From Actinomycetota bacterium (GTDB lineage: Bacteria; Actinomycetota; CADDZG01; JAHWKV01; JAOPZY01), in assembly GCA_035765775.1 (NCBI GenBank), contig DASTWV010000017.1, forward strand, positions 1 through 64,000: a stretch of 64,000 nt of DNA. The letters run 5' to 3'. This document shows, in pieces, positions 1 to 64,000 of this stretch. Every line of letters starts with the position of its first letter. Within the stretch, counting starts at the first letter, position 1. The notes below the pieces were generated by a model, which was not told the origin of the DNA, ran no database searches, and saw only the letters and a list, made by a program, of their open reading frames with translations. A program made the translations under genes and the position numbers.

Positions 1-233
1 AGGGCGACCATCTCGCGTGCCGCCCGGGAGCCCATGCCCGCCCGGTAGCCCAGGAACGAGGCCATGGCCGGGGTGCCCTCCCAGCCCCGGGCGGTCTCGT
101 AGGCCGCGACCCAGCACAGCGCCTGGCACTGGGCGGCCGCCACCTGGCCGAGCAGGGAGACCACCGCGTCCCCCAGGGCCTCGGTGCCGAAGTCCTCGGG
201 CGGGAACAGATCCGTGGTCGGTTGCTCGAACAT
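1..233 (-). CDS. DUF222/HNH endonuclease family protein, N-terminal part
   Basis: Partial gene that runs off the left edge; 77 N-terminal residues are visible, starting MFEQPTTDLF. The pattern of an acidic start, an alanine-rich helix containing QVAAAQCQALCWVAAYE and a segment ending GYRAGMGSRAAREMV is typical of the N-terminal DUF222 domain of the actinobacterial 13E12-repeat family, which usually ends in an HNH nuclease domain that lies outside this window. The family is often mobile or multicopy, which fits the decayed DNA beside it. The ATG is embedded in a LexA-like box, so damage-inducible expression is likely. The assignment rests on pattern recognition of a partial domain. Confidence 0.6.
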   Translation of the reverse strand, partial: MFEQPTTDLFPPEDFGTEALGDAVVSLLGQVAAAQCQALCWVAAYETARGWEGTPAMASFLGYRAGMGSRAAREMVA

Positions 234-241
234 GTGTTCTA
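226..241. promoter_or_regulatory. LexA-type SOS box over the start codon
   Basis: TCGAACATGTGTTCTA matches the Gram-positive LexA operator core GAAC-N4-GTTC exactly, with flanks matching the mycobacterial form TCGAAC-N4-GTTCGA at all but two bases. The start codon of the minus-strand DUF222/HNH gene (231-233) lies inside it. An operator at this place would block transcription start if the mRNA is leaderless or nearly so. Mycobacterial 13E12-family genes are known members of the LexA regulon, which supports the reading. Confidence 0.7.
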
Positions 242-644
242 GTCTACCACACCCATATCGCAACCATGCAAGGGATGTGGCAAGAAATCTTGAGAATCTT
301 TGTGCTGTTCTGGCGCGGGTACTGGCTGGTGGGATCTGAGGGCGGCGTCGACGCTTCTGCCGGTGCACCCTTCTATGTCATCATCGGCGGGCCACCACCT
401 GAACGCTCCCATCGTGGGGATCGCTGTCTCGAGAGCCGGGTCTGGTCGCTTGGTTCCGACGGAGGATCTACTCCTCCGGCGATGCCTCCTTCTTCGGCGC
501 CATGAGGGCCCGCACCTCAATTGCCAGCTATCGTCGGATGACGTGCCTATGGAAGTACAGCGTGGCGAAGAGCGGGTGCGTCCTTGCCGTCACCCGGATC
601 TCCGCCGGCAGAGTGGCCCGCAACTGCTGCAGTGTGTCGCTATC

Positions 645-790
645 CCGTCCCGTAACGGCAAGACCCACCTCGCCATCGAGATCGCCATCGCGCCGCGCGC
701 GGCCGGCCGGCGGGTGCGCTTCGTCACCACCAACCTCCCCGCGGCGAGTGGACCAAGATCTTCCCGGAGCCCCGCCTGTGCAAGACCTCT
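645..790 (+). pseudogene. IS21-family IstB ATPase remnant
   Basis: Two pieces of an IstB-type helper ATPase lie side by side in different frames. The first reads NGKTHLAIEIAIAPRAAGRR followed by VRFVT, which is the Walker A region of IstB with its first glycine-rich residues lost. The second reads EWTKIFPEPRLCK, which matches the C-terminal segment of IstB just before its last helix. The roughly 100 residues normally between them are missing, and there is no start codon or partner IstA. It therefore cannot encode a working protein and marks an old IS21 insertion. Confidence 0.55.
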
Positions 791-938
791 TCGGCCCGCT
801 ATGGCTTGAGCCCGAAGCGCCGTGCCATGGCAAGCAATTCGTCTGGGTGTCGGCAAGAAATAACGAGATGGTCTCCAGTCACCAGAATCAGCTCGCAACC
901 TAAAGCCGGCCTTAGAGAAATGGGCGACAAGAGCACTC

Positions 939-1298
939 TTATAGCGAACGGAAGCACCGAAAAACAAGCCCGTTTCTGGCTGGCCGGCGCAGGGCTAGCG
1001 CTGTTATCTGGAAGCTGGTCGCCATGAAGGATGGTCCTACCTGTTGTCCGAATAAGACTAAGGCAAGTTCAAACCGTGTTGCGGAGAGTCTATAAGCTAG
1101 TCGCACGCCGCTAAATAGCACCGCCATCAGTAGGCAGAGACTCCATAAAACAGGAACGCTTCCGGACTGGCGAATCCCATGAGGAAGCAGACGCAGAACC
1201 CCACCGACCAACATTACGGTGGATATCGCAGTGCAGGCGAGTGCGACGCCGGTTTCTAGACCTCCGTACGGCCATTCCGTCGCTTCCCAAATTGGCAA
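939..1298 (-). CDS. Possible small membrane protein, doubtful
   Basis: A 119-codon frame with a TTG start and no convincing ribosome binding site. It would encode two hydrophobic stretches (roughly residues 17-40 and 48-70) with a charged loop, compatible with a small membrane protein. No family is recognised. It sits in decayed DNA with mixed codon use, so it may equally be a chance frame or the remains of a larger gene. Confidence 0.2.
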   Translation of the reverse strand: MPIWEATEWPYGGLETGVALACTAISTVMLVGGVLRLLPHGIRQSGSVPVLWSLCLLMAVLFSGVRLAYRLSATRFELALVLFGQQVGPSFMATSFQITALALRRPARNGLVFRCFRSL

Positions 1299-1885
1299 TT
1301 CTTCCCGCGGCGCTCGTCGTTCAGCCGCTACACTTGCTTACGAACCAATTACCATGGGAACTGGCTGCTGCGGGTAGCTAGGCCCGGCGAGCCCAACCGT
1401 TTACTATGGCCTTCCTATGATTCATTCATAACGCCTTGACCAGTTCGTTTGTACGTGGCATGCAAAAGTCCCCACTGGTGGCCACTTAGAACGCCCCACG
1501 GACTCGGGGCTTGTATCGGAGCCCATCCCATAGCTCTTGAGGCCGAAGGGTCCGGTTGGTAGCCGATCGAGGAAAAGCCTTTCCTGATGGCGTCGTTGGT
1601 GCGGTCTACGCATATTGCAGTGGTGACACAGCTCCGCCCAGTTGGGCAGCCGCAACTGGGCGGCAAGACTCACCCGAGGCCGGGCTCTGCGTGGGCACCA
1701 CAAGCAGCTGCCGCACCGTTTTGGCGCCCCTCCGATGTGGGGGGATGTCCTCGCGAAGCACCTGCGGCCATCTGGCTCAATAGCCGAGGCCGACTGGTGA
1801 CCCCTATTCCAAATTTCGTTCCTCTGATGCTCGGATCCGGCGCCACCTGCATCATCGCCGTCCGTCCGGGACGGTCCGGCTCGCC

Positions 1886-3376
1886 CTACTCGTCCAGCCA
1901 GGGCGACCCCGGCTCCCACCGGACGTGCAGGCGCCGTGCCGCCCGGGCCTCGTCCAGGCGCCCGACAGGCGCCGTCACGGGGGCCTCGTGCAGCAGTTCG
2001 GGGTCGGAGGAGGCCTCCCCCGCAATCTGCAGCAGCGCCGCCGCCAGGGCGTCCAGGGACTCCCGGGACTCGGTCTCGGTCGGCTCCACCATCATGGCCT
2101 CCTCCACCACCAGCGGGAAGTAGACGGTGGGCGGGTGGAAGCCGAGGTCGATCAGCCGTTTGGCGACGTCCATTGCCCGCACCCCCTTCGCCCGCAGCGG
2201 CTTGGCGGTGCACACGAACTCGTGCATGCAGGTGCCGGGGTGGGCCTCGGGATAGGCTTCCCGCACGAGGGCCCGGAGGTAGTTGGCGTTCAGCACCGCC
2301 CGCTCGGCGATGCGCACCAGGCCCTCGCCGCCGAGGGAGCGCAGGTAGGTATACGCCCGCACCACGACGCCGAAGTTGCCGTGGAAGCCGTGCAGCCGCC
2401 CGATCGACTGCGGCCGATCGGTGTCCCAGAACCACCGGTTGGCGGCCTCGTCGTAGCCCACCACCGGGCTGGGCAGGTACTGGGCGAGCCGGGCGCTCAC
2501 CGCCACCGGGCCGGAGCCCGGGCCGCCACCGCCGTGGGGGGTCGTGAAGGTCTTGTGGGTATTCATGTGGACGATGTCGAAGCCCATGTCGCCGGGGCGT
2601 ACCTTGCCCAGGATGGCGTTGAAGTTGGCGCCGTCGAAGTACAGGAGCCCCCCGGACCGGTGCAGGGCGGCGGCAATGCGCTCGATGTCGGTCTCGAACA
2701 GGCCCAGGGTGTTGGGGTTGGTCAGCATCAGGCCGGCGACGCTGGGGTCCAGGGCGGCTTCGAGGGCTGCCAGGTCCACCAGGCCCCGCTCGTCGGAGGG
2801 GATCTGGCGCACCTTGTAGCCGCCCAGCGCCACACTGGCGGGGTTGGTGCCGTGCGCCGAGTCCGGGATGAGCACCACGGACCGGGGGTGGCCCTCGGTG
2901 GCGGTGTGATGGGCGCGCATGATGAGCAGGCCGGTCAGCTCGCCCTGCGCCCCGGCGGCGGGCTGGAAGGTAACCCGCGCCATCCCGGTCAGCTCGGCCA
3001 GGTACTGCTCCATCTCCCAGAGCAGCTGGAGGGCGCCCTGAACCTGGTCGGCGGGCTGCCAGGGGTGGATGTTGCGGAACCCGGGCAGGCCGGCGACGTC
3101 CTCGTGGACTTTCGGGTTGTACTTCATGGTGCACGACCCCAGCGGGTACACCCCGACATCGATCGCCCAGTTGCGCTGCGACAGCCGGGTGTAGTGGCGG
3201 ACGAGGTCGAGCTCGGAGACCTCGGGCAGGCGAGGCGGCGAGGCCCGGCGCAACCCGGGCGGGATGAGGCCCTCCGCCGGCGACCCCGCCGGCTGCGCCA
3301 CCGATGAGGCCCGGCGCCCGGGCGCCGAGACGTCGAAGATCGTCTGGGGCTCCGGCCCCCGTGCCCTGCCGCTCAT
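1886..3376 (-). CDS. gcvPB: Glycine dehydrogenase (decarboxylating) subunit 2
   Basis: 496 residues, the usual length for the C-terminal half of the two-subunit P protein. With GcvPA it decarboxylates glycine and transfers the aminomethyl group to lipoyl-GcvH in the cytosol. The PLP lysine is visible as Lys275 in NTHKTFTTPHGGGGPG, preceded by the conserved PLGSCTMKYNPK (about 78-89) and PDSAHGTNPA (171-180). The ATG overlaps the gcvPA stop by four bases (ATGA), so the two subunits are probably translated in a coupled 1:1 ratio. The first 45 residues are Ala/Pro-rich and poorly conserved, so a later start is conceivable, but the overlap favours this one. It is the last gene of the run. Confidence 0.96.
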   Translation of the reverse strand: MSGRARGPEPQTIFDVSAPGRRASSVAQPAGSPAEGLIPPGLRRASPPRLPEVSELDLVRHYTRLSQRNWAIDVGVYPLGSCTMKYNPKVHEDVAGLPGFRNIHPWQPADQVQGALQLLWEMEQYLAELTGMARVTFQPAAGAQGELTGLLIMRAHHTATEGHPRSVVLIPDSAHGTNPASVALGGYKVRQIPSDERGLVDLAALEAALDPSVAGLMLTNPNTLGLFETDIERIAAALHRSGGLLYFDGANFNAILGKVRPGDMGFDIVHMNTHKTFTTPHGGGGPGSGPVAVSARLAQYLPSPVVGYDEAANRWFWDTDRPQSIGRLHGFHGNFGVVVRAYTYLRSLGGEGLVRIAERAVLNANYLRALVREAYPEAHPGTCMHEFVCTAKPLRAKGVRAMDVAKRLIDLGFHPPTVYFPLVVEEAMMVEPTETESRESLDALAAALLQIAGEASSDPELLHEAPVTAPVGRLDEARAARRLHVRWEPGSPWLDE

Positions 3377-4704
3377 GCCACCACCTCGGCCAGCGCCTTG
3401 GCCAGCCCCTCGATCTGCTCCGGCGTCCGCCGCTCGGTCACCGCCACCAACAGGTGGCTGGCCAGCTCGGCCGACGCGACCCCCAGGCCCGGTCCGACGA
3501 GGTACCCCCGCTCCGCCAGGCCGGCCGCCACCCGCTCGGCATCGCCGGGCACCTGCAGGGCGAACTCCTTGAAGAAGGGCGCCGCGAAGGCCAGGCGGCA
3601 GCCGGGCACCGAGGCCAGGAGGTCGGCGGCCTGGTGTGCCCCGGCCAGGCAGGACTCGCCCAGCTCCACCAGGCCCTGCGGTCCCAGCCAGGAGAGGTAC
3701 ACCGTGGCCGCGATCGCCAGCAGGGTCTGGTTGGTGCACACGTTCGAGGTCGCCTTCTCCCGGCGGATGTGCTGCTCGCGGGCCTGGAGCGTCAGGACGA
3801 AGCCGCCCTTGCCCCGGACGTCCACGGTGGCGCCGACGATCCGGCCGGGCACCCGGCGCACGTGCTCCGGGCGGGTGGCGAAGTAGCCCAGGTAGGGCCC
3901 GCCGTACAGCAGCCCGACCCCCAGGCCCTGGCCCTCGCCGACCACCACATCGGCCCCCAGCGCCCCGGGCGCCTCCAGCACCCCGGCGGTGGTGGGGTCG
4001 AAGACGACGACGAGGAGGGCACCGGCGGCGTGGGTCGCCTCCGCGATGGCCGCCAGATCCTCCAGGCACCCGAAGAAGTTCGGCTGCGCCACCACCACGC
4101 AGGCAGCCCCGGCCAGATCGCCCAGGTCCCCGGTCACCCCGTCCCCTGCAGCGGTGGTGGAGAAGCTGAACCCCCGCGCCCCGCCGTTGGTGCGCGCCAC
4201 CGCGGCGTAGTTGGGGTTCAGGGCGCCGCTCAGCACGATCCGGGAGCGCCCGGTCGCGCCGGTGGCCAGGTTGATGGCCTCCACCAGGGCGCTCGCCCCG
4301 TCGTACAGGCTGGCGTTGGCCACCCCCATGCCGGTCAGCTCGCAGATCATCGACTGGAACTCGAACAGCACCCCGAGCACCCCCTGGGACAGTTCGGGCT
4401 GGTAGGGCGTGTAGGAGGTGGCGAACTCGGCCCGGAACGCAAGATGGGCCACTGGCGAGGGGACGTAGTGGTCGTATGCCCCGCCGCCCGCGAAGCACAC
4501 CAGCTCACCGGTGGGACGGTTCTTGCGGGCAAGGCCCTCCATGAGGGCGAGGACCTCGGCCTCGGGCATGCCGTGGGGCAACGCCAGGTCCCGCCCCAGG
4601 CGTACCGAGCCCGGGATGGGGGCGAACAGGTCTTCGATGCCGGTGAACCCGGCGGCGGCCAGCATGGCCTCGATGTCTGCTTCAGTGTGCGGCGTGTAGT
4701 CCAA
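3373..4704 (-). CDS. gcvPA: Glycine dehydrogenase (decarboxylating) subunit 1
   Basis: 443 residues, standard for the N-terminal subunit of the split P protein. The start MDYTPHTEADIEAMLAAAGF and the segment ELVCFAGGGAYDHYVPS are hallmark GcvPA sequences. The start codon is TTG, with GGGAG seven bases upstream; no better in-frame start precedes the conserved N terminus. It lies 35 bases downstream of gcvT and overlaps gcvPB by ATGA, giving a gcvT-gcvPA-gcvPB run. The split form is common in Firmicutes, archaea and some deep actinobacteria, whereas Mycobacterium and Streptomyces use one fused GcvP, so it is informative about lineage. Confidence 0.96.
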   Translation of the reverse strand: MDYTPHTEADIEAMLAAAGFTGIEDLFAPIPGSVRLGRDLALPHGMPEAEVLALMEGLARKNRPTGELVCFAGGGAYDHYVPSPVAHLAFRAEFATSYTPYQPELSQGVLGVLFEFQSMICELTGMGVANASLYDGASALVEAINLATGATGRSRIVLSGALNPNYAAVARTNGGARGFSFSTTAAGDGVTGDLGDLAGAACVVVAQPNFFGCLEDLAAIAEATHAAGALLVVVFDPTTAGVLEAPGALGADVVVGEGQGLGVGLLYGGPYLGYFATRPEHVRRVPGRIVGATVDVRGKGGFVLTLQAREQHIRREKATSNVCTNQTLLAIAATVYLSWLGPQGLVELGESCLAGAHQAADLLASVPGCRLAFAAPFFKEFALQVPGDAERVAAGLAERGYLVGPGLGVASAELASHLLVAVTERRTPEQIEGLAKALAEVVA

Positions 4705-4739
4705 CGGATGCTCCCGGCTGGTGGTGATCGTCCCCCGGG

Positions 4740-5846
4740 CTAGCTCCCCGCCGCCGCCGCCCGGCCCCGGGCCACGAAGGGCGGGACCACGACGGTCGCC
4801 GGCACCTGCTTGCCCCGGACGTCGATGTCCAGCATGGTACCTGGCTCGGCGGCCTCAGGGTGGACATATCCCAGGCCAATGCCGGTCTTCAGCGTCGGCG
4901 AGAAGTTGCCGCTGGTCAGCTCCCCCACCTGGCGCGAGCCCGACAGGACGTGTTGGCCCGCCCGGGGGATCCCCGGTCCGGAGGCCTGGAGGCCGACGAG
5001 GCGCCGGCTGGGCCCGGCCTCCCGGACGCCGACGATGGCATCGCGGCCGGTGAATGCCGGCTTGTCCCAGGCCACCGCCCAGGAGAGGCCCGCCTCCACC
5101 GGGTTGTGGTCGACCGAAATCTCGTGGCCGTGGAGCGGGTAGCCCATCTCCAGGCGGAGGGTGTCCCGGGCGCCCAGCCCGATCGGCAGGATGCCGTGCG
5201 GCGCTCCCGCCGCCAGCAGCCGGTCCCAGATCCGGGGGGCGTCGTCCCAGGGGACGAACAACTCGAAGCCGTACTCCCCGGTATACCCCGTCCGGGCAAC
5301 CTGGAGCGCCACCCCGTCCAGCGCGATCTCCCGGAACCGGTGCAGCTTCAACTCGACCGCCCCGGGCAGCAACTCTTCGGCCATGGCCCGGGCCCGCGGC
5401 CCCTGGAGGGCCAGGATGGCCCACTGGAACGCCGCCTCGGTGATCTCGGCGTCGAAGCCGCCGGCCGCGCGGGAGTCCGCCAGGCATGCCTGCACCGCCT
5501 TGGTGTTGGCGGCGTTGGGCACCACCAGGAAGTCGGCCGCCCGCCGGTAGACGAACAGGTCGTCCACGATGCCTCCCTCGGGGGTCAGGCACAGGCCGTA
5601 GCGTGCCCTCCCGACCTCCAGGCCGGACACCGCCCCGGTCACCACCATGTCGACCAGCGCCCCGGCATCGGGCCCGGTGACCAGCACCTTGCCCAGGTGC
5701 GAGACGTCGAACAGCCCCACGCGCTCCCGGACGGCGGTGTGCTCGGCCACGACGCCGGACACCTGCAGGGGCATGTCCCAGCCGGCGAAGTCCACCATGC
5801 GGGCGCCCGCGGCGACGTGGGCGTCGTGCAGGGGCCCGCGGATCAC
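4740..5846 (-). CDS. gcvT: Aminomethyltransferase (glycine cleavage T protein)
   Basis: 368 residues. It transfers the methylene group from aminomethyl-lipoyl GcvH to tetrahydrofolate and releases ammonia. The N terminus (PLHDAHVAAGARMVDFAGWD) and RVGLFDVSHLGKVLVTGPDA are typical of the GCV_T domain, and the C-terminal barrel includes TSGNFSPTLKTGIGLGYV. The GTG start overlaps the stop of the upstream nuclease-like gene by four bases (GTGA), so translation is probably coupled. Together with GcvPA, GcvPB and the distant GcvH it completes the glycine cleavage system. Confidence 0.95.
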   Translation of the reverse strand: MIRGPLHDAHVAAGARMVDFAGWDMPLQVSGVVAEHTAVRERVGLFDVSHLGKVLVTGPDAGALVDMVVTGAVSGLEVGRARYGLCLTPEGGIVDDLFVYRRAADFLVVPNAANTKAVQACLADSRAAGGFDAEITEAAFQWAILALQGPRARAMAEELLPGAVELKLHRFREIALDGVALQVARTGYTGEYGFELFVPWDDAPRIWDRLLAAGAPHGILPIGLGARDTLRLEMGYPLHGHEISVDHNPVEAGLSWAVAWDKPAFTGRDAIVGVREAGPSRRLVGLQASGPGIPRAGQHVLSGSRQVGELTSGNFSPTLKTGIGLGYVHPEAAEPGTMLDIDVRGKQVPATVVVPPFVARGRAAAAGS

Positions 5847-6190
5847 GCGTCGCGGGTGAGGTCGAGCCCGGTCACCGGGGCGTCCGGGTCCAACCCGGCT
5901 GCGCTCGCGGCGGTGGGCGACTCCAGGCCGTACTTGACCAGCAGGCTCAGGTAGTCCCGCTGGTAGAAGATCTTGCAGCGCACGTCCGGATACAACTCTC
6001 GCAACCTCCGTACTTTCCGGTTCTTCTTGGTGACGAGCTTCTGGTTGAGCGTCGTGATCTCGATGTAGACGTCGTAGGCTGGCAGGTAAAAGTCGGGGGT
6101 GAAGCGCTGCGTGACACTACCGTCCGCGCCCCAGTCGATGTCGAATGAGCGGGGCTCGTAGTCCCACTCGATCTGGTAGAAATCCAGCAA
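5843..6190 (-). CDS. PD-(D/E)XK nuclease-like protein of unknown role
   Basis: The segment RFTPDFYLPAYDVYIEITTL followed by NQKLVTKKNRK has the acidic spacing of a PD-(D/E)XK nuclease core (Asp in TPDF, Glu in YIEI, then lysines). The only usable start is TTG at 6190, giving 115 residues. The open frame, however, continues upstream without a stop to the UAG of the MerR gene at 6326-6328, and the upstream part reads AFAHHSERQFARLLDF, which looks like real, conserved N-terminal sequence. Either a non-canonical start (an ATC codon follows directly after that UAG) or read-through may be used, or a start codon was lost. The stop overlaps the gcvT start (GTGA). The function is unknown; a similar gene beside gcvT is familiar from other actinobacteria. 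Confidence 0.65.
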   Translation of the reverse strand: MLDFYQIEWDYEPRSFDIDWGADGSVTQRFTPDFYLPAYDVYIEITTLNQKLVTKKNRKVRRLRELYPDVRCKIFYQRDYLSLLVKYGLESPTAASAAGLDPDAPVTGLDLTRDA

Positions 6191-6325
6191 TCGGGCGAAT
6201 TGCCGCTCGGAGTGGTGAGCGAAGGCGACGGTGTCGCTGCCCGGAAGCGCTTCGGAGTCAGATGCTGCCTCGGCACCCTCCGGGGGCCGCGATTCTGTGG
6301 TGCTGCCGCTTTTCGTGCGGATCGC

Positions 6326-6856
6326 CTACTCCTCCCCGGCCCTTCCGCCTGGGATGGCTCGCCTCGCGGCGGGCACGACGGGCGCATCCTCGACGTCGTC
6401 GGGTTGCCCGTGTCCCCCCACCTCGTCAGCCGCCGGGCGGAGCTCGGAGACGGATCCCCGAAGGCCCTGGATCACCGGGTCGATGGCGATGCCGAAGACG
6501 CCCTGGCCCCGGCGCAGGACGTCGACCACCTCGTTCTCCGAGTGGCAGGCGTAAATCGAGTTGCCGTCGCTCACCAGGGTGACCCCGCGGACGTCGTCCC
6601 CGAGGCCCCGCAGGTAGTCGATGGCCGCCCGCACCCGGTGCAGGCTGACACCGGCGTCGAGCAGCTTCTTGATGAGCTTCAACTCGACCAGGTCCCCGAA
6701 GGAATAGAGCCGCTGGCTGCCGGAGCCCTGCGCCGGCTGGATGCTGGGGGTGGCCAGCTCCGTACGTGCCCAGTAGTCCAGCTGCCGGTAGCTGATGCCG
6801 ACGATCTTGCACACCTGGGGGCCACGGAATCCCCGCGTCGCTACTGCCTGCAGCAT
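6326..6856 (-). CDS. MerR-family transcriptional regulator (Rv1830-like)
   Basis: 176 residues from an ATG with GGAGG seven bases upstream; an earlier ATG at 6871 lacks this spacing. A winged-helix MerR domain fills residues 1-80, with FRGPQVCKIVGISYRQLDYW as the recognition part. The middle (ACHSENEVVDVLRRGQGVFG) matches the second MerR of the mycobacterial gcvH-garA-Rv1828-Rv1829-Rv1830 cluster. The C-terminal tail is Ala/Pro/Gly-rich. The ligand is unknown. A perfect inverted repeat upstream (6985-7010) may be its operator. The UAG stop is followed in the same frame by the nuclease-like gene. Confidence 0.85.
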   Translation of the reverse strand: MLQAVATRGFRGPQVCKIVGISYRQLDYWARTELATPSIQPAQGSGSQRLYSFGDLVELKLIKKLLDAGVSLHRVRAAIDYLRGLGDDVRGVTLVSDGNSIYACHSENEVVDVLRRGQGVFGIAIDPVIQGLRGSVSELRPAADEVGGHGQPDDVEDAPVVPAARRAIPGGRAGEE

Positions 6857-6957
6857 AGAGGCCGCCTCCATTCCTTGGACAAGTCGATGGCTCCGGGCAG
6901 GCAGGTTCCAGACCGTGTGGGCTGGCACTGAACGTCCGAGATGCTCCGACCCCGTGA

Positions 6958-7010
6958 GGCTAAAACCCGGCCGGAGTGGGAGTCAAGGTTTAGAGCGTCA
7001 CAAAAACCTT
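6958..7010 (-). promoter_or_regulatory. Candidate promoter with inverted-repeat operator for the MerR gene
   Basis: On the minus strand TTGACT (6981-6986) and TTAGCC (6958-6963) are separated by 17 bases, an acceptable -35/-10 pair. A perfect inverted repeat AAGGTTT-N12-AAACCTT spans 6985-7010 and touches the -35 box, as expected for a MerR-type or autoregulated promoter. This is an inference from sequence alone. Confidence 0.35.
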
Positions 7011-7044
7011 ACGTTGACGTCGAGGGTTTGTGGCCCCCGACGTG

Positions 7045-7536
7045 TCACTGGTTCTTGAAGTCCTCAGGCGAGACCTGATCGAGAAACTCACGGAACTTTT
7101 CGACCTGAATGTCGGGTGCTTCCTCGGCCTCGTCCTCCCGCATGTTGATGCTGGCTTCCTCCAGGACCTCCTCGGCGACGAAGATCGGGGCGCCCGCCCG
7201 GACGGCGAGGGCGATGGCGTCGGAGGGCCGGCTGGAGACCTCGTAGGAGGCTCCCCGGGTCCGCATGCGGATGGCGGCGTAGAAGGTGCCCTCGCGCAGC
7301 TCGGTGATGTCGATCCCCTCCACCGTCACGCCCACCTCGTCCAGCACGGACTTCAGGAGGTCATGGGTCATGGGGCGCTGGGTGACCACTCCCTGCAGGG
7401 CGAAGGCGATGGCGGTCGCCTCGACGGCGCCGATCCAGATGGGGAGGAAGCGAACCCCGTCGCGTTCCTTGAGCAGCACGATGGGCTGGTTGGTCGGCAA
7501 CTCGACCCGGACGCCAACGAGCGTAACCTCGACCAT
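7045..7536 (-). CDS. Bifunctional nuclease family protein (DUF151)
   Basis: 163 residues beginning MVEVTLVGVRVELPTNQPIV. The DUF151 domain covers residues 1-135, with the conserved LPIWIGAVEATAIAFAL and SRPSDAIALAVRAGAPIFV segments. Plant and bacterial members have been reported as nucleases with combined RNase and DNase activity; the role in actinobacteria is not settled. The last 25 residues are acidic, as in mycobacterial Rv1829. It sits between the two MerR genes, as in Mycobacterium, except that hpt has been inserted upstream. The start was chosen because the domain begins right at this ATG. Confidence 0.9.
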   Translation of the reverse strand: MVEVTLVGVRVELPTNQPIVLLKERDGVRFLPIWIGAVEATAIAFALQGVVTQRPMTHDLLKSVLDEVGVTVEGIDITELREGTFYAAIRMRTRGASYEVSSRPSDAIALAVRAGAPIFVAEEVLEEASINMREDEAEEAPDIQVEKFREFLDQVSPEDFKNQ

Positions 7537-7706
7537 CGTCACCACCCGCGGAGGGCACGTCCCCGCCGACCATCGGCGGTTCGGCCACCCGGCGAAACCC
7601 GGGAGGAGCACCCCCCAGACGCCCTCAGACTAGCACAGGGACACGCCCCTTCCCCGGCCCGGAGGCGGCTGCGGGCGGGGCTCGGCGGGGGCGGGCTGAC
7701 CCCCCG

Positions 7707-8309
7707 TCAGGCTTCGAGGATTGGGAACAGCGTGCCCGCCAGGGCGTCGGGTGCGGCCGCCAGGGCGGCCACGTCGGTCACCGCCAGGAGGTCCGGGAGG
7801 TTGCGGTAGCGGCCGTGCAGGTCGAGCCCGTAGCCCACCAGGAAACTGCTGGTCTCAAAGCCCGCATAGTCCACGGGCAGCTCGGCAATCCGCAACACCC
7901 GCTTGTCGATGAGGGCGCAGATGCGCAGCGATGCCGGGGCCCGAGTCTCCAACGTGCGCAGCAGGTAGGCCAGGGAGAGCCCGGTATCCACGATGTCCTC
8001 GACGATGACCACGTCACGCCCGTCGAGGGGCTGTTCCAGGTCCTTGACGATGCGCACCACGCCTGTGCGGTCGGCTTCCGAATAGCGGGAGATGGACATG
8101 AAGTCCACATCGGCGTCGATCGGCATCTGGCGCACGAGATCGGCGAGGAAGATCACCGACCCCTTCAGCACCGAGATCAGCAGGGGCCGCTCTCCCGACG
8201 CCGCGCTCGCCACCGCCAGGTCGGCCGACACCGCTGTGGCCAGCTCCCGGACCCGGTCATGGATCTGCTCCCGGGTATAGGCGAGCTCGGCGAGGGCGGC
8301 GGGAGCCAC
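7707..8309 (-). CDS. hpt: Hypoxanthine phosphoribosyltransferase
   Basis: 200 residues, slightly longer than the usual 175-185. It converts hypoxanthine or guanine plus PRPP to IMP or GMP in purine salvage. The PRPP-binding loop is visible as VVIVEDIVDTGLS (about residues 100-112), with LLISVLKGSVIFLADL (43-58) and the base-contacting GFETSSFLVGYGLD near 149-162. The start is a GTG. It lies 13 bases from the FtsR-like gene and is probably co-transcribed. Its place inside the FtsR-DUF151 cluster is not seen in Mycobacterium, where hpt lies beside tilS and ftsH. Confidence 0.93.
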   Translation of the reverse strand: MAPAALAELAYTREQIHDRVRELATAVSADLAVASAASGERPLLISVLKGSVIFLADLVRQMPIDADVDFMSISRYSEADRTGVVRIVKDLEQPLDGRDVVIVEDIVDTGLSLAYLLRTLETRAPASLRICALIDKRVLRIAELPVDYAGFETSSFLVGYGLDLHGRYRNLPDLLAVTDVAALAAAPDALAGTLFPILEA

Positions 8310-8322
8310 GTCGGATCCGCGC

Positions 8323-9075
8323 TCAGCGCTGCAGGTGCTGGCGGAGCGTCGAGCGGAGCAGGAGGCCCTTCAGGCGGGAGGAGAGCTTGGCGAGGTCGGA
8401 CAGCGACTGGACGGCCCGGCGCCGGCTGTCGTTGGACCCGCCCCGGGGCACGACCGCCTGCTCGAACAGACCCGCCTCCCGCTCGGCGAAGTGCCGGTAC
8501 ATGCGCAGGTGGCGGGGCTCGATGCCCACTTTGGCGAAGTCCCGGGCGATCTTGGCGATCATCAGGTCGTCTTCGTCGTAGAAGACGCTCCCCTCCAGCG
8601 GATGGGCGTCGATCAGCCCGTATTCCTGCAACTCCTTCAGCTGCTCGGTGGCCAGGCCGCTGGCCGCCGCCAGCTCATCGAGGCTCAGGTGGAGCCCGCC
8701 GACGGGCGTGTCGAGGTCGTCCTCGGGTGCGTAGGGCACGGTGCTGGGCGCCGGCGTCCCGCTGGCGTCGGTCCCGGTACTGTCCGCCCGAGCCGGAGCG
8801 GGGGCCGCCGGGGCTTCGGCACCATCCGCCTCGAACTGCTCGAGCTTGCGCCGGATGATCTTGAGCGGCATGAAGTTGTCGCGCTGCAGGCGCAGGATGT
8901 ACCGCAGGCGGGCAAGGTCCTGTTGGTAGAACTTGCGGTAGCCCGAGGGCGTGCGCTCCGGCTCGATGAGCCCCTCCGCCTCCAGGAAGCGGATCTTGGA
9001 GACGGTCACCTCGGGGAACTCCTCGCGCAGGGACTTGAGCACGTCCCCGATGCTCATGAAGGGGCGGACGCTCAC
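8323..9075 (-). CDS. ftsR: MerR-family regulator FtsR-like (Rv1828 type)
   Basis: 250 residues. The N-terminal MerR helix-turn-helix (residues 6-80) contains SIGDVLKSLREEFPEVTVSK and RTPSGYRKFYQQDLARLRYI. A Pro/Ala-rich linker of about 50 residues leads to a second helical domain with LSLDELAAASGLATEQLKEL and FYDEDDLMIAKIARDFAKVG. This layout is that of FtsR of Corynebacterium and Rv1828, reported to activate ftsZ expression. The GTG start overlaps the FHA gene stop (GTGA), so the phosphopeptide-binding FHA protein and this regulator are translationally coupled, as in other actinobacteria. Confidence 0.88.
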   Translation of the reverse strand: MSVRPFMSIGDVLKSLREEFPEVTVSKIRFLEAEGLIEPERTPSGYRKFYQQDLARLRYILRLQRDNFMPLKIIRRKLEQFEADGAEAPAAPAPARADSTGTDASGTPAPSTVPYAPEDDLDTPVGGLHLSLDELAAASGLATEQLKELQEYGLIDAHPLEGSVFYDEDDLMIAKIARDFAKVGIEPRHLRMYRHFAEREAGLFEQAVVPRGGSNDSRRRAVQSLSDLAKLSSRLKGLLLRSTLRQHLQR

Positions 9076-9581
9076 GCTCGCGGCGGGCCTCCGGTGAAGA
9101 AGACGAGCTTGAACTTCCCGATCTGGATCTCGTCGCCGCTGGCCAGCGGCGTGGTGTCCACCCGGTGACGGTTCACGAAGGTCCCGTTGAGGCTCCCGAC
9201 GTCCTCCAACTGGAACGCACCGTCCTTGCGCCGGATCTCGGCGTGGCGCCGTGACACGGTCACGTCATCCAGGAAGATGTCACTGGAAGGATTCCGGCCG
9301 CAGGTCACGACGTCTTTGTCCAGGAAGAACTTCGTCCCGGCGTTCGGCCCGCGCCGGACGACGATGATGGCCCGGCCCTCCTCAAGTTCGTCGATCGGGA
9401 CGGAGAACTCCTCCTCACCGTCACCTTCGGTCTCGAGGTTGAAGGTGACAGTGGTGTCCTCACCCCCCTCTTGGCCCGGGGCGGAGCGGCCGCCGGCGGC
9501 GTCCGGTCGTAACGGGGCCCCGCAGGTGCCGCAGAAATTCGCGCCTTCTGGGTTGCGGTTCCCGCAATTCGTACAGAACAT
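9072..9581 (-). CDS. Zinc-ribbon and FHA domain protein (GarA/OdhI-like)
   Basis: 169 residues. An N-terminal zinc ribbon (CTNCG and CGTCG, Cys 3, 6, 17, 20) is followed by an acidic linker and a C-terminal FHA domain (about 70-165) with the phosphothreonine-binding CGRNPSSDIFLDDVTVSRRH and GSLNGTFVN. GarA and OdhI bind and inhibit 2-oxoglutarate dehydrogenase and glutamate dehydrogenase until kinases such as PknB or PknG phosphorylate an ETTS motif; here GGEDTTVTF (41-47) sits at the matching place. Mycobacterial GarA lacks the zinc ribbon. ATG with GAGAGG upstream. The regulatory role is inferred from homology. Confidence 0.85.
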   Translation of the reverse strand: MFCTNCGNRNPEGANFCGTCGAPLRPDAAGGRSAPGQEGGEDTTVTFNLETEGDGEEEFSVPIDELEEGRAIIVVRRGPNAGTKFFLDKDVVTCGRNPSSDIFLDDVTVSRRHAEIRRKDGAFQLEDVGSLNGTFVNRHRVDTTPLASGDEIQIGKFKLVFFTGGPPRA

Positions 9582-9610
9582 TGCCTCTCCTCGCCCGAGT
9601 ATTCGACGCT

Positions 9611-9646
9611 CGCCTGAATCTAAACCATACCTAGAGGGTTGTGCAA
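9611..9646 (-). promoter_or_regulatory. Promoter of the FHA-ftsR-hpt operon
   Basis: Minus-strand -35 TTGCAC (9641-9646), a 17-base spacer and -10 TTAGAT (9618-9623). Transcription would start near 9611, giving a 5' untranslated region of about 30 bases before the ATG at 9581. Confidence 0.5.
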
Positions 9647-9735
9647 CGACCGACATCAGCCCTGGTGTGTACCCCGCTGTCCCGCGTGCAACCTCCCTTC
9701 GATCGGGCGGGCTGGGCGACGGCTCGCCCGGGTCC

Positions 9736-10506
9736 TCAGGGCGGAGAAGGACCGTACTCGTCCGGCTCCGGAGACCGTACCGTGGCCGGCCCACCCCAGA
9801 GACTCCCGAACCCATCCCGCACTGCTCGGGCCAGATCTTGCCATGTCGTGCCCGGCCTGACATGGTCCAGGCAGGTGGACCGCTCGTCCGGCATGCTCCC
9901 GAGCAGGGTGGCGGTGCGGGCTCGCTGGTCGGCGATCGGCAGCGACCCGTGCTGCAGGAACCACCCGCCCCGGCGCACCTGGGCGCTGCCGCAGATCTTC
10001 CGCCCGGCCACGGACAGGTCGGCCCCGGTGGGCACGGCGAAGCAGTCGAGCGGCCGCCCGGCAGCCTCGTGGTCCGCGACGCCGGCGTCGACCCCCAGCG
10101 TGGCGAGACCCGCGGACAACGCCTGGGCGATCCACCCGTACGCCTCCCGGACGCTGCGCCCGCCGTCGGGCGCGACCACCGAATAGGTCACGTCCCCGTC
10201 GTGCAGGACGCACCCGCCTCCCGTCGGGCGGCGCACCACCGCCACCCCTGCCTCCCGGCACCGGGCTGCGATCTCCCCGGGCAGGTCAGTGTGCACCCCG
10301 ATGCTGAGCGTGGGCCGGGCCCAGGCGTAGACCCGCACGACGGCCTCGCGCCGCTGCCGGGCGAGGGAGGCGGCCAGCACAGCGGCATCGAGCGCCATCG
10401 TCGCGTCCGGCTCCAGCAGCCCGGCCTCCAGCAGGCACCACCCCCCGGGGGGCGCGCCCGGGCCGCTAGCCCTCGTCGAGGCTGGCGACGAGAGTCTCGT
10501 AGTCAC
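9736..10506 (-). CDS. Lipoate/octanoate transferase (LipM/LplA family)
   Basis: 256 residues of the BPL/LPL_A/LipB fold. RRPTGGGCVLHDGDVTYSVV (92-111) is the substrate loop. Cys155 in DCFAVPTGADL corresponds to the catalytic cysteine of octanoyltransferase LipM, and Lys170 in GRKICGSAQ is the conserved lysine, with LQHGSL following. LipM moves octanoate from ACP to the lipoyl domain of GcvH, and gcvH is directly upstream, so lipoylation of the neighbouring H protein is the obvious role. A lipoate-protein ligase is the alternative. The GTG start overlaps gcvH by 41 bases; the next start (ATG 10398) would cut into the conserved N terminus. Confidence 0.8.
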   Translation of the reverse strand: MTTRLSSPASTRASGPGAPPGGWCLLEAGLLEPDATMALDAAVLAASLARQRREAVVRVYAWARPTLSIGVHTDLPGEIAARCREAGVAVVRRPTGGGCVLHDGDVTYSVVAPDGGRSVREAYGWIAQALSAGLATLGVDAGVADHEAAGRPLDCFAVPTGADLSVAGRKICGSAQVRRGGWFLQHGSLPIADQRARTATLLGSMPDERSTCLDHVRPGTTWQDLARAVRDGFGSLWGGPATVRSPEPDEYGPSPP

Positions 10507-10861
10507 CGGCGCTGAGCAGCTGGTTGACCGCGTCCGGATCGGAGACCCGGATGACGGCGAGCCACCCGTCGCCGTAGGGGTCCTGGTTCACGGCGGCGGG
10601 GTTCTCCCGGCATTCGGCGTTGACCTCCTCGACGGTGCCGCTCACCGGGGCGAAGACGTCGGACACCGACTTGGTGGACTCGACCTCCCCCATCGGGTCG
10701 CCGGCCGTGACCTCGGCCCCCTCGGCGGGGAGCTCCAGGTAGACGACGTCGCCCAGGCGCTCCTGGGCGAAATCGGTGATCCCGATCCTGCAGAGCCCGG
10801 CTTCGACGCGTACCCACTCGTGCTCGGTGGTGTAGCGGAGGTCGGGGGGGATGGCTGACAT
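10466..10861 (-). CDS. gcvH: Glycine cleavage system H protein
   Basis: 131 residues, normal for the family. It carries the lipoyl arm that shuttles the aminomethyl group between P, T and L proteins. Lys64 in GEVESTKSVSDVFAP is the lipoylated lysine; YTTEHEWVRVE near the start and NPAAVNQDPYGDGWL near the end are signature segments. It starts at an ATG with an ideal AAGGAGG ribosome binding site. Unlike in many bacteria it is separated from gcvT-gcvPA-gcvPB by six genes, the same split arrangement as in Mycobacterium (gcvH near garA, gcvB apart). Confidence 0.97.
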   Translation of the reverse strand: MSAIPPDLRYTTEHEWVRVEAGLCRIGITDFAQERLGDVVYLELPAEGAEVTAGDPMGEVESTKSVSDVFAPVSGTVEEVNAECRENPAAVNQDPYGDGWLAVIRVSDPDAVNQLLSAGDYETLVASLDEG

Positions 10862-10931
10862 GGATCCTCCTTCGTGGCGGGCTGCGATCGGGCCGGCGGG
10901 TTGTGGCGGCGTGCCGGAAGGGTAGCGAACC

Positions 10932-11573
10932 TTAGCGGCTTCCGCCGCCTGTCTGGGCCTGGCCAGTCCCGCCCGCCCGCGCCGCCCCGCGCCGGATCTC
11001 GGTGGCGTACAGGTACCCGGCCGCCCAGTAGAGCGCCGCGCCGAGGATCAGGAACACCAGCGCGGTGTCGTGCACCCCGGCCGCCGCCGAGCGCTCGCCG
11101 TGCACCCCGCTCACCTTCATGACTGCCCCCAGGGCGGCGAACCCGAAGCCGACGAAGATCGATGCGGTTGCCCGCTTGCCGGTCCGGTTCACCGGCAGCC
11201 GGGGGATCCCCTTCTTCTCGAGGGCCAGGAACGCCGCCATGATGATGACGTCCCGGGCGATGATGAACCCGGACAGGATCCAAGGCACGGTGCCCCTGGC
11301 CCCGAACGCGACGAGAACGGCGATAATGACCAGCCGGTCGGCGAGCGGATCGAGCAGCTTGCCCAGGTTGGAGACCTGGCCGGTCGCCCGGGCGACGAAC
11401 CCGTCGAGGAAGTCGCTGACGCCCACCACGACGAGGATGACCGTGGCGGCGAGGACGTGGCCGCTCAGGTACACCCACAGGAACACCGGGAGCGCCAGGA
11501 GCCGTGCGAACGAGATGAGGTTGGGGATGGTGAAGACCCGGTCGAGCACGACCTCCCCGGGGGGATCCGCCAC
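10932..11573 (-). CDS. pgsA: CDP-alcohol phosphatidyltransferase (phosphatidylglycerophosphate synthase type)
   Basis: 213 residues, an integral membrane enzyme with several hydrophobic helices (roughly 15-40, 42-60, 85-105, 130-150, 165-190). The CDP-alcohol signature D-G-x2-A-R-x8-G-x3-D-x3-D is complete in DFLDGFVARATGQVSNLGK plus LLDPLADR (Asp 54, 57, 75, 79). It joins glycerol-3-phosphate or a similar alcohol to CDP-diacylglycerol. The GTG start has AGGAGG upstream. Its place ahead of gcvH parallels pgsA2 in Mycobacterium. The exact alcohol substrate cannot be read from sequence. Confidence 0.85.
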   Translation of the reverse strand: MADPPGEVVLDRVFTIPNLISFARLLALPVFLWVYLSGHVLAATVILVVVGVSDFLDGFVARATGQVSNLGKLLDPLADRLVIIAVLVAFGARGTVPWILSGFIIARDVIIMAAFLALEKKGIPRLPVNRTGKRATASIFVGFGFAALGAVMKVSGVHGERSAAAGVHDTALVFLILGAALYWAAGYLYATEIRRGAARAGGTGQAQTGGGSR

Positions 11574-11636
11574 AGCGCCTCCTGTTGGGTCGGGCGGCCC
11601 TTGGGCGGGCGCCCGAGCGACGATGATATAGGCAAG

Positions 11637-12506
11637 GTGCGCAGCGTCGAAGGGTTCGTCTGGCACAGCGAGCGGCGGGTGCTCACCGCCGGCGGGCGCG
11701 CGCGGGTGTACCGCCTCTACCGGCCCCGGGGCCTGTCCCGGGGCAACCGGGTGCCCCTCGTGATGGTGCTGCACGGCGGCTTCGGGTCCGGGGCGCAGGC
11801 CGAGTACGCCTACCGGTGGAACGACCTCGCCGACGTGCACGGCTTCGTCCTGTGCTACCCGGACGGCCTCGGCCACTCGTGGAACGCCGGCACGTGCTGC
11901 GGGCCGGCGGTGCGGGAGGGGGTGGACGACGTGGCCTTCCTGGCCGCCGTGCTGGAGGAGGCGGGTGCCACCGAGGGGGTCGATCCCCGCCGGGTGTACG
12001 CCGCCGGCATCTCCAACGGGGCGATGATGGCCTACCGCCTGGGGTGCGACCTCCCCGGGCGCCTGGCGGCGATCGGCTCGGTGGCCGGGACCATGGTGTG
12101 CGAGTGCCGCCGGCCGGCGCCCATCTCGGTCCTGGCGATCCACGGCCTGGAGGATGCCAACCTCCCCTTCGGGGGCGGCATCGGGGCGAAGGCCTTCGAG
12201 CCCACGCCCCGGCCCCCGGTGCTCTCGGTCATGGACGTCTGGCGCCAGGCCGGCCGCTGCGGTCCCCCCCGGGTGATCGAGGCGCCCCCGGTGCGCACCG
12301 AGAGCTGGTCGGGTCCGAACGGCATCGAGGTGCGCCTGACCACCATCGCCGGCGCCGGCCACCAGTGGCCCGGCGGCCGCCCCCCGGCACCCCGGGTGGC
12401 CCGGGCGCTGCGGCTGGACCCGCCCAGCCCGGCGCTGGATGCCACCGCGGTGCTGTGGGACTTCTTCGCCGCCCATCCGCGTCTGGAGGCGCCGGCCGGC
12501 CGGTAG
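11637..12506 (+). CDS. PHB depolymerase/feruloyl esterase-like alpha/beta hydrolase
   Basis: 289 residues of the LpqC/PHB-depolymerase esterase family. The oxyanion region PLVMVLHGGFGSG, the nucleophile elbow AAGISNGAMMAY and a C-terminal GAGHQWPGG histidine complete the catalytic layout. No signal peptide is seen, although many relatives are secreted. Start GTG at 11637: there is no ribosome binding site, and GATATA (11625-11630) lies six bases upstream, so the mRNA may be leaderless. It is divergent from pgsA with 63 bases between them and is followed by thioredoxin on the same strand. Confidence 0.8.
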   Translation: MRSVEGFVWHSERRVLTAGGRARVYRLYRPRGLSRGNRVPLVMVLHGGFGSGAQAEYAYRWNDLADVHGFVLCYPDGLGHSWNAGTCCGPAVREGVDDVAFLAAVLEEAGATEGVDPRRVYAAGISNGAMMAYRLGCDLPGRLAAIGSVAGTMVCECRRPAPISVLAIHGLEDANLPFGGGIGAKAFEPTPRPPVLSVMDVWRQAGRCGPPRVIEAPPVRTESWSGPNGIEVRLTTIAGAGHQWPGGRPPAPRVARALRLDPPSPALDATAVLWDFFAAHPRLEAPAGR

Positions 12507-12551
12507 CGCGGAGTGGCGCCCGGGGCCGCAATGGGCGAGGATCAGGAAGCG

Positions 12552-12935
12552 ATGGCCACCGTCAACCTCACCGGCGACTCCTTCTGGGACACCGTCCGGG
12601 CCAACAGCATCGTCCTGGTGGACTTCTGGGCCGAATGGTGCGGGCCGTGCAAGCGTTTCGCCCCGGTCTTCGAGCGGGTGTCGGAGCAGCATCCCGACAT
12701 CGTGTTCGGCAAGGTCGACACCGAGGCGGAGCCGGCGCTGTCCGCCTCCGCCCGCATCCTCTCCATCCCCACGCTGTTCGTGTTCCGGGAGGGCATCTGC
12801 CTGCTCGCCCAGCCCGGGGCGATGCCCGAGGGCGCCCTGACCGAGCTCATCGACCGCATCCGGGGCATCGACATGGACGACCTGCGCCGCCGGATCGCCG
12901 AGGAGGACGCCGCCCCGCAGACCCCCCGGGGCTGA
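12552..12935 (+). CDS. trxA: Thioredoxin
   Basis: 127 residues. Active site WCGPC with redox cysteines 30 and 33 inside VLVDFWAEWCGPCKRFAPVF, and the cis-proline loop SIPTLFVF near residue 75. A general cytosolic disulfide reductase. The ATG at 12552 has AGGA just upstream; an earlier start at 12513 would add 13 unconserved residues. The C-terminal 25 residues are an acidic extension beyond the usual thioredoxin length. It probably shares a transcript with the esterase 45 bases upstream. Confidence 0.9.
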   Translation: MATVNLTGDSFWDTVRANSIVLVDFWAEWCGPCKRFAPVFERVSEQHPDIVFGKVDTEAEPALSASARILSIPTLFVFREGICLLAQPGAMPEGALTELIDRIRGIDMDDLRRRIAEEDAAPQTPRG

Positions 12936-12977
12936 GGCACCGCACGGGTAGGGCGGGGCCGAGCCGAGGTCGATGTC

Positions 12978-13015
12978 GGGGACTTTTGTCCCGGATCGTG
13001 GGACTAAAGTCCCCC
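12978..13015. repeat. Double-palindrome intergenic repeat, copy 1
   Basis: GGGACTTTTGTCCC, seven bases, then GGGACTAAAGTCCC. Each half forms a hairpin, and the two halves are also nearly complementary to each other. It lies between the convergent thioredoxin and UvrA-like genes, where it could act as a bidirectional terminator, and is followed by AGTTCGCC. Near-identical copies occur at 50732 and 53121. Confidence 0.8.
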
Positions 13016-13049
13016 AGTTCGCCTCGTCGCACCCTTGCCGGGCCGGTCG

Positions 13050-15395
13050 TCAGCCGGTGTACGCCGCCAGGTGCTCGCCGGTCAGCGTGTTGGGGGCCGC
13101 AACCAACGCTGCGGGCGTCCCGGTGAACACCACGCGCCCGCCGTCATGGCCCGCGCCCGGGCCGAGGTCGATGATCCAGTCGGCGTGGGCGATCACCGCC
13201 AGGTGGTGCTCGATCACGATGACTGATTTGCCGGAGTCCACCAGCCGGTCGAGCAACGCGAGCAGCTGCTCGACATCGGCCAGGTGCAGGCCGCTGGTCG
13301 GCTCGTCGAGCACGTAGATGCCGCCGTCGGTGGCCATCTGGATCGCCAACTTCAGGCGCTGGCGCTCCCCGCCTGACAGGGTCGTCAGGGGCTGGCCGAT
13401 CCGCAGGTAGCCCAAGCCGACGTCGCCCAGGCGCTCCAGGATCTTGCGGGCGGCCGGGGTCTTCGCCGGCCCGGCACCGAAGAATGCATCTGCCTCGCTG
13501 ACCGACATGGCGAGCACCTCGCTGATGTCCCGCCCGGCCAGCCTGTACTCCAGCACGCTGGCATCGAAGCGCTTGCCCTCGCACTCCTCGCACACGGTCG
13601 CCACGGTGGCCATCACGGCGAGGTCGGTGTAGATGACACCGTTGCCGGCGCAGTTGGGGCACGCCCCCTCGGAGTTCGCACTGAAGAGGCCCGCCTTGAC
13701 GCCGTTCGCCTTGGCGAACGCATTCCGGATCGGGTCGAGGAGCCCGGAGTAGGTGGCCGGGTTGCTGCGCCGGGAGCCGCGGATCGGGGTCTGGTCGATC
13801 GATACCACCCCGGCTCGCTTCGGGATGGAGCCGTGGATGAGCGAGCTCTTGCCGGAACCGGCCACGCCGGTCACGACACAGAGCACGCCCAGGGGGATGT
13901 CCACGTCCACGTCGTGCAGGTTGTGCCGGCTGGCATGGCGGACCTCGAGCTTCCCCGTCGGTGCCCGGGGTTCCTGCTTGAGCCGGGCCCGGTAGCTGAG
14001 GTGCCGGCCGGTGAGGGTGGCGCTGGCCCGCAGACCGTCGACCGGCCCGGCGTAGCACACGGTGCCGCCCTGCTCGCCGGCGCCGGGGCCGAGGTCGACG
14101 ACGTGGTCGGCAATGGCGATCACATCCGGCTTGTGCTCGACGACGAGGACGGTGTTGCCCTTGTCCCGCAACGCCACCAGCAGCCGGTTCATGCGCTGGA
14201 TGTCGTGGGGATGCAGGCCGACGGTGGGCTCGTCGAAGACGTAGGTGACGTCGGTCAGGGACGAGCCCAGGTGGCGGATCATCTTGACCCGCTGCGCCTC
14301 GCCGCCGGACAGGGTGCCCGAGGGCCGCTCGAGCGAGAGGTACCCCAGACCGATCTCGACGAATGAGTCGATGATCTGGCGCAGGGAACTGAGCAGGGGC
14401 GCCACGGACGGCTCGTCGAGGGCCGCCACCCACCCGGCCAGGTCGCTGATCTGCATGGCGCACGCATCGGCGATGTTGATCTCCCCGATGCGCGACGACC
14501 GGGCCGCCTCGCTCAGCCGGGTACCGCCGCAGTCGGGGCAGGCGGTGAAGGTGGCCACCCGGTCCACGAAGGCCCGGATGTGAGGCTGCATCCCCTCCCG
14601 GTCCTTGGAGAGCATCGACTTCTGGACCCGGAGGACCAGCCCCTCATACGTCATGTTGATGCCCTCGATCTTCATCCGGACCGGCTCGTGGTGGAGGAAG
14701 TCGTGCAGCTCCTGGGCGGTGAAGTCCCGGATGGGCTTGTGGGGATCGAAGAAGCCCGATGAGGCGTAGAGCCGGTAGTTCCAGCCGCCCGTCGTGTAGC
14801 CCGGGATGTCCAGCGCACCCTCGGCGAGCGACTTGGTGTCGTCGTAGAGCTCGGTGAGGTCGATGTCGGAGACGCTGCCCCGCCCTTCGCACCGGGGGCA
14901 CATGCCACCCGTGCGGGTGAAGGACACGTGCTCGGTCTTGGCGCTGCCCCGCTCCACCGTCATCGCCCCGCTGGCCCGCACCGAGGGGACGTTGAAGGAG
15001 TACGCCTGCGGCGAGCCGATGTGCGGCTGCCCGAGGCGGCTGAAGAGGATGCGCAGCATCGCGTTGGCGTCGGTGGCGGTGCCGACCGTGGACCGGGGGT
15101 CGGCGCCCATCCGCTGCTGGTCGACGATGATCGCCGTGGTGAGCCCTTCGAGGACATCGACGTCCGGCCGGGCCAGGTTCGGCATGAAGCCCTGCACGAA
15201 CGCGCTGTAGGTCTCGTTGATGAGGCGCTGCGACTCGGCGGCGATGGTGCTGAACACCAGCGAGCTCTTGCCGGAGCCGGAAACGCCGGTGAAGACCGTC
15301 AGCCGGCGCTTGGGCAGCTCGACGCTCAGGTTCTTGAGGTTGTTCTCCCGGGCGCCCTGCACCCGGATGACGTCGTGGCGGTCAGCGGGGTCCAC
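13050..15395 (-). CDS. UvrA-like ABC ATPase (DrrC/UvrA2 type)
   Basis: 781 residues, clearly shorter than true UvrA (about 940). Two ABC modules: Walker A GVSGSGKSSLVF near residue 37 and GVAGSGKSSLI near 520; signatures LSGGEAQRVKMI and LSGGERQRLKLA; zinc-type cysteine pairs CPRCEGRG, CPDCGGTR, CPNCAGNG and CEECEGKR. The length matches the UvrA-like group that includes DrrC, a daunorubicin self-resistance protein, so protection of DNA from an intercalating or alkylating agent is possible; the substrate is unknown. The GTG start at 15395 is the first in-frame start after tRNA-Pro; the open frame runs on through the tRNA gene, which cannot be coding. Confidence 0.85.
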   Translation of the reverse strand: MDPADRHDVIRVQGARENNLKNLSVELPKRRLTVFTGVSGSGKSSLVFSTIAAESQRLINETYSAFVQGFMPNLARPDVDVLEGLTTAIIVDQQRMGADPRSTVGTATDANAMLRILFSRLGQPHIGSPQAYSFNVPSVRASGAMTVERGSAKTEHVSFTRTGGMCPRCEGRGSVSDIDLTELYDDTKSLAEGALDIPGYTTGGWNYRLYASSGFFDPHKPIRDFTAQELHDFLHHEPVRMKIEGINMTYEGLVLRVQKSMLSKDREGMQPHIRAFVDRVATFTACPDCGGTRLSEAARSSRIGEINIADACAMQISDLAGWVAALDEPSVAPLLSSLRQIIDSFVEIGLGYLSLERPSGTLSGGEAQRVKMIRHLGSSLTDVTYVFDEPTVGLHPHDIQRMNRLLVALRDKGNTVLVVEHKPDVIAIADHVVDLGPGAGEQGGTVCYAGPVDGLRASATLTGRHLSYRARLKQEPRAPTGKLEVRHASRHNLHDVDVDIPLGVLCVVTGVAGSGKSSLIHGSIPKRAGVVSIDQTPIRGSRRSNPATYSGLLDPIRNAFAKANGVKAGLFSANSEGACPNCAGNGVIYTDLAVMATVATVCEECEGKRFDASVLEYRLAGRDISEVLAMSVSEADAFFGAGPAKTPAARKILERLGDVGLGYLRIGQPLTTLSGGERQRLKLAIQMATDGGIYVLDEPTSGLHLADVEQLLALLDRLVDSGKSVIVIEHHLAVIAHADWIIDLGPGAGHDGGRVVFTGTPAALVAAPNTLTGEHLAAYTG

Positions 15396-15474
15396 TCGGG
15401 GCAGGGTAACCGCTCCCGGTGCGCCGGGGCGCAGAACCCCGGTCCCGACGTGGCCGAACAGGTGCTCTTCTCGG

Positions 15475-15548
<74 letters not shown>

Positions 15549-15593
15549 AGGGCCCAATCCTACCGCCCGGGAGTCGCCGGCTCCCGGCTCGGC

Positions 15594-16979
15594 CTACTCC
15601 GCCGCCCGGCCGTGGCGGCGCTCCTGGCGGCGCACCACGAAGTGGATCGGGTTGCCCACGAAGCCGTAGCGCTCCCGCACCTTGCGCTCCAGGTAGCGCA
15701 GCCACCCGGGCTGTAGCGTGCCGTTGGCGAACAGCACGATCGTGGGCGGGGCGATCTCGGCCTGCGTGGCGTACAGGACCCGCACCTCCCGGTTCTCGCT
15801 CCGGGGGGCGGGTACCGACTGCTGCGCCTCGGCGATGAACTGGTTCAGCTCGGCGGTCGGCACCCGCAGGGTGCGGGCCGCCAGCACCTCATCGATCTTC
15901 GGGAACAGCTTCACCGCCCCCCGCCCGGTGAGCGCCGAGGTCCGCACCAGGGGGGCGTAGCCCACGAACGGCAGCTCGGAGATCGCCGCCCGGGCCAGCG
16001 CCTTGGCCTCGTCCTCACCTTCCACCAGGTCCCACTTGTTCAGGACCAGGATGATCCCCACCCCGGCCTCCGCGATCTGCCGGGCGATGCGCTGCTCCTG
16101 GTGGGCGGCCCCCTCCATGACGTCGACGAGCAGCAGGGCGACGTCGGCCCGGGCGAGCGCCGCCCGGGTGCGGGCGGCCGAGGGGATCTCCAGCCCGTGA
16201 GTCTTGGTGCGCTTGCGGATGCCGGCGGTGTCTACCAGCCGGTAGCGCCGGCCCTCCACCTCGATGACCGTGTCCACCGCATCCCGGGTCGTCCCGGGCT
16301 CGGCGTGGACCACCGCCCGCTCCTCGCCCACCAGCCGGTTGAAGAGCGAGGACTTCCCCACGTTCGGCCGCCCCAGGAGGGCGATGGCCGCCGCCTCGGG
16401 AGCACGCGGCTCCGAGGGGTGCTCGGGCAGCAGGGCCACGATGCGGTCGAGGAGGTCACCGGAGCCGCGGCCATGGATCGCCGACACCGGGTAGGGCTCC
16501 CCGAAGCCGAGCCCCCACAGGTCGGCGGCGGCCAACTCGGCCCCGCCGTCGTCCACCTTGTTGGCCACCAGGACCACGGGGGCCTTCTGGCGGCGCAGGC
16601 GCTTGGCGAGGGCCAGCTCGTCGGCGGTCACCCCGACGGTGGCGTCCACCACGAAGAGCACCACGTCGGCCCCGGCGATGGCCCCCACCGCCTGCTCGGC
16701 CACCTTCCCGGGGAGCCCCTCCAGCCCGCCCACGCCCAGGGCCTCCTCCACGAGCCCGCCGGTGTCCTGCAGGGTGAAGGTGGTGCCCTGCCACGTGGCG
16801 TCGACGTCCAGGCGGTCGCGGGTCAGGCCGGGCAACCGCCCGACGATCGGCCCCTTCCGGCCGGCCAGCCGCCCCACGAGCGTGGACTTCCCCACGTTCG
16901 GCCGCCCCACCACGGCCACGAGGCCGACCGGGGCCGCGGCGGCCACCACCCCCTCCTCGTCGGACTCAGCCACGGGCAC
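15594..16979 (-). CDS. der: Ribosome-associated GTPase Der (EngA)
   Basis: 461 residues with the two tandem GTPase domains that define Der, each opening with GRPNVGKS (near 25 and 203), plus DTGG/DTAG switch motifs and NKVD/NKWD base-recognition motifs. A C-terminal KH-like domain follows from about 375. It acts in maturation of the 50S subunit. The GTG start overlaps the cmk stop by 14 bases; a second GTG six bases on is the alternative. The cmk-der pair is conserved across actinobacteria. Confidence 0.96.
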   Translation of the reverse strand: MPVAESDEEGVVAAAAPVGLVAVVGRPNVGKSTLVGRLAGRKGPIVGRLPGLTRDRLDVDATWQGTTFTLQDTGGLVEEALGVGGLEGLPGKVAEQAVGAIAGADVVLFVVDATVGVTADELALAKRLRRQKAPVVLVANKVDDGGAELAAADLWGLGFGEPYPVSAIHGRGSGDLLDRIVALLPEHPSEPRAPEAAAIALLGRPNVGKSSLFNRLVGEERAVVHAEPGTTRDAVDTVIEVEGRRYRLVDTAGIRKRTKTHGLEIPSAARTRAALARADVALLLVDVMEGAAHQEQRIARQIAEAGVGIILVLNKWDLVEGEDEAKALARAAISELPFVGYAPLVRTSALTGRGAVKLFPKIDEVLAARTLRVPTAELNQFIAEAQQSVPAPRSENREVRVLYATQAEIAPPTIVLFANGTLQPGWLRYLERKVRERYGFVGNPIHFVVRRQERRHGRAAE

Positions 16980-17628
16980 CTCCGCCGGCCAGCCCCACGA
17001 TCTCCGCCACCACGTCCTCGACGCTGCGCCCGGTGGAATCGATCACGACCGCCCCGTCCGCCACCCGGAGGGGGGAAGCCGCCCGGCTCGAGTCCAGCTG
17101 GTCCCGGGCCTCGATCTCCGCCCGCACCGAGGCGTCGGAGGCCTCCGCCCCGCCCGCGCGCAGTTCGGCGGCCCGCCGGCGCGCCCGCTCGGCGGCGTCG
17201 GCGGTGAGGAAGACCTTGCACGGCGCGTCGGGCAGCACCATCGTGCCGATGTCCCGCCCCTCCATCACGCCCCCCCGCCGGCTGACGAGCGCCCGCTGGC
17301 GGTCGAGCAGCCAGGCCCGCACCGCGGGCTGGGCCGCCACCTGCGACACCGAGGCGGTGACCGGCGGGGAGCGGATGGCGGCGGACTCGTCCACGCCGTC
17401 CAGCAGCACCCGGTCCCCGACCAGGTCGATGTCGGTGCCCGGGAGCAGCGCCGCCAGGGCCCGGGCGTCGGAGGGCGCCACACCGGCGCGCAGCGCCTTC
17501 AGGGTCACCGCCCGGTACATCGCGCCGGTGTCCACGTGGGGCACGCCCAGGGCACGGGCCACCGCCGAGGCCACCGTGCTCTTGCCCGATCCCGCCGGAC
17601 CATCGAGCGCCACCACCGGAGCGCTCAC
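16966..17628 (-). CDS. cmk: Cytidylate kinase
   Basis: 220 residues. It phosphorylates CMP/dCMP. P-loop GPAGSGKST at residues 8-16, then VDTGAMYRAVTLKAL (33-47) and GRDIGTMVLPDAPCKVFLTA with the LID region of arginines RARRRAAEL. The GTG start overlaps the aroA stop by four bases (GTGA) and the end overlaps der, so aroA-cmk-der is one tightly packed operon. Confidence 0.95.
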   Translation of the reverse strand: MSAPVVALDGPAGSGKSTVASAVARALGVPHVDTGAMYRAVTLKALRAGVAPSDARALAALLPGTDIDLVGDRVLLDGVDESAAIRSPPVTASVSQVAAQPAVRAWLLDRQRALVSRRGGVMEGRDIGTMVLPDAPCKVFLTADAAERARRRAAELRAGGAEASDASVRAEIEARDQLDSSRAASPLRVADGAVVIDSTGRSVEDVVAEIVGLAGGGARG

Positions 17629-18920
17629 GAGGCGAGGCCGCCGAGGGTGTCGAGGAAGCCGGGGTAGGAGATCGCGGTCGACTCCCAGCCCGAGATGGTG
17701 ACCGGGCCGGTGGCCCCCAGGGCCGCCACGGCGAACGCCATCGCCATCCGGTGGTCGCCCCCGGCATCCACGGCCCCGCCGTGCAGGCGCACCGGCCCGT
17801 GCACCACCATCCCGTCGGGGGTCTCGGTGACGTCCGCCCCGAGGGCCCGGAGCCCGCCGGCCAGCACCGCCAGCCGGTCGGATTCCTTCACCCGCAGCTC
17901 GCCGGCGTCGCGGATGGTGGTCACGCCCTCGGCCTGGGTGGCGGCGACGGCGACCAGCGGCAGCTCGTCGATGGCGTTGGCCACCACCGGCCCGGCGACA
18001 TCGGCGCCGTGCAGGGGGCACGCCCGGACCCGCACCACCCCGGCCGGCTCGGGGCCGTCGGCGGTGGCCGCAGCCCCCGGCTCGGCCTCGATGCCCGCGC
18101 CCATCAACGCCAGGATGTCCAGCAGCCCGGTGCGCGACGGGTTCAGGCCGACCCCGGTCAAGGTGACGTCGCTCCCGGGCACCAGCAGCGCCGCCACGAT
18201 CCAGAAGGCGGCCGAGGAGAAGTCGCCCGGCACGTGCAGGAGGAACCCGGGCAGGGGCAGGTGCGGCCCGGGCGGGAGCACCACCGCCGAGCCCTCCCGG
18301 GCCAGGGGCACGCCCAGCCACTGCAAGAACCGCTCGGTGTGGTCGCGGGAGGGAGCCGGCTCCCCCAGGCGGGTGGTCCCCGAGGCCTGCAGGCCCGCCA
18401 GCAGCACCGCGCTCTTCACCTGCGCGCTGGCGACCGGCATCGGGTAGTCGATGCCATCCAACTCGCCCCCCAGCACCCGCACCGGCGGGCGGTCGCCCGC
18501 GGCCAGCTCCACGGTTGCCCCCATCAGGCGCAGCGGGACCGCCACCCGGGCCATGGGCCGGCGGGAGAGTGAGGCGTCGCCCGCCAGCACGCACGATGTG
18601 GGCCGCCCGGCGACCGCCCCCGCCAGCAGCCGCATCGTGGTGCCGGAGTTCCCGGCGTCGAGGGCGGCCGACCTCGGCAGCTGCCATTCCAGGCCCTCGA
18701 TGCCGATCTCGCCGGACGGCCCTCCCGTGGGCTGGGCCAACCCGAGCGTGCGCAGGCACGACAGGGTCGAGGCCACATCGGCCCCGGGCGCCAGGCCCCG
18801 GATCACGGACCGCCCCCGGGCCATCGCGGCCAGCATCAGCGCGCGGTGGGAGATTGACTTGTCTCCCGGCACCGCCACCGACCCGCGCAAGCGCTCCACG
18901 GGCTGCACCACCACATCCAT
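17625..18920 (-). CDS. aroA: 3-phosphoshikimate 1-carboxyvinyltransferase (EPSP synthase)
   Basis: 431 residues. It joins shikimate-3-phosphate and phosphoenolpyruvate in the common aromatic pathway. Conserved GDKSISHRALMLAA (19-32), LDAGNSGTTMRLLAG (around 90-104) and PSRDHTERFL (near 186) are present. With tyrA and aroH at 27.6-29.3 kb it forms an aromatic amino acid set that here is interrupted by an 8-kb accessory block. ATG start; the upstream leader holds a threefold GGGGCAAAGAG repeat. Confidence 0.96.
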   Translation of the reverse strand: MDVVVQPVERLRGSVAVPGDKSISHRALMLAAMARGRSVIRGLAPGADVASTLSCLRTLGLAQPTGGPSGEIGIEGLEWQLPRSAALDAGNSGTTMRLLAGAVAGRPTSCVLAGDASLSRRPMARVAVPLRLMGATVELAAGDRPPVRVLGGELDGIDYPMPVASAQVKSAVLLAGLQASGTTRLGEPAPSRDHTERFLQWLGVPLAREGSAVVLPPGPHLPLPGFLLHVPGDFSSAAFWIVAALLVPGSDVTLTGVGLNPSRTGLLDILALMGAGIEAEPGAAATADGPEPAGVVRVRACPLHGADVAGPVVANAIDELPLVAVAATQAEGVTTIRDAGELRVKESDRLAVLAGGLRALGADVTETPDGMVVHGPVRLHGGAVDAGGDHRMAMAFAVAALGATGPVTISGWESTAISYPGFLDTLGGLAS

Positions 18921-18927
18921 GCCTGTT

Positions 18928-18964
18928 CCTCTCTTTGCCCCACTCTTTGCCCCGCTCTTTGCCC
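18928..18964. repeat. Threefold short tandem repeat in the aroA leader
   Basis: Three copies of CTCTTTGCCCC (plus strand) directly upstream of the aroA start. On the coding strand they read GGGGCAAAGAG and include the purine-rich stretch near the ribosome binding site. Copy number could change by slippage and affect aroA translation; this is only an inference. Confidence 0.55.
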
Positions 18965-18991
18965 CGCCTAGCGGCCCTTCCGACCGGCACG

Positions 18992-19369
18992 CTACCGGGC
19001 GGCCAGCACCAACCCCAGTGCCGCCGCCCCGGCTCCCGCCAGGAGGGTCCCGGCGACGTTGCCGGCTGCGGCCTTCACTTCACCCTCCTCCAGGAGGCGC
19101 ACCGTCTCGAAGGTGAAGGTCGAGAATGTGGTGTAGCCGCCACAGAACCCGGTGCCCAGGATCACCTTGGGTGTGGCCGGGAACCCATGGTAGAGGGCCA
19201 GCCCGGTCAGGATGCCGAGGATCAGCGACCCGGAGACGTTGATCAGCAGGGTGCCCCATGGGAAGTCTCCCCGCGTGCGGCGGTTGACGGCCACGTCCAC
19301 CAGGTACCGCGCCACCGCCCCGGCAGCCCCGGCCCCCGCCAGGCCGCCCCACACCAGCGGCGACGTCAC
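18992..19369 (-). CDS. crcB: Fluoride channel Fluc/CrcB, subunit 1
   Basis: 125 residues with four predicted membrane helices. Signature GTGFCGGYTTFSTFTFE and WGTLLINVSGSLILG carry the fluoride-lining residues. The start is a GTG that overlaps the stop of the second crcB (GTGA). Pairs of adjacent crcB genes normally encode the two halves of a heterodimeric channel that expels cytoplasmic fluoride. No fluoride riboswitch was recognised upstream. Confidence 0.93.
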   Translation of the reverse strand: MTSPLVWGGLAGAGAAGAVARYLVDVAVNRRTRGDFPWGTLLINVSGSLILGILTGLALYHGFPATPKVILGTGFCGGYTTFSTFTFETVRLLEEGEVKAAAGNVAGTLLAGAGAAALGLVLAAR

Positions 19370-19932
19370 TGGCGCACCGCCAGCCGACCGAGACGCACGC
19401 CCCGGGCGAAGGAGATCCCGACCCACACGGCCACGAAGCCGGCCAGCAGGCTCACGACCGCGTACACCAGCCCCACCCCGGCGTGGCCGTCCTTGGCGAG
19501 GAGGTCGGCCTCCACGGCGAACGTGGAGTAGGTGGTGTAGGCGCCCAGGAAGCCGGTGGCGATGAAGGGCCGCAGGTACCTGGTGGGCGGGAACCGTTCC
19601 AGGATGAGGACGAGGATCACCCCGAGCGCCAGGCTCCCCGAGATGTTGGTCCAGAACGTGGCCCAGGGGAAGCCGTCCCTGGCCACATGGATCAGCTGGG
19701 CCACCTCGTAGCGGGCGGGGGCCCCCAGGGCGGCGCCGAGGGCGATGGCGGCCAGGATGCCGGGGCGCAGCCCAGGCGGGACGCGCGCCCCCGACGGTTC
19801 CGGCAGGGAGCTGTCCCGATCGGGGTCGATCGGCAGCTGCGGATCGTGGTGGGTGAGGTGGAGGTGGTGGGCGGCGTCCTCGTGGCGGCTCAACAGCGGG
19901 CTCCTGTCCGGCGTCTCGTCGGCAGGAGCCAT
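19366..19932 (-). CDS. crcB: Fluoride channel Fluc/CrcB, subunit 2, with His-rich N-terminal extension
   Basis: 188 residues, about 60 more than a standard CrcB. The C-terminal 125 residues form the channel domain with WATFWTNISGSLALGVIL and ATGFLGAYTTYSTFAVE. The extra N terminus is hydrophilic and histidine-rich (HEDAAHHLHLTHHD), possibly metal-binding or simply disordered; such extensions occur in some actinobacterial CrcB proteins. The ATG at 19932 follows a short gap after the FMN reductase, and the stop overlaps subunit 1. Confidence 0.88.
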   Translation of the reverse strand: MAPADETPDRSPLLSRHEDAAHHLHLTHHDPQLPIDPDRDSSLPEPSGARVPPGLRPGILAAIALGAALGAPARYEVAQLIHVARDGFPWATFWTNISGSLALGVILVLILERFPPTRYLRPFIATGFLGAYTTYSTFAVEADLLAKDGHAGVGLVYAVVSLLAGFVAVWVGISFARGVRLGRLAVRQ

Positions 19933-20005
19933 CAGCCCGGGTGGGCGGTTTCGGCGAGCTCCATCGCCGCGCAGCCGGGGGAGTATAGCGGGAGGCGCCG
20001 GCGGG

Positions 20006-20659
20006 TCAGCCGGCGTGCGGCATGTGCTCCTCCTCGGGATCGAAGGTGTTGCCCTCGGCCGGGATCGGGTGAGCCTGCAGGATCCGGGCCATGTGCACCA
20101 GGTTGTGGGCCATCCAGCGGGTGGTCCGCTTGGTGTAGGCATGGTCCTGGCCCACGTCGAGGTAGCTGGGCCCGGGCCCCGCGTCGCCCACCCAGTAGGT
20201 GTCGGCGTTCGGCGGGACGGTGCAGCCGAGATGGGTCATGTTGAACAATGTCGTCTCCGCCGCCGAGTGGGCGCCGTCCTCGTTGCCGGTCACCACCACG
20301 CCGGCGACCTTGTTGTAGAGCGGGTACTGCCCGGCGGCGTTGCGTTCCTGGTAGGTGCCATCGAGCCGTTCGATCACCAGCTGGCACACGCTGGAGCGCA
20401 CCCCGAACCAGATCGGCGTGCACATCACGAGGATGTCAGCCGCCTTCACTTTTGCCAGGATCTGGGGCCACTCGTCGCCGTCGCCCTCGTCGGAGGAGGT
20501 CCCGGTGAGGACCCGGTAGTCCACCACCCGGACCAGCTCGCTGTCCACCTCCATGGCGTCGAACCATTTGATGACCGTGCGGGCCAGCCCCTCGGTGTGC
20601 GACACCGCCGGGGACCGCTTCAGAGTGCAGTTCAGGAACAGCGCACGCAGGGGGGCCAC
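20006..20659 (-). CDS. NAD(P)H-dependent FMN reductase/flavodoxin-fold protein
   Basis: 217 residues with a flavodoxin-like fold: LRALFLNCTLKRSPAVSHTE near the start is the FMN phosphate loop, and ADILVMCTPIWFGVRSSVCQ follows at about 90. VVVTGNEDGAHSAAETTLF near 135 is typical of NADPH-dependent FMN reductases. It probably reduces quinones, metals or other acceptors with NAD(P)H; the substrate is not deducible. GTG start at 20659 with AAGGAGG upstream, a much better site than the ATG at 20686. Confidence 0.8.
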   Translation of the reverse strand: MAPLRALFLNCTLKRSPAVSHTEGLARTVIKWFDAMEVDSELVRVVDYRVLTGTSSDEGDGDEWPQILAKVKAADILVMCTPIWFGVRSSVCQLVIERLDGTYQERNAAGQYPLYNKVAGVVVTGNEDGAHSAAETTLFNMTHLGCTVPPNADTYWVGDAGPGPSYLDVGQDHAYTKRTTRWMAHNLVHMARILQAHPIPAEGNTFDPEEEHMPHAG

Positions 20660-21000
20660 TCCCACCTCCTTAGGTTCGCTCCGCATCCCGCCTTCGGATG
20701 CCGCCTGCAGAACCTATCCGATTGGCGAGCAGCTACGCCCCTTTCCGTTCTTGAAACGGGGGGCAACCCGGAGCACACTAGACACAGAGCTGGGCAATTT
20801 CGGCCGGAAACGTGCTGGAAATGTCTCAACAAAGCCTACTGGGAGGTCCGCGGCTGTGAGCGCTCGCCGGGTACGCGGGACCCCCTGCCGGTCTTCGCCC
20901 CCACCGCCCGGGCACTGCCGAGCCCGCGGTCCCTAATTCCGGGGTGCCGAAAAGCCTCTGATTGGACGTCACCTTTACGTCTGCCGGAATAGGAGGACAC
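20660..21000. other. Divergent control region upstream of the sugar importer
   Basis: 341 bases without a gene. Close to the importer lies an inverted repeat GACGT-N7-ACGTC (20965-20981), ahead of an AGGAGG ribosome binding site at 20991. It could be the operator of a sugar-responsive repressor, but no repressor gene is adjacent. No clear -35/-10 pair was found. The rest shows nothing recognisable. Confidence 0.35.
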
Positions 21001-22221
21001 ATGCATCGGCATCCCACCCGCTCGGCCCTGCTGCCCGCCGTCATGGCGCTCGCCCTCGTGCTGACCGCGTGCTCGAAGAAGACCTCGACCTCCACCGGGT
21101 CGGGTTCGTCGAACACCCCCACCGCGGTACCGTCGCTCAGCGCCACCTCGTTCACGCCGGACATGTCGGCGATGGCCCAGCTCAAGGGACTGGCGTCCCA
21201 GGGCAAGGGCAACATCGGCGTGCTGCTGCCCGACACGGCATCCTCGGCCCGCTACACCTCCTTCGACCAGCCGCTGCTCACCCAGGCATTCGTGAAGGCG
21301 GGCCTGACCCAGGCGCAGTTCGCGGTCGACAACGCCCAGGGCAGCGACAGCACCCAGCTCTCGCAGGCGCAGGCCCTCATCACCGGCGGCGCTACCGTCC
21401 TCCTCCTGGACGCGCTCGACTCGGGCACCGGAGCCTCGATCGAGAACTACGCCAAGACCCAGGGCGTCAAGGTGATCGACTACGACCGCCTGGTCCTCAA
21501 CGGCCAGCGGGGCTACTACGTGAGCTTCGACAACGTGAAGGTCGGCGGCCTGATCGGCTCGGGCGAGGTCTCCTGCGTCACGGCCTGGAACGTGAAGAAC
21601 CCCCAGGTCTATGAGCTGGACGGCTCGCCCACCGACAACAACGCGACGCTGTTCGCGCAGGGCTACAACGCCGTGCTGAACCCGCTCTACACCAACAAAA
21701 CCTACACCAAGGTGGGCGAGCAAGCGGTCACCAATTGGGACAACAGCGTCGCCCTCACCGACTTCCAGCAGGCCTACACGGCAAACAAAAACATCAACGC
21801 CGTGGTGAGCGCCAATGATGGGCTCGGCAACTCGGTTATTACCGTGCTGAAAAACGCCCACGTCCCTGCCAAGACGGTCCCGGTCACCGGCCAGGACGCC
21901 ACCCTCGGCGGGCTGCAGAACGTGCTGTCGGGCTACCAGTGCGGCACGGTCTACAAGTCGATCTCGGTGGAGGCGCAGGCTGCCGCCGCCTTGTCGCTGT
22001 ACGTCCGGGCCGGCCAGACCGCCCCGACCGCGCTCGTGAACGGCACCACCAAGGACACCGGCGCAAACCCGAACGTCGACGTGCCTTCGGTCCTGCTGAC
22101 CCCGGTGTGGGTCACGACGCAGAACATGGCCTCCACCGTCATCGCGGACAACTTCGTGAAGAAGAGCGACCTCTGTGGCGGCTCGTACGCCAGCCTCTGC
22201 AGCTCGGCAGGCATCTCCTAA
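21001..22221 (+). CDS. Sugar ABC transporter substrate-binding lipoprotein (XylF-like)
   Basis: 406 residues. Signal peptide with lipobox LVLTAC (cleavage before the cysteine near residue 23), then a Ser/Thr-rich linker that tethers it outside the membrane. The mature part is a periplasmic-binding-protein type 1 fold with the XylF-like segment VKVIDYDRLVLNGQRGYYVS followed by FDNVKVGG. ATG at 21001 with AGGAGG five bases upstream. It heads a three-gene importer (binding protein, ATPase, permease). Xylose or a related pentose is the best guess; only binding data can settle the substrate. Confidence 0.88.
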   Translation: MHRHPTRSALLPAVMALALVLTACSKKTSTSTGSGSSNTPTAVPSLSATSFTPDMSAMAQLKGLASQGKGNIGVLLPDTASSARYTSFDQPLLTQAFVKAGLTQAQFAVDNAQGSDSTQLSQAQALITGGATVLLLDALDSGTGASIENYAKTQGVKVIDYDRLVLNGQRGYYVSFDNVKVGGLIGSGEVSCVTAWNVKNPQVYELDGSPTDNNATLFAQGYNAVLNPLYTNKTYTKVGEQAVTNWDNSVALTDFQQAYTANKNINAVVSANDGLGNSVITVLKNAHVPAKTVPVTGQDATLGGLQNVLSGYQCGTVYKSISVEAQAAAALSLYVRAGQTAPTALVNGTTKDTGANPNVDVPSVLLTPVWVTTQNMASTVIADNFVKKSDLCGGSYASLCSSAGIS

Positions 22222-22233
22222 GCAGCAACGGAT

Positions 22234-22263
22234 GGCACGGCCCGGGGATCCCCGGGCCGTGCC
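22234..22263 (+). terminator. Perfect 30-base palindrome between binding protein and ATPase genes
   Basis: Two 15-base arms without a loop, centred on GGATCC at 22248 and GC-rich. It lies 13 bases after the binding-protein stop and ends just before the GGAAGGAG ribosome binding site of the ATPase. No U-tract follows. Such hairpins in importer operons commonly stabilise the upstream mRNA segment or attenuate read-through so that the binding protein is made in excess. Confidence 0.6.
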
Positions 22264-22276
22264 GGAAGGAGTCGAC

Positions 22277-23137
22277 ATGCCCGCAAGTACCGCAGGTGCC
22301 GCCGCCACGGACGAGGCGCCGGTGATGGCCACCGCCGGCGCGCTGCTCCGGCTGGAGGACGTCGGCAAGCGCTTCGGGGCGGTCCAGGCCCTCACCGGGG
22401 TCAACCTCGAGGTCCCCGCCGCCCAGGTCACTGCACTGGTCGGCGACAACGGCGCCGGCAAGAGCGTCACCGTGAAGACCATCTCGGGCATCCATGGCCC
22501 CGATGGCGGCCAGATCTACTGGGAGGGCAGGCCGGTACGCATCGACACACCGAAGGACTCGGCTGCCCTCGGCATCAACACCGTGTACCAGGACCTGGCG
22601 CTGTGCGACAACCTCGACATCGTCCAGAACATGTTCCTGGGCCGGGAGAAACGCCACCTTCGCCTGCTCTCCGAGGACGACATGGAGAAGGCGGCGGCCG
22701 AAACGCTGCGCTCGTTGAACGTCACGACGGTCCGCTCGATCCGCCAGCCCGTGGGCTCCCTCTCCGGAGGCCAGCGCCAGTCGGTGGCGGTCGCCCGGGC
22801 CGTCATGTGGAACTCGAAACTGGTGATCATGGACGAGCCCACCGCGGCGCTCGGGGTTGCCCAGACCCGGATGGTCCTGGACCTGGTGCGCCGGCTCGCC
22901 GACCGTGGCCTGGCAGTCATCGTCATCTCGCACAACTTGAACGACGTCTTCGAGGTCGCCGACCGCATCGCCGTGCTCTACCTCGGGCGCATGGTGGCCT
23001 CCGGCCCCGCCGCCGACTTCGACCGCCAGAGCGTGGTCGAGCTCATGACCACCGGGACGACCACCCGGCGCGGCGGGGGCAACGGCACCGCCTCGCCACC
23101 CGCGGCGGAGCCGGTGCCACCGGCTGAGGAGGGCTGA
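22277..23137 (+). CDS. Sugar ABC transporter ATP-binding protein, single domain
   Basis: 286 residues with one ABC module: Walker A GDNGAGKSVT (about 57-66), signature LSGGQRQSVAVARAV and Walker B LVIMDEPTAALGV. Classical XylG/RbsA/MglA proteins have two fused ATPase domains (about 500 residues); here only one is present, as in FrcA-type importers, so it must work as a homodimer. Start ATG with GGAAGGAG upstream; the first 20 residues are an Ala-rich tail. It is followed by the permease after three bases. Confidence 0.9.
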   Translation: MPASTAGAAATDEAPVMATAGALLRLEDVGKRFGAVQALTGVNLEVPAAQVTALVGDNGAGKSVTVKTISGIHGPDGGQIYWEGRPVRIDTPKDSAALGINTVYQDLALCDNLDIVQNMFLGREKRHLRLLSEDDMEKAAAETLRSLNVTTVRSIRQPVGSLSGGQRQSVAVARAVMWNSKLVIMDEPTAALGVAQTRMVLDLVRRLADRGLAVIVISHNLNDVFEVADRIAVLYLGRMVASGPAADFDRQSVVELMTTGTTTRRGGGNGTASPPAAEPVPPAEEG

Positions 23138-23140
23138 GCC

Positions 23141-24439
23141 ATGGCCACCGTGAAGGACCCCGGTCCCGAGGTCGAGACTCCCCCGCCGGCAACCCCGCCG
23201 GAAGCGGTGGTGGCCGCCGCCCCCGAGGTGCTCGCCAACTCCCTGGGCGAGTACGTCCGGGCTTCGTTCCTGCGCATCAAATCCGGCGACAGTGGCGTGC
23301 TGCCCGTGCTCGTCGGGCTCGTGGTCATTGCCATCATCTTCCAGAGCCAGAACTCCAACTTCCTCACCGCCGGCAACCTCACGAACCTCCTCGTGCAGGC
23401 CGCGGTCTTTATCCTGCTGGGCCTCGCTGAGATCTTCGCCCTGCTGCTGGGCGAGATCGACCTGTCGATCGGCTTCGTGGCCGGCATGGCAGGCGTCGTC
23501 ACCGTCGAGCTGCTGGCCGCCCCGCGCAACTGGCCCTGGTGGGCGGCGATCCTGGCCGGGCTGGCCGTCACCGCCCTCATCGGCGTCGTGCAGGGCGCCA
23601 TCATCACCCGGCTCCGCCTGCCGTCGTTCGTCGTCACCCTCGCCGGACTCCTGGGCTTCCAGGGGCTGATGATCCGCATCATCGGCCAGGGCGGCATCGT
23701 GCCGATCAACAACAACGTGGTCAACGACCTCGCCAACGGCAACCTGACGGTGACCGCCGGGTGGGTGGTGGCCGTCCTGGGGGTGCTCGCCTACGCCGGC
23801 GTCACCTGGCAGCGGGACCGCAGGCGCCGGGCCAGCGGGCTCGTGGCGCCGCCGGTCAGCCTCACCCTGCTGAAGATCCTCGGCGTCGCAGCCGCCGCCG
23901 TCGCCCTCCTGCTGGTGTGCAATGCCAACCGGGGCATCGTGCTGCCCATCCAGGGCGTGCCGTGGGTGGTGTTGATCGTGCTCGTCACCTTGGTGGCCTG
24001 GACCGTGCTCCTCGGCCGTACCCGCTACGGGCGCTACGTCTACGCCATCGGGGGCAACGCCGAGGCGGCCCGGCGGGCGGGGGTCAACCTGGCCCGCATC
24101 CGCACCGCGGCGTTCATGCTGTGCTCGATGACCGCCGGCATCGCCGGCATCGTCTACGCCTCCCGGCTGCGCTCGGTCTCCACCAACCTCGACGGCGGCA
24201 CGCTCGTCCTCTACGCGGTGGCCGCCGCGGTGATCGGCGGCACCAGCCTGCTGGGCGGGCGGGGCCGGCCGGTCCACGCCGTCCTGGGCGGCATCGCCAT
24301 CGCCGCGATCGCCAACGGCATGGGCCTGCTGGGCATGGCGGCAGCGACCCAGCTGATCGTGACCGCCCTGGTGCTGCTGGCGGCGGTGACCATCGATGCC
24401 GTCGCCCGGCGGGGGCGGGCTGCCGTCGGCACCAGGTAG
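23141..24439 (+). CDS. Sugar ABC transporter permease (XylH-like)
   Basis: 432 residues, a BPD_transp_2 family permease with about ten membrane helices. Recognisable segments are LLGEIDLSIGFVAGMAGVV, LPSFVVTLAGLLGFQGLM and GRTRYGRYVYAIGGNAEAAR, the last being the cytoplasmic coupling loop that contacts the ATPase. The length and the long hydrophilic N terminus (about 45 residues) fit XylH rather than RbsC. It completes the importer and is followed by a strong terminator. Confidence 0.9.
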   Translation: MATVKDPGPEVETPPPATPPEAVVAAAPEVLANSLGEYVRASFLRIKSGDSGVLPVLVGLVVIAIIFQSQNSNFLTAGNLTNLLVQAAVFILLGLAEIFALLLGEIDLSIGFVAGMAGVVTVELLAAPRNWPWWAAILAGLAVTALIGVVQGAIITRLRLPSFVVTLAGLLGFQGLMIRIIGQGGIVPINNNVVNDLANGNLTVTAGWVVAVLGVLAYAGVTWQRDRRRRASGLVAPPVSLTLLKILGVAAAAVALLLVCNANRGIVLPIQGVPWVVLIVLVTLVAWTVLLGRTRYGRYVYAIGGNAEAARRAGVNLARIRTAAFMLCSMTAGIAGIVYASRLRSVSTNLDGGTLVLYAVAAAVIGGTSLLGGRGRPVHAVLGGIAIAAIANGMGLLGMAAATQLIVTALVLLAAVTIDAVARRGRAAVGTR

Positions 24440-24455
24440 GACAACCGGACACATC

Positions 24456-24502
24456 GGCAGGGAACCGCGGAGCCGGGGAAGTGGGCTCCGCGGTTCCCTG
24501 CC
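24456..24502. terminator. Bidirectional terminator hairpin
   Basis: A 19-base perfect stem (24456-24474 with 24484-24502) around a 9-base loop between the permease and the oppositely oriented regulator gene. No U-tract is present on either strand, as is usual in very GC-rich actinobacteria. Confidence 0.75.
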
Positions 24503-24521
24503 GGCGCCCGGCTTCCCGGGC

Positions 24522-25244
24522 TCAGTCCCGGGTGGCCGCGGCCCCCGGGCGGGCCCGGTGCATCGCCACGCAACAGGTCTGCGGGCTGCGCTCGAACCCG
24601 GCCTCGAGGTCCTTGACGTCCAGGACCTCGGTCAGGCCCTGCATCAGGGTGAGGTTGGCCCCGCACACCAAGTCGACGTAGTCGCTCGACAGCGGGCTGA
24701 ACGGGCAGTTCCCCAGAATGAGCCCGCCGCCGTCGGCGTCGGGGCAGGGAGCGAAGCCGCTCTCGTCCAGCACCTCGGCGGCGGCGTCCAGGAGCTGCTG
24801 GCGGCTGGGCCGCGGCCCAGCCCGGCGCCGCGCCTCGGCACCCAGCATCGAGCCCACCGCCCGGGCCGACTCCCGGAGGGATTCCCCCGGGTCCTCACCC
24901 GACGTCAGGGCCTGGGCCAGCAGGCGGGCCAGCATTTCGTAGCTGCGGGGTGGGATCGTGAGCGACAGCTCCCGGGAGGAGCGGCGGTAGATCTTGGCCG
25001 GCCGGCCGGCCCCGGGCCCGGTGCGGCCGCTGAGCCGGCGGTAGTCCGCCACCAGCAGCCCGTCGTCGATCAGGCGGTCCAGGTGGAATGCGGCCAGGGC
25101 CTTGCTGATACCGGTGGCCTCGGCGGCCTCCTCCCGCCCGGCCCCCGCCGTCCGGGAGATGACGTAGAGGTAGAGCCGGCGGCGCGTCGGGTCGGCCAGC
25201 GACGCAAAGGCGGCGATCCGCGCATCGAGTTCCGTGGATGCCAT
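24522..25244 (-). CDS. ArsR/SufR-like transcriptional regulator with C-terminal cysteines
   Basis: 240 residues. A winged helix lies at residues 8-85 (ASLADPTRRRLYLYVISRTA, ISKALAAFHLDRLIDDGLL). The C-terminal sensor domain ends with conserved cysteines in NCPFSPLSSDYVDLVCGAN and a CC pair in TCCVAM, spaced as in SufR-type iron-sulfur-sensing repressors. It is divergent from the Rieske gene, and a perfect palindrome (25302-25316) lies between them on the promoter, so it probably represses that gene and itself in response to redox state or cluster supply. Cluster binding is inferred. Confidence 0.8.
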   Translation of the reverse strand: MASTELDARIAAFASLADPTRRRLYLYVISRTAGAGREEAAEATGISKALAAFHLDRLIDDGLLVADYRRLSGRTGPGAGRPAKIYRRSSRELSLTIPPRSYEMLARLLAQALTSGEDPGESLRESARAVGSMLGAEARRRAGPRPSRQQLLDAAAEVLDESGFAPCPDADGGGLILGNCPFSPLSSDYVDLVCGANLTLMQGLTEVLDVKDLEAGFERSPQTCCVAMHRARPGAAATRD

Positions 25245-25279
25245 GGATTACCTCACCCTTCCGAAGGGAATTGTTGTGC

Positions 25280-25316
25280 TTGCGAGACGGACCAGAACCC
25301 TTCTACTATTAGTAGA
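25280..25316 (+). promoter_or_regulatory. Rieske-gene promoter with palindromic operator
   Basis: Plus-strand -35 TTGCGA (25280-25285), an 18-base spacer and -10 TACTAT (25304-25309). The -10 is embedded in TCTACTATTAGTAGA (25302-25316), a perfect palindrome with 7-base arms around one central base. It is AT-rich in a GC-rich genome and sits between a repressor-type regulator and its divergent neighbour. Confidence 0.6.
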
Positions 25317-25365
25317 GATTAGCAGATCCCTGCTGGTCATCACCGACATGAAGGAGGCCGCGGGC

Positions 25366-26295
25366 ATGGGCGTCACGGAGAACGAGAGCGGCGCCAGCGC
25401 CGACAGCCACCAGATCACCCACGAGACCCCGGGGGCGCTGGGCGCCGGGCTGGCGGCGGCGGCCGAGGGCATCATCCGCACCCTCGAGGCCTCACCGGAG
25501 TTCGCCAAACTGGGCCAGCAGGTGGCCGGCATCGTGGGCAAGTTCCTGCCCCCGGGCAGCATGAAGGACCTGGTGAGCGGCACCTGGATGGGCCACCCCG
25601 CCCACCCGATGCTGACCGACATCCCGATCGGGGCATGGACCAGCGCCCTGTTCCTCGATTTCATGGGCAAGGACGGAGCCGACACCCTCATCGGGCTCGG
25701 CATCCTCGCCGCCCTCCCCACGGCGGTCACCGGGCTCTCCGAGCTCGCCGACTTCGGGACCGACCCCGACTTCGCCGTCGGTGCCGCCCACGCCCTGGCC
25801 AACATGGCCGCCCTCGGCCTGTTCAGTACCTCCTGGCTGGCCCGGAAGGCAGGCAGCCGCAGCCTCGGCTTCATGCTCTCGCTCGCCGCCACCGGGCTGA
25901 TGACCGGGGCCGGGTTCCTGGGTGGGCACCTGTCGTTCCGGCGGGGCATCGGCGTCAACCACACCGCGTACGAGTGGGGCGTGGACGACTGGACCCCCGT
26001 CCTGGCGGACGCCGACCTCCCGCTCGCCTCGCCCACGCTGGTGAACGCCGGGGGTACCGATGTCATGCTCCTCCGCCGGGTGGACGGCATCTGCGCCCTC
26101 TCCGACCGCTGCACGCATGCCGGAGGCCCGCTGCACGAGGGCTCCCTCGATGGCGACCGGATCATCTGCCCCTGGCACGCCAGTGCCTTCCACGTGCAGG
26201 ACGGGAGTGTCGCCCGGGGCCCGGCCACGGCGCCCCAGCCCGCCTACGACACCCGGGTGCGGGAGGGCCAGATCGAGGTGCGCTCCCGAAAATAG
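25366..26295 (+). CDS. DUF2231 membrane domain fused to a Rieske [2Fe-2S] domain
   Basis: 309 residues. Residues 70-195 form a DUF2231 domain (GTWMGHPAHPMLTDIPIGAW and four membrane helices). Residues 205-305 form a cytosolic or exposed Rieske domain with cluster ligands Cys249, His251, Cys268 and His271 (CTHAGGPLHEG and CPWHASAF). This fusion is widespread in actinobacteria, but its electron partner is unknown. Start ATG at 25366 with GGAGG nine bases upstream; the ATG at 25348 precedes that site. Control by the divergent SufR-like gene is likely. Confidence 0.85.
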   Translation: MGVTENESGASADSHQITHETPGALGAGLAAAAEGIIRTLEASPEFAKLGQQVAGIVGKFLPPGSMKDLVSGTWMGHPAHPMLTDIPIGAWTSALFLDFMGKDGADTLIGLGILAALPTAVTGLSELADFGTDPDFAVGAAHALANMAALGLFSTSWLARKAGSRSLGFMLSLAATGLMTGAGFLGGHLSFRRGIGVNHTAYEWGVDDWTPVLADADLPLASPTLVNAGGTDVMLLRRVDGICALSDRCTHAGGPLHEGSLDGDRIICPWHASAFHVQDGSVARGPATAPQPAYDTRVREGQIEVRSRK

Positions 26296-26410
26296 GTGAT
26301 GCCGAGTTTCTAAAAACAGGCTATACTGGATTTAGAAGCGCCTGGCGTCGAGCGGTACCGCAGGTCCGGACTGCGGGCAAACGCAAGCTCAGCACGTAGG
26401 AGGCATCGCC

Positions 26411-26614
26411 ATGTCCATGATCCAAGGTGGCCAGTTGCAGTTGCCCAGCCGCATCCGCACCGTGTCCAGTTCCGGCCGAGCCAACTCGACCCAGCCCCCG
26501 CTGCCCTACCTGGGGGCCGTGGGCACCATCCCGCTCTCGGTGCCCGCCGGAGCCATCCGTCACCACCCCAGCGCCGGCCAGGTCCGTGCCGGCTCGGCGT
26601 CGGGCGACCACTGA
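26411..26614 (+). CDS. Small hypothetical protein
   Basis: 67 residues, no known domain, no membrane segment; rich in Ser, Gly, Pro and Ala, with two histidines near the end. Support comes from a textbook ribosome binding site (AGGAGG eight bases before the ATG) and a candidate -10 TATACT about 90 bases upstream in an AT-rich patch (26310-26335). It could be a genuine small protein or an untranslated leader for the next gene. No function is proposed. Confidence 0.45.
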   Translation: MSMIQGGQLQLPSRIRTVSSSGRANSTQPPLPYLGAVGTIPLSVPAGAIRHHPSAGQVRAGSASGDH

Positions 26615-26681
26615 TGCATCCCGAGCTCCGGGCCCGCCGGTCGACCGGCGGGCCCGCGGGCCCGTCCCGCCGGGGAATGCG

Positions 26682-26885
26682 GTGAGTGCCTTCGAGCCCC
26701 TCGGGGCGACGATGGTCACCCGCCTCCCACGCCGGTCCCGGCGCTACCCGGTGGGACGCACCTGCGCAGTCTCCGGCTGCAGCACCCAGCTGTCGGCGTA
26801 CAACGCGGGCACGATGTGCTATCTCCACTCGCCCGCCACGGCTCCCCGCTTGCGGGGGCGGCCCGACCAGCTCCGCTCCGCCTGA
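26682..26885 (+). CDS. Small putative zinc-binding protein with CxxxxC-x12-CxxH motif
   Basis: 67 residues from GTG 26682 (or 57 from ATG 26712). The core RTCAVSGCSTQLSAYNAGTM followed by CYLH places Cys-x4-Cys-x12-Cys-x2-His around a TxLSxYN turn. I recognise this pattern as recurring in short actinobacterial proteins of unknown role, often predicted to bind zinc. A basic N terminus (RLPRRSRRYPVGR) suggests nucleic-acid contact. It lies 67 bases after the small gene upstream on the same strand and has no close partner. Confidence 0.5.
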   Translation: MSAFEPLGATMVTRLPRRSRRYPVGRTCAVSGCSTQLSAYNAGTMCYLHSPATAPRLRGRPDQLRSA

Positions 26886-26995
26886 AGGCACGTGCCGCCC
26901 GCCCGGGTGGCACGTGGGCGTATGGCCGCAGCCGCAGGCCAGGACCACGGGAGCGCTCTCCGGGCGCACCGGTGTGCCCGGGCCGGGCCGACGAG

Positions 26996-27610
26996 TCAGC
27001 CGAGCCCGGCGTCCCCCGGCTGCAGCACGAAGGCAAAGCGGCAGGCGAAGTAGGGCCGCAGGAGCCCCCGGGCGGTCAGGTCGATCGGGTCCGCCCGGCG
27101 CTCCAGGCGGGCGATCAGCCCCGGGCGCACCACATGGACCGGATCCGAGGCCAGGTGCGGGTCCTCGGCGAAGAAGATCTGCGTGGTCAGCCGGCGGAAA
27201 CCGTCGTGCGAGATGCGGAAGTGCAGGTGGGCGGGGCGGAGGGCGAAGGAGCCCGGTGGCTCCTCGTAGGCACCCGGGACCACACTCGAGAACTCGAACG
27301 CTCCCCCCTCCCCCGCCCGCAGCCGGCCGCGCAGGTTGTACGCCGGCTGGCGGGCGTCGAACAGGGAGGAAAACTCGCCGCCGGTCTGCGCCCCGGGCGC
27401 GTAACGGCCGGCCGCGCTGGCGTGCCAGATATCGACCAGGGCCCCGGGCAGCGGCGCCCCGGCCGTGGACGACACCGACCCGGAGAAGACCAGCACCGCC
27501 CCCCGCTCGCCCGGCCGGCGCACCAGGCTGTAGGGCGCCTCGAGCATCGGGGCGTCCGGGCGGTAGAACGGTCCCTCGATCGTCTCCTCGGTGGGCGGCA
27601 GCGCAGCCAT
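26996..27610 (-). CDS. Intradiol ring-cleavage dioxygenase family protein
   Basis: 204 residues, compact compared with catechol 1,2-dioxygenases (about 280) and closer to protocatechuate 3,4-dioxygenase subunits. The non-haem iron ligands are recognisable as Tyr70 in GRYAP, probably Tyr115 in VPGAYEEP, and His128 and His130 in RPAHLHF. PLPGALVDIWHASAAGRYAP is the family signature. There is no signal peptide. It is the only aromatic-degradation gene here, just after tyrA; the substrate is unknown. ATG 27610 is chosen; a GTG at 27631 would overlap tyrA. Confidence 0.82.
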   Translation of the reverse strand: MAALPPTEETIEGPFYRPDAPMLEAPYSLVRRPGERGAVLVFSGSVSSTAGAPLPGALVDIWHASAAGRYAPGAQTGGEFSSLFDARQPAYNLRGRLRAGEGGAFEFSSVVPGAYEEPPGSFALRPAHLHFRISHDGFRRLTTQIFFAEDPHLASDPVHVVRPGLIARLERRADPIDLTARGLLRPYFACRFAFVLQPGDAGLG

Positions 27611-27618
27611 CGGACGGT

Positions 27619-28908
27619 CTATCCCCCCCACACCGTGCCCGGCACCACGGAGGCGTCAAACCCCCGTTTCCCCAGGGCGGTCTGGGCTGCCCGGGCGGCG
27701 GCCTCGCCGTTGACGGCGAGGTGGATCGTCCCCCGCCCGCCGCTCGGTGAATGCACGATGGTCAGGTCTTCGATGTTGACCCCGGCTTCCCCCACCGTGG
27801 TGGCGACCTGGGCGATGGCGCCCGGGCGGTCGGGCACCGCGACCAGCACGGCCATGAGGGCCCGGGTCGTCACCCCGGGCTTCTCGGGCATGCTCGCCCG
27901 GCCCTCCCGCGCACCGGCGAGCGTCTCCCGCAGCCCGGGCCAGTCCTCGGCGGCGATGAGGCCCGCAGTGGTCTCCAGGGCCGCCCGGAAGCGCCCCAGT
28001 ACACCGAGCACCGCCTCCCGGTTGCCCCGGATGATGTCCAGCCACAGCTCGGGCGAGCTGGCGGCCACCCGGGTCATGTCCCGGAATCCGCCTGCCGTGA
28101 TGAGCGGGAGACCCCCTTCGGACGCCGAGATGTCGGCGGCGAAGCCCATCAAGGTGCTGGAGAGGAGTTGCGGCAGGTGGCTGGTGAGGGCCACCAGGTC
28201 GTCGTGGCGTCCGGGATCCATCGACAGGACATGCACACCCAGGCCGCCCAGGAACCGGATCAGGCGCCCGTAGGCCACCGGATCGGTGTCGGGCGTCGGG
28301 GTCAGGAACCAGTAGGCGCCCCGGTAGAGGTCCGCATCGGCGCTGTCGATACCCTCCTTCTCGGACCCGGCCAACGGATGGCCGCCGATGAACGCCGTCC
28401 CCGAGGGCACACAGGGGCCGACCGACGCGACGATCTGCGCCTTGGCGCTGCCCAGGTCGGTCACGATCGTGCCCGGAGCCAGGTGCCCCGCCAGGGCGGC
28501 GTAGGCCCCGGGGATGGCGCTCACCGGGGCGGCGATCACCACGACGCTCGCCTGCTCGACGGCCGCGCCCGGCGTGGCCGCCACCTCGCTCACCGCTCCC
28601 CGCTCCAGCGCCCGCCGCCTGACGCCGGCGTCCGGGTCGTAGCCGACCACCGAGCGCACGTGACCGGCTGCCCGGGCGGCGAGGCCCAGCGACCCGCCCA
28701 TCAACCCCAGCCCGACGATAGCCAGCGTCTCCCTGGTGGGTCTTATTTCCGGCGCTCCGCCTGGGGCTCCGGTTTCTGCTGGCGCTCCGCCTGGGGCTCC
28801 GCTGTCTTCCGGCGCTCCGCCTGGGGCTCCGGTTTCTGCTGGCGCTCCGCCTGGGGCTCCGGTTTCTGCTGGCGCTCCGCCTGGGGCTCCGCTGTCTCCG
28901 GGGTTCAT
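27619..28908 (-). CDS. tyrA: Prephenate dehydrogenase with repeat-containing N-terminal extension
   Basis: 429 residues. NAD-dependent conversion of prephenate to 4-hydroxyphenylpyruvate in tyrosine synthesis. Rossmann motif GLGLMGGSLG near residues 65-74, active-site GGHPLAGSEKEGI near 160, and a C-terminal ACT domain (about 350-429) starting VLVAVPDRPGAIAQ, the likely tyrosine sensor. The first 55 residues are five repeats of a 10-residue unit (TGAPGGAPAE type). No other start codon lies between the repeats and the Rossmann fold, so the repeats are probably translated. The ATG overlaps the aroH stop (ATGA). Confidence 0.93.
   Translation of the reverse strand: MNPGDSGAPGGAPAETGAPGGAPAETGAPGGAPEDSGAPGGAPAETGAPGGAPEIRPTRETLAIVGLGLMGGSLGLAARAAGHVRSVVGYDPDAGVRRRALERGAVSEVAATPGAAVEQASVVVIAAPVSAIPGAYAALAGHLAPGTIVTDLGSAKAQIVASVGPCVPSGTAFIGGHPLAGSEKEGIDSADADLYRGAYWFLTPTPDTDPVAYGRLIRFLGGLGVHVLSMDPGRHDDLVALTSHLPQLLSSTLMGFAADISASEGGLPLITAGGFRDMTRVAASSPELWLDIIRGNREAVLGVLGRFRAALETTAGLIAAEDWPGLRETLAGAREGRASMPEKPGVTTRALMAVLVAVPDRPGAIAQVATTVGEAGVNIEDLTIVHSPSGGRGTIHLAVNGEAAARAAQTALGKRGFDASVVPGTVWGG
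28750..28897 (-). repeat. 30-bp tandem repeat inside tyrA
   Basis: Five consecutive 30-bp units, each with the invariant plus-strand core GGCGCTCCGCCTGGGGCTCC and a variable 10-base part of two types (GGTTTCTGCT or GCTGTCTTCC). Because 30 is divisible by three, copy-number change keeps the tyrA frame. The protein repeat is Gly/Ala/Pro-rich with one acid per unit and is probably disordered. Confidence 0.85.
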
Positions 28909-29267
28909 TCGGGGAGGTCGTCGCGCAGCGCCCGGGCCTCGCCCAGGTAGACGTGGCGGATCTCCCCCGCCGGCCGGGCGCTGTAGGCGTGCAGCAGCAC
29001 GCGGATGCACCGGGGCATGGCGCCCTCGATGTCCAGCTCCCGGGCGCAGAGCAGCGGCACGTCCGAGACCCCCATCGAGCGGGCGGCGACCGCCGGGAAC
29101 TCGGAGCGCAGGTCCGGGGTGGCGGTGAAGATGATGCTGACCAGGTCCTCCCGGGGGAGGTCGTTGCGCCGCAACATTTCCTCCAGCAGTGTCCGGGTGG
29201 CCGCCACCACCTCCTCCTTGGTGTCCGAAGGCACCGTGGTGGCGCCGCGGAATCCCCGCAGGCGCAT
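28905..29267 (-). CDS. aroH: Chorismate mutase, AroH class
   Basis: 120 residues, the length of the trimeric Bacillus AroH fold rather than the helical AroQ type. It turns chorismate into prephenate, the substrate of the next gene product TyrA. MRLRGFRGATTV at the start, LVSIIFTATPDLRSEFPAVA in the middle and RVLLHAYSARPAGEIRHVYL near the end are family hallmarks. ATG 29267 has GAGGAG five bases upstream; an ATG six codons earlier is the alternative. It overlaps tyrA by ATGA. Confidence 0.94.
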   Translation of the reverse strand: MRLRGFRGATTVPSDTKEEVVAATRTLLEEMLRRNDLPREDLVSIIFTATPDLRSEFPAVAARSMGVSDVPLLCARELDIEGAMPRCIRVLLHAYSARPAGEIRHVYLGEARALRDDLPE

Positions 29268-29312
29268 CCCCCGCTCCTCACCCATCGGCGCCCTCCAGAT
29301 CCCCAGCCCGGC

Positions 29313-30092
29313 TCATAGGTCCACCGCACGATAGAGGGCCTCGACCTCGGCCCGGGTGAGGCGCCGGTAGGACCCCGGCGCCAGGCGCTCCAGGCGCAGG
29401 GGGCCAAACCCGGTGCGCACCAGCCGCACCGCCGGGCAGCCGACGGCGGCCAGCATCAGGCGCACCACGTGCTTGCGGCCCTCGTGGACCTGGATCTCCA
29501 TCAGGCTGCGGGGTGGCCCGCTCTCCCGGCGCAGGAGGGCATCGACCACCCGGGCGGCGTCGGCCCGGGCCGTGCGCCCCTGCCCGATGTCGACCCCCTC
29601 CTCGGTCAGCCGCCGGATGACCGCCCGCCCGGGCTGCCCGGTGACCTCCGCCAGGTAGGTGCGGGGCACCTCGAAGCTGGGATGCGTGAGGCGGTGCGCC
29701 AGCTGGCCGTCGTTGGTCAGGATCAGGAGCCCCTCGGTGGCCGCGTCGAGGCGCCCCACCGGCACCACCCGCTCGGCCTCCCCCAGCAGGTCGAGGACCG
29801 TCGTGCGCCCCTCCGGGTCACGGGCGGTGGTGACCACCCCGGCGGGCTTGTTGATGAGGAAGTAGTGCCGCCCGGGATCGACGGCCACCCGCCTGCCCTC
29901 CACCTCGATCACCGCGGCCGACGGGTCCACCCGTTGCCCCAGCACCGCCACCCGGCCATCGACGGCGACCAGCCCGCGCCGGATCAGCTCCTCCGACCTC
30001 CGCCGGGAGGCGACCCCCGCCTCGGCCAGCAGCTTCTGGAGCCGGATCCCGGTGGGCGCCGCCGGGGGGTCCTTGCGGGCAGGGTGCACCAT
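29313..30092 (-). CDS. rluB: 23S rRNA pseudouridine synthase (RluB/RsuA family)
   Basis: 259 residues. N-terminal S4 domain (IRLQKLLAEAGVASRRRSEE, about 16-75) and a catalytic domain with GRLDAATEGLLILTNDG carrying the nucleophilic aspartate, plus IQVHEGRKHVVRLM. RluB modifies U2605 of E. coli 23S rRNA. The RsuA-like subfamily call (RluB rather than RluE or RsuA) comes from the conserved scpA-scpB-rluB gene order. The ATG shares one base with the scpB stop. Confidence 0.92.
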   Translation of the reverse strand: MVHPARKDPPAAPTGIRLQKLLAEAGVASRRRSEELIRRGLVAVDGRVAVLGQRVDPSAAVIEVEGRRVAVDPGRHYFLINKPAGVVTTARDPEGRTTVLDLLGEAERVVPVGRLDAATEGLLILTNDGQLAHRLTHPSFEVPRTYLAEVTGQPGRAVIRRLTEEGVDIGQGRTARADAARVVDALLRRESGPPRSLMEIQVHEGRKHVVRLMLAAVGCPAVRLVRTGFGPLRLERLAPGSYRRLTRAEVEALYRAVDL

Positions 30093-30664
30093 CAGACGCC
30101 CGGCCCCAGGCCGGCCTCCATGCGCTCGACGTCGTCCATCGTCGGCAGGAACCCGGTGAGCGGCGGGAGGTCGGAAAGTGCCATCAGGCCGAAGCGCTCC
30201 AGGAAGGCGGGGGTGGTGCCATACAGGATGGCGCTGCCCGGGCCCGGGTCCCGCCCCACCTCCGCCACGAGGCCCCGGGTGACGAGCGTGCGCAGCGCCG
30301 AGTCGGACGACACCCCCCGGATCTCGGCGATCTGCGCCCGGGAGGCGGGCTGGCGGTAGGCGATCACCGCCAGGGTCTCCAGCGCCGCCTGGGTCAGCCG
30401 GGGTGCCTGGCTCTCGGTGACGAAGCGTTCCAGGAAGGGGTGCGCCGCCGGGTGGGTGGCCAGCCGGTACCCCCCGCCCACCCGGCGCAGGATGAACCCG
30501 CGCCCCTCGGACTCCAGCTGCTCGCCGATGCTGGCCAACAGGGTCTCGACCCGCTCCGTGGGCAGCTCCAGCACGAGGGCGAGCTCGGCGGCGGGGATGG
30601 GCTCCTCGGCGACGAACAGGATCGCCTCGATGGCCCGGACGACCTCGAGGTCGGCGCCGCTCAC
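30092..30664 (-). CDS. scpB: Segregation and condensation protein B
   Basis: 190 residues with two winged-helix domains. LEVVRAIEAILFVAEEPIPA at the start and LTQAALETLAVIAYRQPASR in the second domain are typical. It binds ScpA and Smc to form the prokaryotic condensin that resolves and compacts the chromosome. The GTG start overlaps the scpA stop (GTGA) and the end touches rluB. Confidence 0.95.
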   Translation of the reverse strand: MSGADLEVVRAIEAILFVAEEPIPAAELALVLELPTERVETLLASIGEQLESEGRGFILRRVGGGYRLATHPAAHPFLERFVTESQAPRLTQAALETLAVIAYRQPASRAQIAEIRGVSSDSALRTLVTRGLVAEVGRDPGPGSAILYGTTPAFLERFGLMALSDLPPLTGFLPTMDDVERMEAGLGPGV

Positions 30665-31440
30665 TCGCCCAGCCCTGCGGCGCGCGGCTCGGGGCCGGTG
30701 CGGGGCTGGCGCCAGCGCACGGTGATGCCCTCGAAGGGCGCGGTCTGCTCCACCTCGACGAAGCTCTGCCGGGCCAGCTCCAGGAGGGCCAGGAACCGCA
30801 CCACCACGTCGATGCGGGTGGCCCCGGATCCGCACAGCTCGCGGAAGGAGGCCGCATGCCGGCGCTGGAGCTCGTCGGCCAGCAGCTCGATCATCTCGGC
30901 CAGGCTGACCCGGATCGGGGCGATGTAGGAGACGTCCACCGGCACGCCGCCTGCCGTGGACGCCGGCCGGGGGGTGAACGCCGCCGATGCCGCCCGCAGG
31001 AAGTCCTCGAAGGTGACGCCCGCCAGGGGATCCGGCTCCACCCGCTGGACCTCCTCGGGGATGCCCCCCGCCCGGGACAGGTAGCCGGCGTTGGCGTCGC
31101 CCACCCGGGCGAGGGCCTCGGCGGCGGCCTTGAAGGTGGCGTACTCCACCAGTCGCTGCAGGAGGCGGTCCCGCTCCTCCAGCAGGGCGGCCATCTCCGG
31201 GTCAGCCTCGTCCCGGGGCAGCAGCTTGGCGGACTTCAGCTCCAGGAGGGTGGCGGCCAGCACGAGGAAGCTGGTGGCGGCCTCCAGGTCCAAGGTTCCC
31301 AGGCCGGTCACCGCCCGCAGGTAATCGTCCGTGATGGTGCCGATCGACACCTTGCCCACGTCGACGCGGTCCCGGGAGACCAGCTGCAGCAGCAGGTCGA
31401 GGGGGCCCTCGAACACGTCCAGGTGGACCGGAAAGCTCAT
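30661..31440 (-). CDS. scpA: Segregation and condensation protein A
   Basis: 259 residues. The kleisin of the Smc-ScpAB complex: the N-terminal domain that binds the Smc neck is VHLDVFEGPLDLLLQLVSRD, the middle is helical, and the C-terminal winged helix includes SFVEVEQTAPFEGITVRWR. The ATG overlaps the trpS stop (ATGA). smc itself is not in the window. Confidence 0.95.
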   Translation of the reverse strand: MSFPVHLDVFEGPLDLLLQLVSRDRVDVGKVSIGTITDDYLRAVTGLGTLDLEAATSFLVLAATLLELKSAKLLPRDEADPEMAALLEERDRLLQRLVEYATFKAAAEALARVGDANAGYLSRAGGIPEEVQRVEPDPLAGVTFEDFLRAASAAFTPRPASTAGGVPVDVSYIAPIRVSLAEMIELLADELQRRHAASFRELCGSGATRIDVVVRFLALLELARQSFVEVEQTAPFEGITVRWRQPRTGPEPRAAGLGE

Positions 31441-32483
31441 CGCCGGCTGAGCGCCCCCGGCCGCAGGCCGACCTTGGCGCGCACCACCTGGAGGGTCTCG
31501 GCGGCCACGGCCCGGGCCCGGTGGGCACCGCCGTCCAGCAGCCGGTCGAGCTCGCCCGGGTCGGCCATCAACTCGCCGTACCGCTGCTGGAACGGCGTCA
31601 GGACCGCCACGATCGCCTCGGTGGTGCGGGTCTTGAGCGCGGCGTAGCCCTGGCCGTCGAAGCTGGCCTCCAGCTCGGGGATCGCCGTGCCCGAGAAGCC
31701 GGAGAGGATCTCCAGCAGGTTGGACACCGCCGGCTTGTCGGGGCTGTGGCGGATCTCCCGGCCGGAGTCGGTCACCGCCCGGGCGAGCTTCGCCTTCACC
31801 GTCTCGGGCGGATCGAGCATGCCGATGGCGCTGCCCGGCCGCTCGCTGCTCTTGCTCATCTTCTGGGTGGGGTCGTCGAGCGCCATGATGCGGGCGCCCT
31901 GGCGGCCGATGACGGGCTCAGGAACGGGGAAGGTCTCGCCAAAACGGTTGTTGAAGCGCTCGGCAAGGTCCCGCATCAGCTCGAGGTGCTGGCGCTGGTC
32001 CTCCCCGACCGGCACCTGGTGTGCCCGGTAGGTCAGGACATCGGCTGCCATGAGCACGGGATACAGGAAGATGCCCGCCCCCGTGCCGGCCTGGTCGTCC
32101 CCCCGCCCCTTCTCCTTGTACTGGGTCATGCGCCCCAGCTCGCCCATCTTGGCGAGGCAGGTGAGGATCCACATGAGCTCCGCGTGCTCCGCCACGTCCG
32201 ACTGCACGAACAGCACGGACTTGGCGGGGTCGATGCCGGTGGCCAGCAGCGTGGCGGCCGTCCGCCGGACTCCCTCCCTGAGTGCGGCCGGGTCCCAGGG
32301 CAGGGTCAGGGCATGGAGGTCGACGACGCAATAGAAGAGCATGGGCGGGGCGCCAGAGCCCAACTCACCGCCGGAGGCGTGCAGGTCGTCCTGCAGATCC
32401 ACCCAGCGCCGGAACGCGCCGAGGTAGTTGCCGATATGGGGGCCTTCGCCGGTGGGCTGGACCCCGGAGAAGACGCGGGCCAT
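31437..32483 (-). CDS. trpS: Tryptophan--tRNA ligase
   Basis: 348 residues, a class I synthetase. HIGH-type motif PHIGNYLGAF near residue 15 and KMSKS in PTQKMSKSSERPGSAI near 210. Signature segments VFSGVQPTGEGP and LMAADVLTYRAHQVPVGEDQ are clear. It heads the trpS-scpA-scpB-rluB-aroH-tyrA run, in which neighbours overlap or lie very close. A trpS-scpAB neighbourhood next to a site-2 protease gene is known from other Gram-positives. Confidence 0.96.
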   Translation of the reverse strand: MARVFSGVQPTGEGPHIGNYLGAFRRWVDLQDDLHASGGELGSGAPPMLFYCVVDLHALTLPWDPAALREGVRRTAATLLATGIDPAKSVLFVQSDVAEHAELMWILTCLAKMGELGRMTQYKEKGRGDDQAGTGAGIFLYPVLMAADVLTYRAHQVPVGEDQRQHLELMRDLAERFNNRFGETFPVPEPVIGRQGARIMALDDPTQKMSKSSERPGSAIGMLDPPETVKAKLARAVTDSGREIRHSPDKPAVSNLLEILSGFSGTAIPELEASFDGQGYAALKTRTTEAIVAVLTPFQQRYGELMADPGELDRLLDGGAHRARAVAAETLQVVRAKVGLRPGALSRR

Positions 32484-32580
32484 GCCCGCATACTACGGGG
32501 GCCCTCCGGGAGCCGGGCGGAGGATCCGCGCCCCGTGGCCCGCGCGGGCTGCAGCCCGGGCGTGCCGCAGGGAGGAGCCG

Positions 32581-34953
32581 CTATTCGGCCTGCAGGGCGG
32601 CCCCGGGCCGGATCCGGCGGGCGGCCAGGGCGGCGGGCACGGCGACCAGGTTGGCCACCACCACGGCAGCCGGCAGGAGCCCGGCCACCAGCACCAGGGG
32701 CACCGAGGGCCGGACCACCACCCCCAGCCCGCCGGCTACCACCGACCAGGCCCACCGGCCGAGGGCCACGCCCAGCGGGATCCCCACGATGCTCGCCACC
32801 AGGGCGGTCGTCGTCGCCTGCCAGGAGACCAGCCACGACACCTGCCGGGGCACCATCCCGAGCGTGCGCAGCATGGCGAGCTCCCGCCGGCGCCGCCGGA
32901 CAGCGCTGAGCACCAGGTGCAGCGTCGTCGCCAGCGCGATCAGGCCCAGCAGGCCGGCGAGGATCTCGGGCACCGAACGGACCTGGGCGAAGTTGGCCAC
33001 GTCGGCGGGCTGCGCCGCCGGGTAGACGTTGGCTGACGTGGTCACCGCGTCCTGCAGCGTGGCCAGCTTCCGGGCGGCATCCACCCCGGGGCGGAAGCGC
33101 ACGAAGATGTCGGAGGGCGGCGGGACGGGGCCGAAGTCGGGCCCGGCGAACGAGAGGGCGTAATCGACAAAGCCGGGAGCCAGGACGGCGCCCTTGCCCA
33201 GGCCTTCGTTGTCGCCCACCGAGGGGAGGATGGCAACCCCCACGATGCGCACCGGCACCGGAGGGATCGGGGCATTCTCGATCTCGAGGCTGACCCGGTC
33301 GCCCACCTGCAGATGGACCTGGCGGAGGGTGGTGGCACCGATCGCCACCTCGTCCCGCGCCCGGGGCAGGCGCCCGGACAGCACGACCGGCTGGATCGAG
33401 CCGGACACGGCTTCCTGGCGCTGCCCGCCGAAGGTCTGCCCGCCGATCCCGAGTGCCAGCTGGGTGTCTCCCACGGTGACCGCGGCGATCTCGGGGTCCC
33501 CCTCGAGGAGAGGCAGGATCGGGCGCGCGTCACTGATGGGGCCGTTGGCCACCGCCATGATGTGGGCGTCGAAGTTGGCGCCGTACAGGGCGGGGTTCGC
33601 CAGCAGATGGTTGAGGCTGCCGCCGTAGGTGAGGGCGGCGGCGATGGCCCCCACTGCGATCCCGATCGAGGTCAGCGTGGTCCGCACCGGCACCGCGGTC
33701 GGCCCCCGCCCGGGGGTGAGGGCCATCCGGATCCCCGTCCCGGCCACCAGGGGCAAGCCGCCGAAGGGGATCCGGCCGGCGAGGCTGCCGGCGGCGGTCT
33801 GCCCCCGCCCGCGGGCGGCCCGGCGGAACCCCAGGGCCAGCGTCAAGGCCGCCAGACCCAGCACCACAACCGGGACGCCCAGAGCGCCGAGGCCCAAGGC
33901 AACGGCATCGAGCGCGAAGCCCGGGTGCGGCTCCGCGATGCGGGCGGTGCCGATGGGCAGCAGCGGAGAGGCCGCTGCCGCCAGGATCACCGCCGCGGCG
34001 GCGCCGACCGCGGCGGCCAGCACCATACGGACCAGCCCGGCGGCCACCAGCTGCCCCGAGGTCATGCCCAGCGCCCTCCGGATCTCGGCGGCGCCGGCTT
34101 CCAGGGCTGCCTCCCGCGCCAGGAGCTGGCCCAGCACCAGGGCGGAGGCCAGGGCCACGAAGCCGGCTACCAACCACAGGGCGTCGGCCTGCAGGCGGAG
34201 GGAGCGTTCGGTGTTGATGGCCGACTCCGCCGAGCTCTGGACGAAGAGGCTCTGGACGCCGGGAGTGGGCCCGTTGAGGTGGGTGGCCAGGGTGTTGATG
34301 TCGCGCGCCCCGCGGCGCAGCCGGAGGGTGAGGGTGGGGAAGGCCTCCGGGGCAAGCTCCCGGCCCACGGGGGTCGAAAAGAACCCCGGCGACAGGTAGA
34401 CCCCGTTGATCGAGCTGGAGGCCAGCGGCGGGAATTCCCCCGGGGATGCCTCGACGCCCACCACCGTGAAGGTGACCGGCAGCGGGGCGCCGTCCGGGCC
34501 GTCGAAGGGGATGGCGAACCGGCTCCCCACCGACAGGTGGTGGGCGTCGGCCAGGGCAAAGGGCACCACGACACCCTGGGGATCCGAGGCTTTCACGTTG
34601 TGCCCGGCCAGGAACTTGAACCGATCGAGGCTGACGCCCATCCGCCCGTCGGTGACGATGGCGGCGGCGTACTCGGGCCCCACTGTCGGAACTCCCTCCA
34701 CGACGGAGGCGTCCGTCACCTCCGGGAGGGCCACCACGTCGGCCGCGGTTACGGTGGTGCCGCCCAGGTAGAGCCCGGCGTCGCCCGCCCGCTGGGCGAT
34801 GAGGAAGCGGGGGTAGGCGGTCTCCGTGCGCCGGGCGCCGGCGGCCAGGGCGATCACGGCACCCCCCGCCACGGCGATCACCACCACCAGGGACACCCAG
34901 AAGCGCGCCCGGGCAGCCAGATCGGCCCGGGCGACCATGAGCACCGACTTCAC
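32581..34953 (-). CDS. FtsX-like ABC transporter permease, orphan
   Basis: About 790 residues from GTG 34953 (ATG 34938 is the alternative; neither has a clear ribosome binding site). Two FtsX/MacB-type permease modules: a membrane helix near residue 20, a large extracellular MacB-PCD-like domain (about 45-240), three helices (about 255-390), a second extracellular domain (about 450-640) and three terminal helices, with LAMLRTLGMVPRQVSWLVSW as the coupling region. No ATPase gene is adjacent, although such permeases need one. It lies downstream of the ECF sigma/NHL pair on the same strand and could belong to its regulon. Confidence 0.8.
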   Translation of the reverse strand: MKSVLMVARADLAARARFWVSLVVVIAVAGGAVIALAAGARRTETAYPRFLIAQRAGDAGLYLGGTTVTAADVVALPEVTDASVVEGVPTVGPEYAAAIVTDGRMGVSLDRFKFLAGHNVKASDPQGVVVPFALADAHHLSVGSRFAIPFDGPDGAPLPVTFTVVGVEASPGEFPPLASSSINGVYLSPGFFSTPVGRELAPEAFPTLTLRLRRGARDINTLATHLNGPTPGVQSLFVQSSAESAINTERSLRLQADALWLVAGFVALASALVLGQLLAREAALEAGAAEIRRALGMTSGQLVAAGLVRMVLAAAVGAAAAVILAAAASPLLPIGTARIAEPHPGFALDAVALGLGALGVPVVVLGLAALTLALGFRRAARGRGQTAAGSLAGRIPFGGLPLVAGTGIRMALTPGRGPTAVPVRTTLTSIGIAVGAIAAALTYGGSLNHLLANPALYGANFDAHIMAVANGPISDARPILPLLEGDPEIAAVTVGDTQLALGIGGQTFGGQRQEAVSGSIQPVVLSGRLPRARDEVAIGATTLRQVHLQVGDRVSLEIENAPIPPVPVRIVGVAILPSVGDNEGLGKGAVLAPGFVDYALSFAGPDFGPVPPPSDIFVRFRPGVDAARKLATLQDAVTTSANVYPAAQPADVANFAQVRSVPEILAGLLGLIALATTLHLVLSAVRRRRRELAMLRTLGMVPRQVSWLVSWQATTTALVASIVGIPLGVALGRWAWSVVAGGLGVVVRPSVPLVLVAGLLPAAVVVANLVAVPAALAARRIRPGAALQAE

Positions 34954-35088
34954 TGCGTGGTCCAGGTCTGCACAGCGACCAGATTGTGCCCCGTAGCGGG
35001 CGGCAGCGGGAGGGAGCCACCACGAGACCTGGGCGGGTGCCACCACCACCCCCGGGCGTGCGTGGCCCATGGCGGCGTCAAGAGCCCA

Positions 35089-36816
35089 CTAAACGTCACC
35101 GCACGGCTGCCCACCCTTGATCTCAATCACGGTCGCCGTCGGGGCGCTGCTGGCGAACTCGATCGCGAGCGTCCCGTAGGTGCCGCGCACCGAGATGGTC
35201 CCGCCATGTGCCATCGTGAAGGCGCTGGGCGGGTACAGCGCCTGCGCCTCGCCCAGCTGCATCCCGAGCGTGACGCCGGCTTCGGTCTGGAGGCGCGGCA
35301 CAGCGGTCCCGGTGGGGGGCGCTGCAGCCCCGAGGCCGGCAAAGCCTCCGGGGTTGTACCGATACCCGTGGAAGGTCCCCCCCTGGAACTCGACCGACAG
35401 GTCATGCCACTCGACCTCGGTGGTCCCCGAGCAGGCCCCCGGTTCGGTGCCGGTGGGCGGACCGAAGACCTGGGTCACGGCGTTCACGGTCGCCGCCTGG
35501 ATCTCGTTCACGCCGACCAGTCCCAGCCCGTCGGGGCCGAGGACCAGGCTAGCAGGGGTGCGCGAGCTGGCCGGGGAGGGCACCGCTGCGGCTGCAGCCT
35601 GCTCGAGCACCTTCGGCTGCCCGCCGGGCGCAATAGCGACGATGGCGGATTGCTGGGCAAAGCCGAAGTCGGGATTCGTGTCGGTGTAGATCGTCCCATC
35701 CGGCCCCACCGCCAGGCCGGCGGGCAGGAAGTTGGCCACACCGCCCACCGCCGCCGGGCCGAGCACAGCGAAGTCGACCAGGGTCTGCATCCCGGTGGGC
35801 GACAGCGTGACCAGCCTCTGCTGGGTGAACGCGACCACGGATCCGTCCGGCCGCTGGGCGAAACCGCCGCTCCCCTTGGGGTAGAAGCCCGTTTCCGCCC
35901 CGATGGGGGCGGTCATGACTCCCGCCGGCGTGATCATCAGCAATGTCTTGGTGTTCGACCCGAAGACATAGAGGTCGCCGGCCCGGTCAAAGCCGAGCGC
36001 GTGCGGGCCATCCGGCGATGCCTGGCCTGCCGGGCCCCCGAGGCCCACGACGCCGGCCTTGTCCGACCTGCCCGCCACGTCGGTGAGGGTGCCGTCCGCC
36101 TCGAGGCGCACCACCTCGTTGTTGCATGGGGCAGCGATGTACAGGCGCCCACCCGGACCGAGCGCGACATCGCTCGGGCCGCCGAGGGGCGCCCCCACAG
36201 CCCGGGTGCCGGTGGGGATCAGTGGGCAGCTCCCTGCTGCCCCACCCCCGGCGACGGTGGTGATGATGCCGGCCGGGGAGATCGCCCGCACCCGGTTGTT
36301 CTGGACGTCCGCCACGTAGAGAGTGCCGTCGGCTCCGACCGCCATGCCGCCGGGCCCGTTCAGGGCGGCCTGCTGGGCGGGACCTCCGTCGCCCGAGAAT
36401 CCTGGCCTCCCCGTCCCGGCCAACGGGAGGAACGTGCCGTCGGGCGCGCGCTGGAGGATCTGGTTCTTGGCGGCATCGGCGACGACCAGGTCGCCATTCT
36501 CGGCAACCGCCAGGGCTCCGGGGTGGCTGGGGCCGGGTTCTTCCGGCGAAGGAACATTCGAGTGGGCCCCGGGGCTGCTGATGGCCCCCGATGGCTGGGA
36601 CGGTGGCCCAACCACGTGGACCTGCCTTCGCCCGTTCCCGGGCAGGATCGAGAAGATGCCGGCGGCGATGGCCACCACTGCGATCGCTCCCGCCCCGGCC
36701 ACCGCCCGCCGCCGGCGGCTCCGCAGCCTCTGGCCCCGCCGCTTCGCTTCGTCCAGAAGCGCCTCCAAGCCGACTCCGGGCAGGCCCTCGGGCGGCTCTT
36801 CAGGGCGTCGATGCAT
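35089..36816 (-). CDS. Membrane-anchored NHL beta-propeller protein, possible anti-sigma partner
   Basis: 575 residues. A cytosolic basic N terminus (1-37), one membrane helix (about 38-58) and an extracellular region with repeated NHL-type strands such as GPGGMAVGADGTLYVADVQNN, GPSDVALGPGGRLYIAAPCN and PAGLAVGPDGTIYTDTN, which form a propeller to about residue 400, then a separate C-terminal domain. The start overlaps the sigma-factor stop by 17 bases. Membrane proteins encoded right after an ECF sigma are commonly its anti-sigma factor, but the 37-residue cytosolic part is short and no zinc-binding anti-sigma motif is visible, so this role is inference. Confidence 0.75.
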   Translation of the reverse strand: MHRRPEEPPEGLPGVGLEALLDEAKRRGQRLRSRRRRAVAGAGAIAVVAIAAGIFSILPGNGRRQVHVVGPPSQPSGAISSPGAHSNVPSPEEPGPSHPGALAVAENGDLVVADAAKNQILQRAPDGTFLPLAGTGRPGFSGDGGPAQQAALNGPGGMAVGADGTLYVADVQNNRVRAISPAGIITTVAGGGAAGSCPLIPTGTRAVGAPLGGPSDVALGPGGRLYIAAPCNNEVVRLEADGTLTDVAGRSDKAGVVGLGGPAGQASPDGPHALGFDRAGDLYVFGSNTKTLLMITPAGVMTAPIGAETGFYPKGSGGFAQRPDGSVVAFTQQRLVTLSPTGMQTLVDFAVLGPAAVGGVANFLPAGLAVGPDGTIYTDTNPDFGFAQQSAIVAIAPGGQPKVLEQAAAAAVPSPASSRTPASLVLGPDGLGLVGVNEIQAATVNAVTQVFGPPTGTEPGACSGTTEVEWHDLSVEFQGGTFHGYRYNPGGFAGLGAAAPPTGTAVPRLQTEAGVTLGMQLGEAQALYPPSAFTMAHGGTISVRGTYGTLAIEFASSAPTATVIEIKGGQPCGDV

Positions 36817-37315
36817 CAGGCTCCTCCTTCAGGTAGTCAGGGCCGAGGCTGGAGCGCAGGGCAGCGATCCCCCGGTGGATGTGCACCTTCACTGCACCCG
36901 GTGAGACACCTAGGGCATCAGCCACCTCCCGCTCCGGCATATCGACCAGGTAGCGCAACGCCACCGCTTCACGCTGGCGGCGTGGGAGCCGGCGAAGGGC
37001 CTCCACCATCAAGCGGCGCACAAGGATCTCGTCTTCCATGGATCGCGCGATCTGCTCCCCGGGGCGCACATTCGGGAGTTCATGGAGCCGCCGGGCCTGG
37101 GCGAGCGCCTGCCGGAAGGTAGTCCGCAGCACCCACCCGTCCCGCCAGTGCAGCTTCGAGACCCTGCCCCACCGGGCATACGCTGCCGCGAACGCCTCCA
37201 AAGCGGCGTCCTCGGCCCCACCGGAACCGGCAACCCGCCGGGCTACCGCCACCGCCCGAGGAAAGCAGGCCCGGAACCAGGCGTCATACTCGTCATCCTG
37301 CGAAATCGGTGACAT
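36800..37315 (-). CDS. ECF RNA polymerase sigma factor (SigE-like)
   Basis: 171 residues. Region 2 (about 10-75) includes FRACFPRAVAVARRVAGSGG and DAALEAFAAAYARWGRVSKL; region 4 (about 105-160) includes LPRRQREAVALRYLVDMPER followed by EVADALGVSPGAVKVHIHRG. It resembles the SigE/SigM-type group of actinobacterial ECF factors. ATG start; divergent from the site-2 protease gene. The transcription unit continues into the NHL gene and perhaps the FtsX-like permease. Confidence 0.88.
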   Translation of the reverse strand: MSPISQDDEYDAWFRACFPRAVAVARRVAGSGGAEDAALEAFAAAYARWGRVSKLHWRDGWVLRTTFRQALAQARRLHELPNVRPGEQIARSMEDEILVRRLMVEALRRLPRRQREAVALRYLVDMPEREVADALGVSPGAVKVHIHRGIAALRSSLGPDYLKEEPDASTP

Positions 37316-37423
37316 CGCTCAGTAAAGGCTTGCCGCCCACACTCCGGTTGACACGCCTACCAAACTCCGATGGGTTCGGCCGGCACCCGGCTGTCGCCCA
37401 GGGCGTCCCGCCGGGTGCCGCAT

Positions 37424-38092
37424 ATGCTTCCGGCCGTGCTCCCGTTCCTCATCGGCCGCGACTACACCGGCTTCATCATCATCGGCGTCGTCCTGGTTGT
37501 GGCCATCTGCCTCCACGAGTTCGGGCACGCCGTCGCCGACGACCTCCAGGGGGATCCGACGGCCCGTCTGGCCGGCCGCCTGACCATCGACCCCCGGGCT
37601 CACCTCGATCCCTTCGGTGCTCTGATGATCGTCCTCGTCGGCTTCGGCTGGGGAAAGCCGGTCCCCATGTCGCCGAACAGCATGCGGAGCCGGCGCTATG
37701 GGGCGGCCTTCGTGGGGATCGCCGGGCCGCTCGTCAACATCATTCTGGCGGTGGCGACCGCACTCCTCGCTCGCGTGCTCAGGATCCCCCTGGTCATCGG
37801 GTTTGGGGCAATGCCCGGCTTCAGCCTCGCATCCCAGTTCGCCTCGGCGTTCCTCTATATCAACGTGCTACTCGTCATCTTGAATCTCATCCCGATTCCC
37901 CCACTCGACGGGTCTCGGGTTCTAGGGTCGCTCCTCCCGCCCGACAAGCAACGCTTCATCTACTTCATGGATCAGTGGGGCTTCCTCATCCTGCTGATCG
38001 CCGCGCTGTTGGTCCTGCCCCACCTTCTCCCCCCCGTCGCCAACAGCGGCGAGCGCTGGCTGCTTAATCTCATCGGCTTCCACGAGGCCTGA
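37424..38092 (+). CDS. Site-2 protease family M50 metallopeptidase
   Basis: 222 residues with five or six membrane helices. Zinc motif HEFGH (His31, Glu32, His35) in the first-to-second helix and the third ligand Asp162 in NLIPIPPLDG. These enzymes cut substrates inside the membrane, including anti-sigma factors. The gene is divergent from the ECF sigma and NHL genes, making those candidate partners, but M50 genes also occur beside trpS-scpAB in many Gram-positives without any such role. ATG 37424 is preferred; ATG 37370 would add 18 residues of low-complexity sequence. Confidence 0.85.
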   Translation: MLPAVLPFLIGRDYTGFIIIGVVLVVAICLHEFGHAVADDLQGDPTARLAGRLTIDPRAHLDPFGALMIVLVGFGWGKPVPMSPNSMRSRRYGAAFVGIAGPLVNIILAVATALLARVLRIPLVIGFGAMPGFSLASQFASAFLYINVLLVILNLIPIPPLDGSRVLGSLLPPDKQRFIYFMDQWGFLILLIAALLVLPHLLPPVANSGERWLLNLIGFHEA

Positions 38093-38585
38093 GCCCGGCG
38101 ATGGGTCCACAGCGATTGTCGACAGAGCGATTCGTGGCTTCGCCCCCTTAGGCCAGAGTCGCCATAGGTCATCATCACCGACTCCCCATGGCAACGTACC
38201 GCCAAGACAACGAATCTACTGATGGGCTTGCGCACTAGTCCCCGGGTCGTGTAGGGTCGCACGAGCAGCAAGGCATTCCTCCCGGCGACCCACCCATATT
38301 CTGGGATACGGGGCCGACCTCAGGGTCAACTGAAGGTTCATTCCCCTGCCTAACTCTCTAGCTGACCGTTAGTTTAGGTGTGGCTCCCAGATCGAGCCAG
38401 GGGATTGCCCGGGGCCGACGGCTCTGTGGCAATACAGCCACAAGGCGATATAGCTACTTGACTGGCGGCTCCCGACTTCACCTCCATGTCGCTGAGTTCG
38501 TCAGGTGATCCGGCAGCACGTCTCCAAGACCTCAGGGGTCCAGGGCGGCACATACCTTTAGCGGCATGGCGCTGAGCCGACTTGT
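38093..38585. other. Intergenic region without recognised gene
   Basis: 493 bases between the site-2 protease and the RHH gene, both of which end here (convergent). It is less GC-rich than the surroundings. A 6-base hairpin TGTGGC-aataca-GCCACA lies at 38425-38442. I see no tRNA, SRP RNA, RNase P RNA or tmRNA signature and no start codon with a good ribosome binding site. Confidence 0.4.
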
Positions 38586-39098
38586 CTACTCGGAGTTAAG
38601 TTCCCGCAGGCGGGCCACAAGTAGGGAGTCGCTGCCCCGGGCCTCGAAATCGTCCAGGATCTCGGTGAGCGCCGCCCGCACGATCCTGCCTCGGTCGGTC
38701 CCCAGGCGGTGATCCGCCCGAAGGGCCAGCCGCGCCCGCTCGATCCGCGTCAGCTCCGAAGCGGTGCAGTAGAAGGTGACTTTCTCCTCGTGCCGGGGTC
38801 GCTCCGGGCGTGGGCGGCGTCCCCTCTCGGCCGCAGCGGCCGGCTCTGAGACGGGGCTGGGAGCCGGAACGGGTGGAGGGGGCGGGGCTGCCACCACCGG
38901 CTCCGGGGCAGGCGTCGCGGCCGCTGGTGTGGGGGCGGGTGCCGGGGCGGCAGGGGGTGCAGGGGCCGGTGCCGCAAGCGGAACTACGTCCGGAGCCTTA
39001 GCCACTTGTATTTTTGTCTCCTCGGCTACGTCGGCTTCTGCGGGCTTCGAACTGCGGAAGAGCTCGTCCACGCCAGGGAGGCTTGCCCGACGCGTCAC
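38586..39098 (-). CDS. ParA-associated protein with C-terminal ribbon-helix-helix-like domain
   Basis: 170 residues. MTRRASLPGVDELFRSSKPA is a conserved opening in the actinobacterial gene that follows ParA. Residues 35-95 are a long Pro/Ala linker. The C-terminal 70 residues (EEKVTFYCTASELTRIERAR, DHRLGTDRGRIVRAALTEIL) look like a DNA-binding ribbon-helix-helix fold. The ATG overlaps the parA stop (ATGA). It probably acts with this ParA as its adaptor or DNA partner in place of a ParB; the function is inferred. Confidence 0.7.
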   Translation of the reverse strand: MTRRASLPGVDELFRSSKPAEADVAEETKIQVAKAPDVVPLAAPAPAPPAAPAPAPTPAAATPAPEPVVAAPPPPPVPAPSPVSEPAAAAERGRRPRPERPRHEEKVTFYCTASELTRIERARLALRADHRLGTDRGRIVRAALTEILDDFEARGSDSLLVARLRELNSE

Positions 39099-40120
39099 TT
39101 CGACATCACCTCCCGTGCCAGGTCTCGGTATTCCTTGGCGCCGCCGGACTTCGGGGCGTACCGAACGATCGGCTCCCCCACCACCGGCGCCTCGGCGAAC
39201 TTGATGGTCTTATGAATGATCGTCTTGAACAGCTTGTCGCCAAAAGCATCAGTGACCCTGCTGAGGACCTCACGGCCGTGCAACGTTCGACCATCCAGCA
39301 TGGTTGCGAGTATGCCCTCAATCTGGAGTTGAGGGTTGATTCTTTCCTGAATTTTCCTGATGGTGTCCATGAGCAGGGCCATCCCGCGCAGGGCGAAGTA
39401 CTCGCACTCGAGCGGGATCAGCACCGCGTCCGCCGCCGTCAGGGCATTGACCGTGAGGAGCCCCAGTGACGGGGGGCAGTCGATGAGGATGTAGTTGTAC
39501 CGATCCCGCACCGGGGCCAGGCCCCGGCGCAGCGACTGCTCCCGGGCCACCTCGGAAACCAGCATCACCTCGGCGCCCGCCAGGTCGATGTTGGCCGGGA
39601 TGATGTCCAGCCCGGCGATCCGGGATGGGGCAACCACCTCGTCAAAGGTCACCGTAGCGTCCAGCAGAAGGTTGTAGACAGTCACTTCCAGGCCATTGGG
39701 ATTCAAGCCGAGGCCTACGGAGAGCGCCCCCTGGGGGTCGAAGTCCACCAGGAGAACCCGGGCGCCCTCCTCGGCGAGGGCGGCTCCCAGGTTGATAGTC
39801 GAGGTGGTCTTGCCCACCCCGCCCTTCTGGTTGACCACCGCCAGGATCCGCCCGGTGGGCAGGACCGCCGGGGCGGTCCACTCGATCTCGGCCAGCACGG
39901 CATCGTCGACCTCCGCCCCGGGGGGTGGTGGCGTGGCCGGGCCCGGCACGGGTGTGGCGATGGGTGGCACCGGCGTCCGGGCCGGGGCCCGGGAAGGCGC
40001 CCGGGTTGGGGCCCGGGCGGGGGCCGGGGCGGGGACGTCCGGGAAGGCGTCGGGCAGGAAGAGCTGCTCGTCTTCCAACGGTGCGCCTCCGGATGCTGGG
40101 AACTGGTCGTCCCACTTCAT
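39095..40120 (-). CDS. parA: ParA/Soj-family ATPase
   Basis: 341 residues. A Pro/Ala/Arg-rich N-terminal tail of about 75 residues precedes the Walker-type ATPase domain: deviant Walker A VVNQKGGVGKTTSTINLGAA, VDFDPQGALSVGLG and ILIDCPPSLGLLTVNAL. It belongs to the second ParA of actinobacteria that sits beside scpA, not the oriC-linked copy, so a role with the condensin genes or plasmid-like partition is possible. ATG with GAGGGG upstream and a strong promoter (40175-40203). No parB is nearby. Confidence 0.9.
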   Translation of the reverse strand: MKWDDQFPASGGAPLEDEQLFLPDAFPDVPAPAPARAPTRAPSRAPARTPVPPIATPVPGPATPPPPGAEVDDAVLAEIEWTAPAVLPTGRILAVVNQKGGVGKTTSTINLGAALAEEGARVLLVDFDPQGALSVGLGLNPNGLEVTVYNLLLDATVTFDEVVAPSRIAGLDIIPANIDLAGAEVMLVSEVAREQSLRRGLAPVRDRYNYILIDCPPSLGLLTVNALTAADAVLIPLECEYFALRGMALLMDTIRKIQERINPQLQIEGILATMLDGRTLHGREVLSRVTDAFGDKLFKTIIHKTIKFAEAPVVGEPIVRYAPKSGGAKEYRDLAREVMSK

Positions 40121-40147
40121 AGGTGTGCCCCTCGTCCACAAGCCTGT

Positions 40148-40203
40148 TTGTCTACAAGTGGTTTTGGAGGCGCCATCGTAAACGGCCGCAGGCCCCTTGG
40201 CAA
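40148..40203 (-). promoter_or_regulatory. parA promoter with short palindrome in the leader
   Basis: Minus-strand -35 TTGCCA (40198-40203), a 17-base spacer and -10 TACGAT (40175-40180). The predicted leader is about 48 bases and contains TTGTAGACAA (40148-40157), a palindrome with 4-base arms around AG that might serve autoregulation. Confidence 0.5.
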
Positions 40204-40242
40204 GGACCTTCGGGCAAAGACGTGAAGAAAGCGGGAAGGAAA

Positions 40243-40590
40243 CTAGCGGCGCTGGGCGCAGCGGATGCAGAGCCGAGCGGTTGGGACCGCCTCCAGACGC
40301 TCTGGACCGATGGGGGTCCCACACCGCTCGCACTCGCCGTAGGCACCGCGATCCAACCGACCGAGCGCGGCCTGAACATCCTGCAGGCGTTTCCTGAGAC
40401 CTTCCACAAACGACAGGACCTTCGCGCGCTCCGAAGTAGCCTGAGCGGCATCAGCGAACCCCTCATCCAGAGAGACCTGGACGGAGCCATCCGGCGCAGC
40501 CCCCAGGTCGGCCAGCTCTCGCGAGATGGTCTCACGCTCCGCCTGCAGCTGGGCCCGGGCCGCCACCAGGACCTCCTCGTTCACGGCCAC
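40243..40590 (-). CDS. TraR/DksA family zinc-finger protein
   Basis: 115 residues. A coiled-coil N-terminal half and a C4 zinc finger at Cys87, Cys90, Cys108 and Cys111 (ECERCGTPIG and LCIRC). DksA-type proteins enter the RNA polymerase secondary channel and adjust transcription with ppGpp; the short actinobacterial members are less studied. The GTG at 40590 has a perfect AAGGAGG six bases upstream, which settles the start. It lies between ald and parA. Confidence 0.85.
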   Translation of the reverse strand: MAVNEEVLVAARAQLQAERETISRELADLGAAPDGSVQVSLDEGFADAAQATSERAKVLSFVEGLRKRLQDVQAALGRLDRGAYGECERCGTPIGPERLEAVPTARLCIRCAQRR

Positions 40591-40699
40591 GGCAAACCTC
40601 CTTACGCGCCGGGCGGGGTCCCCCAGTGGCATCGGGTGTCCGGCCGTCACCCATGAGGCGTCCCCTCCAGTGGGGGGTCCCCCCAGTATGCGGCGGACC

Positions 40700-41848
40700 T
40701 CAGTGCGAGTCCAGGCTCTCCAGCATCGGCGCCAGCGGGCGGTAGGCCAGCCCGTGCGCCTCGGCCACCGGCCGGCTGACCACCGTGCCGGCGAGCACGT
40801 TGACGCCCGGGCCGAGCATCGGCTCCCGGGCAACCGCACCGGCCAAGCCGTGGGCTGCCAGTTCGAGGACGTAGGGCAGGGTGGAGTTGGTGAGGGCGTA
40901 GGTGGAGGTGTAGGGCACCGCCCCGGGCATGTTGCCCACGCAGTAGTGCACCACCCTGTCGACCACGTAGGTCGGGTGCGAGTGGGTGGTCATGCGGGAG
41001 GTCTCGAAGCAGCCGCCCTGGTCAATGGCGATGTCAACCACCACCGAGCCGGGCTTCATCGCCGCCACCAGCTCCTTGGACACCAGATGCGGGGCAAGGG
41101 CGCCGGGGACCAGCACGGCACCGATGACCAGGTCGGCCGCCAGGATGGACTCCTCGATGGTCGTCCGGTTGGACATCAGGGTCAGGATGCGCCCCTTGTG
41201 GATCGAGTCGACGTAGCGCAGCCGGTCGATCGAGCGGTCCAGGATGATGACCTCGGCCTCCATGCCCTGGGCGATCCATGCCGCATTGGCCCCGGAGATG
41301 CCGCCGCCCAGGACCACGACGCGGGCGGGCTGTACCCCGGACACGCCTCCGAGGAGGACCCCGCGGCCCCCATGCGCCCGCTCCAGCAGGGTGGCCCCCA
41401 CGTGGGGCGCCATCCGGCCGGCCACCTCGCTCATCGGGGCCAGCAGGGGCAGCCGGCCGTCCGGGGCCTGCACGGTCTCGTAGGCGATCGCCGACATGCC
41501 CGAGTCGAGGAGCGCCCGGGTCACGTCCAGGCTGGCCGCCAGGTGCAGGTAGGTGAACAGCATCCGGCGGGCGCCGCCGGGCAGCGGCCCCCCGGAGAGG
41601 CGCCCGAACTCAGCCGGGATGGGCTCCTTCACCTTGAGGATGAGCTCGGCGCCCTGCCAGACGTCGTCCACCGTGACGATCTCGGCCCCGGCCGCCCGGT
41701 AGGCGTCGTCCGGGATGGCCGACCCGGTGCCGGCGCCGCCCTCGATGAGCACCCGGTGGCCACTGTGGGTCAGCTCCCGGGCACCGGCCGGGGTGAGGGC
41801 GACCCGGTACTCGTGGTCCTTGACCTCGGACGGGACGCCGACGATCAC
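40700..41848 (-). CDS. ald: Alanine dehydrogenase
   Basis: 382 residues. NAD-dependent interconversion of alanine and pyruvate plus ammonia. VIVGVPSEVKDHEYRVALTP opens the protein, the catalytic region contains LFTYLHLAASLDVTRAL, and the nucleotide-binding Rossmann part is VVVLGGGISGANAAWIA (about 170). The GTG start overlaps the NUDIX stop (GTGA). The ald-parA-scpA order is shared with Streptomyces. Confidence 0.95.
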   Translation of the reverse strand: MIVGVPSEVKDHEYRVALTPAGARELTHSGHRVLIEGGAGTGSAIPDDAYRAAGAEIVTVDDVWQGAELILKVKEPIPAEFGRLSGGPLPGGARRMLFTYLHLAASLDVTRALLDSGMSAIAYETVQAPDGRLPLLAPMSEVAGRMAPHVGATLLERAHGGRGVLLGGVSGVQPARVVVLGGGISGANAAWIAQGMEAEVIILDRSIDRLRYVDSIHKGRILTLMSNRTTIEESILAADLVIGAVLVPGALAPHLVSKELVAAMKPGSVVVDIAIDQGGCFETSRMTTHSHPTYVVDRVVHYCVGNMPGAVPYTSTYALTNSTLPYVLELAAHGLAGAVAREPMLGPGVNVLAGTVVSRPVAEAHGLAYRPLAPMLESLDSH

Positions 41849-42411
41849 TGGCCGGCGCCCTGTGCCACCAGCAGGAGCCCGATCACGGTCTTGGAATCGA
41901 CGATCGAGCCGTCCCGCAGCGCCGCCAGGGCCTCTGCCATGGCCACCCACTCGATGGCGATCGGCTCGCCGTGGTCGGTCTCCGGCGGTGGGGCGACCCT
42001 CCGGAGCGTGCGGGCGACGTAGAGGTGGAAGCGTTCGTCGGTAAAGCCGGGCGAGCTGTAGAAGGCCCCCAGGGGGGCCCACTCGTCGGCCTGGTAGCCG
42101 GTCTCCTCCTCCAGCTCCCGCCGGGCGCACAGCTCGGGCGGCTCACCGTCCACGTCGAGCTTCCCCGCCGGGATCTCCAGGAGGTCCCTGCCCACAGCAT
42201 GGCGGTTCTGGCGCACCAGGAGGACCTCGTCGCCCAGCACCGGCACGACCGCGGCTGCTCCCGGGTGGCGTACGTAGTCCCGGTTCGTGATGTGGCCGTC
42301 CGGCAGGCGGATCCGGTCGACGACGACGCTGAAGAAGCCGCCGGTGAACGGCGTGGCCGACTCGACGACCTCGTGGTTCACCGATCCGACAACAGAACGG
42401 AGGGCGTCCAC
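41845..42411 (-). CDS. NUDIX hydrolase (ADP-ribose pyrophosphatase type)
   Basis: 188 residues. The Nudix box is complete within the two adjacent segments GKLDVDGEPPELCARRELEE and ETGYQADEW (about 88-116). IPAGKLDVDG and YSSPGFTDERFHLYVAR match the ADP-ribose pyrophosphatase subgroup, which clears ADP-ribose from the cell. Start GTG 42411; a later GTG is possible. The gene order pyrG-NUDIX is conserved in actinobacteria; xerD, which often follows, is missing here. Confidence 0.9.
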   Translation of the reverse strand: MDALRSVVGSVNHEVVESATPFTGGFFSVVVDRIRLPDGHITNRDYVRHPGAAAVVPVLGDEVLLVRQNRHAVGRDLLEIPAGKLDVDGEPPELCARRELEEETGYQADEWAPLGAFYSSPGFTDERFHLYVARTLRRVAPPPETDHGEPIAIEWVAMAEALAALRDGSIVDSKTVIGLLLVAQGAGQ

Positions 42412-42430
42412 GGCCGGAGGTGGCCCCGGA

Positions 42431-44242
<1,812 letters not shown>

Positions 44243-44343
44243 TCAGGCGGTCCCGGGCTTTGCAGCGAAGTTCATCATCCGTTCATCCGGGGACCTGTGC
44301 CCGGTATCCGGGGCCCGGCAGCGGGCGGCGTCAGCCGGCGACG

Positions 44344-44700
44344 TCAGCGGGCGACGGGGGCCTGGACCAAGCCGAACGGGCTCCCCTCGGAGTCGCGGCA
44401 CACGGCCCAGCGTTCCCCGGGATGGATGACCGAGCCGCCCAGACCCGGCACCCGGGCCAGCGCACCGGCGAGGTCCGCCACCGCGAAGTAGGGCAGCGAC
44501 ACCCGGTCGCCCGGCCCGGTGCCCCGGGCGTGCAGGCCCAGCTCGGTGCCCCCGACGTGGGTCTGCCAGCCCTCACCCTCGCCCGGGCGGCGGTCGCCGA
44601 GGGCGACCTCGAGGAGCCCGGCCCAGAAGGCTCGGGCACGGGCAGGGTCGTCGGCCGGGAACTCCACCAGCGCGATCGGCGGGTCGGTTGGGTGCTCCAT
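44344..44700 (-). CDS. VOC-family glyoxalase-like protein
   Basis: 118 residues, a single vicinal-oxygen-chelate module: PIALVEFPADDPARARAFWA at the start, YFAVADLAGALARVPGLGG in the middle and RDSEGSPFGLVQAP at the end. The substrate is unknown; relatives include glyoxalases and resistance proteins. ATG 44700 lies five bases after the stop of the MraY-like gene, so the two are probably co-transcribed. Confidence 0.75.
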   Translation of the reverse strand: MEHPTDPPIALVEFPADDPARARAFWAGLLEVALGDRRPGEGEGWQTHVGGTELGLHARGTGPGDRVSLPYFAVADLAGALARVPGLGGSVIHPGERWAVCRDSEGSPFGLVQAPVAR

Positions 44701-44705
44701 GGTGG

Positions 44706-45554
44706 TCAGCGTACCGTGCCCAGCCGGTCGACCCAGCGCAGCAGCCCGACCCCCTCGATCGCGGAGGAGAACGACCAGCGTTCCGAGGCGAGGGTCAGCA
44801 CGGCCAGCACGGCCAGCACCACCAGGCGCCCCGGGATGCCGAGGGTGAGCGCCGCCCCGGCGCCCAGCACCGCTCCGAGCAGGTTGGCCCCGGCGTCCCC
44901 CAGCATGCCCCGCTCCCGCAGGTCGGGGGCCAGCCACACCGCCGCCGCCCCCGCCACCGGCAGGGACAGCACGACGTAGGCGCTTCCCCAGGAGGTGGCG
45001 GCGAGGAGCACCCAGAACGGCAGGAAACTCTTGGTGGCCCGGCCCGGGCGCAGGTCGAGGAGGTTGACGACGTTGGCAGCCAGCGCCACGATCGCCGCAT
45101 CCAGGAGTGCCGGGCCGAGGTCGTGCTCCCAGAGCGCCGCCGCCACCAGGGCGACCGCCGCCCCGCCCGCCGCCTTGACCGCGCCCCCGGTGAGCTGCCC
45201 CTCGCCGAGGGCGCGCAGGTGGCCCTTGAACCCGCGGGCGTGGCCGGCGTCGGCCCGGTCGTCCAGGAGGCCGAGAGCGAAGAACCCGAGGGCGGCGACG
45301 ACCATCCCGGCGTGGTCGCCCGAGTGCAGCGTGGCCCCCGCCGGCCCGCGCAGGTGGAGCAGGGTGCTGATGCTGAGGGCGGCCTCCCCGGCCAGCAGCG
45401 CGGCGAGCAGGACCACCCCACCCACCATCGGCAGCTGGGTGCCGCGGAAGTTGGCCCGCAGCAGCCCGGCCGGGGGTGAGGCAAGCAGGGCGGAGGTGAC
45501 CGGGGCGGCGGCTCCCACTGCGAGCACCACGAGCGCGACCGCCAACGCCACCAT
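44706..45554 (-). CDS. MraY/WecA-like glycosyl-1-phosphate transferase
   Basis: 282 residues with about nine or ten membrane helices. Catalytic-site motifs are present in reduced form: LLDDRADAGHARGFKGH (DD near 98), NVVNLLDLRPGRATKSF (around 162-178) and MLGDAGANLLGAVLG (near 217). The family attaches sugar-phosphates to polyprenyl-phosphate. It is shorter than MraY (about 360), so another lipid-linked sugar is more likely than the peptidoglycan precursor. It is divergent from murJ, with other envelope genes beyond. Confidence 0.75.
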   Translation of the reverse strand: MVALAVALVVLAVGAAAPVTSALLASPPAGLLRANFRGTQLPMVGGVVLLAALLAGEAALSISTLLHLRGPAGATLHSGDHAGMVVAALGFFALGLLDDRADAGHARGFKGHLRALGEGQLTGGAVKAAGGAAVALVAAALWEHDLGPALLDAAIVALAANVVNLLDLRPGRATKSFLPFWVLLAATSWGSAYVVLSLPVAGAAAVWLAPDLRERGMLGDAGANLLGAVLGAGAALTLGIPGRLVVLAVLAVLTLASERWSFSSAIEGVGLLRWVDRLGTVR

Positions 45555-45623
45555 GGAAGCCCACGATACCGGGGGACCTGCCCAGTTCCCGGGATCTGCG
45601 GGGCAGGCCGGTAGGCTTGGGCC

Positions 45624-47339
45624 GTGAAACCCCGAATGGCGTCCCGGGGCGCGCCCGACCCGGCGGCGGAGGCCGGGCCGGAGCAGGGTCCCCCGGCCGG
45701 CACGAGCCCTCCGGCGGCCGAGCGGGGCGCTGCCGTGGTGGCCGCCCTGACCGCTGCCAGCCGGGGCATGGGCCTGATCCGCACGGTGGTCGCCACCGCC
45801 GTCCTCGGCCTCACGTTCCTGGGGAACACCTACGCCAGCACCAACTCCACCTCCAACCTGCTGTTCGACCTCTTCGCCGGCGGGGCGCTCTCGGCGGTGG
45901 TGGTGCCCTGCCTCAGCGCCGCGCTGTCGGGTGGCGACCCCAGCAGCGCTGGGGAGGACGCGGACTCGACGGCGAGCGCCCTGCTGAACGTCGCCCTGCT
46001 CTGCCTGACCCCGGTGGTCCTCGCCGGCGTGCTGGCCCGGGGGCCGGTGATGGACCTGCTCACCGCCAGCGTGCACAACCCGGCGGTCCGTCACCGGGAG
46101 CAGGCGCTCGGGGCCTTCCTCCTGCTGGCGTTCCTGCCCCAGATCTGGCTCTACGCCATCGGGGCGGTCACCACCGGCGCCCTCCACGCCCGCCACCGTT
46201 TCGCCGGCCCGGCCCTGGCGCCGCTGGTGTCCAGCGTCGTGGTCACCGGGTCGTACCTTCTCTATGCCGCCGTGGAGCGGGGTCACGCCTCCCAGCTCGG
46301 GCGGATCTCGGGCCCGGGCAAGCTGCTGCTCGGGCTCGGCACCACCGCCGGGGTGCTGGCGCTCACCCTGGCGGTGCTGGTGCCCGCCGCCCGGCTGGGA
46401 ATGCGCTGGCGCCCCACGCTGCGCATCCCGCCCGAGGCCCGGCGCCTGACCCGCCGCCTTCTCGGATCCGCACTGGCGGCGGTGGCCATGGAGCAGCTCC
46501 TGCTCGGCCTCGTCCTGGTGCTGGGCAACGGGGTGGACGGTGGGGTCGTGGCCTACTACCTCGGCTTCACCCTGCTGGAGCTGCCCTGGGCGATCCTCGC
46601 CGTGCCGATCGCCGTCGCCGCCTTCCCGGGCCTCTCGGGCGCTGCCGCCCGGGCCGACACCGGCGCCTTCGCCGAGCGGTGTGCCGCCGCCACCCGCAAC
46701 GTCGTCGTCCTGGCGCTCGGGGGCAGCGCCGCGATGCTGGCGCTCGCCGGCCCGGGCACCCACCTGCTCCTCGACCTCGGCATCGGGGGCGGGGCGCGCG
46801 CGGCCGGGCTGCTCGCCCCGGCGGTGGCCGCGTTCGCCCCCGGGCTCACCGGCTACGGGGCCTACGCCCTGCTCACCCGGGTGGCGTACGCGGTGGGCGA
46901 CGGGCGCTCGCCCACCCTGGGCGCGGCGGCCGGCTTCGGCGGCGCCGCAGCGCTCACCGCGGTGGCCTTCCTGCTCTTCTCCGGCCGGGTGCTGATCGCC
47001 GGCATGGCGGCAGCGTTTTCGATCGGCATCACGGCCGGGGCGGTGCTCATGGCCGGGCGGCTGGCCCGGGCGGCCGGGCGCGCCGCGTTCGCCGGCACGG
47101 GCGCCACTCTGGCCCGCGGGTTGGCCGCCGCCGTGCTGGCGGCCGGCCTGGGCATCGGCGCGGCCCACCTGATCGGCTCCGGGGGCACGGCGCACAACGC
47201 CGGCTCCGCCGCGGTGGTCGCTGCGGTGGCCATCGCCGCCTACCTGGGGGTGCTGCACGGGCTGGGCGACCGCCAGCTCCCCCGTGCGGTGGCGGCGGCC
47301 CGCGGGAAGCTGGTGCCGGGCGCGGGGCAGGCGCCGTGA
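45624..47339 (+). CDS. murJ: Lipid II flippase MurJ-like (MviN family)
   Basis: 571 residues, about 14 membrane helices, matching MurJ topology. The N-terminal 35 residues are hydrophilic. AAVVAALTAASRGMGLIRTV and LFDLFAGGALSAVVVPCL correspond to the first helices, and GALHARHRFAGPALAPLVSS to the conserved loop. It probably moves lipid-linked wall precursors outward. GTG start 69 bases from the divergent MraY-like gene; the stop overlaps the next start (GTGA). Confidence 0.85.
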   Translation: MKPRMASRGAPDPAAEAGPEQGPPAGTSPPAAERGAAVVAALTAASRGMGLIRTVVATAVLGLTFLGNTYASTNSTSNLLFDLFAGGALSAVVVPCLSAALSGGDPSSAGEDADSTASALLNVALLCLTPVVLAGVLARGPVMDLLTASVHNPAVRHREQALGAFLLLAFLPQIWLYAIGAVTTGALHARHRFAGPALAPLVSSVVVTGSYLLYAAVERGHASQLGRISGPGKLLLGLGTTAGVLALTLAVLVPAARLGMRWRPTLRIPPEARRLTRRLLGSALAAVAMEQLLLGLVLVLGNGVDGGVVAYYLGFTLLELPWAILAVPIAVAAFPGLSGAAARADTGAFAERCAAATRNVVVLALGGSAAMLALAGPGTHLLLDLGIGGGARAAGLLAPAVAAFAPGLTGYGAYALLTRVAYAVGDGRSPTLGAAAGFGGAAALTAVAFLLFSGRVLIAGMAAAFSIGITAGAVLMAGRLARAAGRAAFAGTGATLARGLAAAVLAAGLGIGAAHLIGSGGTAHNAGSAAVVAAVAIAAYLGVLHGLGDRQLPRAVAAARGKLVPGAGQAP

Positions 47340-48487
47340 AGCCGGAGATCCCCCCCGCCCGCATCGTGCAGGTCACCGCGCAGACCACCGGCGGCATCGG
47401 GCGGCACGTGTCGTCGCTGCTGCCCGAGCTCCTCTCCCGGGGCGCCCGGGTCGAAGTCGCCGCCCCCCGGTCCACCGGGGGCCTGGGCGCCGAGGCCATG
47501 GGCACGCCGTTCTGGCCGGTCGAGATCCCCCGGCTGCCCTCCCCGGTCCCGGCGGTGTCGGCGCTCTGGGAGCTGCGCCGGGCGCTGGGCAAAGCCGACC
47601 TGGTGCACGCCCACGGGATCCGGGCCGGCCTGGCTGCCGGGGCCGCCGCCCGCTCGGACGCCGTCCCGCACCTGGTGGTCACCATCCACAACGCGGTCTT
47701 CGAGTCCGGCCCCACCCGCAAGGGGGCGGAGACCGTGGCCCACCGGATGCTGGCGCTGCTCGCCGAGTGCCGCATCTGCGTCTCCGAGGACCTCGCCCGC
47801 GCCGCCCGGGCGGCGGCCCCGGCGAAGGCGGGCTCGGTGCTGGTCATCCCGGCGGGTTCCGACCCGGCCATGCCGCCTCCCGAGGAGGTCGCCGCCGCCC
47901 GTTCGGCGCTGGGGTTGGCTAAGGGCCAGCGCCTGATCGTGGGCGTCGGGCGCCTGGACCAGCAGAAGGGCTTCGACATCCTGATCGAGGCCGCCGCCCG
48001 GCTGGACGGCAACCCGCCCGCCCAGATCGTCATCTGCGGCGAGGGGCCGGAGCGGCCCGACCTGGAGAACCGCATCCGGGGCCTGCCCAATCCCGCGGCG
48101 GTCCGCCTTCTGGGCAACCGGCGGGACGCCAAGGCCCTGACCGCAGCCGCCGATATCTTCTGCATGCCGTCGCGCTGGGAGGGCAGCCCGCTGGCCCTGC
48201 ACGAGGCCCTCACCGCCGGCCGACCGGTCGTCGCCGCGGCCACCGGGGGCATCCCCGAGCTGATGGGCTTCGGCGAGGCCGGGCTGCTGGTCCCCCCGGA
48301 GGATCCCAGCGCCCTGGCCGCCGCCCTCCGGCGGGTCCTGGAGGACGCCACTCTCGCCGACCGGATCTCGACCGCCGCAGTGCGGGCCGGGGCGGCCTGG
48401 CCGGATGCCGCCGCCACCGCCCGCCGGGTGGCGGACGTCTACGAGGAGCTCCTGGGGCGCCCGCTCGGCGCCAGCCTGGGAGGGTGA
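47336..48487 (+). CDS. GT4-family glycosyltransferase
   Basis: 383 residues, GT-B fold. The N-terminal acceptor domain has VTAQTTGGIGRHVSSLLPEL; the C-terminal nucleotide-sugar domain has LIVGVGRLDQQKGFDILIEA (about 202-221) and the EX7E motif in SRWEGSPLALHEALTAGRPV (about 281-300). The sugar and acceptor are unknown. It is translationally coupled on both sides (GTGA overlaps) with murJ and the phosphatase-like gene, so all three probably serve one envelope step. Confidence 0.85.
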   Translation: MKPEIPPARIVQVTAQTTGGIGRHVSSLLPELLSRGARVEVAAPRSTGGLGAEAMGTPFWPVEIPRLPSPVPAVSALWELRRALGKADLVHAHGIRAGLAAGAAARSDAVPHLVVTIHNAVFESGPTRKGAETVAHRMLALLAECRICVSEDLARAARAAAPAKAGSVLVIPAGSDPAMPPPEEVAAARSALGLAKGQRLIVGVGRLDQQKGFDILIEAAARLDGNPPAQIVICGEGPERPDLENRIRGLPNPAAVRLLGNRRDAKALTAAADIFCMPSRWEGSPLALHEALTAGRPVVAAATGGIPELMGFGEAGLLVPPEDPSALAAALRRVLEDATLADRISTAAVRAGAAWPDAAATARRVADVYEELLGRPLGASLGG

Positions 48488-50727
48488 CCGCCCGGCGCTT
48501 TGTCGCGGCCGCCGGGGTGGCCTTGGTGGTCCTCTCCCCGCTGGCACTGGTCACTGTCCCGGCATCGGCCGCGCCTGCCCGTGCGGCACGTGCCCCCGCG
48601 GCGGGCGCCCGTGCGCCGGTGCCCGCCCACGTGGTGATCGTCAGCATGCCCGGGGTCACCTGGCGCGACGTCATGGCGGGCTCGGCGCCCACGCTGCGGC
48701 GGCTTGCCCAGGGCGGGGCCGTGGGCGCGCTGTCGGTGCGGGTGGTCGACACCCCGACCGACCTCGCCTCGGCCTTCGCCACCATCGGCGCCGGCAACCG
48801 GGCCCGGGGTGGCGGGCCGGCAACGGGTCGCATCCAACCCAACGCCGGACCGCTCCCCGGGGGCGGGCTGCTGGTGTCCCAGTGGGGGGCGGTTGTCGCC
48901 GACAACGCCAGACTGCACTTCGGGGCGGTGCCCGGGGCGCTGGGCTCGGCCCTGCACCGGGCCGGCCTGAAGACGGCCGTGGTGGGCAACGAGGACGAGG
49001 TGATCGCCGGTGTGCGCACCCCGGAGCGCTCCGCCGCCCTGGCGCTGGCCGATGCATCCGGGAGGGTGGACATCGGCGACGTCGGCGAGGACATGTCGCC
49101 GGGTACCGCACTCGCCGGCCAGGAGGACCCGGCAGCCATCGCCACGGCGACCGTGACCGCGCTCGGCTCGGCCCAGGTCGTCCTGGTGGACCTCGCCGAG
49201 ACCCGCCGGGTGGGTGACGCCCTGGCCAAGACGGCGCCGCCGGGCGGGAATGTGTCCTACCCGGCCCGCACCGCCGCCCTCGAGCGCGACGACCAAGCCC
49301 TGGCCGCCGTCCTCGCCCGGGTCGACCTGCACACCGACACCGTGGTGGTCCTGGCGCCCGCCGGCATGGGGGCGGGCTGGCCCGACACCCTGACGGTGGC
49401 GGCGGAGGCCGGGGTGGGGGTCACCCCCGGTGGGTGGCTCACCTCGGCGACCACCCACCGCGACGGGCTGGTCACGCTGCCCGATGTTGCCCCCGGGATC
49501 CTCTCCCAGCTCCACCTGGCGGTGCCCACCTCGATGACCGGCTCGGTGCTGCACAGCGTGGCGGCAGGCGGGGTGGACCGCATGGCAGTTCTGGTCGGGC
49601 TGCAGGAGTCCTCGACCGCCTACCGCAACCGGATCGCCCCCTTCATCGTCGTGCTTTCCCTCCTGGGCGTGGCCGTGTTCGCAGCCGGGGTGGTGGCAAT
49701 GGGGCGAGGGCGGGGCCGGGGGCGGCCGTTCCCGCCGGCGCTGCGCATGGCCGTCGTGCTCGGGGGGCTGGCGGTGGGCGCCGCCCCGGTGGGGGCGCTG
49801 GTGCAGGCGGCGCTGGGGGCCGAGCGGTGGGGGGGACCCGGGGCCGCCTTGGTGCTCGTCGCCGCTGACCTCGTGGTGGTCGCCGTGGCCCTCGCCGGGC
49901 CCTGGCGCTCGCGCCGCGCCGGCCCCGCCGCCTTTGTGGCCATCCTGACGCTGGCCGTGATCGCCGGCGACCTGCTGACCGGCTCCCACGGCCAGCTGGT
50001 CAGCCTCATGGGGTACTCGCCGATCGAGGCGGGCCGGTTCTACGGGCTGTCCCCGCTGTCCTTCGCCATCCTGGCCAGCGAGGTGCTGGTGGTGGCCGGC
50101 GTGGCAGCCGCGGCCCGTTCCCGCCCGGCGGTGATCGCCCTGCTGATCGGGGCGGTGGTCGTCGGCCTCGCGGGCGCGCCCATGCTGGGAGCCAAGTTCG
50201 GCGCCATCCTGTCCCTGGTCCCGGCCTTCGGGTTGCTGGCACTGCTGGTCACCCGCCGACGCCTGCCGGCAGGCCGGTCAGCGGTCCTGGGCGCGGCGGC
50301 GGTGCTGGCGGCCGGGGTGGTGGCCCTCGGGATCGGCATCCTGGACTCCCTGCGCCCGGCGCAGTCGCAGACCCACATCGGCAGGTTCGTAAGGGCGCTG
50401 TTCGGCGGCGGGCCGGGCGGGGTGAAGGACGTGATCCTGCGCAAGGCGGATGCCAACCTGGGCGTCTACGTGCACGTGCCGGTGGCGCTGGTGATCCCCG
50501 CCGCCCTGGCGCTGGTGGGTGTCGCCCTCCTGCAGCCCCCGGCCTGGCTGGCCGCCCGCCTGGAGGCGATCCCCGGGCTGCGGGCGGGGCTGCTGGCCGC
50601 CGCGGCAGCCAACGTGCTGGGGCTGGCGGTGAACGACTCCGGCGTGGCCATACCGGCGATGGGCTTGGCGGTCGGCATCCCGCTGCTGGTGGCCCTGCTG
50701 GTACGGGTGGAGCCGGCCCCCGAGTAA
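48484..50727 (+). CDS. Membrane protein with extracellular alkaline-phosphatase-like domain
   Basis: 747 residues. A signal peptide or first helix (ARRFVAAAGVALVVLSPLAL) is followed by an extracellular domain of about 320 residues that opens HVVIVSMPGVTWRDVMAGSA and continues PTLRRLAQGGAVGALSVR, the pattern of the alkaline-phosphatase superfamily as found in a little-studied actinobacterial family. The C-terminal half (about 375-745) has around ten membrane helices. It may act on a phosphorylated wall glycan or lipid made with MurJ and the glycosyltransferase, with which it shares GTGA coupling; this is inference. Confidence 0.7.
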   Translation: MTARRFVAAAGVALVVLSPLALVTVPASAAPARAARAPAAGARAPVPAHVVIVSMPGVTWRDVMAGSAPTLRRLAQGGAVGALSVRVVDTPTDLASAFATIGAGNRARGGGPATGRIQPNAGPLPGGGLLVSQWGAVVADNARLHFGAVPGALGSALHRAGLKTAVVGNEDEVIAGVRTPERSAALALADASGRVDIGDVGEDMSPGTALAGQEDPAAIATATVTALGSAQVVLVDLAETRRVGDALAKTAPPGGNVSYPARTAALERDDQALAAVLARVDLHTDTVVVLAPAGMGAGWPDTLTVAAEAGVGVTPGGWLTSATTHRDGLVTLPDVAPGILSQLHLAVPTSMTGSVLHSVAAGGVDRMAVLVGLQESSTAYRNRIAPFIVVLSLLGVAVFAAGVVAMGRGRGRGRPFPPALRMAVVLGGLAVGAAPVGALVQAALGAERWGGPGAALVLVAADLVVVAVALAGPWRSRRAGPAAFVAILTLAVIAGDLLTGSHGQLVSLMGYSPIEAGRFYGLSPLSFAILASEVLVVAGVAAAARSRPAVIALLIGAVVVGLAGAPMLGAKFGAILSLVPAFGLLALLVTRRRLPAGRSAVLGAAAVLAAGVVALGIGILDSLRPAQSQTHIGRFVRALFGGGPGGVKDVILRKADANLGVYVHVPVALVIPAALALVGVALLQPPAWLAARLEAIPGLRAGLLAAAAANVLGLAVNDSGVAIPAMGLAVGIPLLVALLVRVEPAPE

Positions 50728-50731
50728 GTCA

Positions 50732-50768
50732 GGGACATTTGTCCCGCCATCTGGGACAAATGTCCCCC
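50732..50768. repeat. Double-palindrome intergenic repeat, copy 2
   Basis: GGGACATTTGTCCC, eight bases, GGGACAAATGTCCC. It starts five bases after the stop of the phosphatase-like gene and lies in the gap to the convergent mctB. As at copy 1 it is followed by GGTTCGCC. It probably works as a bidirectional terminator here. Confidence 0.85.
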
Positions 50769-50830
50769 GGTTCGCCCCAAACGGCAGGGCGAGGCCGGAA
50801 TCGCCGGCCGGGCTGCGTCGCTCGTTACTG

Positions 50831-51790
50831 CTAGTGCCCCGTCCCGCCGCCGGCCGACGAGGCCGTCCCGGGCGAGGGCGCCGGGCTCGGCAGCACGGCT
50901 GAGGCGCCGGGCCCGGACCCGTAGTCGCCCCAGACCCCGCCCGCCGCGGCCTGGAGGCCGAGCACGACGTCGGTCTGGCCGATGGGGCCGTCCACCCCGT
51001 CCACCGTCACCACCCGCAGGGTGTCGTCGCCCCGGACCTCGGACAGCACCGGCAGCGGGCTGGTCCCGTCCTCACCGATGGCCAGCAGGGTGCTGCCTAC
51101 CGACAGGTCCCGGGCGAGGGGGAGGATCAGGGTCCGCCCCAGGTCGGGGCTGGGCTTCGACCCGGACGTGGGCTCGACCGGGGCCAGGAGGACCACGGCC
51201 GCCCCGGGAGTGCTCACCGACGCCGGCGCCGCGGGCGACGGCACCGTGTTGGCGTGGGCGAGGCCGGCGTCCAGCAGGCGTTGGAAGGCCCCGGGCGACT
51301 TGCCGTCCAGGGCGTCGGCCAGGTGCTGGACGAGCGCCGCGGCCACCGCCTCGGCGCCGGTCGAGGTCACCCCGAGAGCCGCGGCCACCTGCGCCCGGGT
51401 GCCGTCGTCCGGCAGCGCCATCTTGGAGGACAGCAGGACGAACGAACCCTCCAGGCGGGCTCCCGCCTGGAGCAGCGTGGTGGCCACCCCCGAGACGTCG
51501 GTGGAGGGCGTGGTGTCGAAGGACACCAGCACGGTGGGCCGGCCGGCGAGCGCTCCGGCCACCAACCGGTCCCGCGCCGCCCCGGCGAAGGCGCTGAAGG
51601 AGCCGACCTGCTGGGTGAGCCCGTTGATCTGGGTCTCGAGGCTGGTCTCTTGCTTGTTGAGCTCGTCGAGCGACGTGTGCAGCGCCTTGATGGTGGCGGG
51701 CGAGATGAAGGTCGTGCCCGCCAGGACCCCGAGGCCGAGGGCCAGGAAAACCGCGATCAGGCTGACGATGTGCTGCCGGAGGGTGAGCAC
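50831..51790 (-). CDS. mctB: MctB-like copper transport protein (DUF3186)
   Basis: 319 residues. One N-terminal membrane helix (about 7-27, SLIAVFLALGLGVLAGTTFI), a coiled coil (35-70) and an outer domain with a Pro/Ser/Gly-rich C terminus. It matches mycobacterial Rv1698 (MctB), an outer-envelope protein needed for copper tolerance; whether that role holds in a cell without a mycolate outer membrane is unclear. Start GTG with its stop-side neighbour SteA four bases upstream, the same order as in Mycobacterium. Confidence 0.82.
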   Translation of the reverse strand: MLTLRQHIVSLIAVFLALGLGVLAGTTFISPATIKALHTSLDELNKQETSLETQINGLTQQVGSFSAFAGAARDRLVAGALAGRPTVLVSFDTTPSTDVSGVATTLLQAGARLEGSFVLLSSKMALPDDGTRAQVAAALGVTSTGAEAVAAALVQHLADALDGKSPGAFQRLLDAGLAHANTVPSPAAPASVSTPGAAVVLLAPVEPTSGSKPSPDLGRTLILPLARDLSVGSTLLAIGEDGTSPLPVLSEVRGDDTLRVVTVDGVDGPIGQTDVVLGLQAAAGGVWGDYGSGPGASAVLPSPAPSPGTASSAGGGTGH

Positions 51791-51794
51791 GCGG

Positions 51795-53012
51795 CTAGAA
51801 GGCGTGCCGCAGCTTGAACCACAGGTGCCGGAACCAGACCTTCACCGTGCCGAACGCCAGCTGGGCCAAGGTGGTGTGGCCGGGGGCCGACGACACCGCC
51901 CGGGTCAGGATGATCACCATGCAGAACAGGGCCGCCGCCACCAGGCCGACGATCTGTAGCCGGGTCGCCCCGGCCCGGTGGAGTTGGCTCACCCCCTTGG
52001 CATCCACCAGCTTCGGCCCCACCCGCAGGCGGACGAGGAACGTGGAGGCCATGCCCTTGCGCCCCTTGTCCATCATCTCGATCAGGCTGGAGTGGCACCC
52101 GACGGCGACGATCAGCTCCGCCCCCTTCTCATAGGCCAGGAGGAGGGCGACGTCCTCGCTGGTGCCCACGGCTTCGAAGGTGCGATACTGCAGCAGCAGG
52201 GCGTCCAGGCGGTCCTTGCCCGGTGCCCGCCCGTCGGCATAGGCGTGGAGGATGAGCTCGGCCCCCGAGGTGAGGGCGCCGGTCGAGACCGAGTCCATGT
52301 CGCCGATGATCACGTCGGGCCGCAGGCCCAGCTCCAGCAGGGCGTCCGCACCCCCGTCCACCCCGATCAGCACCGGCTTGAAGTCAGGGATGTAGCCCGC
52401 CTTGAGGGCGGCGAGATCCTCCTTGTAGCCGTAGCCGCGCACAACGACCAGCACGTGCCGGCCATTGATCTGCGCCTTGACCGCCGGGAGCCGGATGGCG
52501 TCGAGGAGGTACTCGCGCTCGACGCGCAGGTACTCGAGGGTGTTCTCGGCAAAGGACTCCAATGCCACGCCGATCTGAGCCTTGGCGGCGTCGAGGCGCT
52601 CCTGCGCCGCCGCCATGCCGATGAGCTCCCCCTTGGCCAGCACCTCGCCGTCGCGCAGGATGCGGCCGTCGTCCAGGTCGACGACGTCGCCCTCCCGCAC
52701 CAGCCCGAACAGGTCGGGCGTGACCTGGTCGATCAGCGGCACCCCGGCGGCCGCCAGCACCAGGGGGCCGAGGTTGGGGTACTGCCCGGAGGCCGAGCAC
52801 TGGACGTTGAGCACTGCCTTCACCCGGCGCTCCACCAGGCTCTCGGCCGAGATGCGGTCGAGGTCGGTGTGGTCGATGAGGGCGATCTCCCCGGGCTGGA
52901 GCCGGCCGACCAGGGTCTTCGTCCGGCGATCGGCCCGGACCACGCCCCGGAGGACCCCGGGGGCGGCGGCCACCTCGACCCCACCGGACGCGCGCGCCCC
53001 CCGCCGGAACAT
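51795..53012 (-). CDS. steA: SteA-like cytokinetic ring protein
   Basis: 405 residues. The core resembles thiamine pyrophosphokinase (FKPVLIGVDGGADALLELGL and PDVIIGDMDSVS), but one helix near residues 355-375 (GLVAAALFCMVIILTRAV) anchors it to the membrane. Corynebacterial SteA works with SteB at the division septum and recruits the RipA hydrolase. Gene order SteA-MctB and NAD kinase upstream is the mycobacterial Rv1695-Rv1698 arrangement, but recN is absent. ATG start. Confidence 0.85.
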   Translation of the reverse strand: MFRRGARASGGVEVAAAPGVLRGVVRADRRTKTLVGRLQPGEIALIDHTDLDRISAESLVERRVKAVLNVQCSASGQYPNLGPLVLAAAGVPLIDQVTPDLFGLVREGDVVDLDDGRILRDGEVLAKGELIGMAAAQERLDAAKAQIGVALESFAENTLEYLRVEREYLLDAIRLPAVKAQINGRHVLVVVRGYGYKEDLAALKAGYIPDFKPVLIGVDGGADALLELGLRPDVIIGDMDSVSTGALTSGAELILHAYADGRAPGKDRLDALLLQYRTFEAVGTSEDVALLLAYEKGAELIVAVGCHSSLIEMMDKGRKGMASTFLVRLRVGPKLVDAKGVSQLHRAGATRLQIVGLVAAALFCMVIILTRAVSSAPGHTTLAQLAFGTVKVWFRHLWFKLRHAF

Positions 53013-53120
53013 GGCGCCCAGTGTAGCCGGGTCAGGGAAAAGCTTTCCGCTTTGCGCCGATCCAGCGGGCGCCCGGGCCTAGGGCCGTGCCCCTCACGGG
53101 CGGTCCCCCGGCTGAGGTGA

Positions 53121-53156
53121 GGGACTTTTGTCCCGGGCAGTGGGACAAATGTCCCC
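53121..53156. repeat. Double-palindrome intergenic repeat, copy 3
   Basis: GGGACTTTTGTCCC, seven bases, GGGACAAATGTCCC. It lies in the 184-base gap between NAD kinase and steA, both on the minus strand, so here it stands between co-directional genes where recN would be expected in Mycobacterium. The left half matches copy 1 and the right half copy 2. Confidence 0.85.
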
Positions 53157-53196
53157 GAGATGATGTGGTACCGATCGTCCCGCCGCCCGCGCGCGG

Positions 53197-54024
53197 CTAC
53201 CCGCCGATGTACGAGCCCGGGTTGAACCGGGACTTGAAGCGCATGAAGAAGCCGTCGTCCTTCAGGCGCACCAGGCGCAGCGGGACCGGGTGCGGCCGCA
53301 CTGTCACGGCTGAGCCGGTGGGCAGCATGCCCACCTGGTGCCCGTCGGCCACCAGGGCTCCCGAATGCCCCACCAGCCGCACGGTGACCGGCCGGTCCGG
53401 GCCGACGACCACCGACCGCCAGCGGATCGAGTGGGCGCACACCGGCGTGAGGACCATGACGTCCAACTCCGGCTCCACCACCGGGCCACCGGCAGACAGG
53501 GAGTAGGCGGTGGACCCGGTGGAGGTGGCCACGATGAAGCCGTCGGCGGTGTACTGGGCCACCGATTCGCCCCCGACCGAGACGTCGATGTCCACCACGG
53601 TCGAGGGGGCCGACTTCTCCACCACTACCTCGTTGAGCGCCACCGCCGAGACCAGCAGCGCACCGTCGAGGGTCGCCTCCCCGGCCAGCATCCGGCGGGG
53701 CTCGATGGTGTAGTCCCCCGCCTCAAGGGCCTCCACGGCACCGGCGAGGTTGTCGCCCTCGGCGGAGGACAGGAACCCCATCCGGCCGAGGTTCACGCCC
53801 AGCAGCGGCACGCCCCGGCCGGCGGCGACCCCGGCCGCCCGCAGCATGGTCCCGTCCCCGCCGAGGGCCACCACCAGGTCGTAGGCTCCGCCGGCGTCCG
53901 CCTGGGCCACCGAGATCGAATGGGCAGTGGCCAGGGCCTGCAGCTCGTCATAGGCCCGCCGGGCGGGCTCGGCGGTCGGGTGGACGACGGCCCCGATCGA
54001 CCGCAGCGGCGCCTCGGCCGCCAT
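53197..54024 (-). CDS. nadK: NAD kinase
   Basis: 275 residues. It phosphorylates NAD to NADP. The GGDGTML motif is at residues 55-61, then NLGRMGFLSS (about 79-88) and the C-terminal-domain motif ATSTGSTAYSLSAGGP (around 166-181). The ATG shares its last base with the tlyA stop region, so TlyA and NAD kinase are tightly coupled, as in Mycobacterium. Confidence 0.95.
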   Translation of the reverse strand: MAAEAPLRSIGAVVHPTAEPARRAYDELQALATAHSISVAQADAGGAYDLVVALGGDGTMLRAAGVAAGRGVPLLGVNLGRMGFLSSAEGDNLAGAVEALEAGDYTIEPRRMLAGEATLDGALLVSAVALNEVVVEKSAPSTVVDIDVSVGGESVAQYTADGFIVATSTGSTAYSLSAGGPVVEPELDVMVLTPVCAHSIRWRSVVVGPDRPVTVRLVGHSGALVADGHQVGMLPTGSAVTVRPHPVPLRLVRLKDDGFFMRFKSRFNPGSYIGG

Positions 54025-54785
54025 CAGGCACCACCGCCGTCCACCGGAGGGCGCCGGCGGGCGTGCACGAAGAACTCCTGGTTGCCGTGGGTCCCGGTGA
54101 GCCGGGAGGGTGCCTCGGCCAGCGTCTCGGCACCTTGGTGGCGCAGGGCGGCCACCACCCGCTCCACCGCCCGGGCCTGCACGGCCGGATCCCGGACGAT
54201 GCCTCGCGCGCCCACATCGCCCCGGGGGGCTTCGAACTGGGGCTTCACGAGCAGGACCAGTGCGCCCCCGAGGGCGGTCGCCGCAACCAGCTGGCCGGCG
54301 ACGGCCTCGAGCGAGATGAAGCTGAGGTCGGCCACAACGAGATCGAAGGGTTCACCCAGTGCGGCGGCATCCATCGTGCGGAGGTTGGAGCGCTCGAAGA
54401 GCGTGACCCGCGGGTCCTGGCGGAGGCGCCAGTCGAAGTCGCCGTAGCCCACGTCCACCGCGGTGACGGATGCCGCACCGTGCTGCAGCAGGCAATCGGT
54501 GAAGCCGCCCACTCCGGCCCCGGCATCGAGGCAGCGCCGGCCGCCGACGGCCACGCCCAGGTCCTCCAGTGCCCCGTCGAGCTTCAGGCCCCCCCGGGTC
54601 ACGTAGCGGGTGGTGGCCTCGACGGTGACGGCGCTCGATTCGGCCACGAGCATCCCGGCCTGGAGCCCGGGCGAGCCGTCCACCAAGACCCGGCGCTCGG
54701 CGATCAGCTCGCGGGCACGGGTGGCGTCGGGGGCCAGACCCACCTGCACCAGCTGGCGGTCGAGCCGGCGCCGCGGCGGGGCCAT
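54024..54785 (-). CDS. tlyA: TlyA family rRNA 2'-O-methyltransferase
   Basis: 253 residues. N-terminal S4 RNA-binding domain (RRRLDRQLVQVGLAPDATRA and RELIAERRVLVDG) and an FtsJ-like methyltransferase with SAM motif CLDAGAGVGGFTDCLL and FDLVVADLSFISLEAV. In mycobacteria TlyA methylates 16S C1409 and 23S C1920, which sensitises ribosomes to capreomycin. ATG at 54785 in a TGATG overlap with the small upstream gene. Confidence 0.93.
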   Translation of the reverse strand: MAPPRRRLDRQLVQVGLAPDATRARELIAERRVLVDGSPGLQAGMLVAESSAVTVEATTRYVTRGGLKLDGALEDLGVAVGGRRCLDAGAGVGGFTDCLLQHGAASVTAVDVGYGDFDWRLRQDPRVTLFERSNLRTMDAAALGEPFDLVVADLSFISLEAVAGQLVAATALGGALVLLVKPQFEAPRGDVGARGIVRDPAVQARAVERVVAALRHQGAETLAEAPSRLTGTHGNQEFFVHARRRPPVDGGGA

Positions 54786-54955
54786 CAGCGTGGGAGCGGT
54801 GGCGACTCGGTGGCCTCCAGGGCCGATTCGAGGCGGCGGACCGCCTCGCTCAGCGCGGCGGGGCGCTCCTCGAGCGGCAGTGCAGCGATGCGCTCGGCGT
54901 CGGGCGGCGCCACCCCGCTCGGGAGCGGGCTCCGGTCCGGGAGCGCGTCGCTCAT
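54785..54955 (-). CDS. Small conserved hypothetical protein (Rv1693 position)
   Basis: 56 residues, MSDALPDRSPLPSG at the start and a helical, acidic C-terminal half (RPAALSEAVRRLESALEATE). It overlaps the upstream gene stop (ATGA) and the tlyA start (TGATG), which strongly supports that it is translated. Mycobacterium has a similarly small gene, Rv1693, in exactly this place. The function is unknown; the helical half suggests a protein-protein contact. Confidence 0.7.
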   Translation of the reverse strand: MSDALPDRSPLPSGVAPPDAERIAALPLEERPAALSEAVRRLESALEATESPPLPR

Positions 54956-55476
54956 CCGGCGGCCGACTCCCCGCCAGCATCGTCCGTGGGACCGACGGCA
55001 GGCGGGCGGATGCGGGGCGCCCGGGCCCGCGGGGGGCGGCTGGCCGGGGCGGGGCCGGTGGTCGGCCCGGTGGGGCTTGCTGGCGGGGCGGCCGGTCGCG
55101 TGGGACCGGTGGACGATGCCCGGGCGGCGGTCGCCCGGGGTGTCCGCGCCTTGGGGCCGGACTTCGGAGCGGGCGGCGCCGCCAGGGCGACGGTCTCCTC
55201 CAACTCGGCGACCCGCGCCTGCAGGCGCTCGACGTCCTCCTTGGTGGCCAGGCCCATCTCGTTCAGCCGGCGCCGGATGCTGTCGTCGATCACCGCCCGG
55301 GCGCGGTCGGCCTGGCCCTTGCCCTTGCGCAAGAGGTCGAGAGCGATCTGAGGGGCGTCCATGAGATCGAAGTCCGGGTTCTCGGCGATCTTGCGGACCG
55401 CCTCCTCGGCACGGTGGCGGGGAGCCTCGACCACCTTCGAGGCCTTGCGGATGGTGTCTTTCATCTGATCGATCAT
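54952..55476 (-). CDS. Coiled-coil protein with Pro/Ala/Arg-rich basic tail (phasin-like)
   Basis: 174 residues. Residues 1-95 are helical and heptad-like (MIDQMKDTIRKASKVVEAPR, DSIRRRLNEMGLATKEDVER followed by LQARVAELEE), as in phasins and other polyhydroxyalkanoate-granule proteins. From about 100 the chain is Pro/Ala/Arg/Thr-rich and very basic, like histone-type or DNA-binding tails. It might bind polymer granules or DNA; neither can be decided here. ATG 55476 with GGAGG eight bases upstream. It lies between the HAD gene and the small gene. Confidence 0.7.
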   Translation of the reverse strand: MIDQMKDTIRKASKVVEAPRHRAEEAVRKIAENPDFDLMDAPQIALDLLRKGKGQADRARAVIDDSIRRRLNEMGLATKEDVERLQARVAELEETVALAAPPAPKSGPKARTPRATAARASSTGPTRPAAPPASPTGPTTGPAPASRPPRARAPRIRPPAVGPTDDAGGESAAG

Positions 55477-55644
55477 GTGTCGCCTCCAGACCGCGATCGG
55501 CACCTGCACGGGGGTTCCGGCGTAGCTCGCTTGGGTTTTACCCCCTTGTACGACGATACCGCCGGTGGTCCACCCCTGCGCGGATTCCCACCGGCACCAC
55601 CATACGGTCAGCCGCGACTCGTCCATCGCTTTACGAGATGCCCG

Positions 55645-56430
55645 TCACATCGGCACGAGGAGGTCTGCCAGCGTGCGCAGGACATGATCGGGCGCCGGTT
55701 CGAGCGGCATGCCGGGCTTGGTGACCCCGGTCAGGACCACCGCCGATCCCCAGCCGATGCGGTGTGCGCCGGCGACGTCGGAGTCGGGGCGGTCACCGAT
55801 CATGAGCACTCCCTTGACGCCCAGGCGCTCGGCGGCCGCCTGCATCATGGGTAGCTCGGGCTTGCCCAGGCTGGCCGCCTTCCGGCCCGATGCCGCCTCG
55901 ATCGCGGCCAGCACGGACCCGGTCCCGGGGTCGAAGCCGGTGGGGGTCGGCATGATGTGGTCCCGGTTCGAGGCGACGAAGATCGCCCCGTTGCGCACCG
56001 CGTCGGCGGCCGCCGCCAGGCGGGCGTAGGTGAACTCGATGTCCCGGGCGACCATCACGAGGTCCACCTCGGCCCCCCGCTCCACAGGGACCACCTCCAA
56101 GAGATCGTCGATCTGCTCGATCACCGAGGGGGCGCCGAGCACGAAGGCGCGCTTGCCGACCAGCTTCTCCCGCTCGACCCAGGCCCGGGCGGCCGACGCC
56201 GAGGTGAGGATCTCCTCCTCCTTCACCCGGACACCGCCGGTGGCGAGCCGCTCCACGATCCAGAACGGGATGTAGGAGGCGTTGTTGGACAGAAACAGCA
56301 GCGGCTTGCCGGCGTCCCGGATCGCCTGGATGGCGGCGGGGGCCTCGGGGATAATCTTGCCCCCCAGCCACACCACGCCGTCCAGGTCGAAGGCGAACGC
56401 GCGGTAGCGCTCCAGGAGCGAGGTCGCCAT
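55645..56430 (-). CDS. HAD-superfamily phosphatase (NagD/PgP type)
   Basis: 261 residues, HAD subfamily IIA. Motif I FDLDGVVWLG (Asp15, Asp17), motif II LFLSNNAS (about 45-52), the lysine of motif III in SLGKPELPMM and motif IV MIGDRPDSDVAGAH. Relatives dephosphorylate glycerol-3-phosphate, 2-phosphoglycolate or nucleotides; mycobacterial Rv1692, at the same place, is reported as a glycerol phosphate phosphatase, so that is the best guess. ATG start. Confidence 0.88.
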   Translation of the reverse strand: MATSLLERYRAFAFDLDGVVWLGGKIIPEAPAAIQAIRDAGKPLLFLSNNASYIPFWIVERLATGGVRVKEEEILTSASAARAWVEREKLVGKRAFVLGAPSVIEQIDDLLEVVPVERGAEVDLVMVARDIEFTYARLAAAADAVRNGAIFVASNRDHIMPTPTGFDPGTGSVLAAIEAASGRKAASLGKPELPMMQAAAERLGVKGVLMIGDRPDSDVAGAHRIGWGSAVVLTGVTKPGMPLEPAPDHVLRTLADLLVPM

Positions 56431-56455
56431 CCGATGTCCCTTCTGTGCCCGGCCG

Positions 56456-56815
56456 TTACCCGGCGAGCGCCTGGAGGGCGCGCCGGTAGTCCTCGGACTC
56501 GGGGCGCATGGCGAGCGCCAGGCGCAGGTGCCCGATCGCGCCGGTGGTGTTCCCCACCGCCGCCTCGCACAGGCCGAGACCGAAGTAGGCGTAGTCGTTC
56601 GAGGGGTCCAGCTCCAGCACCCGGGCGAACTCCTCCCGGGCCCGGCGCTTCTGGCCGCTCTGGTAGAGCGCCCGGGCGAAGGTCTCGCGGACCGACGTCT
56701 TCTCCGGCTCCAGGCGGGTGGCCCGCTCCAGGACGGTGGCCGCCTGGTGGGCGTGGCCCTGCCCGAGGAGGTCGCGACCCCGGTTCAGCATGGTGTAGAC
56801 GTCGTGCGGGTCCAT
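56456..56815 (-). CDS. TPR-repeat protein
   Basis: 119 residues made up of about three tetratricopeptide repeats: GRDLLGQGHAHQAATVLERA, TFARALYQSGQKRRAREEFA and FGLGLCEAAVGNTTGAIGHL. Probably a small scaffold. It matches the position of Rv1691 next to the HAD gene. ATG start 95 bases from the divergent DUF1015 gene. Confidence 0.85.
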   Translation of the reverse strand: MDPHDVYTMLNRGRDLLGQGHAHQAATVLERATRLEPEKTSVRETFARALYQSGQKRRAREEFARVLELDPSNDYAYFGLGLCEAAVGNTTGAIGHLRLALAMRPESEDYRRALQALAG

Positions 56816-56910
56816 GCTCGTGCTCTCCCTTGCCCCTCTTTCGCCCTACCTACCAGCCCTATCTACCCGCCCCGGCTCCACAGCTCCGCCTGCATGGTAT
56901 ACAGCCCGTC

Positions 56911-58077
56911 GTGGCAGTCCTCGAACCTTTCCGGGCGGTGCGCTTCGCCCCCAGGATAGACGCCGGCCTCGTCACCTCCCCGCCCTACGACGTCATCTCG
57001 GACGCCCAGCGGGAGGGCCTCCTCGAGGCCGACCCCCACAACATCGTGCGCATCATCCTGCCCTCGGCGGCCCCCGGCGGCGACCGGTTCACGCAGGCGG
57101 CGGCCGAGTTCCGCCGGTGGCTGGCGGCGGGCATCCTCGTCGCCGATGCCGAGCCGGCGCACTACGCCTACCGGATGGACTACGAGGTGGGCGGGCGCGC
57201 CCGGTCGACTGGCGGCCTGATCGGGGCCCTGGTCCTGGAGGAGCCGGGACAGGGGATCTTCGTCCACGAGCACACCATGCCCAAGCCCCGCAGCGAGCGT
57301 CGCGACCTTACCCGGGCCGCCCGGGCCAACCTCGAGCCGATCTGGCTGACCGGGGGCGACGGGGTCATCGGCCCCCTGGTGGCAGCGGCCGGCGACGGGC
57401 AGCCCCTGGTCGATGTCACCGACCCGGTCGGGGTCCGCCACCGGGCGTGGGCGTTGGCGCCGGCGGCATCGGCGGCGCTAGCTGCGGGCATCGACACGCC
57501 GCTGGTGATCGCCGACGGGCACCACCGCTTCGCCGCCTCGCTCGCCCTCCGGGACGAGCTGCGGGCCGCCGAGGGGCCGGGGCCGTGGGACGCCACCCTC
57601 GCATTGGTATCCGACCCCACCGACGAGCCACCCAGCCTCCTGCCGATCCACCGGCTGACCGATCTCACCGCCGCCGAGGTGGCGGCGGCCGGGACCCTGG
57701 AGCCGTTCGCCGGCGACGCCGCCGCTCTCGCCGGGCACCTGGCCGCGGGCGGGCCGGGCACCATCGGCCTCGCCACTGCCGCGGGCCGCTGGACGATGGC
57801 GATCGACCCCCCGACACTGGGCGCCCCGGACACCTCCTGGGTGGCCACGCACCTGCTGGAGGGGGCCGGGCGGGCGGTCGAGGTCGCGTACGAGCACGAC
57901 CTCGACGCCGTGGCCGCCGGGGTGTCGGCCGGGCGTCTCGCCATCCTGCTCGCCCCCATCCCGGTGCGCACCGTCATCGAGACCGCCCTCGCCGGGAAGG
58001 TCATGCCGCCCAAGAGCACCCTGTTCTGGCCGAAGCCCCGGACCGGCGTGGTGATGCGGGACTTCGAGCGCCCGTAG
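56911..58077 (+). CDS. DUF1015 family protein
   Basis: 388 residues covering the whole DUF1015 domain: EPFRAVRFAPRIDAGLVTSP and PPYDVISDAQREGLL at the start, IADGHHRFAASLALRDEL near 193 and LFWPKPRTGVVMRDF at the end. The GHHR motif and fold are linked in some genomes to serine kinase or nucleotidyl transfer, but no activity is firmly established for this branch. GTG 56911: TATACA (56898-56903) ends seven bases upstream and there is no ribosome binding site, so a leaderless mRNA is likely. Confidence 0.85.
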   Translation: MAVLEPFRAVRFAPRIDAGLVTSPPYDVISDAQREGLLEADPHNIVRIILPSAAPGGDRFTQAAAEFRRWLAAGILVADAEPAHYAYRMDYEVGGRARSTGGLIGALVLEEPGQGIFVHEHTMPKPRSERRDLTRAARANLEPIWLTGGDGVIGPLVAAAGDGQPLVDVTDPVGVRHRAWALAPAASAALAAGIDTPLVIADGHHRFAASLALRDELRAAEGPGPWDATLALVSDPTDEPPSLLPIHRLTDLTAAEVAAAGTLEPFAGDAAALAGHLAAGGPGTIGLATAAGRWTMAIDPPTLGAPDTSWVATHLLEGAGRAVEVAYEHDLDAVAAGVSAGRLAILLAPIPVRTVIETALAGKVMPPKSTLFWPKPRTGVVMRDFERP

Positions 58078-58111
58078 GCGTTCGGGGGCGTTCGGGGGCG
58101 TTCGGGGGCGC
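58078..58111. repeat. Threefold 11-bp tandem repeat
   Basis: Three units of GGCGTTCGGGG directly after the DUF1015 stop, running into the end of the convergent LCP gene. Too short to fold strongly; perhaps a slippage product that now separates the two gene ends. Confidence 0.6.
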
Positions 58112-59383
58112 TCAGCAGGCCGAGGCCCAGGTCTGCGAGGCGACGGTCACCGGGCGCCCGGCCGGGGTGAGGCTGGGGGACGGCGCGGTGCTGGGAGTGG
58201 GCGCCGGGCGGCCTGATGCACCCGGGTTGGCCGACACCCGTGCGGTCGGGCTGGGCGAAGCCGTCGGTGCCGCGCTCTGCTTGCCGTAGTCGGGCAGCGG
58301 GGAATCACCCTTGATGGCGGCGAAGAGGGCCTGGGACTGTGCCACCTGGGCCGGGCTCTGGGTATCGACCGACTGACCGGCGATCAGGCTCCCGTTGGGG
58401 GCCGAGGGCAGGACCCGGAAGTCGATGTCGGATGAGCTGAAGCTGTGGAACTTGAGCGCCAGCCTGGACAAAAGGCCGAGGGTGAGACCCGAGTCGTGGG
58501 TCAAGTTCCCCAGGCCGAGGTCGATGAGGTGGGTCACCTTGAACGGGTTCAGCAGGGTGCCTGGGGTGAGCACCTTCTTCATCATCTGCTGCACGAAGAG
58601 CTGCTGGCGAGCGATGCGGCCGTAATCACTGTCGGTGTCCCGGTCCCGGACGAAGGCGAGGGCCTGATCGCCCTCCAGGGTGTTGCAGCCCGCCGGCTGG
58701 TTGAGGCCGGAGTTCTTGTCGTAGACCCGGTGGGCGAAGCGGATGTCGACGCCGCCGAGGGCCTGGCTGATGCTGCGGAAGCTGTCGAAGTTCACGGCCA
58801 CGTAGTGGTTGATGGTGAGCCCGGTCAGCTGCTCGACGGCGGCCACCATCGGCGATACGCCCGAGTTGAAGAAGGCGTTGATCTTCTCGTGGCCACCTTT
58901 CGGCGTGGGCACCCAGAGATCCCGCGGGATACTGACCAGGACCGCCTTCCCGGTGGCCCCGTCGACGTGGATCACGGCGATCACGTCGGCCCGCTGGCCG
59001 GTGTTCTTGTCCGCCCCGGTGGGGTCGTACTTGGCCTGGTCCTGCGGGTCGAGGATCGCCCGGGTGTCCGAGCCGAGGACCAGGACGTTCTGGTCCGTCT
59101 GGCCCCCCGGCCCCGCCTGAGCCGGCCCGCACGCGGTGCAACCCACCGAGTTCTTCCCCAGCTGCGAGTTCACGTAGTAGAGGAAGGCGGTGCCGGCGAC
59201 CACGCCCACAATCGCCAGGACGAGCACGGTCAGCAGGATGCGGCGCAGGACCCGGCGCTTGCGGTGGCGGGGTGGGGTGGGACGCGGGGGCGGGGCGCCC
59301 ATGTCGACGGCCATCTCCGACGTCGTCCCGCCGCCGGGGCCGCCGTGGGGGCCGCCGTGGGGGCCGTCCTCGGACCAGGACAT
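58112..59383 (-). CDS. LytR-CpsA-Psr family wall-polymer ligase
   Basis: 423 residues. A cytosolic Gly/Pro-rich N terminus, one membrane helix (about 46-70) and an extracellular LCP domain (about 95-260) with NVLVLGSDTR, QRADVIAVIHVDGATGKAVL, VSIPRDLWVP and the catalytic arginine region RDRDTDSDYGRIARQQLFVQ. A Ser/Thr/Pro linker ends in a final cysteine. LCP enzymes move glycopolymers from polyprenyl carriers onto peptidoglycan, or onto arabinogalactan in mycobacteria. ATG overlaps the DagK-like stop by one base. Confidence 0.92.
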   Translation of the reverse strand: MSWSEDGPHGGPHGGPGGGTTSEMAVDMGAPPPRPTPPRHRKRRVLRRILLTVLVLAIVGVVAGTAFLYYVNSQLGKNSVGCTACGPAQAGPGGQTDQNVLVLGSDTRAILDPQDQAKYDPTGADKNTGQRADVIAVIHVDGATGKAVLVSIPRDLWVPTPKGGHEKINAFFNSGVSPMVAAVEQLTGLTINHYVAVNFDSFRSISQALGGVDIRFAHRVYDKNSGLNQPAGCNTLEGDQALAFVRDRDTDSDYGRIARQQLFVQQMMKKVLTPGTLLNPFKVTHLIDLGLGNLTHDSGLTLGLLSRLALKFHSFSSSDIDFRVLPSAPNGSLIAGQSVDTQSPAQVAQSQALFAAIKGDSPLPDYGKQSAAPTASPSPTARVSANPGASGRPAPTPSTAPSPSLTPAGRPVTVASQTWASAC

Positions 59384-60324
59384 CAGGCGAGGACCTTGAG
59401 GCGGAAGGGGGCCCGGCGCACGTGGATCTTCTCCGCCGGGGGCAGCGTCTCGCCGTCCACGTGGTGGGAGATGGGCTCATCGGCCGACACCACGAACTCC
59501 TCGACGTTGCTGAGCGACAGCGCGCTCGGGCCGAACCGCCCGGTGACTGCCCCGAAGGCATAGCGAGGCAGGTGGAGATAGTTCAACCGGCGGAGGAGGA
59601 AGAGCCCGAGCCCGGTCCCGCCCCGCCGCCCCGGCGTGAGGCGGACTGGCCGCCCGGCGAGGTAGGCGTAGGTGTTGCCCACCAGCCCCACTGCCAGCAC
59701 TGCCGGGTGCACCCCGAAGGGGCCCTCGCAGGTGAGGAAGGGGCGGCGGGTGGCGTAGGAGCTGGCGAAGGTGGCCAGGGCCGCGGCGTAGAAGTAGGGC
59801 TCGCCCAGGCGCTGCTTGGCCACCTTGTGGAGGTCCACCCGGGCGGCGGCCTCGGCGTCGAAGCCGCAGCCGACCGCGAAGGTGAAGTAGCGGTCGTTCG
59901 CCATACCCAACGGGAGCCGGCGAGGGTGCAGGTCGCCTGCCCGCTGCAGGATGGCGTCGGCGGCGTCGGCCGGGTTGGTGGGGATCCCCAGGTTGCGGGC
60001 AAACACGTTCATGGTGCCGCCCGGAATGACCCCGAGGGTCGCGTCGCTGCCGGCCATCCCGTTGACCACGTCGTTCACCAGTCCGTCCCCTCCGAAGGCG
60101 ATCAGCAGCTCGGCCCCCTCGTCCACCGCCTGCCGGGCGATGGCCGCACCCGCATCCCGGGCTTGGGTCTGCGTCACGGTCAGGTCGAAGCGGGCTTCGA
60201 GCGCGGTGGTCATGAGATGCTGCAAGGCCGGGGTCACCCCGCGGGCCCTCGGATTCATGATCAGATGCGCCCGGGACCGGGAGTTGTGCCCCTGCCCCGG
60301 CGGGGGCGTGTGCTGCCCGGGCAT
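59383..60324 (-). CDS. Diacylglycerol/lipid kinase (DagK/YegS family)
   Basis: 313 residues. The catalytic domain shows FGGDGLVNDVVNGM (near residue 76) and GVIPGGTMNVFARNLGIP (near 97), the hallmark ATP-binding loops of soluble DagK proteins, and a C-terminal beta domain with HVDGETLPPAEKIHVRRAPF. It probably phosphorylates diacylglycerol or a related lipid released by envelope synthesis. ATG 60324; a second ATG 22 codons on begins at MNPRARG, where the catalytic domain proper starts. Confidence 0.88.
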   Translation of the reverse strand: MPGQHTPPPGQGHNSRSRAHLIMNPRARGVTPALQHLMTTALEARFDLTVTQTQARDAGAAIARQAVDEGAELLIAFGGDGLVNDVVNGMAGSDATLGVIPGGTMNVFARNLGIPTNPADAADAILQRAGDLHPRRLPLGMANDRYFTFAVGCGFDAEAAARVDLHKVAKQRLGEPYFYAAALATFASSYATRRPFLTCEGPFGVHPAVLAVGLVGNTYAYLAGRPVRLTPGRRGGTGLGLFLLRRLNYLHLPRYAFGAVTGRFGPSALSLSNVEEFVVSADEPISHHVDGETLPPAEKIHVRRAPFRLKVLA

Positions 60325-60405
60325 GGGCGGCAGGCTACCATCGGCCGCTCCTCGGGCCGGTTCTTTCATCGACGTTCCGGGAGGTTTCGGCATGGTGATT
60401 CCGTG

Positions 60406-61338
60406 GTGATTGACTACGGCGGCGGCGTACGGGCAATCGACTCCCACATGCACGGCCGCGCCGGCGTCACCGCCGTGTACTGTTTTCCCGCTCCAGCGCC
60501 CGCCATCATCGATACGGCGCCTGCGACTTCGCTGGAGGCCATCCTGACGGGGCTTGAGGAACTCGGTATCGATGACCTCGCCTGGATCATCCTCACCCAC
60601 ATCCACCTCGATCACGCCGGGGCGGCGGGCCATCTCGCCGAGCGGTTCCCCCGGGCCCGGGTGGTCGTGCGGGAGGAGGGGGCGCCGCATCTCATCGATC
60701 CTTCCCGGCTGTGGGCATCGGCCAGCCGCCTGTATGACGACATGGAGGGGATGTGGGGTTCCATGCGCCCGGTGCCCGCCGACCGGCTGGATGTCGTCGG
60801 CGCCGACGGCGTGGTGGCCGACCTGGGGGACGGCCGGGTGCTCTCGGCGGTGTACACCCCCGGTCATGCCGCCCACCACATGGCCCTGGTCGAGGCGGCG
60901 TCGGGCGACGTGTTCGCCGGCGACGCGCTCGGCGTCTTCCTGGCCGAGATGGGGGCCGTCCACCCGGCGACGCCCCCGCCCGAGTTCAACCTCGAGGCGG
61001 CCGTGGATTCCATCGGGCGGCTCCAGGCCCTGGGGCCGTCCCGGCTGTTCCCCACCCACTTCGGACCCCTGCCCGCCGCCGGGGCGGGCCTGGCACCCTA
61101 CCTGGCCGAGGGGGCATCGGCCCTGCGCCGGGTGGTGACCGTGGCCGAGGCGGTCGTGGCAAGTGGCGGTGGGGTGGCGCAGATTGCCGAAGCCCTCGAG
61201 GAGGAGGAGCTGCGCCTGGTGGGGCCGCTGGACGACGCCCTTTCCGACCGGTTGGCCCACGCCATCCCGCACTCGCTGAACGCGATGGGCGTGGCCCGTT
61301 ACCTGTCGAAAGTCCGGGGGATGACCGTTCCCAAGTAG
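60406..61338 (+). CDS. Metallo-beta-lactamase-fold hydrolase
   Basis: 310 residues. The MBL metal motif HIHLDHAGAAGHL (HxHxDH, about 65-77) is complete, with further histidines in YTPGHAAHHMAL, DALGVF and FPTHFGPL. The substrate is unknown; glyoxalase II-like or lactonase activity are possibilities. Start GTG at 60406 (GTG 60403 equally possible): the nearest good ribosome binding site (GGGAGG at 60380) serves an ATG at 60392 that opens a five-codon frame whose TGA overlaps the GTG, so reinitiation may set the start. Confidence 0.82.
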   Translation: MIDYGGGVRAIDSHMHGRAGVTAVYCFPAPAPAIIDTAPATSLEAILTGLEELGIDDLAWIILTHIHLDHAGAAGHLAERFPRARVVVREEGAPHLIDPSRLWASASRLYDDMEGMWGSMRPVPADRLDVVGADGVVADLGDGRVLSAVYTPGHAAHHMALVEAASGDVFAGDALGVFLAEMGAVHPATPPPEFNLEAAVDSIGRLQALGPSRLFPTHFGPLPAAGAGLAPYLAEGASALRRVVTVAEAVVASGGGVAQIAEALEEEELRLVGPLDDALSDRLAHAIPHSLNAMGVARYLSKVRGMTVPK

Positions 61339-61378
61339 ACGGGGTTGCCGCCGCCTTTTTGTGGCGCGGGGCGGGCGC

Positions 61379-61412
61379 GCAGAAGGCCGGTCCTCACGGG
61401 CCGGCCTTCTGC
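61379..61412. terminator. Bidirectional terminator between MBL gene and rRNA operon
   Basis: A 12-base perfect stem (GCAGAAGGCCGG with CCGGCCTTCTGC) and a 10-base loop. It serves the plus-strand MBL gene and the minus-strand 5S rRNA end (11 bases away). A short TTCT run follows on the plus side. Confidence 0.8.
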
Positions 61413-61422
61413 TTCTAGTGGG

Positions 61423-61542
61423 GCTCCGGCAGCGACCTACTCTCCCACCCCGTTACCAGGGCAGTACCATCGGCGGTGGAGGGCTTAACTTCCGGGTTCG
61501 GAATGGAGCCGGGTGTGACCCCTCCCCTATGGCCACCGGAAC
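61423..61542 (-). rRNA. rrf: 5S ribosomal RNA
   Basis: 120 nt. The terminal helix pairs GTTCCGGTGGC (5') with GCTGCCGGAGC (3') over eleven positions. The conserved CCCGGCTCCATTCCGAACCC and GAAGTTAAGCCC segments are present. It lies about 70 bases after the 3' end of 23S rRNA, as usual. Confidence 0.97.
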
Positions 61543-61903
61543 TTCTTTAGTTGTCAAAGGCCGCGTGGCATCGGCAGGCCTCGAAAACCCATAGCGAGCG
61601 CGAGCAAACGGTCAAGCCCTCGGACGATTAGTACGGGTCGGCTGAACACATTGCTGTGCTTACACCTCCCGCCTATCGACCCAGTCGTCTACTGGGGTCC
61701 TTACCGGGTGCTACCCGTGGGAGCCCTCATCTTGGAGTGGGCTTCGCACTTAGATGCTTTCAGCGCTTATCCCGTCCGAACGTGGCCAATGAGCAGTGCC
61801 CTTGGCAGGACAACTCACACACCAGAGGTTCGTCCGTCCCGGTCCTCTCGTACTAGGGACAGCACTCCTCAAGGCTCCTGCGCGCATGGAGGATAGGGAC
61901 CGA

Positions 61904-62638
61904 CACGATTGTTACCGACCGCTCGTTCTTCAGCGGTGGGCCCGGTCATTTCTGCCGGGCTCTACATGTCGCCATGCAGGTCGGACCATATCTTCACCGG
62001 CCGTTAACCGCCCGGTGTTCGGCGTATGGTCTCTGAGGATTCTGGATGCTGTTTGTGGATCCTCCGGTAGCGCCCTCCCCCATTCATGGTGAGCGCCTGG
62101 CTCATCAATGAGGAGAAGCCGGAGTCCGTCAGGTGTTCTCCCCGAGCCATCGCTCTGACGATGGCAGCGAAGGTCACGAACTCCTGATTGTTGCTGCTAA
62201 GTAGCGGCTGCGACTCGAAGTATGGGATGACGCTTTCTAGTAATTGGTTTCGGTTTCGAATAACCAAGACCAATGTCCTGTCCCGGGAGCCACGGTGGTT
62301 CTCTCGAACCCGACCGCATGCGAGTGTCGTTGGATGAGGTCCAAGACCTCACGACGCTCGGCATTCTGGCTCACATGAAACTCAGGAACGAGCTGCCAGC
62401 CCGTCCGCGTGAAGCGGTTGTGCTGAACAGCAACGTGAAAGCTCCCTTCTCCGTCGACGTACCCCGCTATGTAGGCATCCAGTCTTTCCTGCTGATTGTC
62501 CGCACCACTTGGGTTGTCACTGCCCGATCTCATCTCGCCCCCATGCTACGGAGGGGGTATGACAAAAAACGAGCGAGTACCAGTGGATGCTCGGAGATTC
62601 CAGCATTTAGCCGAATTTATAGACAGCGCGGTTGTTTC
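61904..62638 (-). other. Group I self-splicing intron in 23S rRNA
   Basis: 735 nt between exons ending GAGACAGT (5') and starting TCGGTCCC (3'). P1: exon GACAGU pairs with the guide GCUGUC (62622-62627) with a U-G pair at the splice site; the intron ends in G. P3: UUCGGC (62610-62615) with GCCGAA (62018-62023). P4: UGCUG (62601-62605) with CAGCA (62490-62494). P7: GACCAUA (62025-62031) with UAUGGUC (61984-61990). P8: CACCGG/CCGGUG (61995-62017). The S segment AAGAUAUGGUCCGACC resembles that of the Tetrahymena intron. All parts needed for two-step guanosine-initiated splicing are in order. Confidence 0.93.
62004..62533 (-). pseudogene. LAGLIDADG homing endonuclease with one frameshift
   Basis: The first part (62533 to about 62263) has a single LAGLIDADG motif in [16 protein letters not shown] near residue 20 and a Val/Glu-rich beta segment. 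A one-base deletion near 62260-62270 shifts the frame; the continuation reads [20 protein letters not shown], then GEHLTDSGF and MNGGGRYRRI, typical of the C-terminal part of this family. Joined, about 170 residues would remain, the size of a homodimeric enzyme. The frame overlaps the intron core at both ends (P4 strand and P7/P3). It may be inactive or carry a sequencing error. Confidence 0.85.
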
Positions 62639-62668
62639 ACTGTCTCGCGACGTTCTAAACCCAGCTCG

Positions 62669-62706
<38 letters not shown>

Positions 62707-62713
62707 CCTGCTC

Positions 62714-62755
<42 letters not shown>

Positions 62756-62974
62756 GTCCGTCGATATGGACTCTTGGGACCGATCAGCCTGTTATCCCCG
62801 GGGTACCTTTTATCCGTTGAGCGACGGCCCATCCACATGGGACCGCCGGATCACTAGGCCCTGCTTTCGCACCTGCTCGACTTGTAGGTCTCGCAGTCAA
62901 GCTCCCTTGTGCCCTTGCACTCGACAGCCGATTGCCAACCGGCTTGAGGGAACCTTTGGGCGCCTCCGTTACAG

Positions 62975-63006
<32 letters not shown>

Positions 63007-63264
63007 ACCTGGCACTGTCTCTCACCCGGATCACGGGTGTGGGTTAGGGACCCAACACATGCAGAGCGGTATTTCAAGGTTGGCTCCACCAGAACCAGAG
63101 TCCCAGCTTCAAAGCCTCCCGCCTATCCTACGCAACACATGTCAAGTCCCAATACCAAGCTGTAGTAAAGGTCCACGGGGTCTTTCCGTCCTTCCACGCG
63201 TAACGAGCATCTTTACTCGTAGTGCAATTTCGCCGAGTCCCCAGTTGAGACAGTGCCCAAGTCG

Positions 63265-63349
<85 letters not shown>

Positions 63350-63826
63350 CGCTTCAGTTCAGAGCTTCGCCTTTCGGCTGACCCCTCCCCTTAACGTTCC
63401 GGCACCGGGCAGGCGTCAGTGCATATACATGGTCTTACGACTTCGCATGCACCTGTGTTTTTAGTAAACAGTCGCTTGGGCCTTTTCTCTGCGACCCCCG
63501 AAAGCTCTGGCCGCGAAGGCCGTCACCATCAGGGGTGCCCCTTCTCCCGAAGTTACGGGGCCAACTTGCCTAGTTCCTTAACCAGGGTTCTCTCGATCGC
63601 CTTAGTATTCTCTACTTACCCACCTGTGTCGGTTTGGGGTACGGGCAGCGCTTCAGCTCGCTAGAGGCTTTTCTAGGCAGCATAGGATTAGCCACTTCAC
63701 CTTATTCGGTTCGGCATCGTGCCTCAGGATATGGTCCCCTGGATTTGCCTGGGGGGCCTCCCTACACACTTACCCCGGCTCGACCATCGACCGGGCTGGC
63801 CTACCTTCCTGCGTCACCCCTTCGCT

Positions 63827-63902
63827 GCCCTAATGCCAGCCGGGTCGTTCAGCCCCGTAGGGCCTCCCTTAGCGACTGGGGTCGGGCTGGGCGCGGAAGC
63901 AC
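63827..63902 (-). other. Actinobacterial domain III insertion of 23S rRNA
   Basis: About 75 extra nucleotides, compared with E. coli, between the segments corresponding to TTCCCGTACCAGTGC and GGGGTGACGCAGGAAGG. High-GC Gram-positive bacteria share a helical insertion at this place in 23S rRNA, so this supports assignment of the window to the Actinomycetota. Confidence 0.75.
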
Positions 63903-64000
63903 TGGTACGGGAATATCAACCCGTTGTCCATCGACTACGTCTCTCGACCTCGCCTTAGGTCCCGACTTACCCTGGGCGGATTAGCCTTGCCCAGGAAACC

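Follow-up and report, generated by a model that had tools for sequence, protein, structure and literature searches.

The stretch of DNA analysed here, referred to as the window, spans 64,000 nucleotides and contains on its minus strand a gene for an ECF sigma factor of SigE-like type (171 aa; 36800-37315, -), identified by Pfam and NCBIfam profile matches, followed by a gene for a 575 aa single-pass membrane partner (35089-36816, -), for which Pfam NHL and PDB relatives indicate an NHL propeller and a C-terminal domain outside the cell. The two genes overlap by 17 bases (36800-36816, -), as had been pointed out in an earlier note made from the sequence, and an overlap of the same length is found in the nearest orthologous pair (L040, with the sigma stop codon at 9048 and the partner ATG at 9032). 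An FtsX-like permease gene (32581-35070, -; Pfam FtsX, 52.2 bits) lies directly downstream of the NHL gene and represents a possible operon member or target of the sigma factor; none of the 79 homologous sigma loci considered below has such a gene. No ATPase gene was recognised adjoining the permease gene in the part read. The site-2 protease gene that the earlier note had placed divergent from the pair was confirmed as an M50 gene without accessory domain (37370-38092, +; Pfam Peptidase_M50, 55.7 bits). Elsewhere in the window a fluoride riboswitch (RF01734, 51.1 bits) is located at 19916-19977 (-).

The sigma factor matches Pfam Sigma70_r4_2 (59.1 bits), representing region 4, and the NCBIfam model sigma70-ECF with 57.4 bits, which exceeds the cut-off of 42.9, and is on these grounds a member of the ECF sigma factors (group 4); region 2 received no Pfam call. 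Judged by profile score, the SigE family (SigE-fam_strep, TIGR02983) is its nearest named subfamily, of which it is not a formal member as its 115.3 bits fall under the cut-off of 141.55. The partner begins with a cytosolic tail of about 38 residues, the last 15 of which carry a net charge of +9, and residues 1-38 (LEALLDEAKRRGQRLRSRRRR; 36703-36816, -) constitute the candidate sigma-binding element on the basis of comparison with the partner encoded by a genome of the same family (G001) and of co-variation. The tail is followed by a transmembrane helix (residues 39-57; 36646-36702, -; hydropathy 2.32 over 19 residues), this and all other helices being called from hydropathy alone, and by the propeller, which scores 55.3 bits against the Pfam NHL repeat and is related to PDB chains of teneurin, SOQ1 and PknD, all being NHL or related propellers. 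Profiles, charge and hydropathy thereby confirm the plan of basic tail, single helix and outer propeller previously attributed to this protein, and the accompanying caveat that the short tail contains no recognised anti-sigma domain was borne out, since nothing was matched in Pfam or NCBIfam. The tail profile gave chance-level matches only when compared with PDB chains, the HxxxCxxC motif is missing from the partner, and neither the N-terminal nor the autocleavage domain of RsgI was matched in Pfam, the partner matching NHL-type and propeller models only. With no recognised anti-sigma domain in its tail of 38 residues, the partner falls outside the canonical anti-sigma factors of class I and of the zinc-finger type. 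The helix contains an AA motif, which is not diagnostic of site-2 cleavage. Models of the NHL protein by itself (AlphaFold, pLDDT 39) and of sigma factor and tail fused across the gene overlap (AF2, pLDDT 46) had a confidence too low for use.

An ECF-like promoter of the form TGTCAACC-N19-TTTA is predicted at 37324-37353 (-), approximately nine bases ahead of the ATG of the sigma gene, based on its uniqueness and on its counterpart in G001, where the sigma gene is preceded by TGTCAACC and TTTA at identical spacing. The genome of 3.6 Mb contains a single copy of this pattern, at the sigma gene of the window, as against 0.01 copies expected in the window, and its uniqueness implies that the strict regulon may not extend beyond the operon. 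TGTCAACC is also present ahead of the sigma gene of L073, from another family, while nine other sigma genes of the census described below have an upstream TGCAACC as compared to about one in shuffles, and in several upstream regions TGCAACC is followed by CGT in an ECF-like arrangement. The position of the predicted promoter suggests autoregulation and a near-leaderless transcript.

The divergent M50 gene and its neighbourhood

The M50 protease retains the motifs HEFGH and PPLDG, and its start may be near 37427, as orthologues align from about residue 20. Orthologues of this protease are encoded by all eight genomes of the order, as compared to two of the eight for the sigma factor (E <= 1e-20). 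In each of seven relatives belonging to the order, M50 and trpS are immediate neighbours in divergent orientation, trpS being followed by scpA and rluB, with scpB being detected in some of these neighbourhoods, and no sigma, NHL or FtsX-like gene is present between M50 and trpS-scpA in any of the seven. This agrees with the reservation of the earlier note that M50 genes also accompany trpS-scpAB elsewhere, and in the window the sigma, NHL and FtsX genes are thus set between two neighbours of long standing. The nearest sigma orthologue, that of G001 (62% identical), is located on a different contig from that of its M50, and no protease adjoins the G001 sigma/partner pair. In a survey of gene neighbourhoods, a check of co-occurrence that had been suggested for the three families, an M50 gene of either the window type or the RseP type was found at none of the 79 homologous sigma loci (666 kb searched), while identical searches recovered the control M50 genes of the window's own genome. 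Across relatives, the neighbouring site-2 protease showed no linkage to the sigma/partner genes that would speak for its part in regulated intramembrane proteolysis of the partner.

These results bear directly on the system envisaged in the earlier note, in which the sigma factor is freed when its divergent neighbour, the M50 protease, cleaves the NHL protein. It is established that site-2 proteases cut anti-sigma factors of the single-pass type (PMC10202637), and the protease of the window is adjacent, divergent and intact in its catalytic motifs; however, its trpS-scpA context in the relatives is devoid of sigma and NHL genes, the G001 pair and the surveyed loci do without an adjoining M50, and nearly every anti-sigma protease reviewed belongs to group I and bears a PDZ domain (PMC10202637), a homologue of the RseP/Rip1 type with HETGH being encoded elsewhere in the window's genome (G000:C26). 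We consider cleavage by the divergent M50 protease to be very improbable. Of the proposed three-part set the sigma/NHL pair is upheld, whereas the protease as third member was rejected owing to its trpS-scpA linkage, its differing distribution in the order and its absence from the sigma loci: the M50 gene belongs to the trpS-scpAB neighbourhood and is not part of the sigma/NHL system.

A retained tail and exchanged outer domains

The 79 sigma loci comprise 60 obtained by searching 24 genomes of the class for SigE-family members and 19 obtained by sigma homologue searches. Three of the 79 are too near a contig end, leaving 76 assessable; partners were classified by eye from a list that also includes the window and one further paralogue, and uncultured assemblies account for several of the named records. 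At 69 of the 76 loci the sigma gene adjoins or overlaps a gene for a single-helix partner with a short tail, zinc-finger anti-sigma proteins were encoded at four (L175-L177 and L181), and no partner was visible at three. The commonest overlap between sigma and partner genes is four bases. The tails range from 31 to 53 residues (median 39) and have a basic end (median +5) with an arginine-rich stretch last, many of them appearing to have two helix-like blocks with a proline-rich link; in the window the juxtamembrane block is clear and the first block is missing. The outer parts are diverse, the named domains being NHL, Kelch, WD40-like, BNR, germination-type, PKD-like (weak) and DUF4232, with many others matching no named domain. 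In G001 the tail and helix are retained (36 of 88 aligned positions identical to the window partner, over residues 17-103) and DUF4232 replaces the NHL propeller, while the genome of the window also encodes a paralogue (C31) that combines the retained tail and helix with an outer BNR/Ycf48-type domain. The same layout of tail and helix is found on Streptomyces plasmids and in Nonomuraea; partners in the Streptomyces records are annotated as hypothetical or PASTA proteins, and two streptomycete partners gave weak, below-cut-off matches to anti-sigma models spanning tail and helix. The window pair is accordingly one member of a large, widespread set of actinobacterial systems that share this kind of tail and differ in the sensor joined to it. 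The view that a propeller sensor departs from the standard anti-sigma layout holds insofar as it is unusual, but it is not isolated, as Kelch, WD40-like and BNR propellers occupy the equivalent position. At a further locus, L184 (VAXF01000165.1, 3370-4356 and 4925-5947), the gene for a partner with a DUF1996 sensor adjoins a gene for another DUF1996 protein, and the resemblance of the sensor to the neighbour's product may hint at what is sensed.

Similarity between tails was found to follow similarity between the sigma factors, with a rho of 0.28 for 67 pairs (0 of 1000 permutations), of 0.24 when thinned to 54 less redundant pairs (0 of 1000 permutations), and of 0.20 (4 of 1000 permutations) for tails minus their first six residues, these being left out because they are able to overlap the sigma gene. 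For the same 67 pairs the helix showed no correlation with sigma similarity (rho 0.01), and rho was 0.04-0.08 for length-matched outer segments of 40 residues and 0.03 for the whole outer part, where rapid divergence of the outer domains could conceal a correlation. The co-variation fits a tail that recognises its own sigma factor, albeit that the effect is modest and relatedness is not fully removed. A horizontal swap of the whole partner gene was also considered and was rejected as the tail stays with the sigma factor.

Proposed mechanism and alternative readings

The gene overlap, the retained tail and the single family architecture make the sigma factor and the NHL membrane protein a well supported candidate signalling pair. 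Based on these sequence comparisons, we judge it fairly probable that the two genes form a unit in which an autoregulated sigma factor is held by a membrane anti-sigma factor with a short tail and a propeller sensor. In such a system the arginine-rich tail of the NHL protein would probably hold the sigma factor at the membrane, and sigma release would follow once the outer propeller and the C-terminal domain perceive a ligand or a stress. The tail would perhaps be removed by a protease of general function, for instance the enzyme of RseP/Rip1 type whose gene lies elsewhere in the genome. Once free, the sigma factor would use TGTCAACC-N19-TTTA to transcribe the operon to which it belongs, with the NHL gene and possibly also the FtsX-like one.

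The partner could instead be an activator or a co-regulated product. An activating or scaffolding role, such as recruiting the sigma factor to the membrane or protecting it, would be in keeping with a short, basic tail that matches no known anti-sigma domain, and the data give coupling without its sign. However, single-pass partners downstream of ECF sigma factors are inhibitors as a rule, and four loci of the census have classical zinc-finger anti-sigma proteins at the equivalent gene position, for which reason we regard such a role as unlikely. Alternatively, the NHL protein may be an effector of the sigma operon, acting in the envelope or in transport together with FtsX and making no contact with the sigma factor, a reading in keeping with the high diversity of the outer domains, the FtsX-like permease gene downstream and the secreted DUF1996 protein that adjoins the DUF1996 sensor at L184; yet it is the tail and not the outer domain that stays with the sigma factor, and the plan of tail and helix recurs with many unrelated outer domains, making a pure effector role, in our estimation, quite unlikely.

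Relation to known anti-sigma systems

The favoured reading, that of a short-tail anti-sigma factor with an outer sensor, has a close functional parallel in RsgI of Clostridium thermocellum, an anti-sigma factor with divergent sensor domains for which RseP and ClpXP steps have been shown (PMC12203970); for the window pair such steps would be assumed by analogy. Both have an N-terminal cytosolic part, one helix and divergent outer sensors, and in both the partners are paired with sigma paralogues. The window pair is RsgI-like in its working, no homology being claimed, in that the tail is kept, the sensors are exchangeable and the sigma factor is cognate. In contrast, SigI is not an ECF sigma factor while that of the window is, and RsgI differs further in having periplasmic autocleavage and in the greater length of its cytosolic domain (residues 1-54 were used for RsgI6), the autocleavage residing in a domain of its own; the window partner is not a member of the RsgI family. 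That a very small two-helix anti-sigma domain suffices is known from CnrY (discussed in PMC7406223), which contacts both domains of its sigma factor CnrH; the census tails, too, often look two-blocked. The tail of the window fits CnrY in length but has the juxtamembrane block alone, its sequence matches no PDB chain, and the outer domains of the present family are large and exchangeable. Zinc-finger (zf-HC2) systems are similar in that a sigma gene is followed by an overlapping membrane-protein gene, and both types occur in one census, although the window partner is without HxxxCxxC and without an anti-sigma domain match. The CU044_5270 family (NF038083), which has SigE-family sigma neighbours, includes a partner encoded in the window's own genome (L089) with the same tail and helix plan as the window partner; its model, however, covers one outer domain type, and its family function is unnamed.

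Taken further, the census may represent a so far unnamed class of minimal anti-sigma factors that extends across the phylum Actinomycetota, its members combining a sigma-specifying tail some 40 residues long with a single membrane helix and a freely exchanged outer sensor, a proposal that we put forward tentatively and at somewhat less than even chances; in the same guarded sense, an arginine-rich helix would end the tail and the NHL propeller would be one plug-in. The literature searched contained no paper on propeller anti-sigma factors, and partners of this kind may already appear in the main ECF sigma classification, entered there as putative anti-sigma proteins. Should the tail be the anti-sigma element, a regulator could be assigned to many sigma factors of Actinomycetota for which none is recognised, and what the cell senses would be indicated by the protein that follows each tail, while a modular tail would be a simple handle for tests of sigma specificity and for sensor building.

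Among the partners of the census, those of L164, L165, L171, L174, L178 and L179 form a coherent subgroup with longer tails (44-53 residues), an AVADWLG-type segment after the helix, and outer parts that are alike within the subgroup and unlike the rest. At L190 (NZ_CP045548.1, 2279-3456), on a Streptomyces plasmid, two SigE-family sigma genes are arranged in tandem, the second of which is followed by a gene of the tail and helix type.
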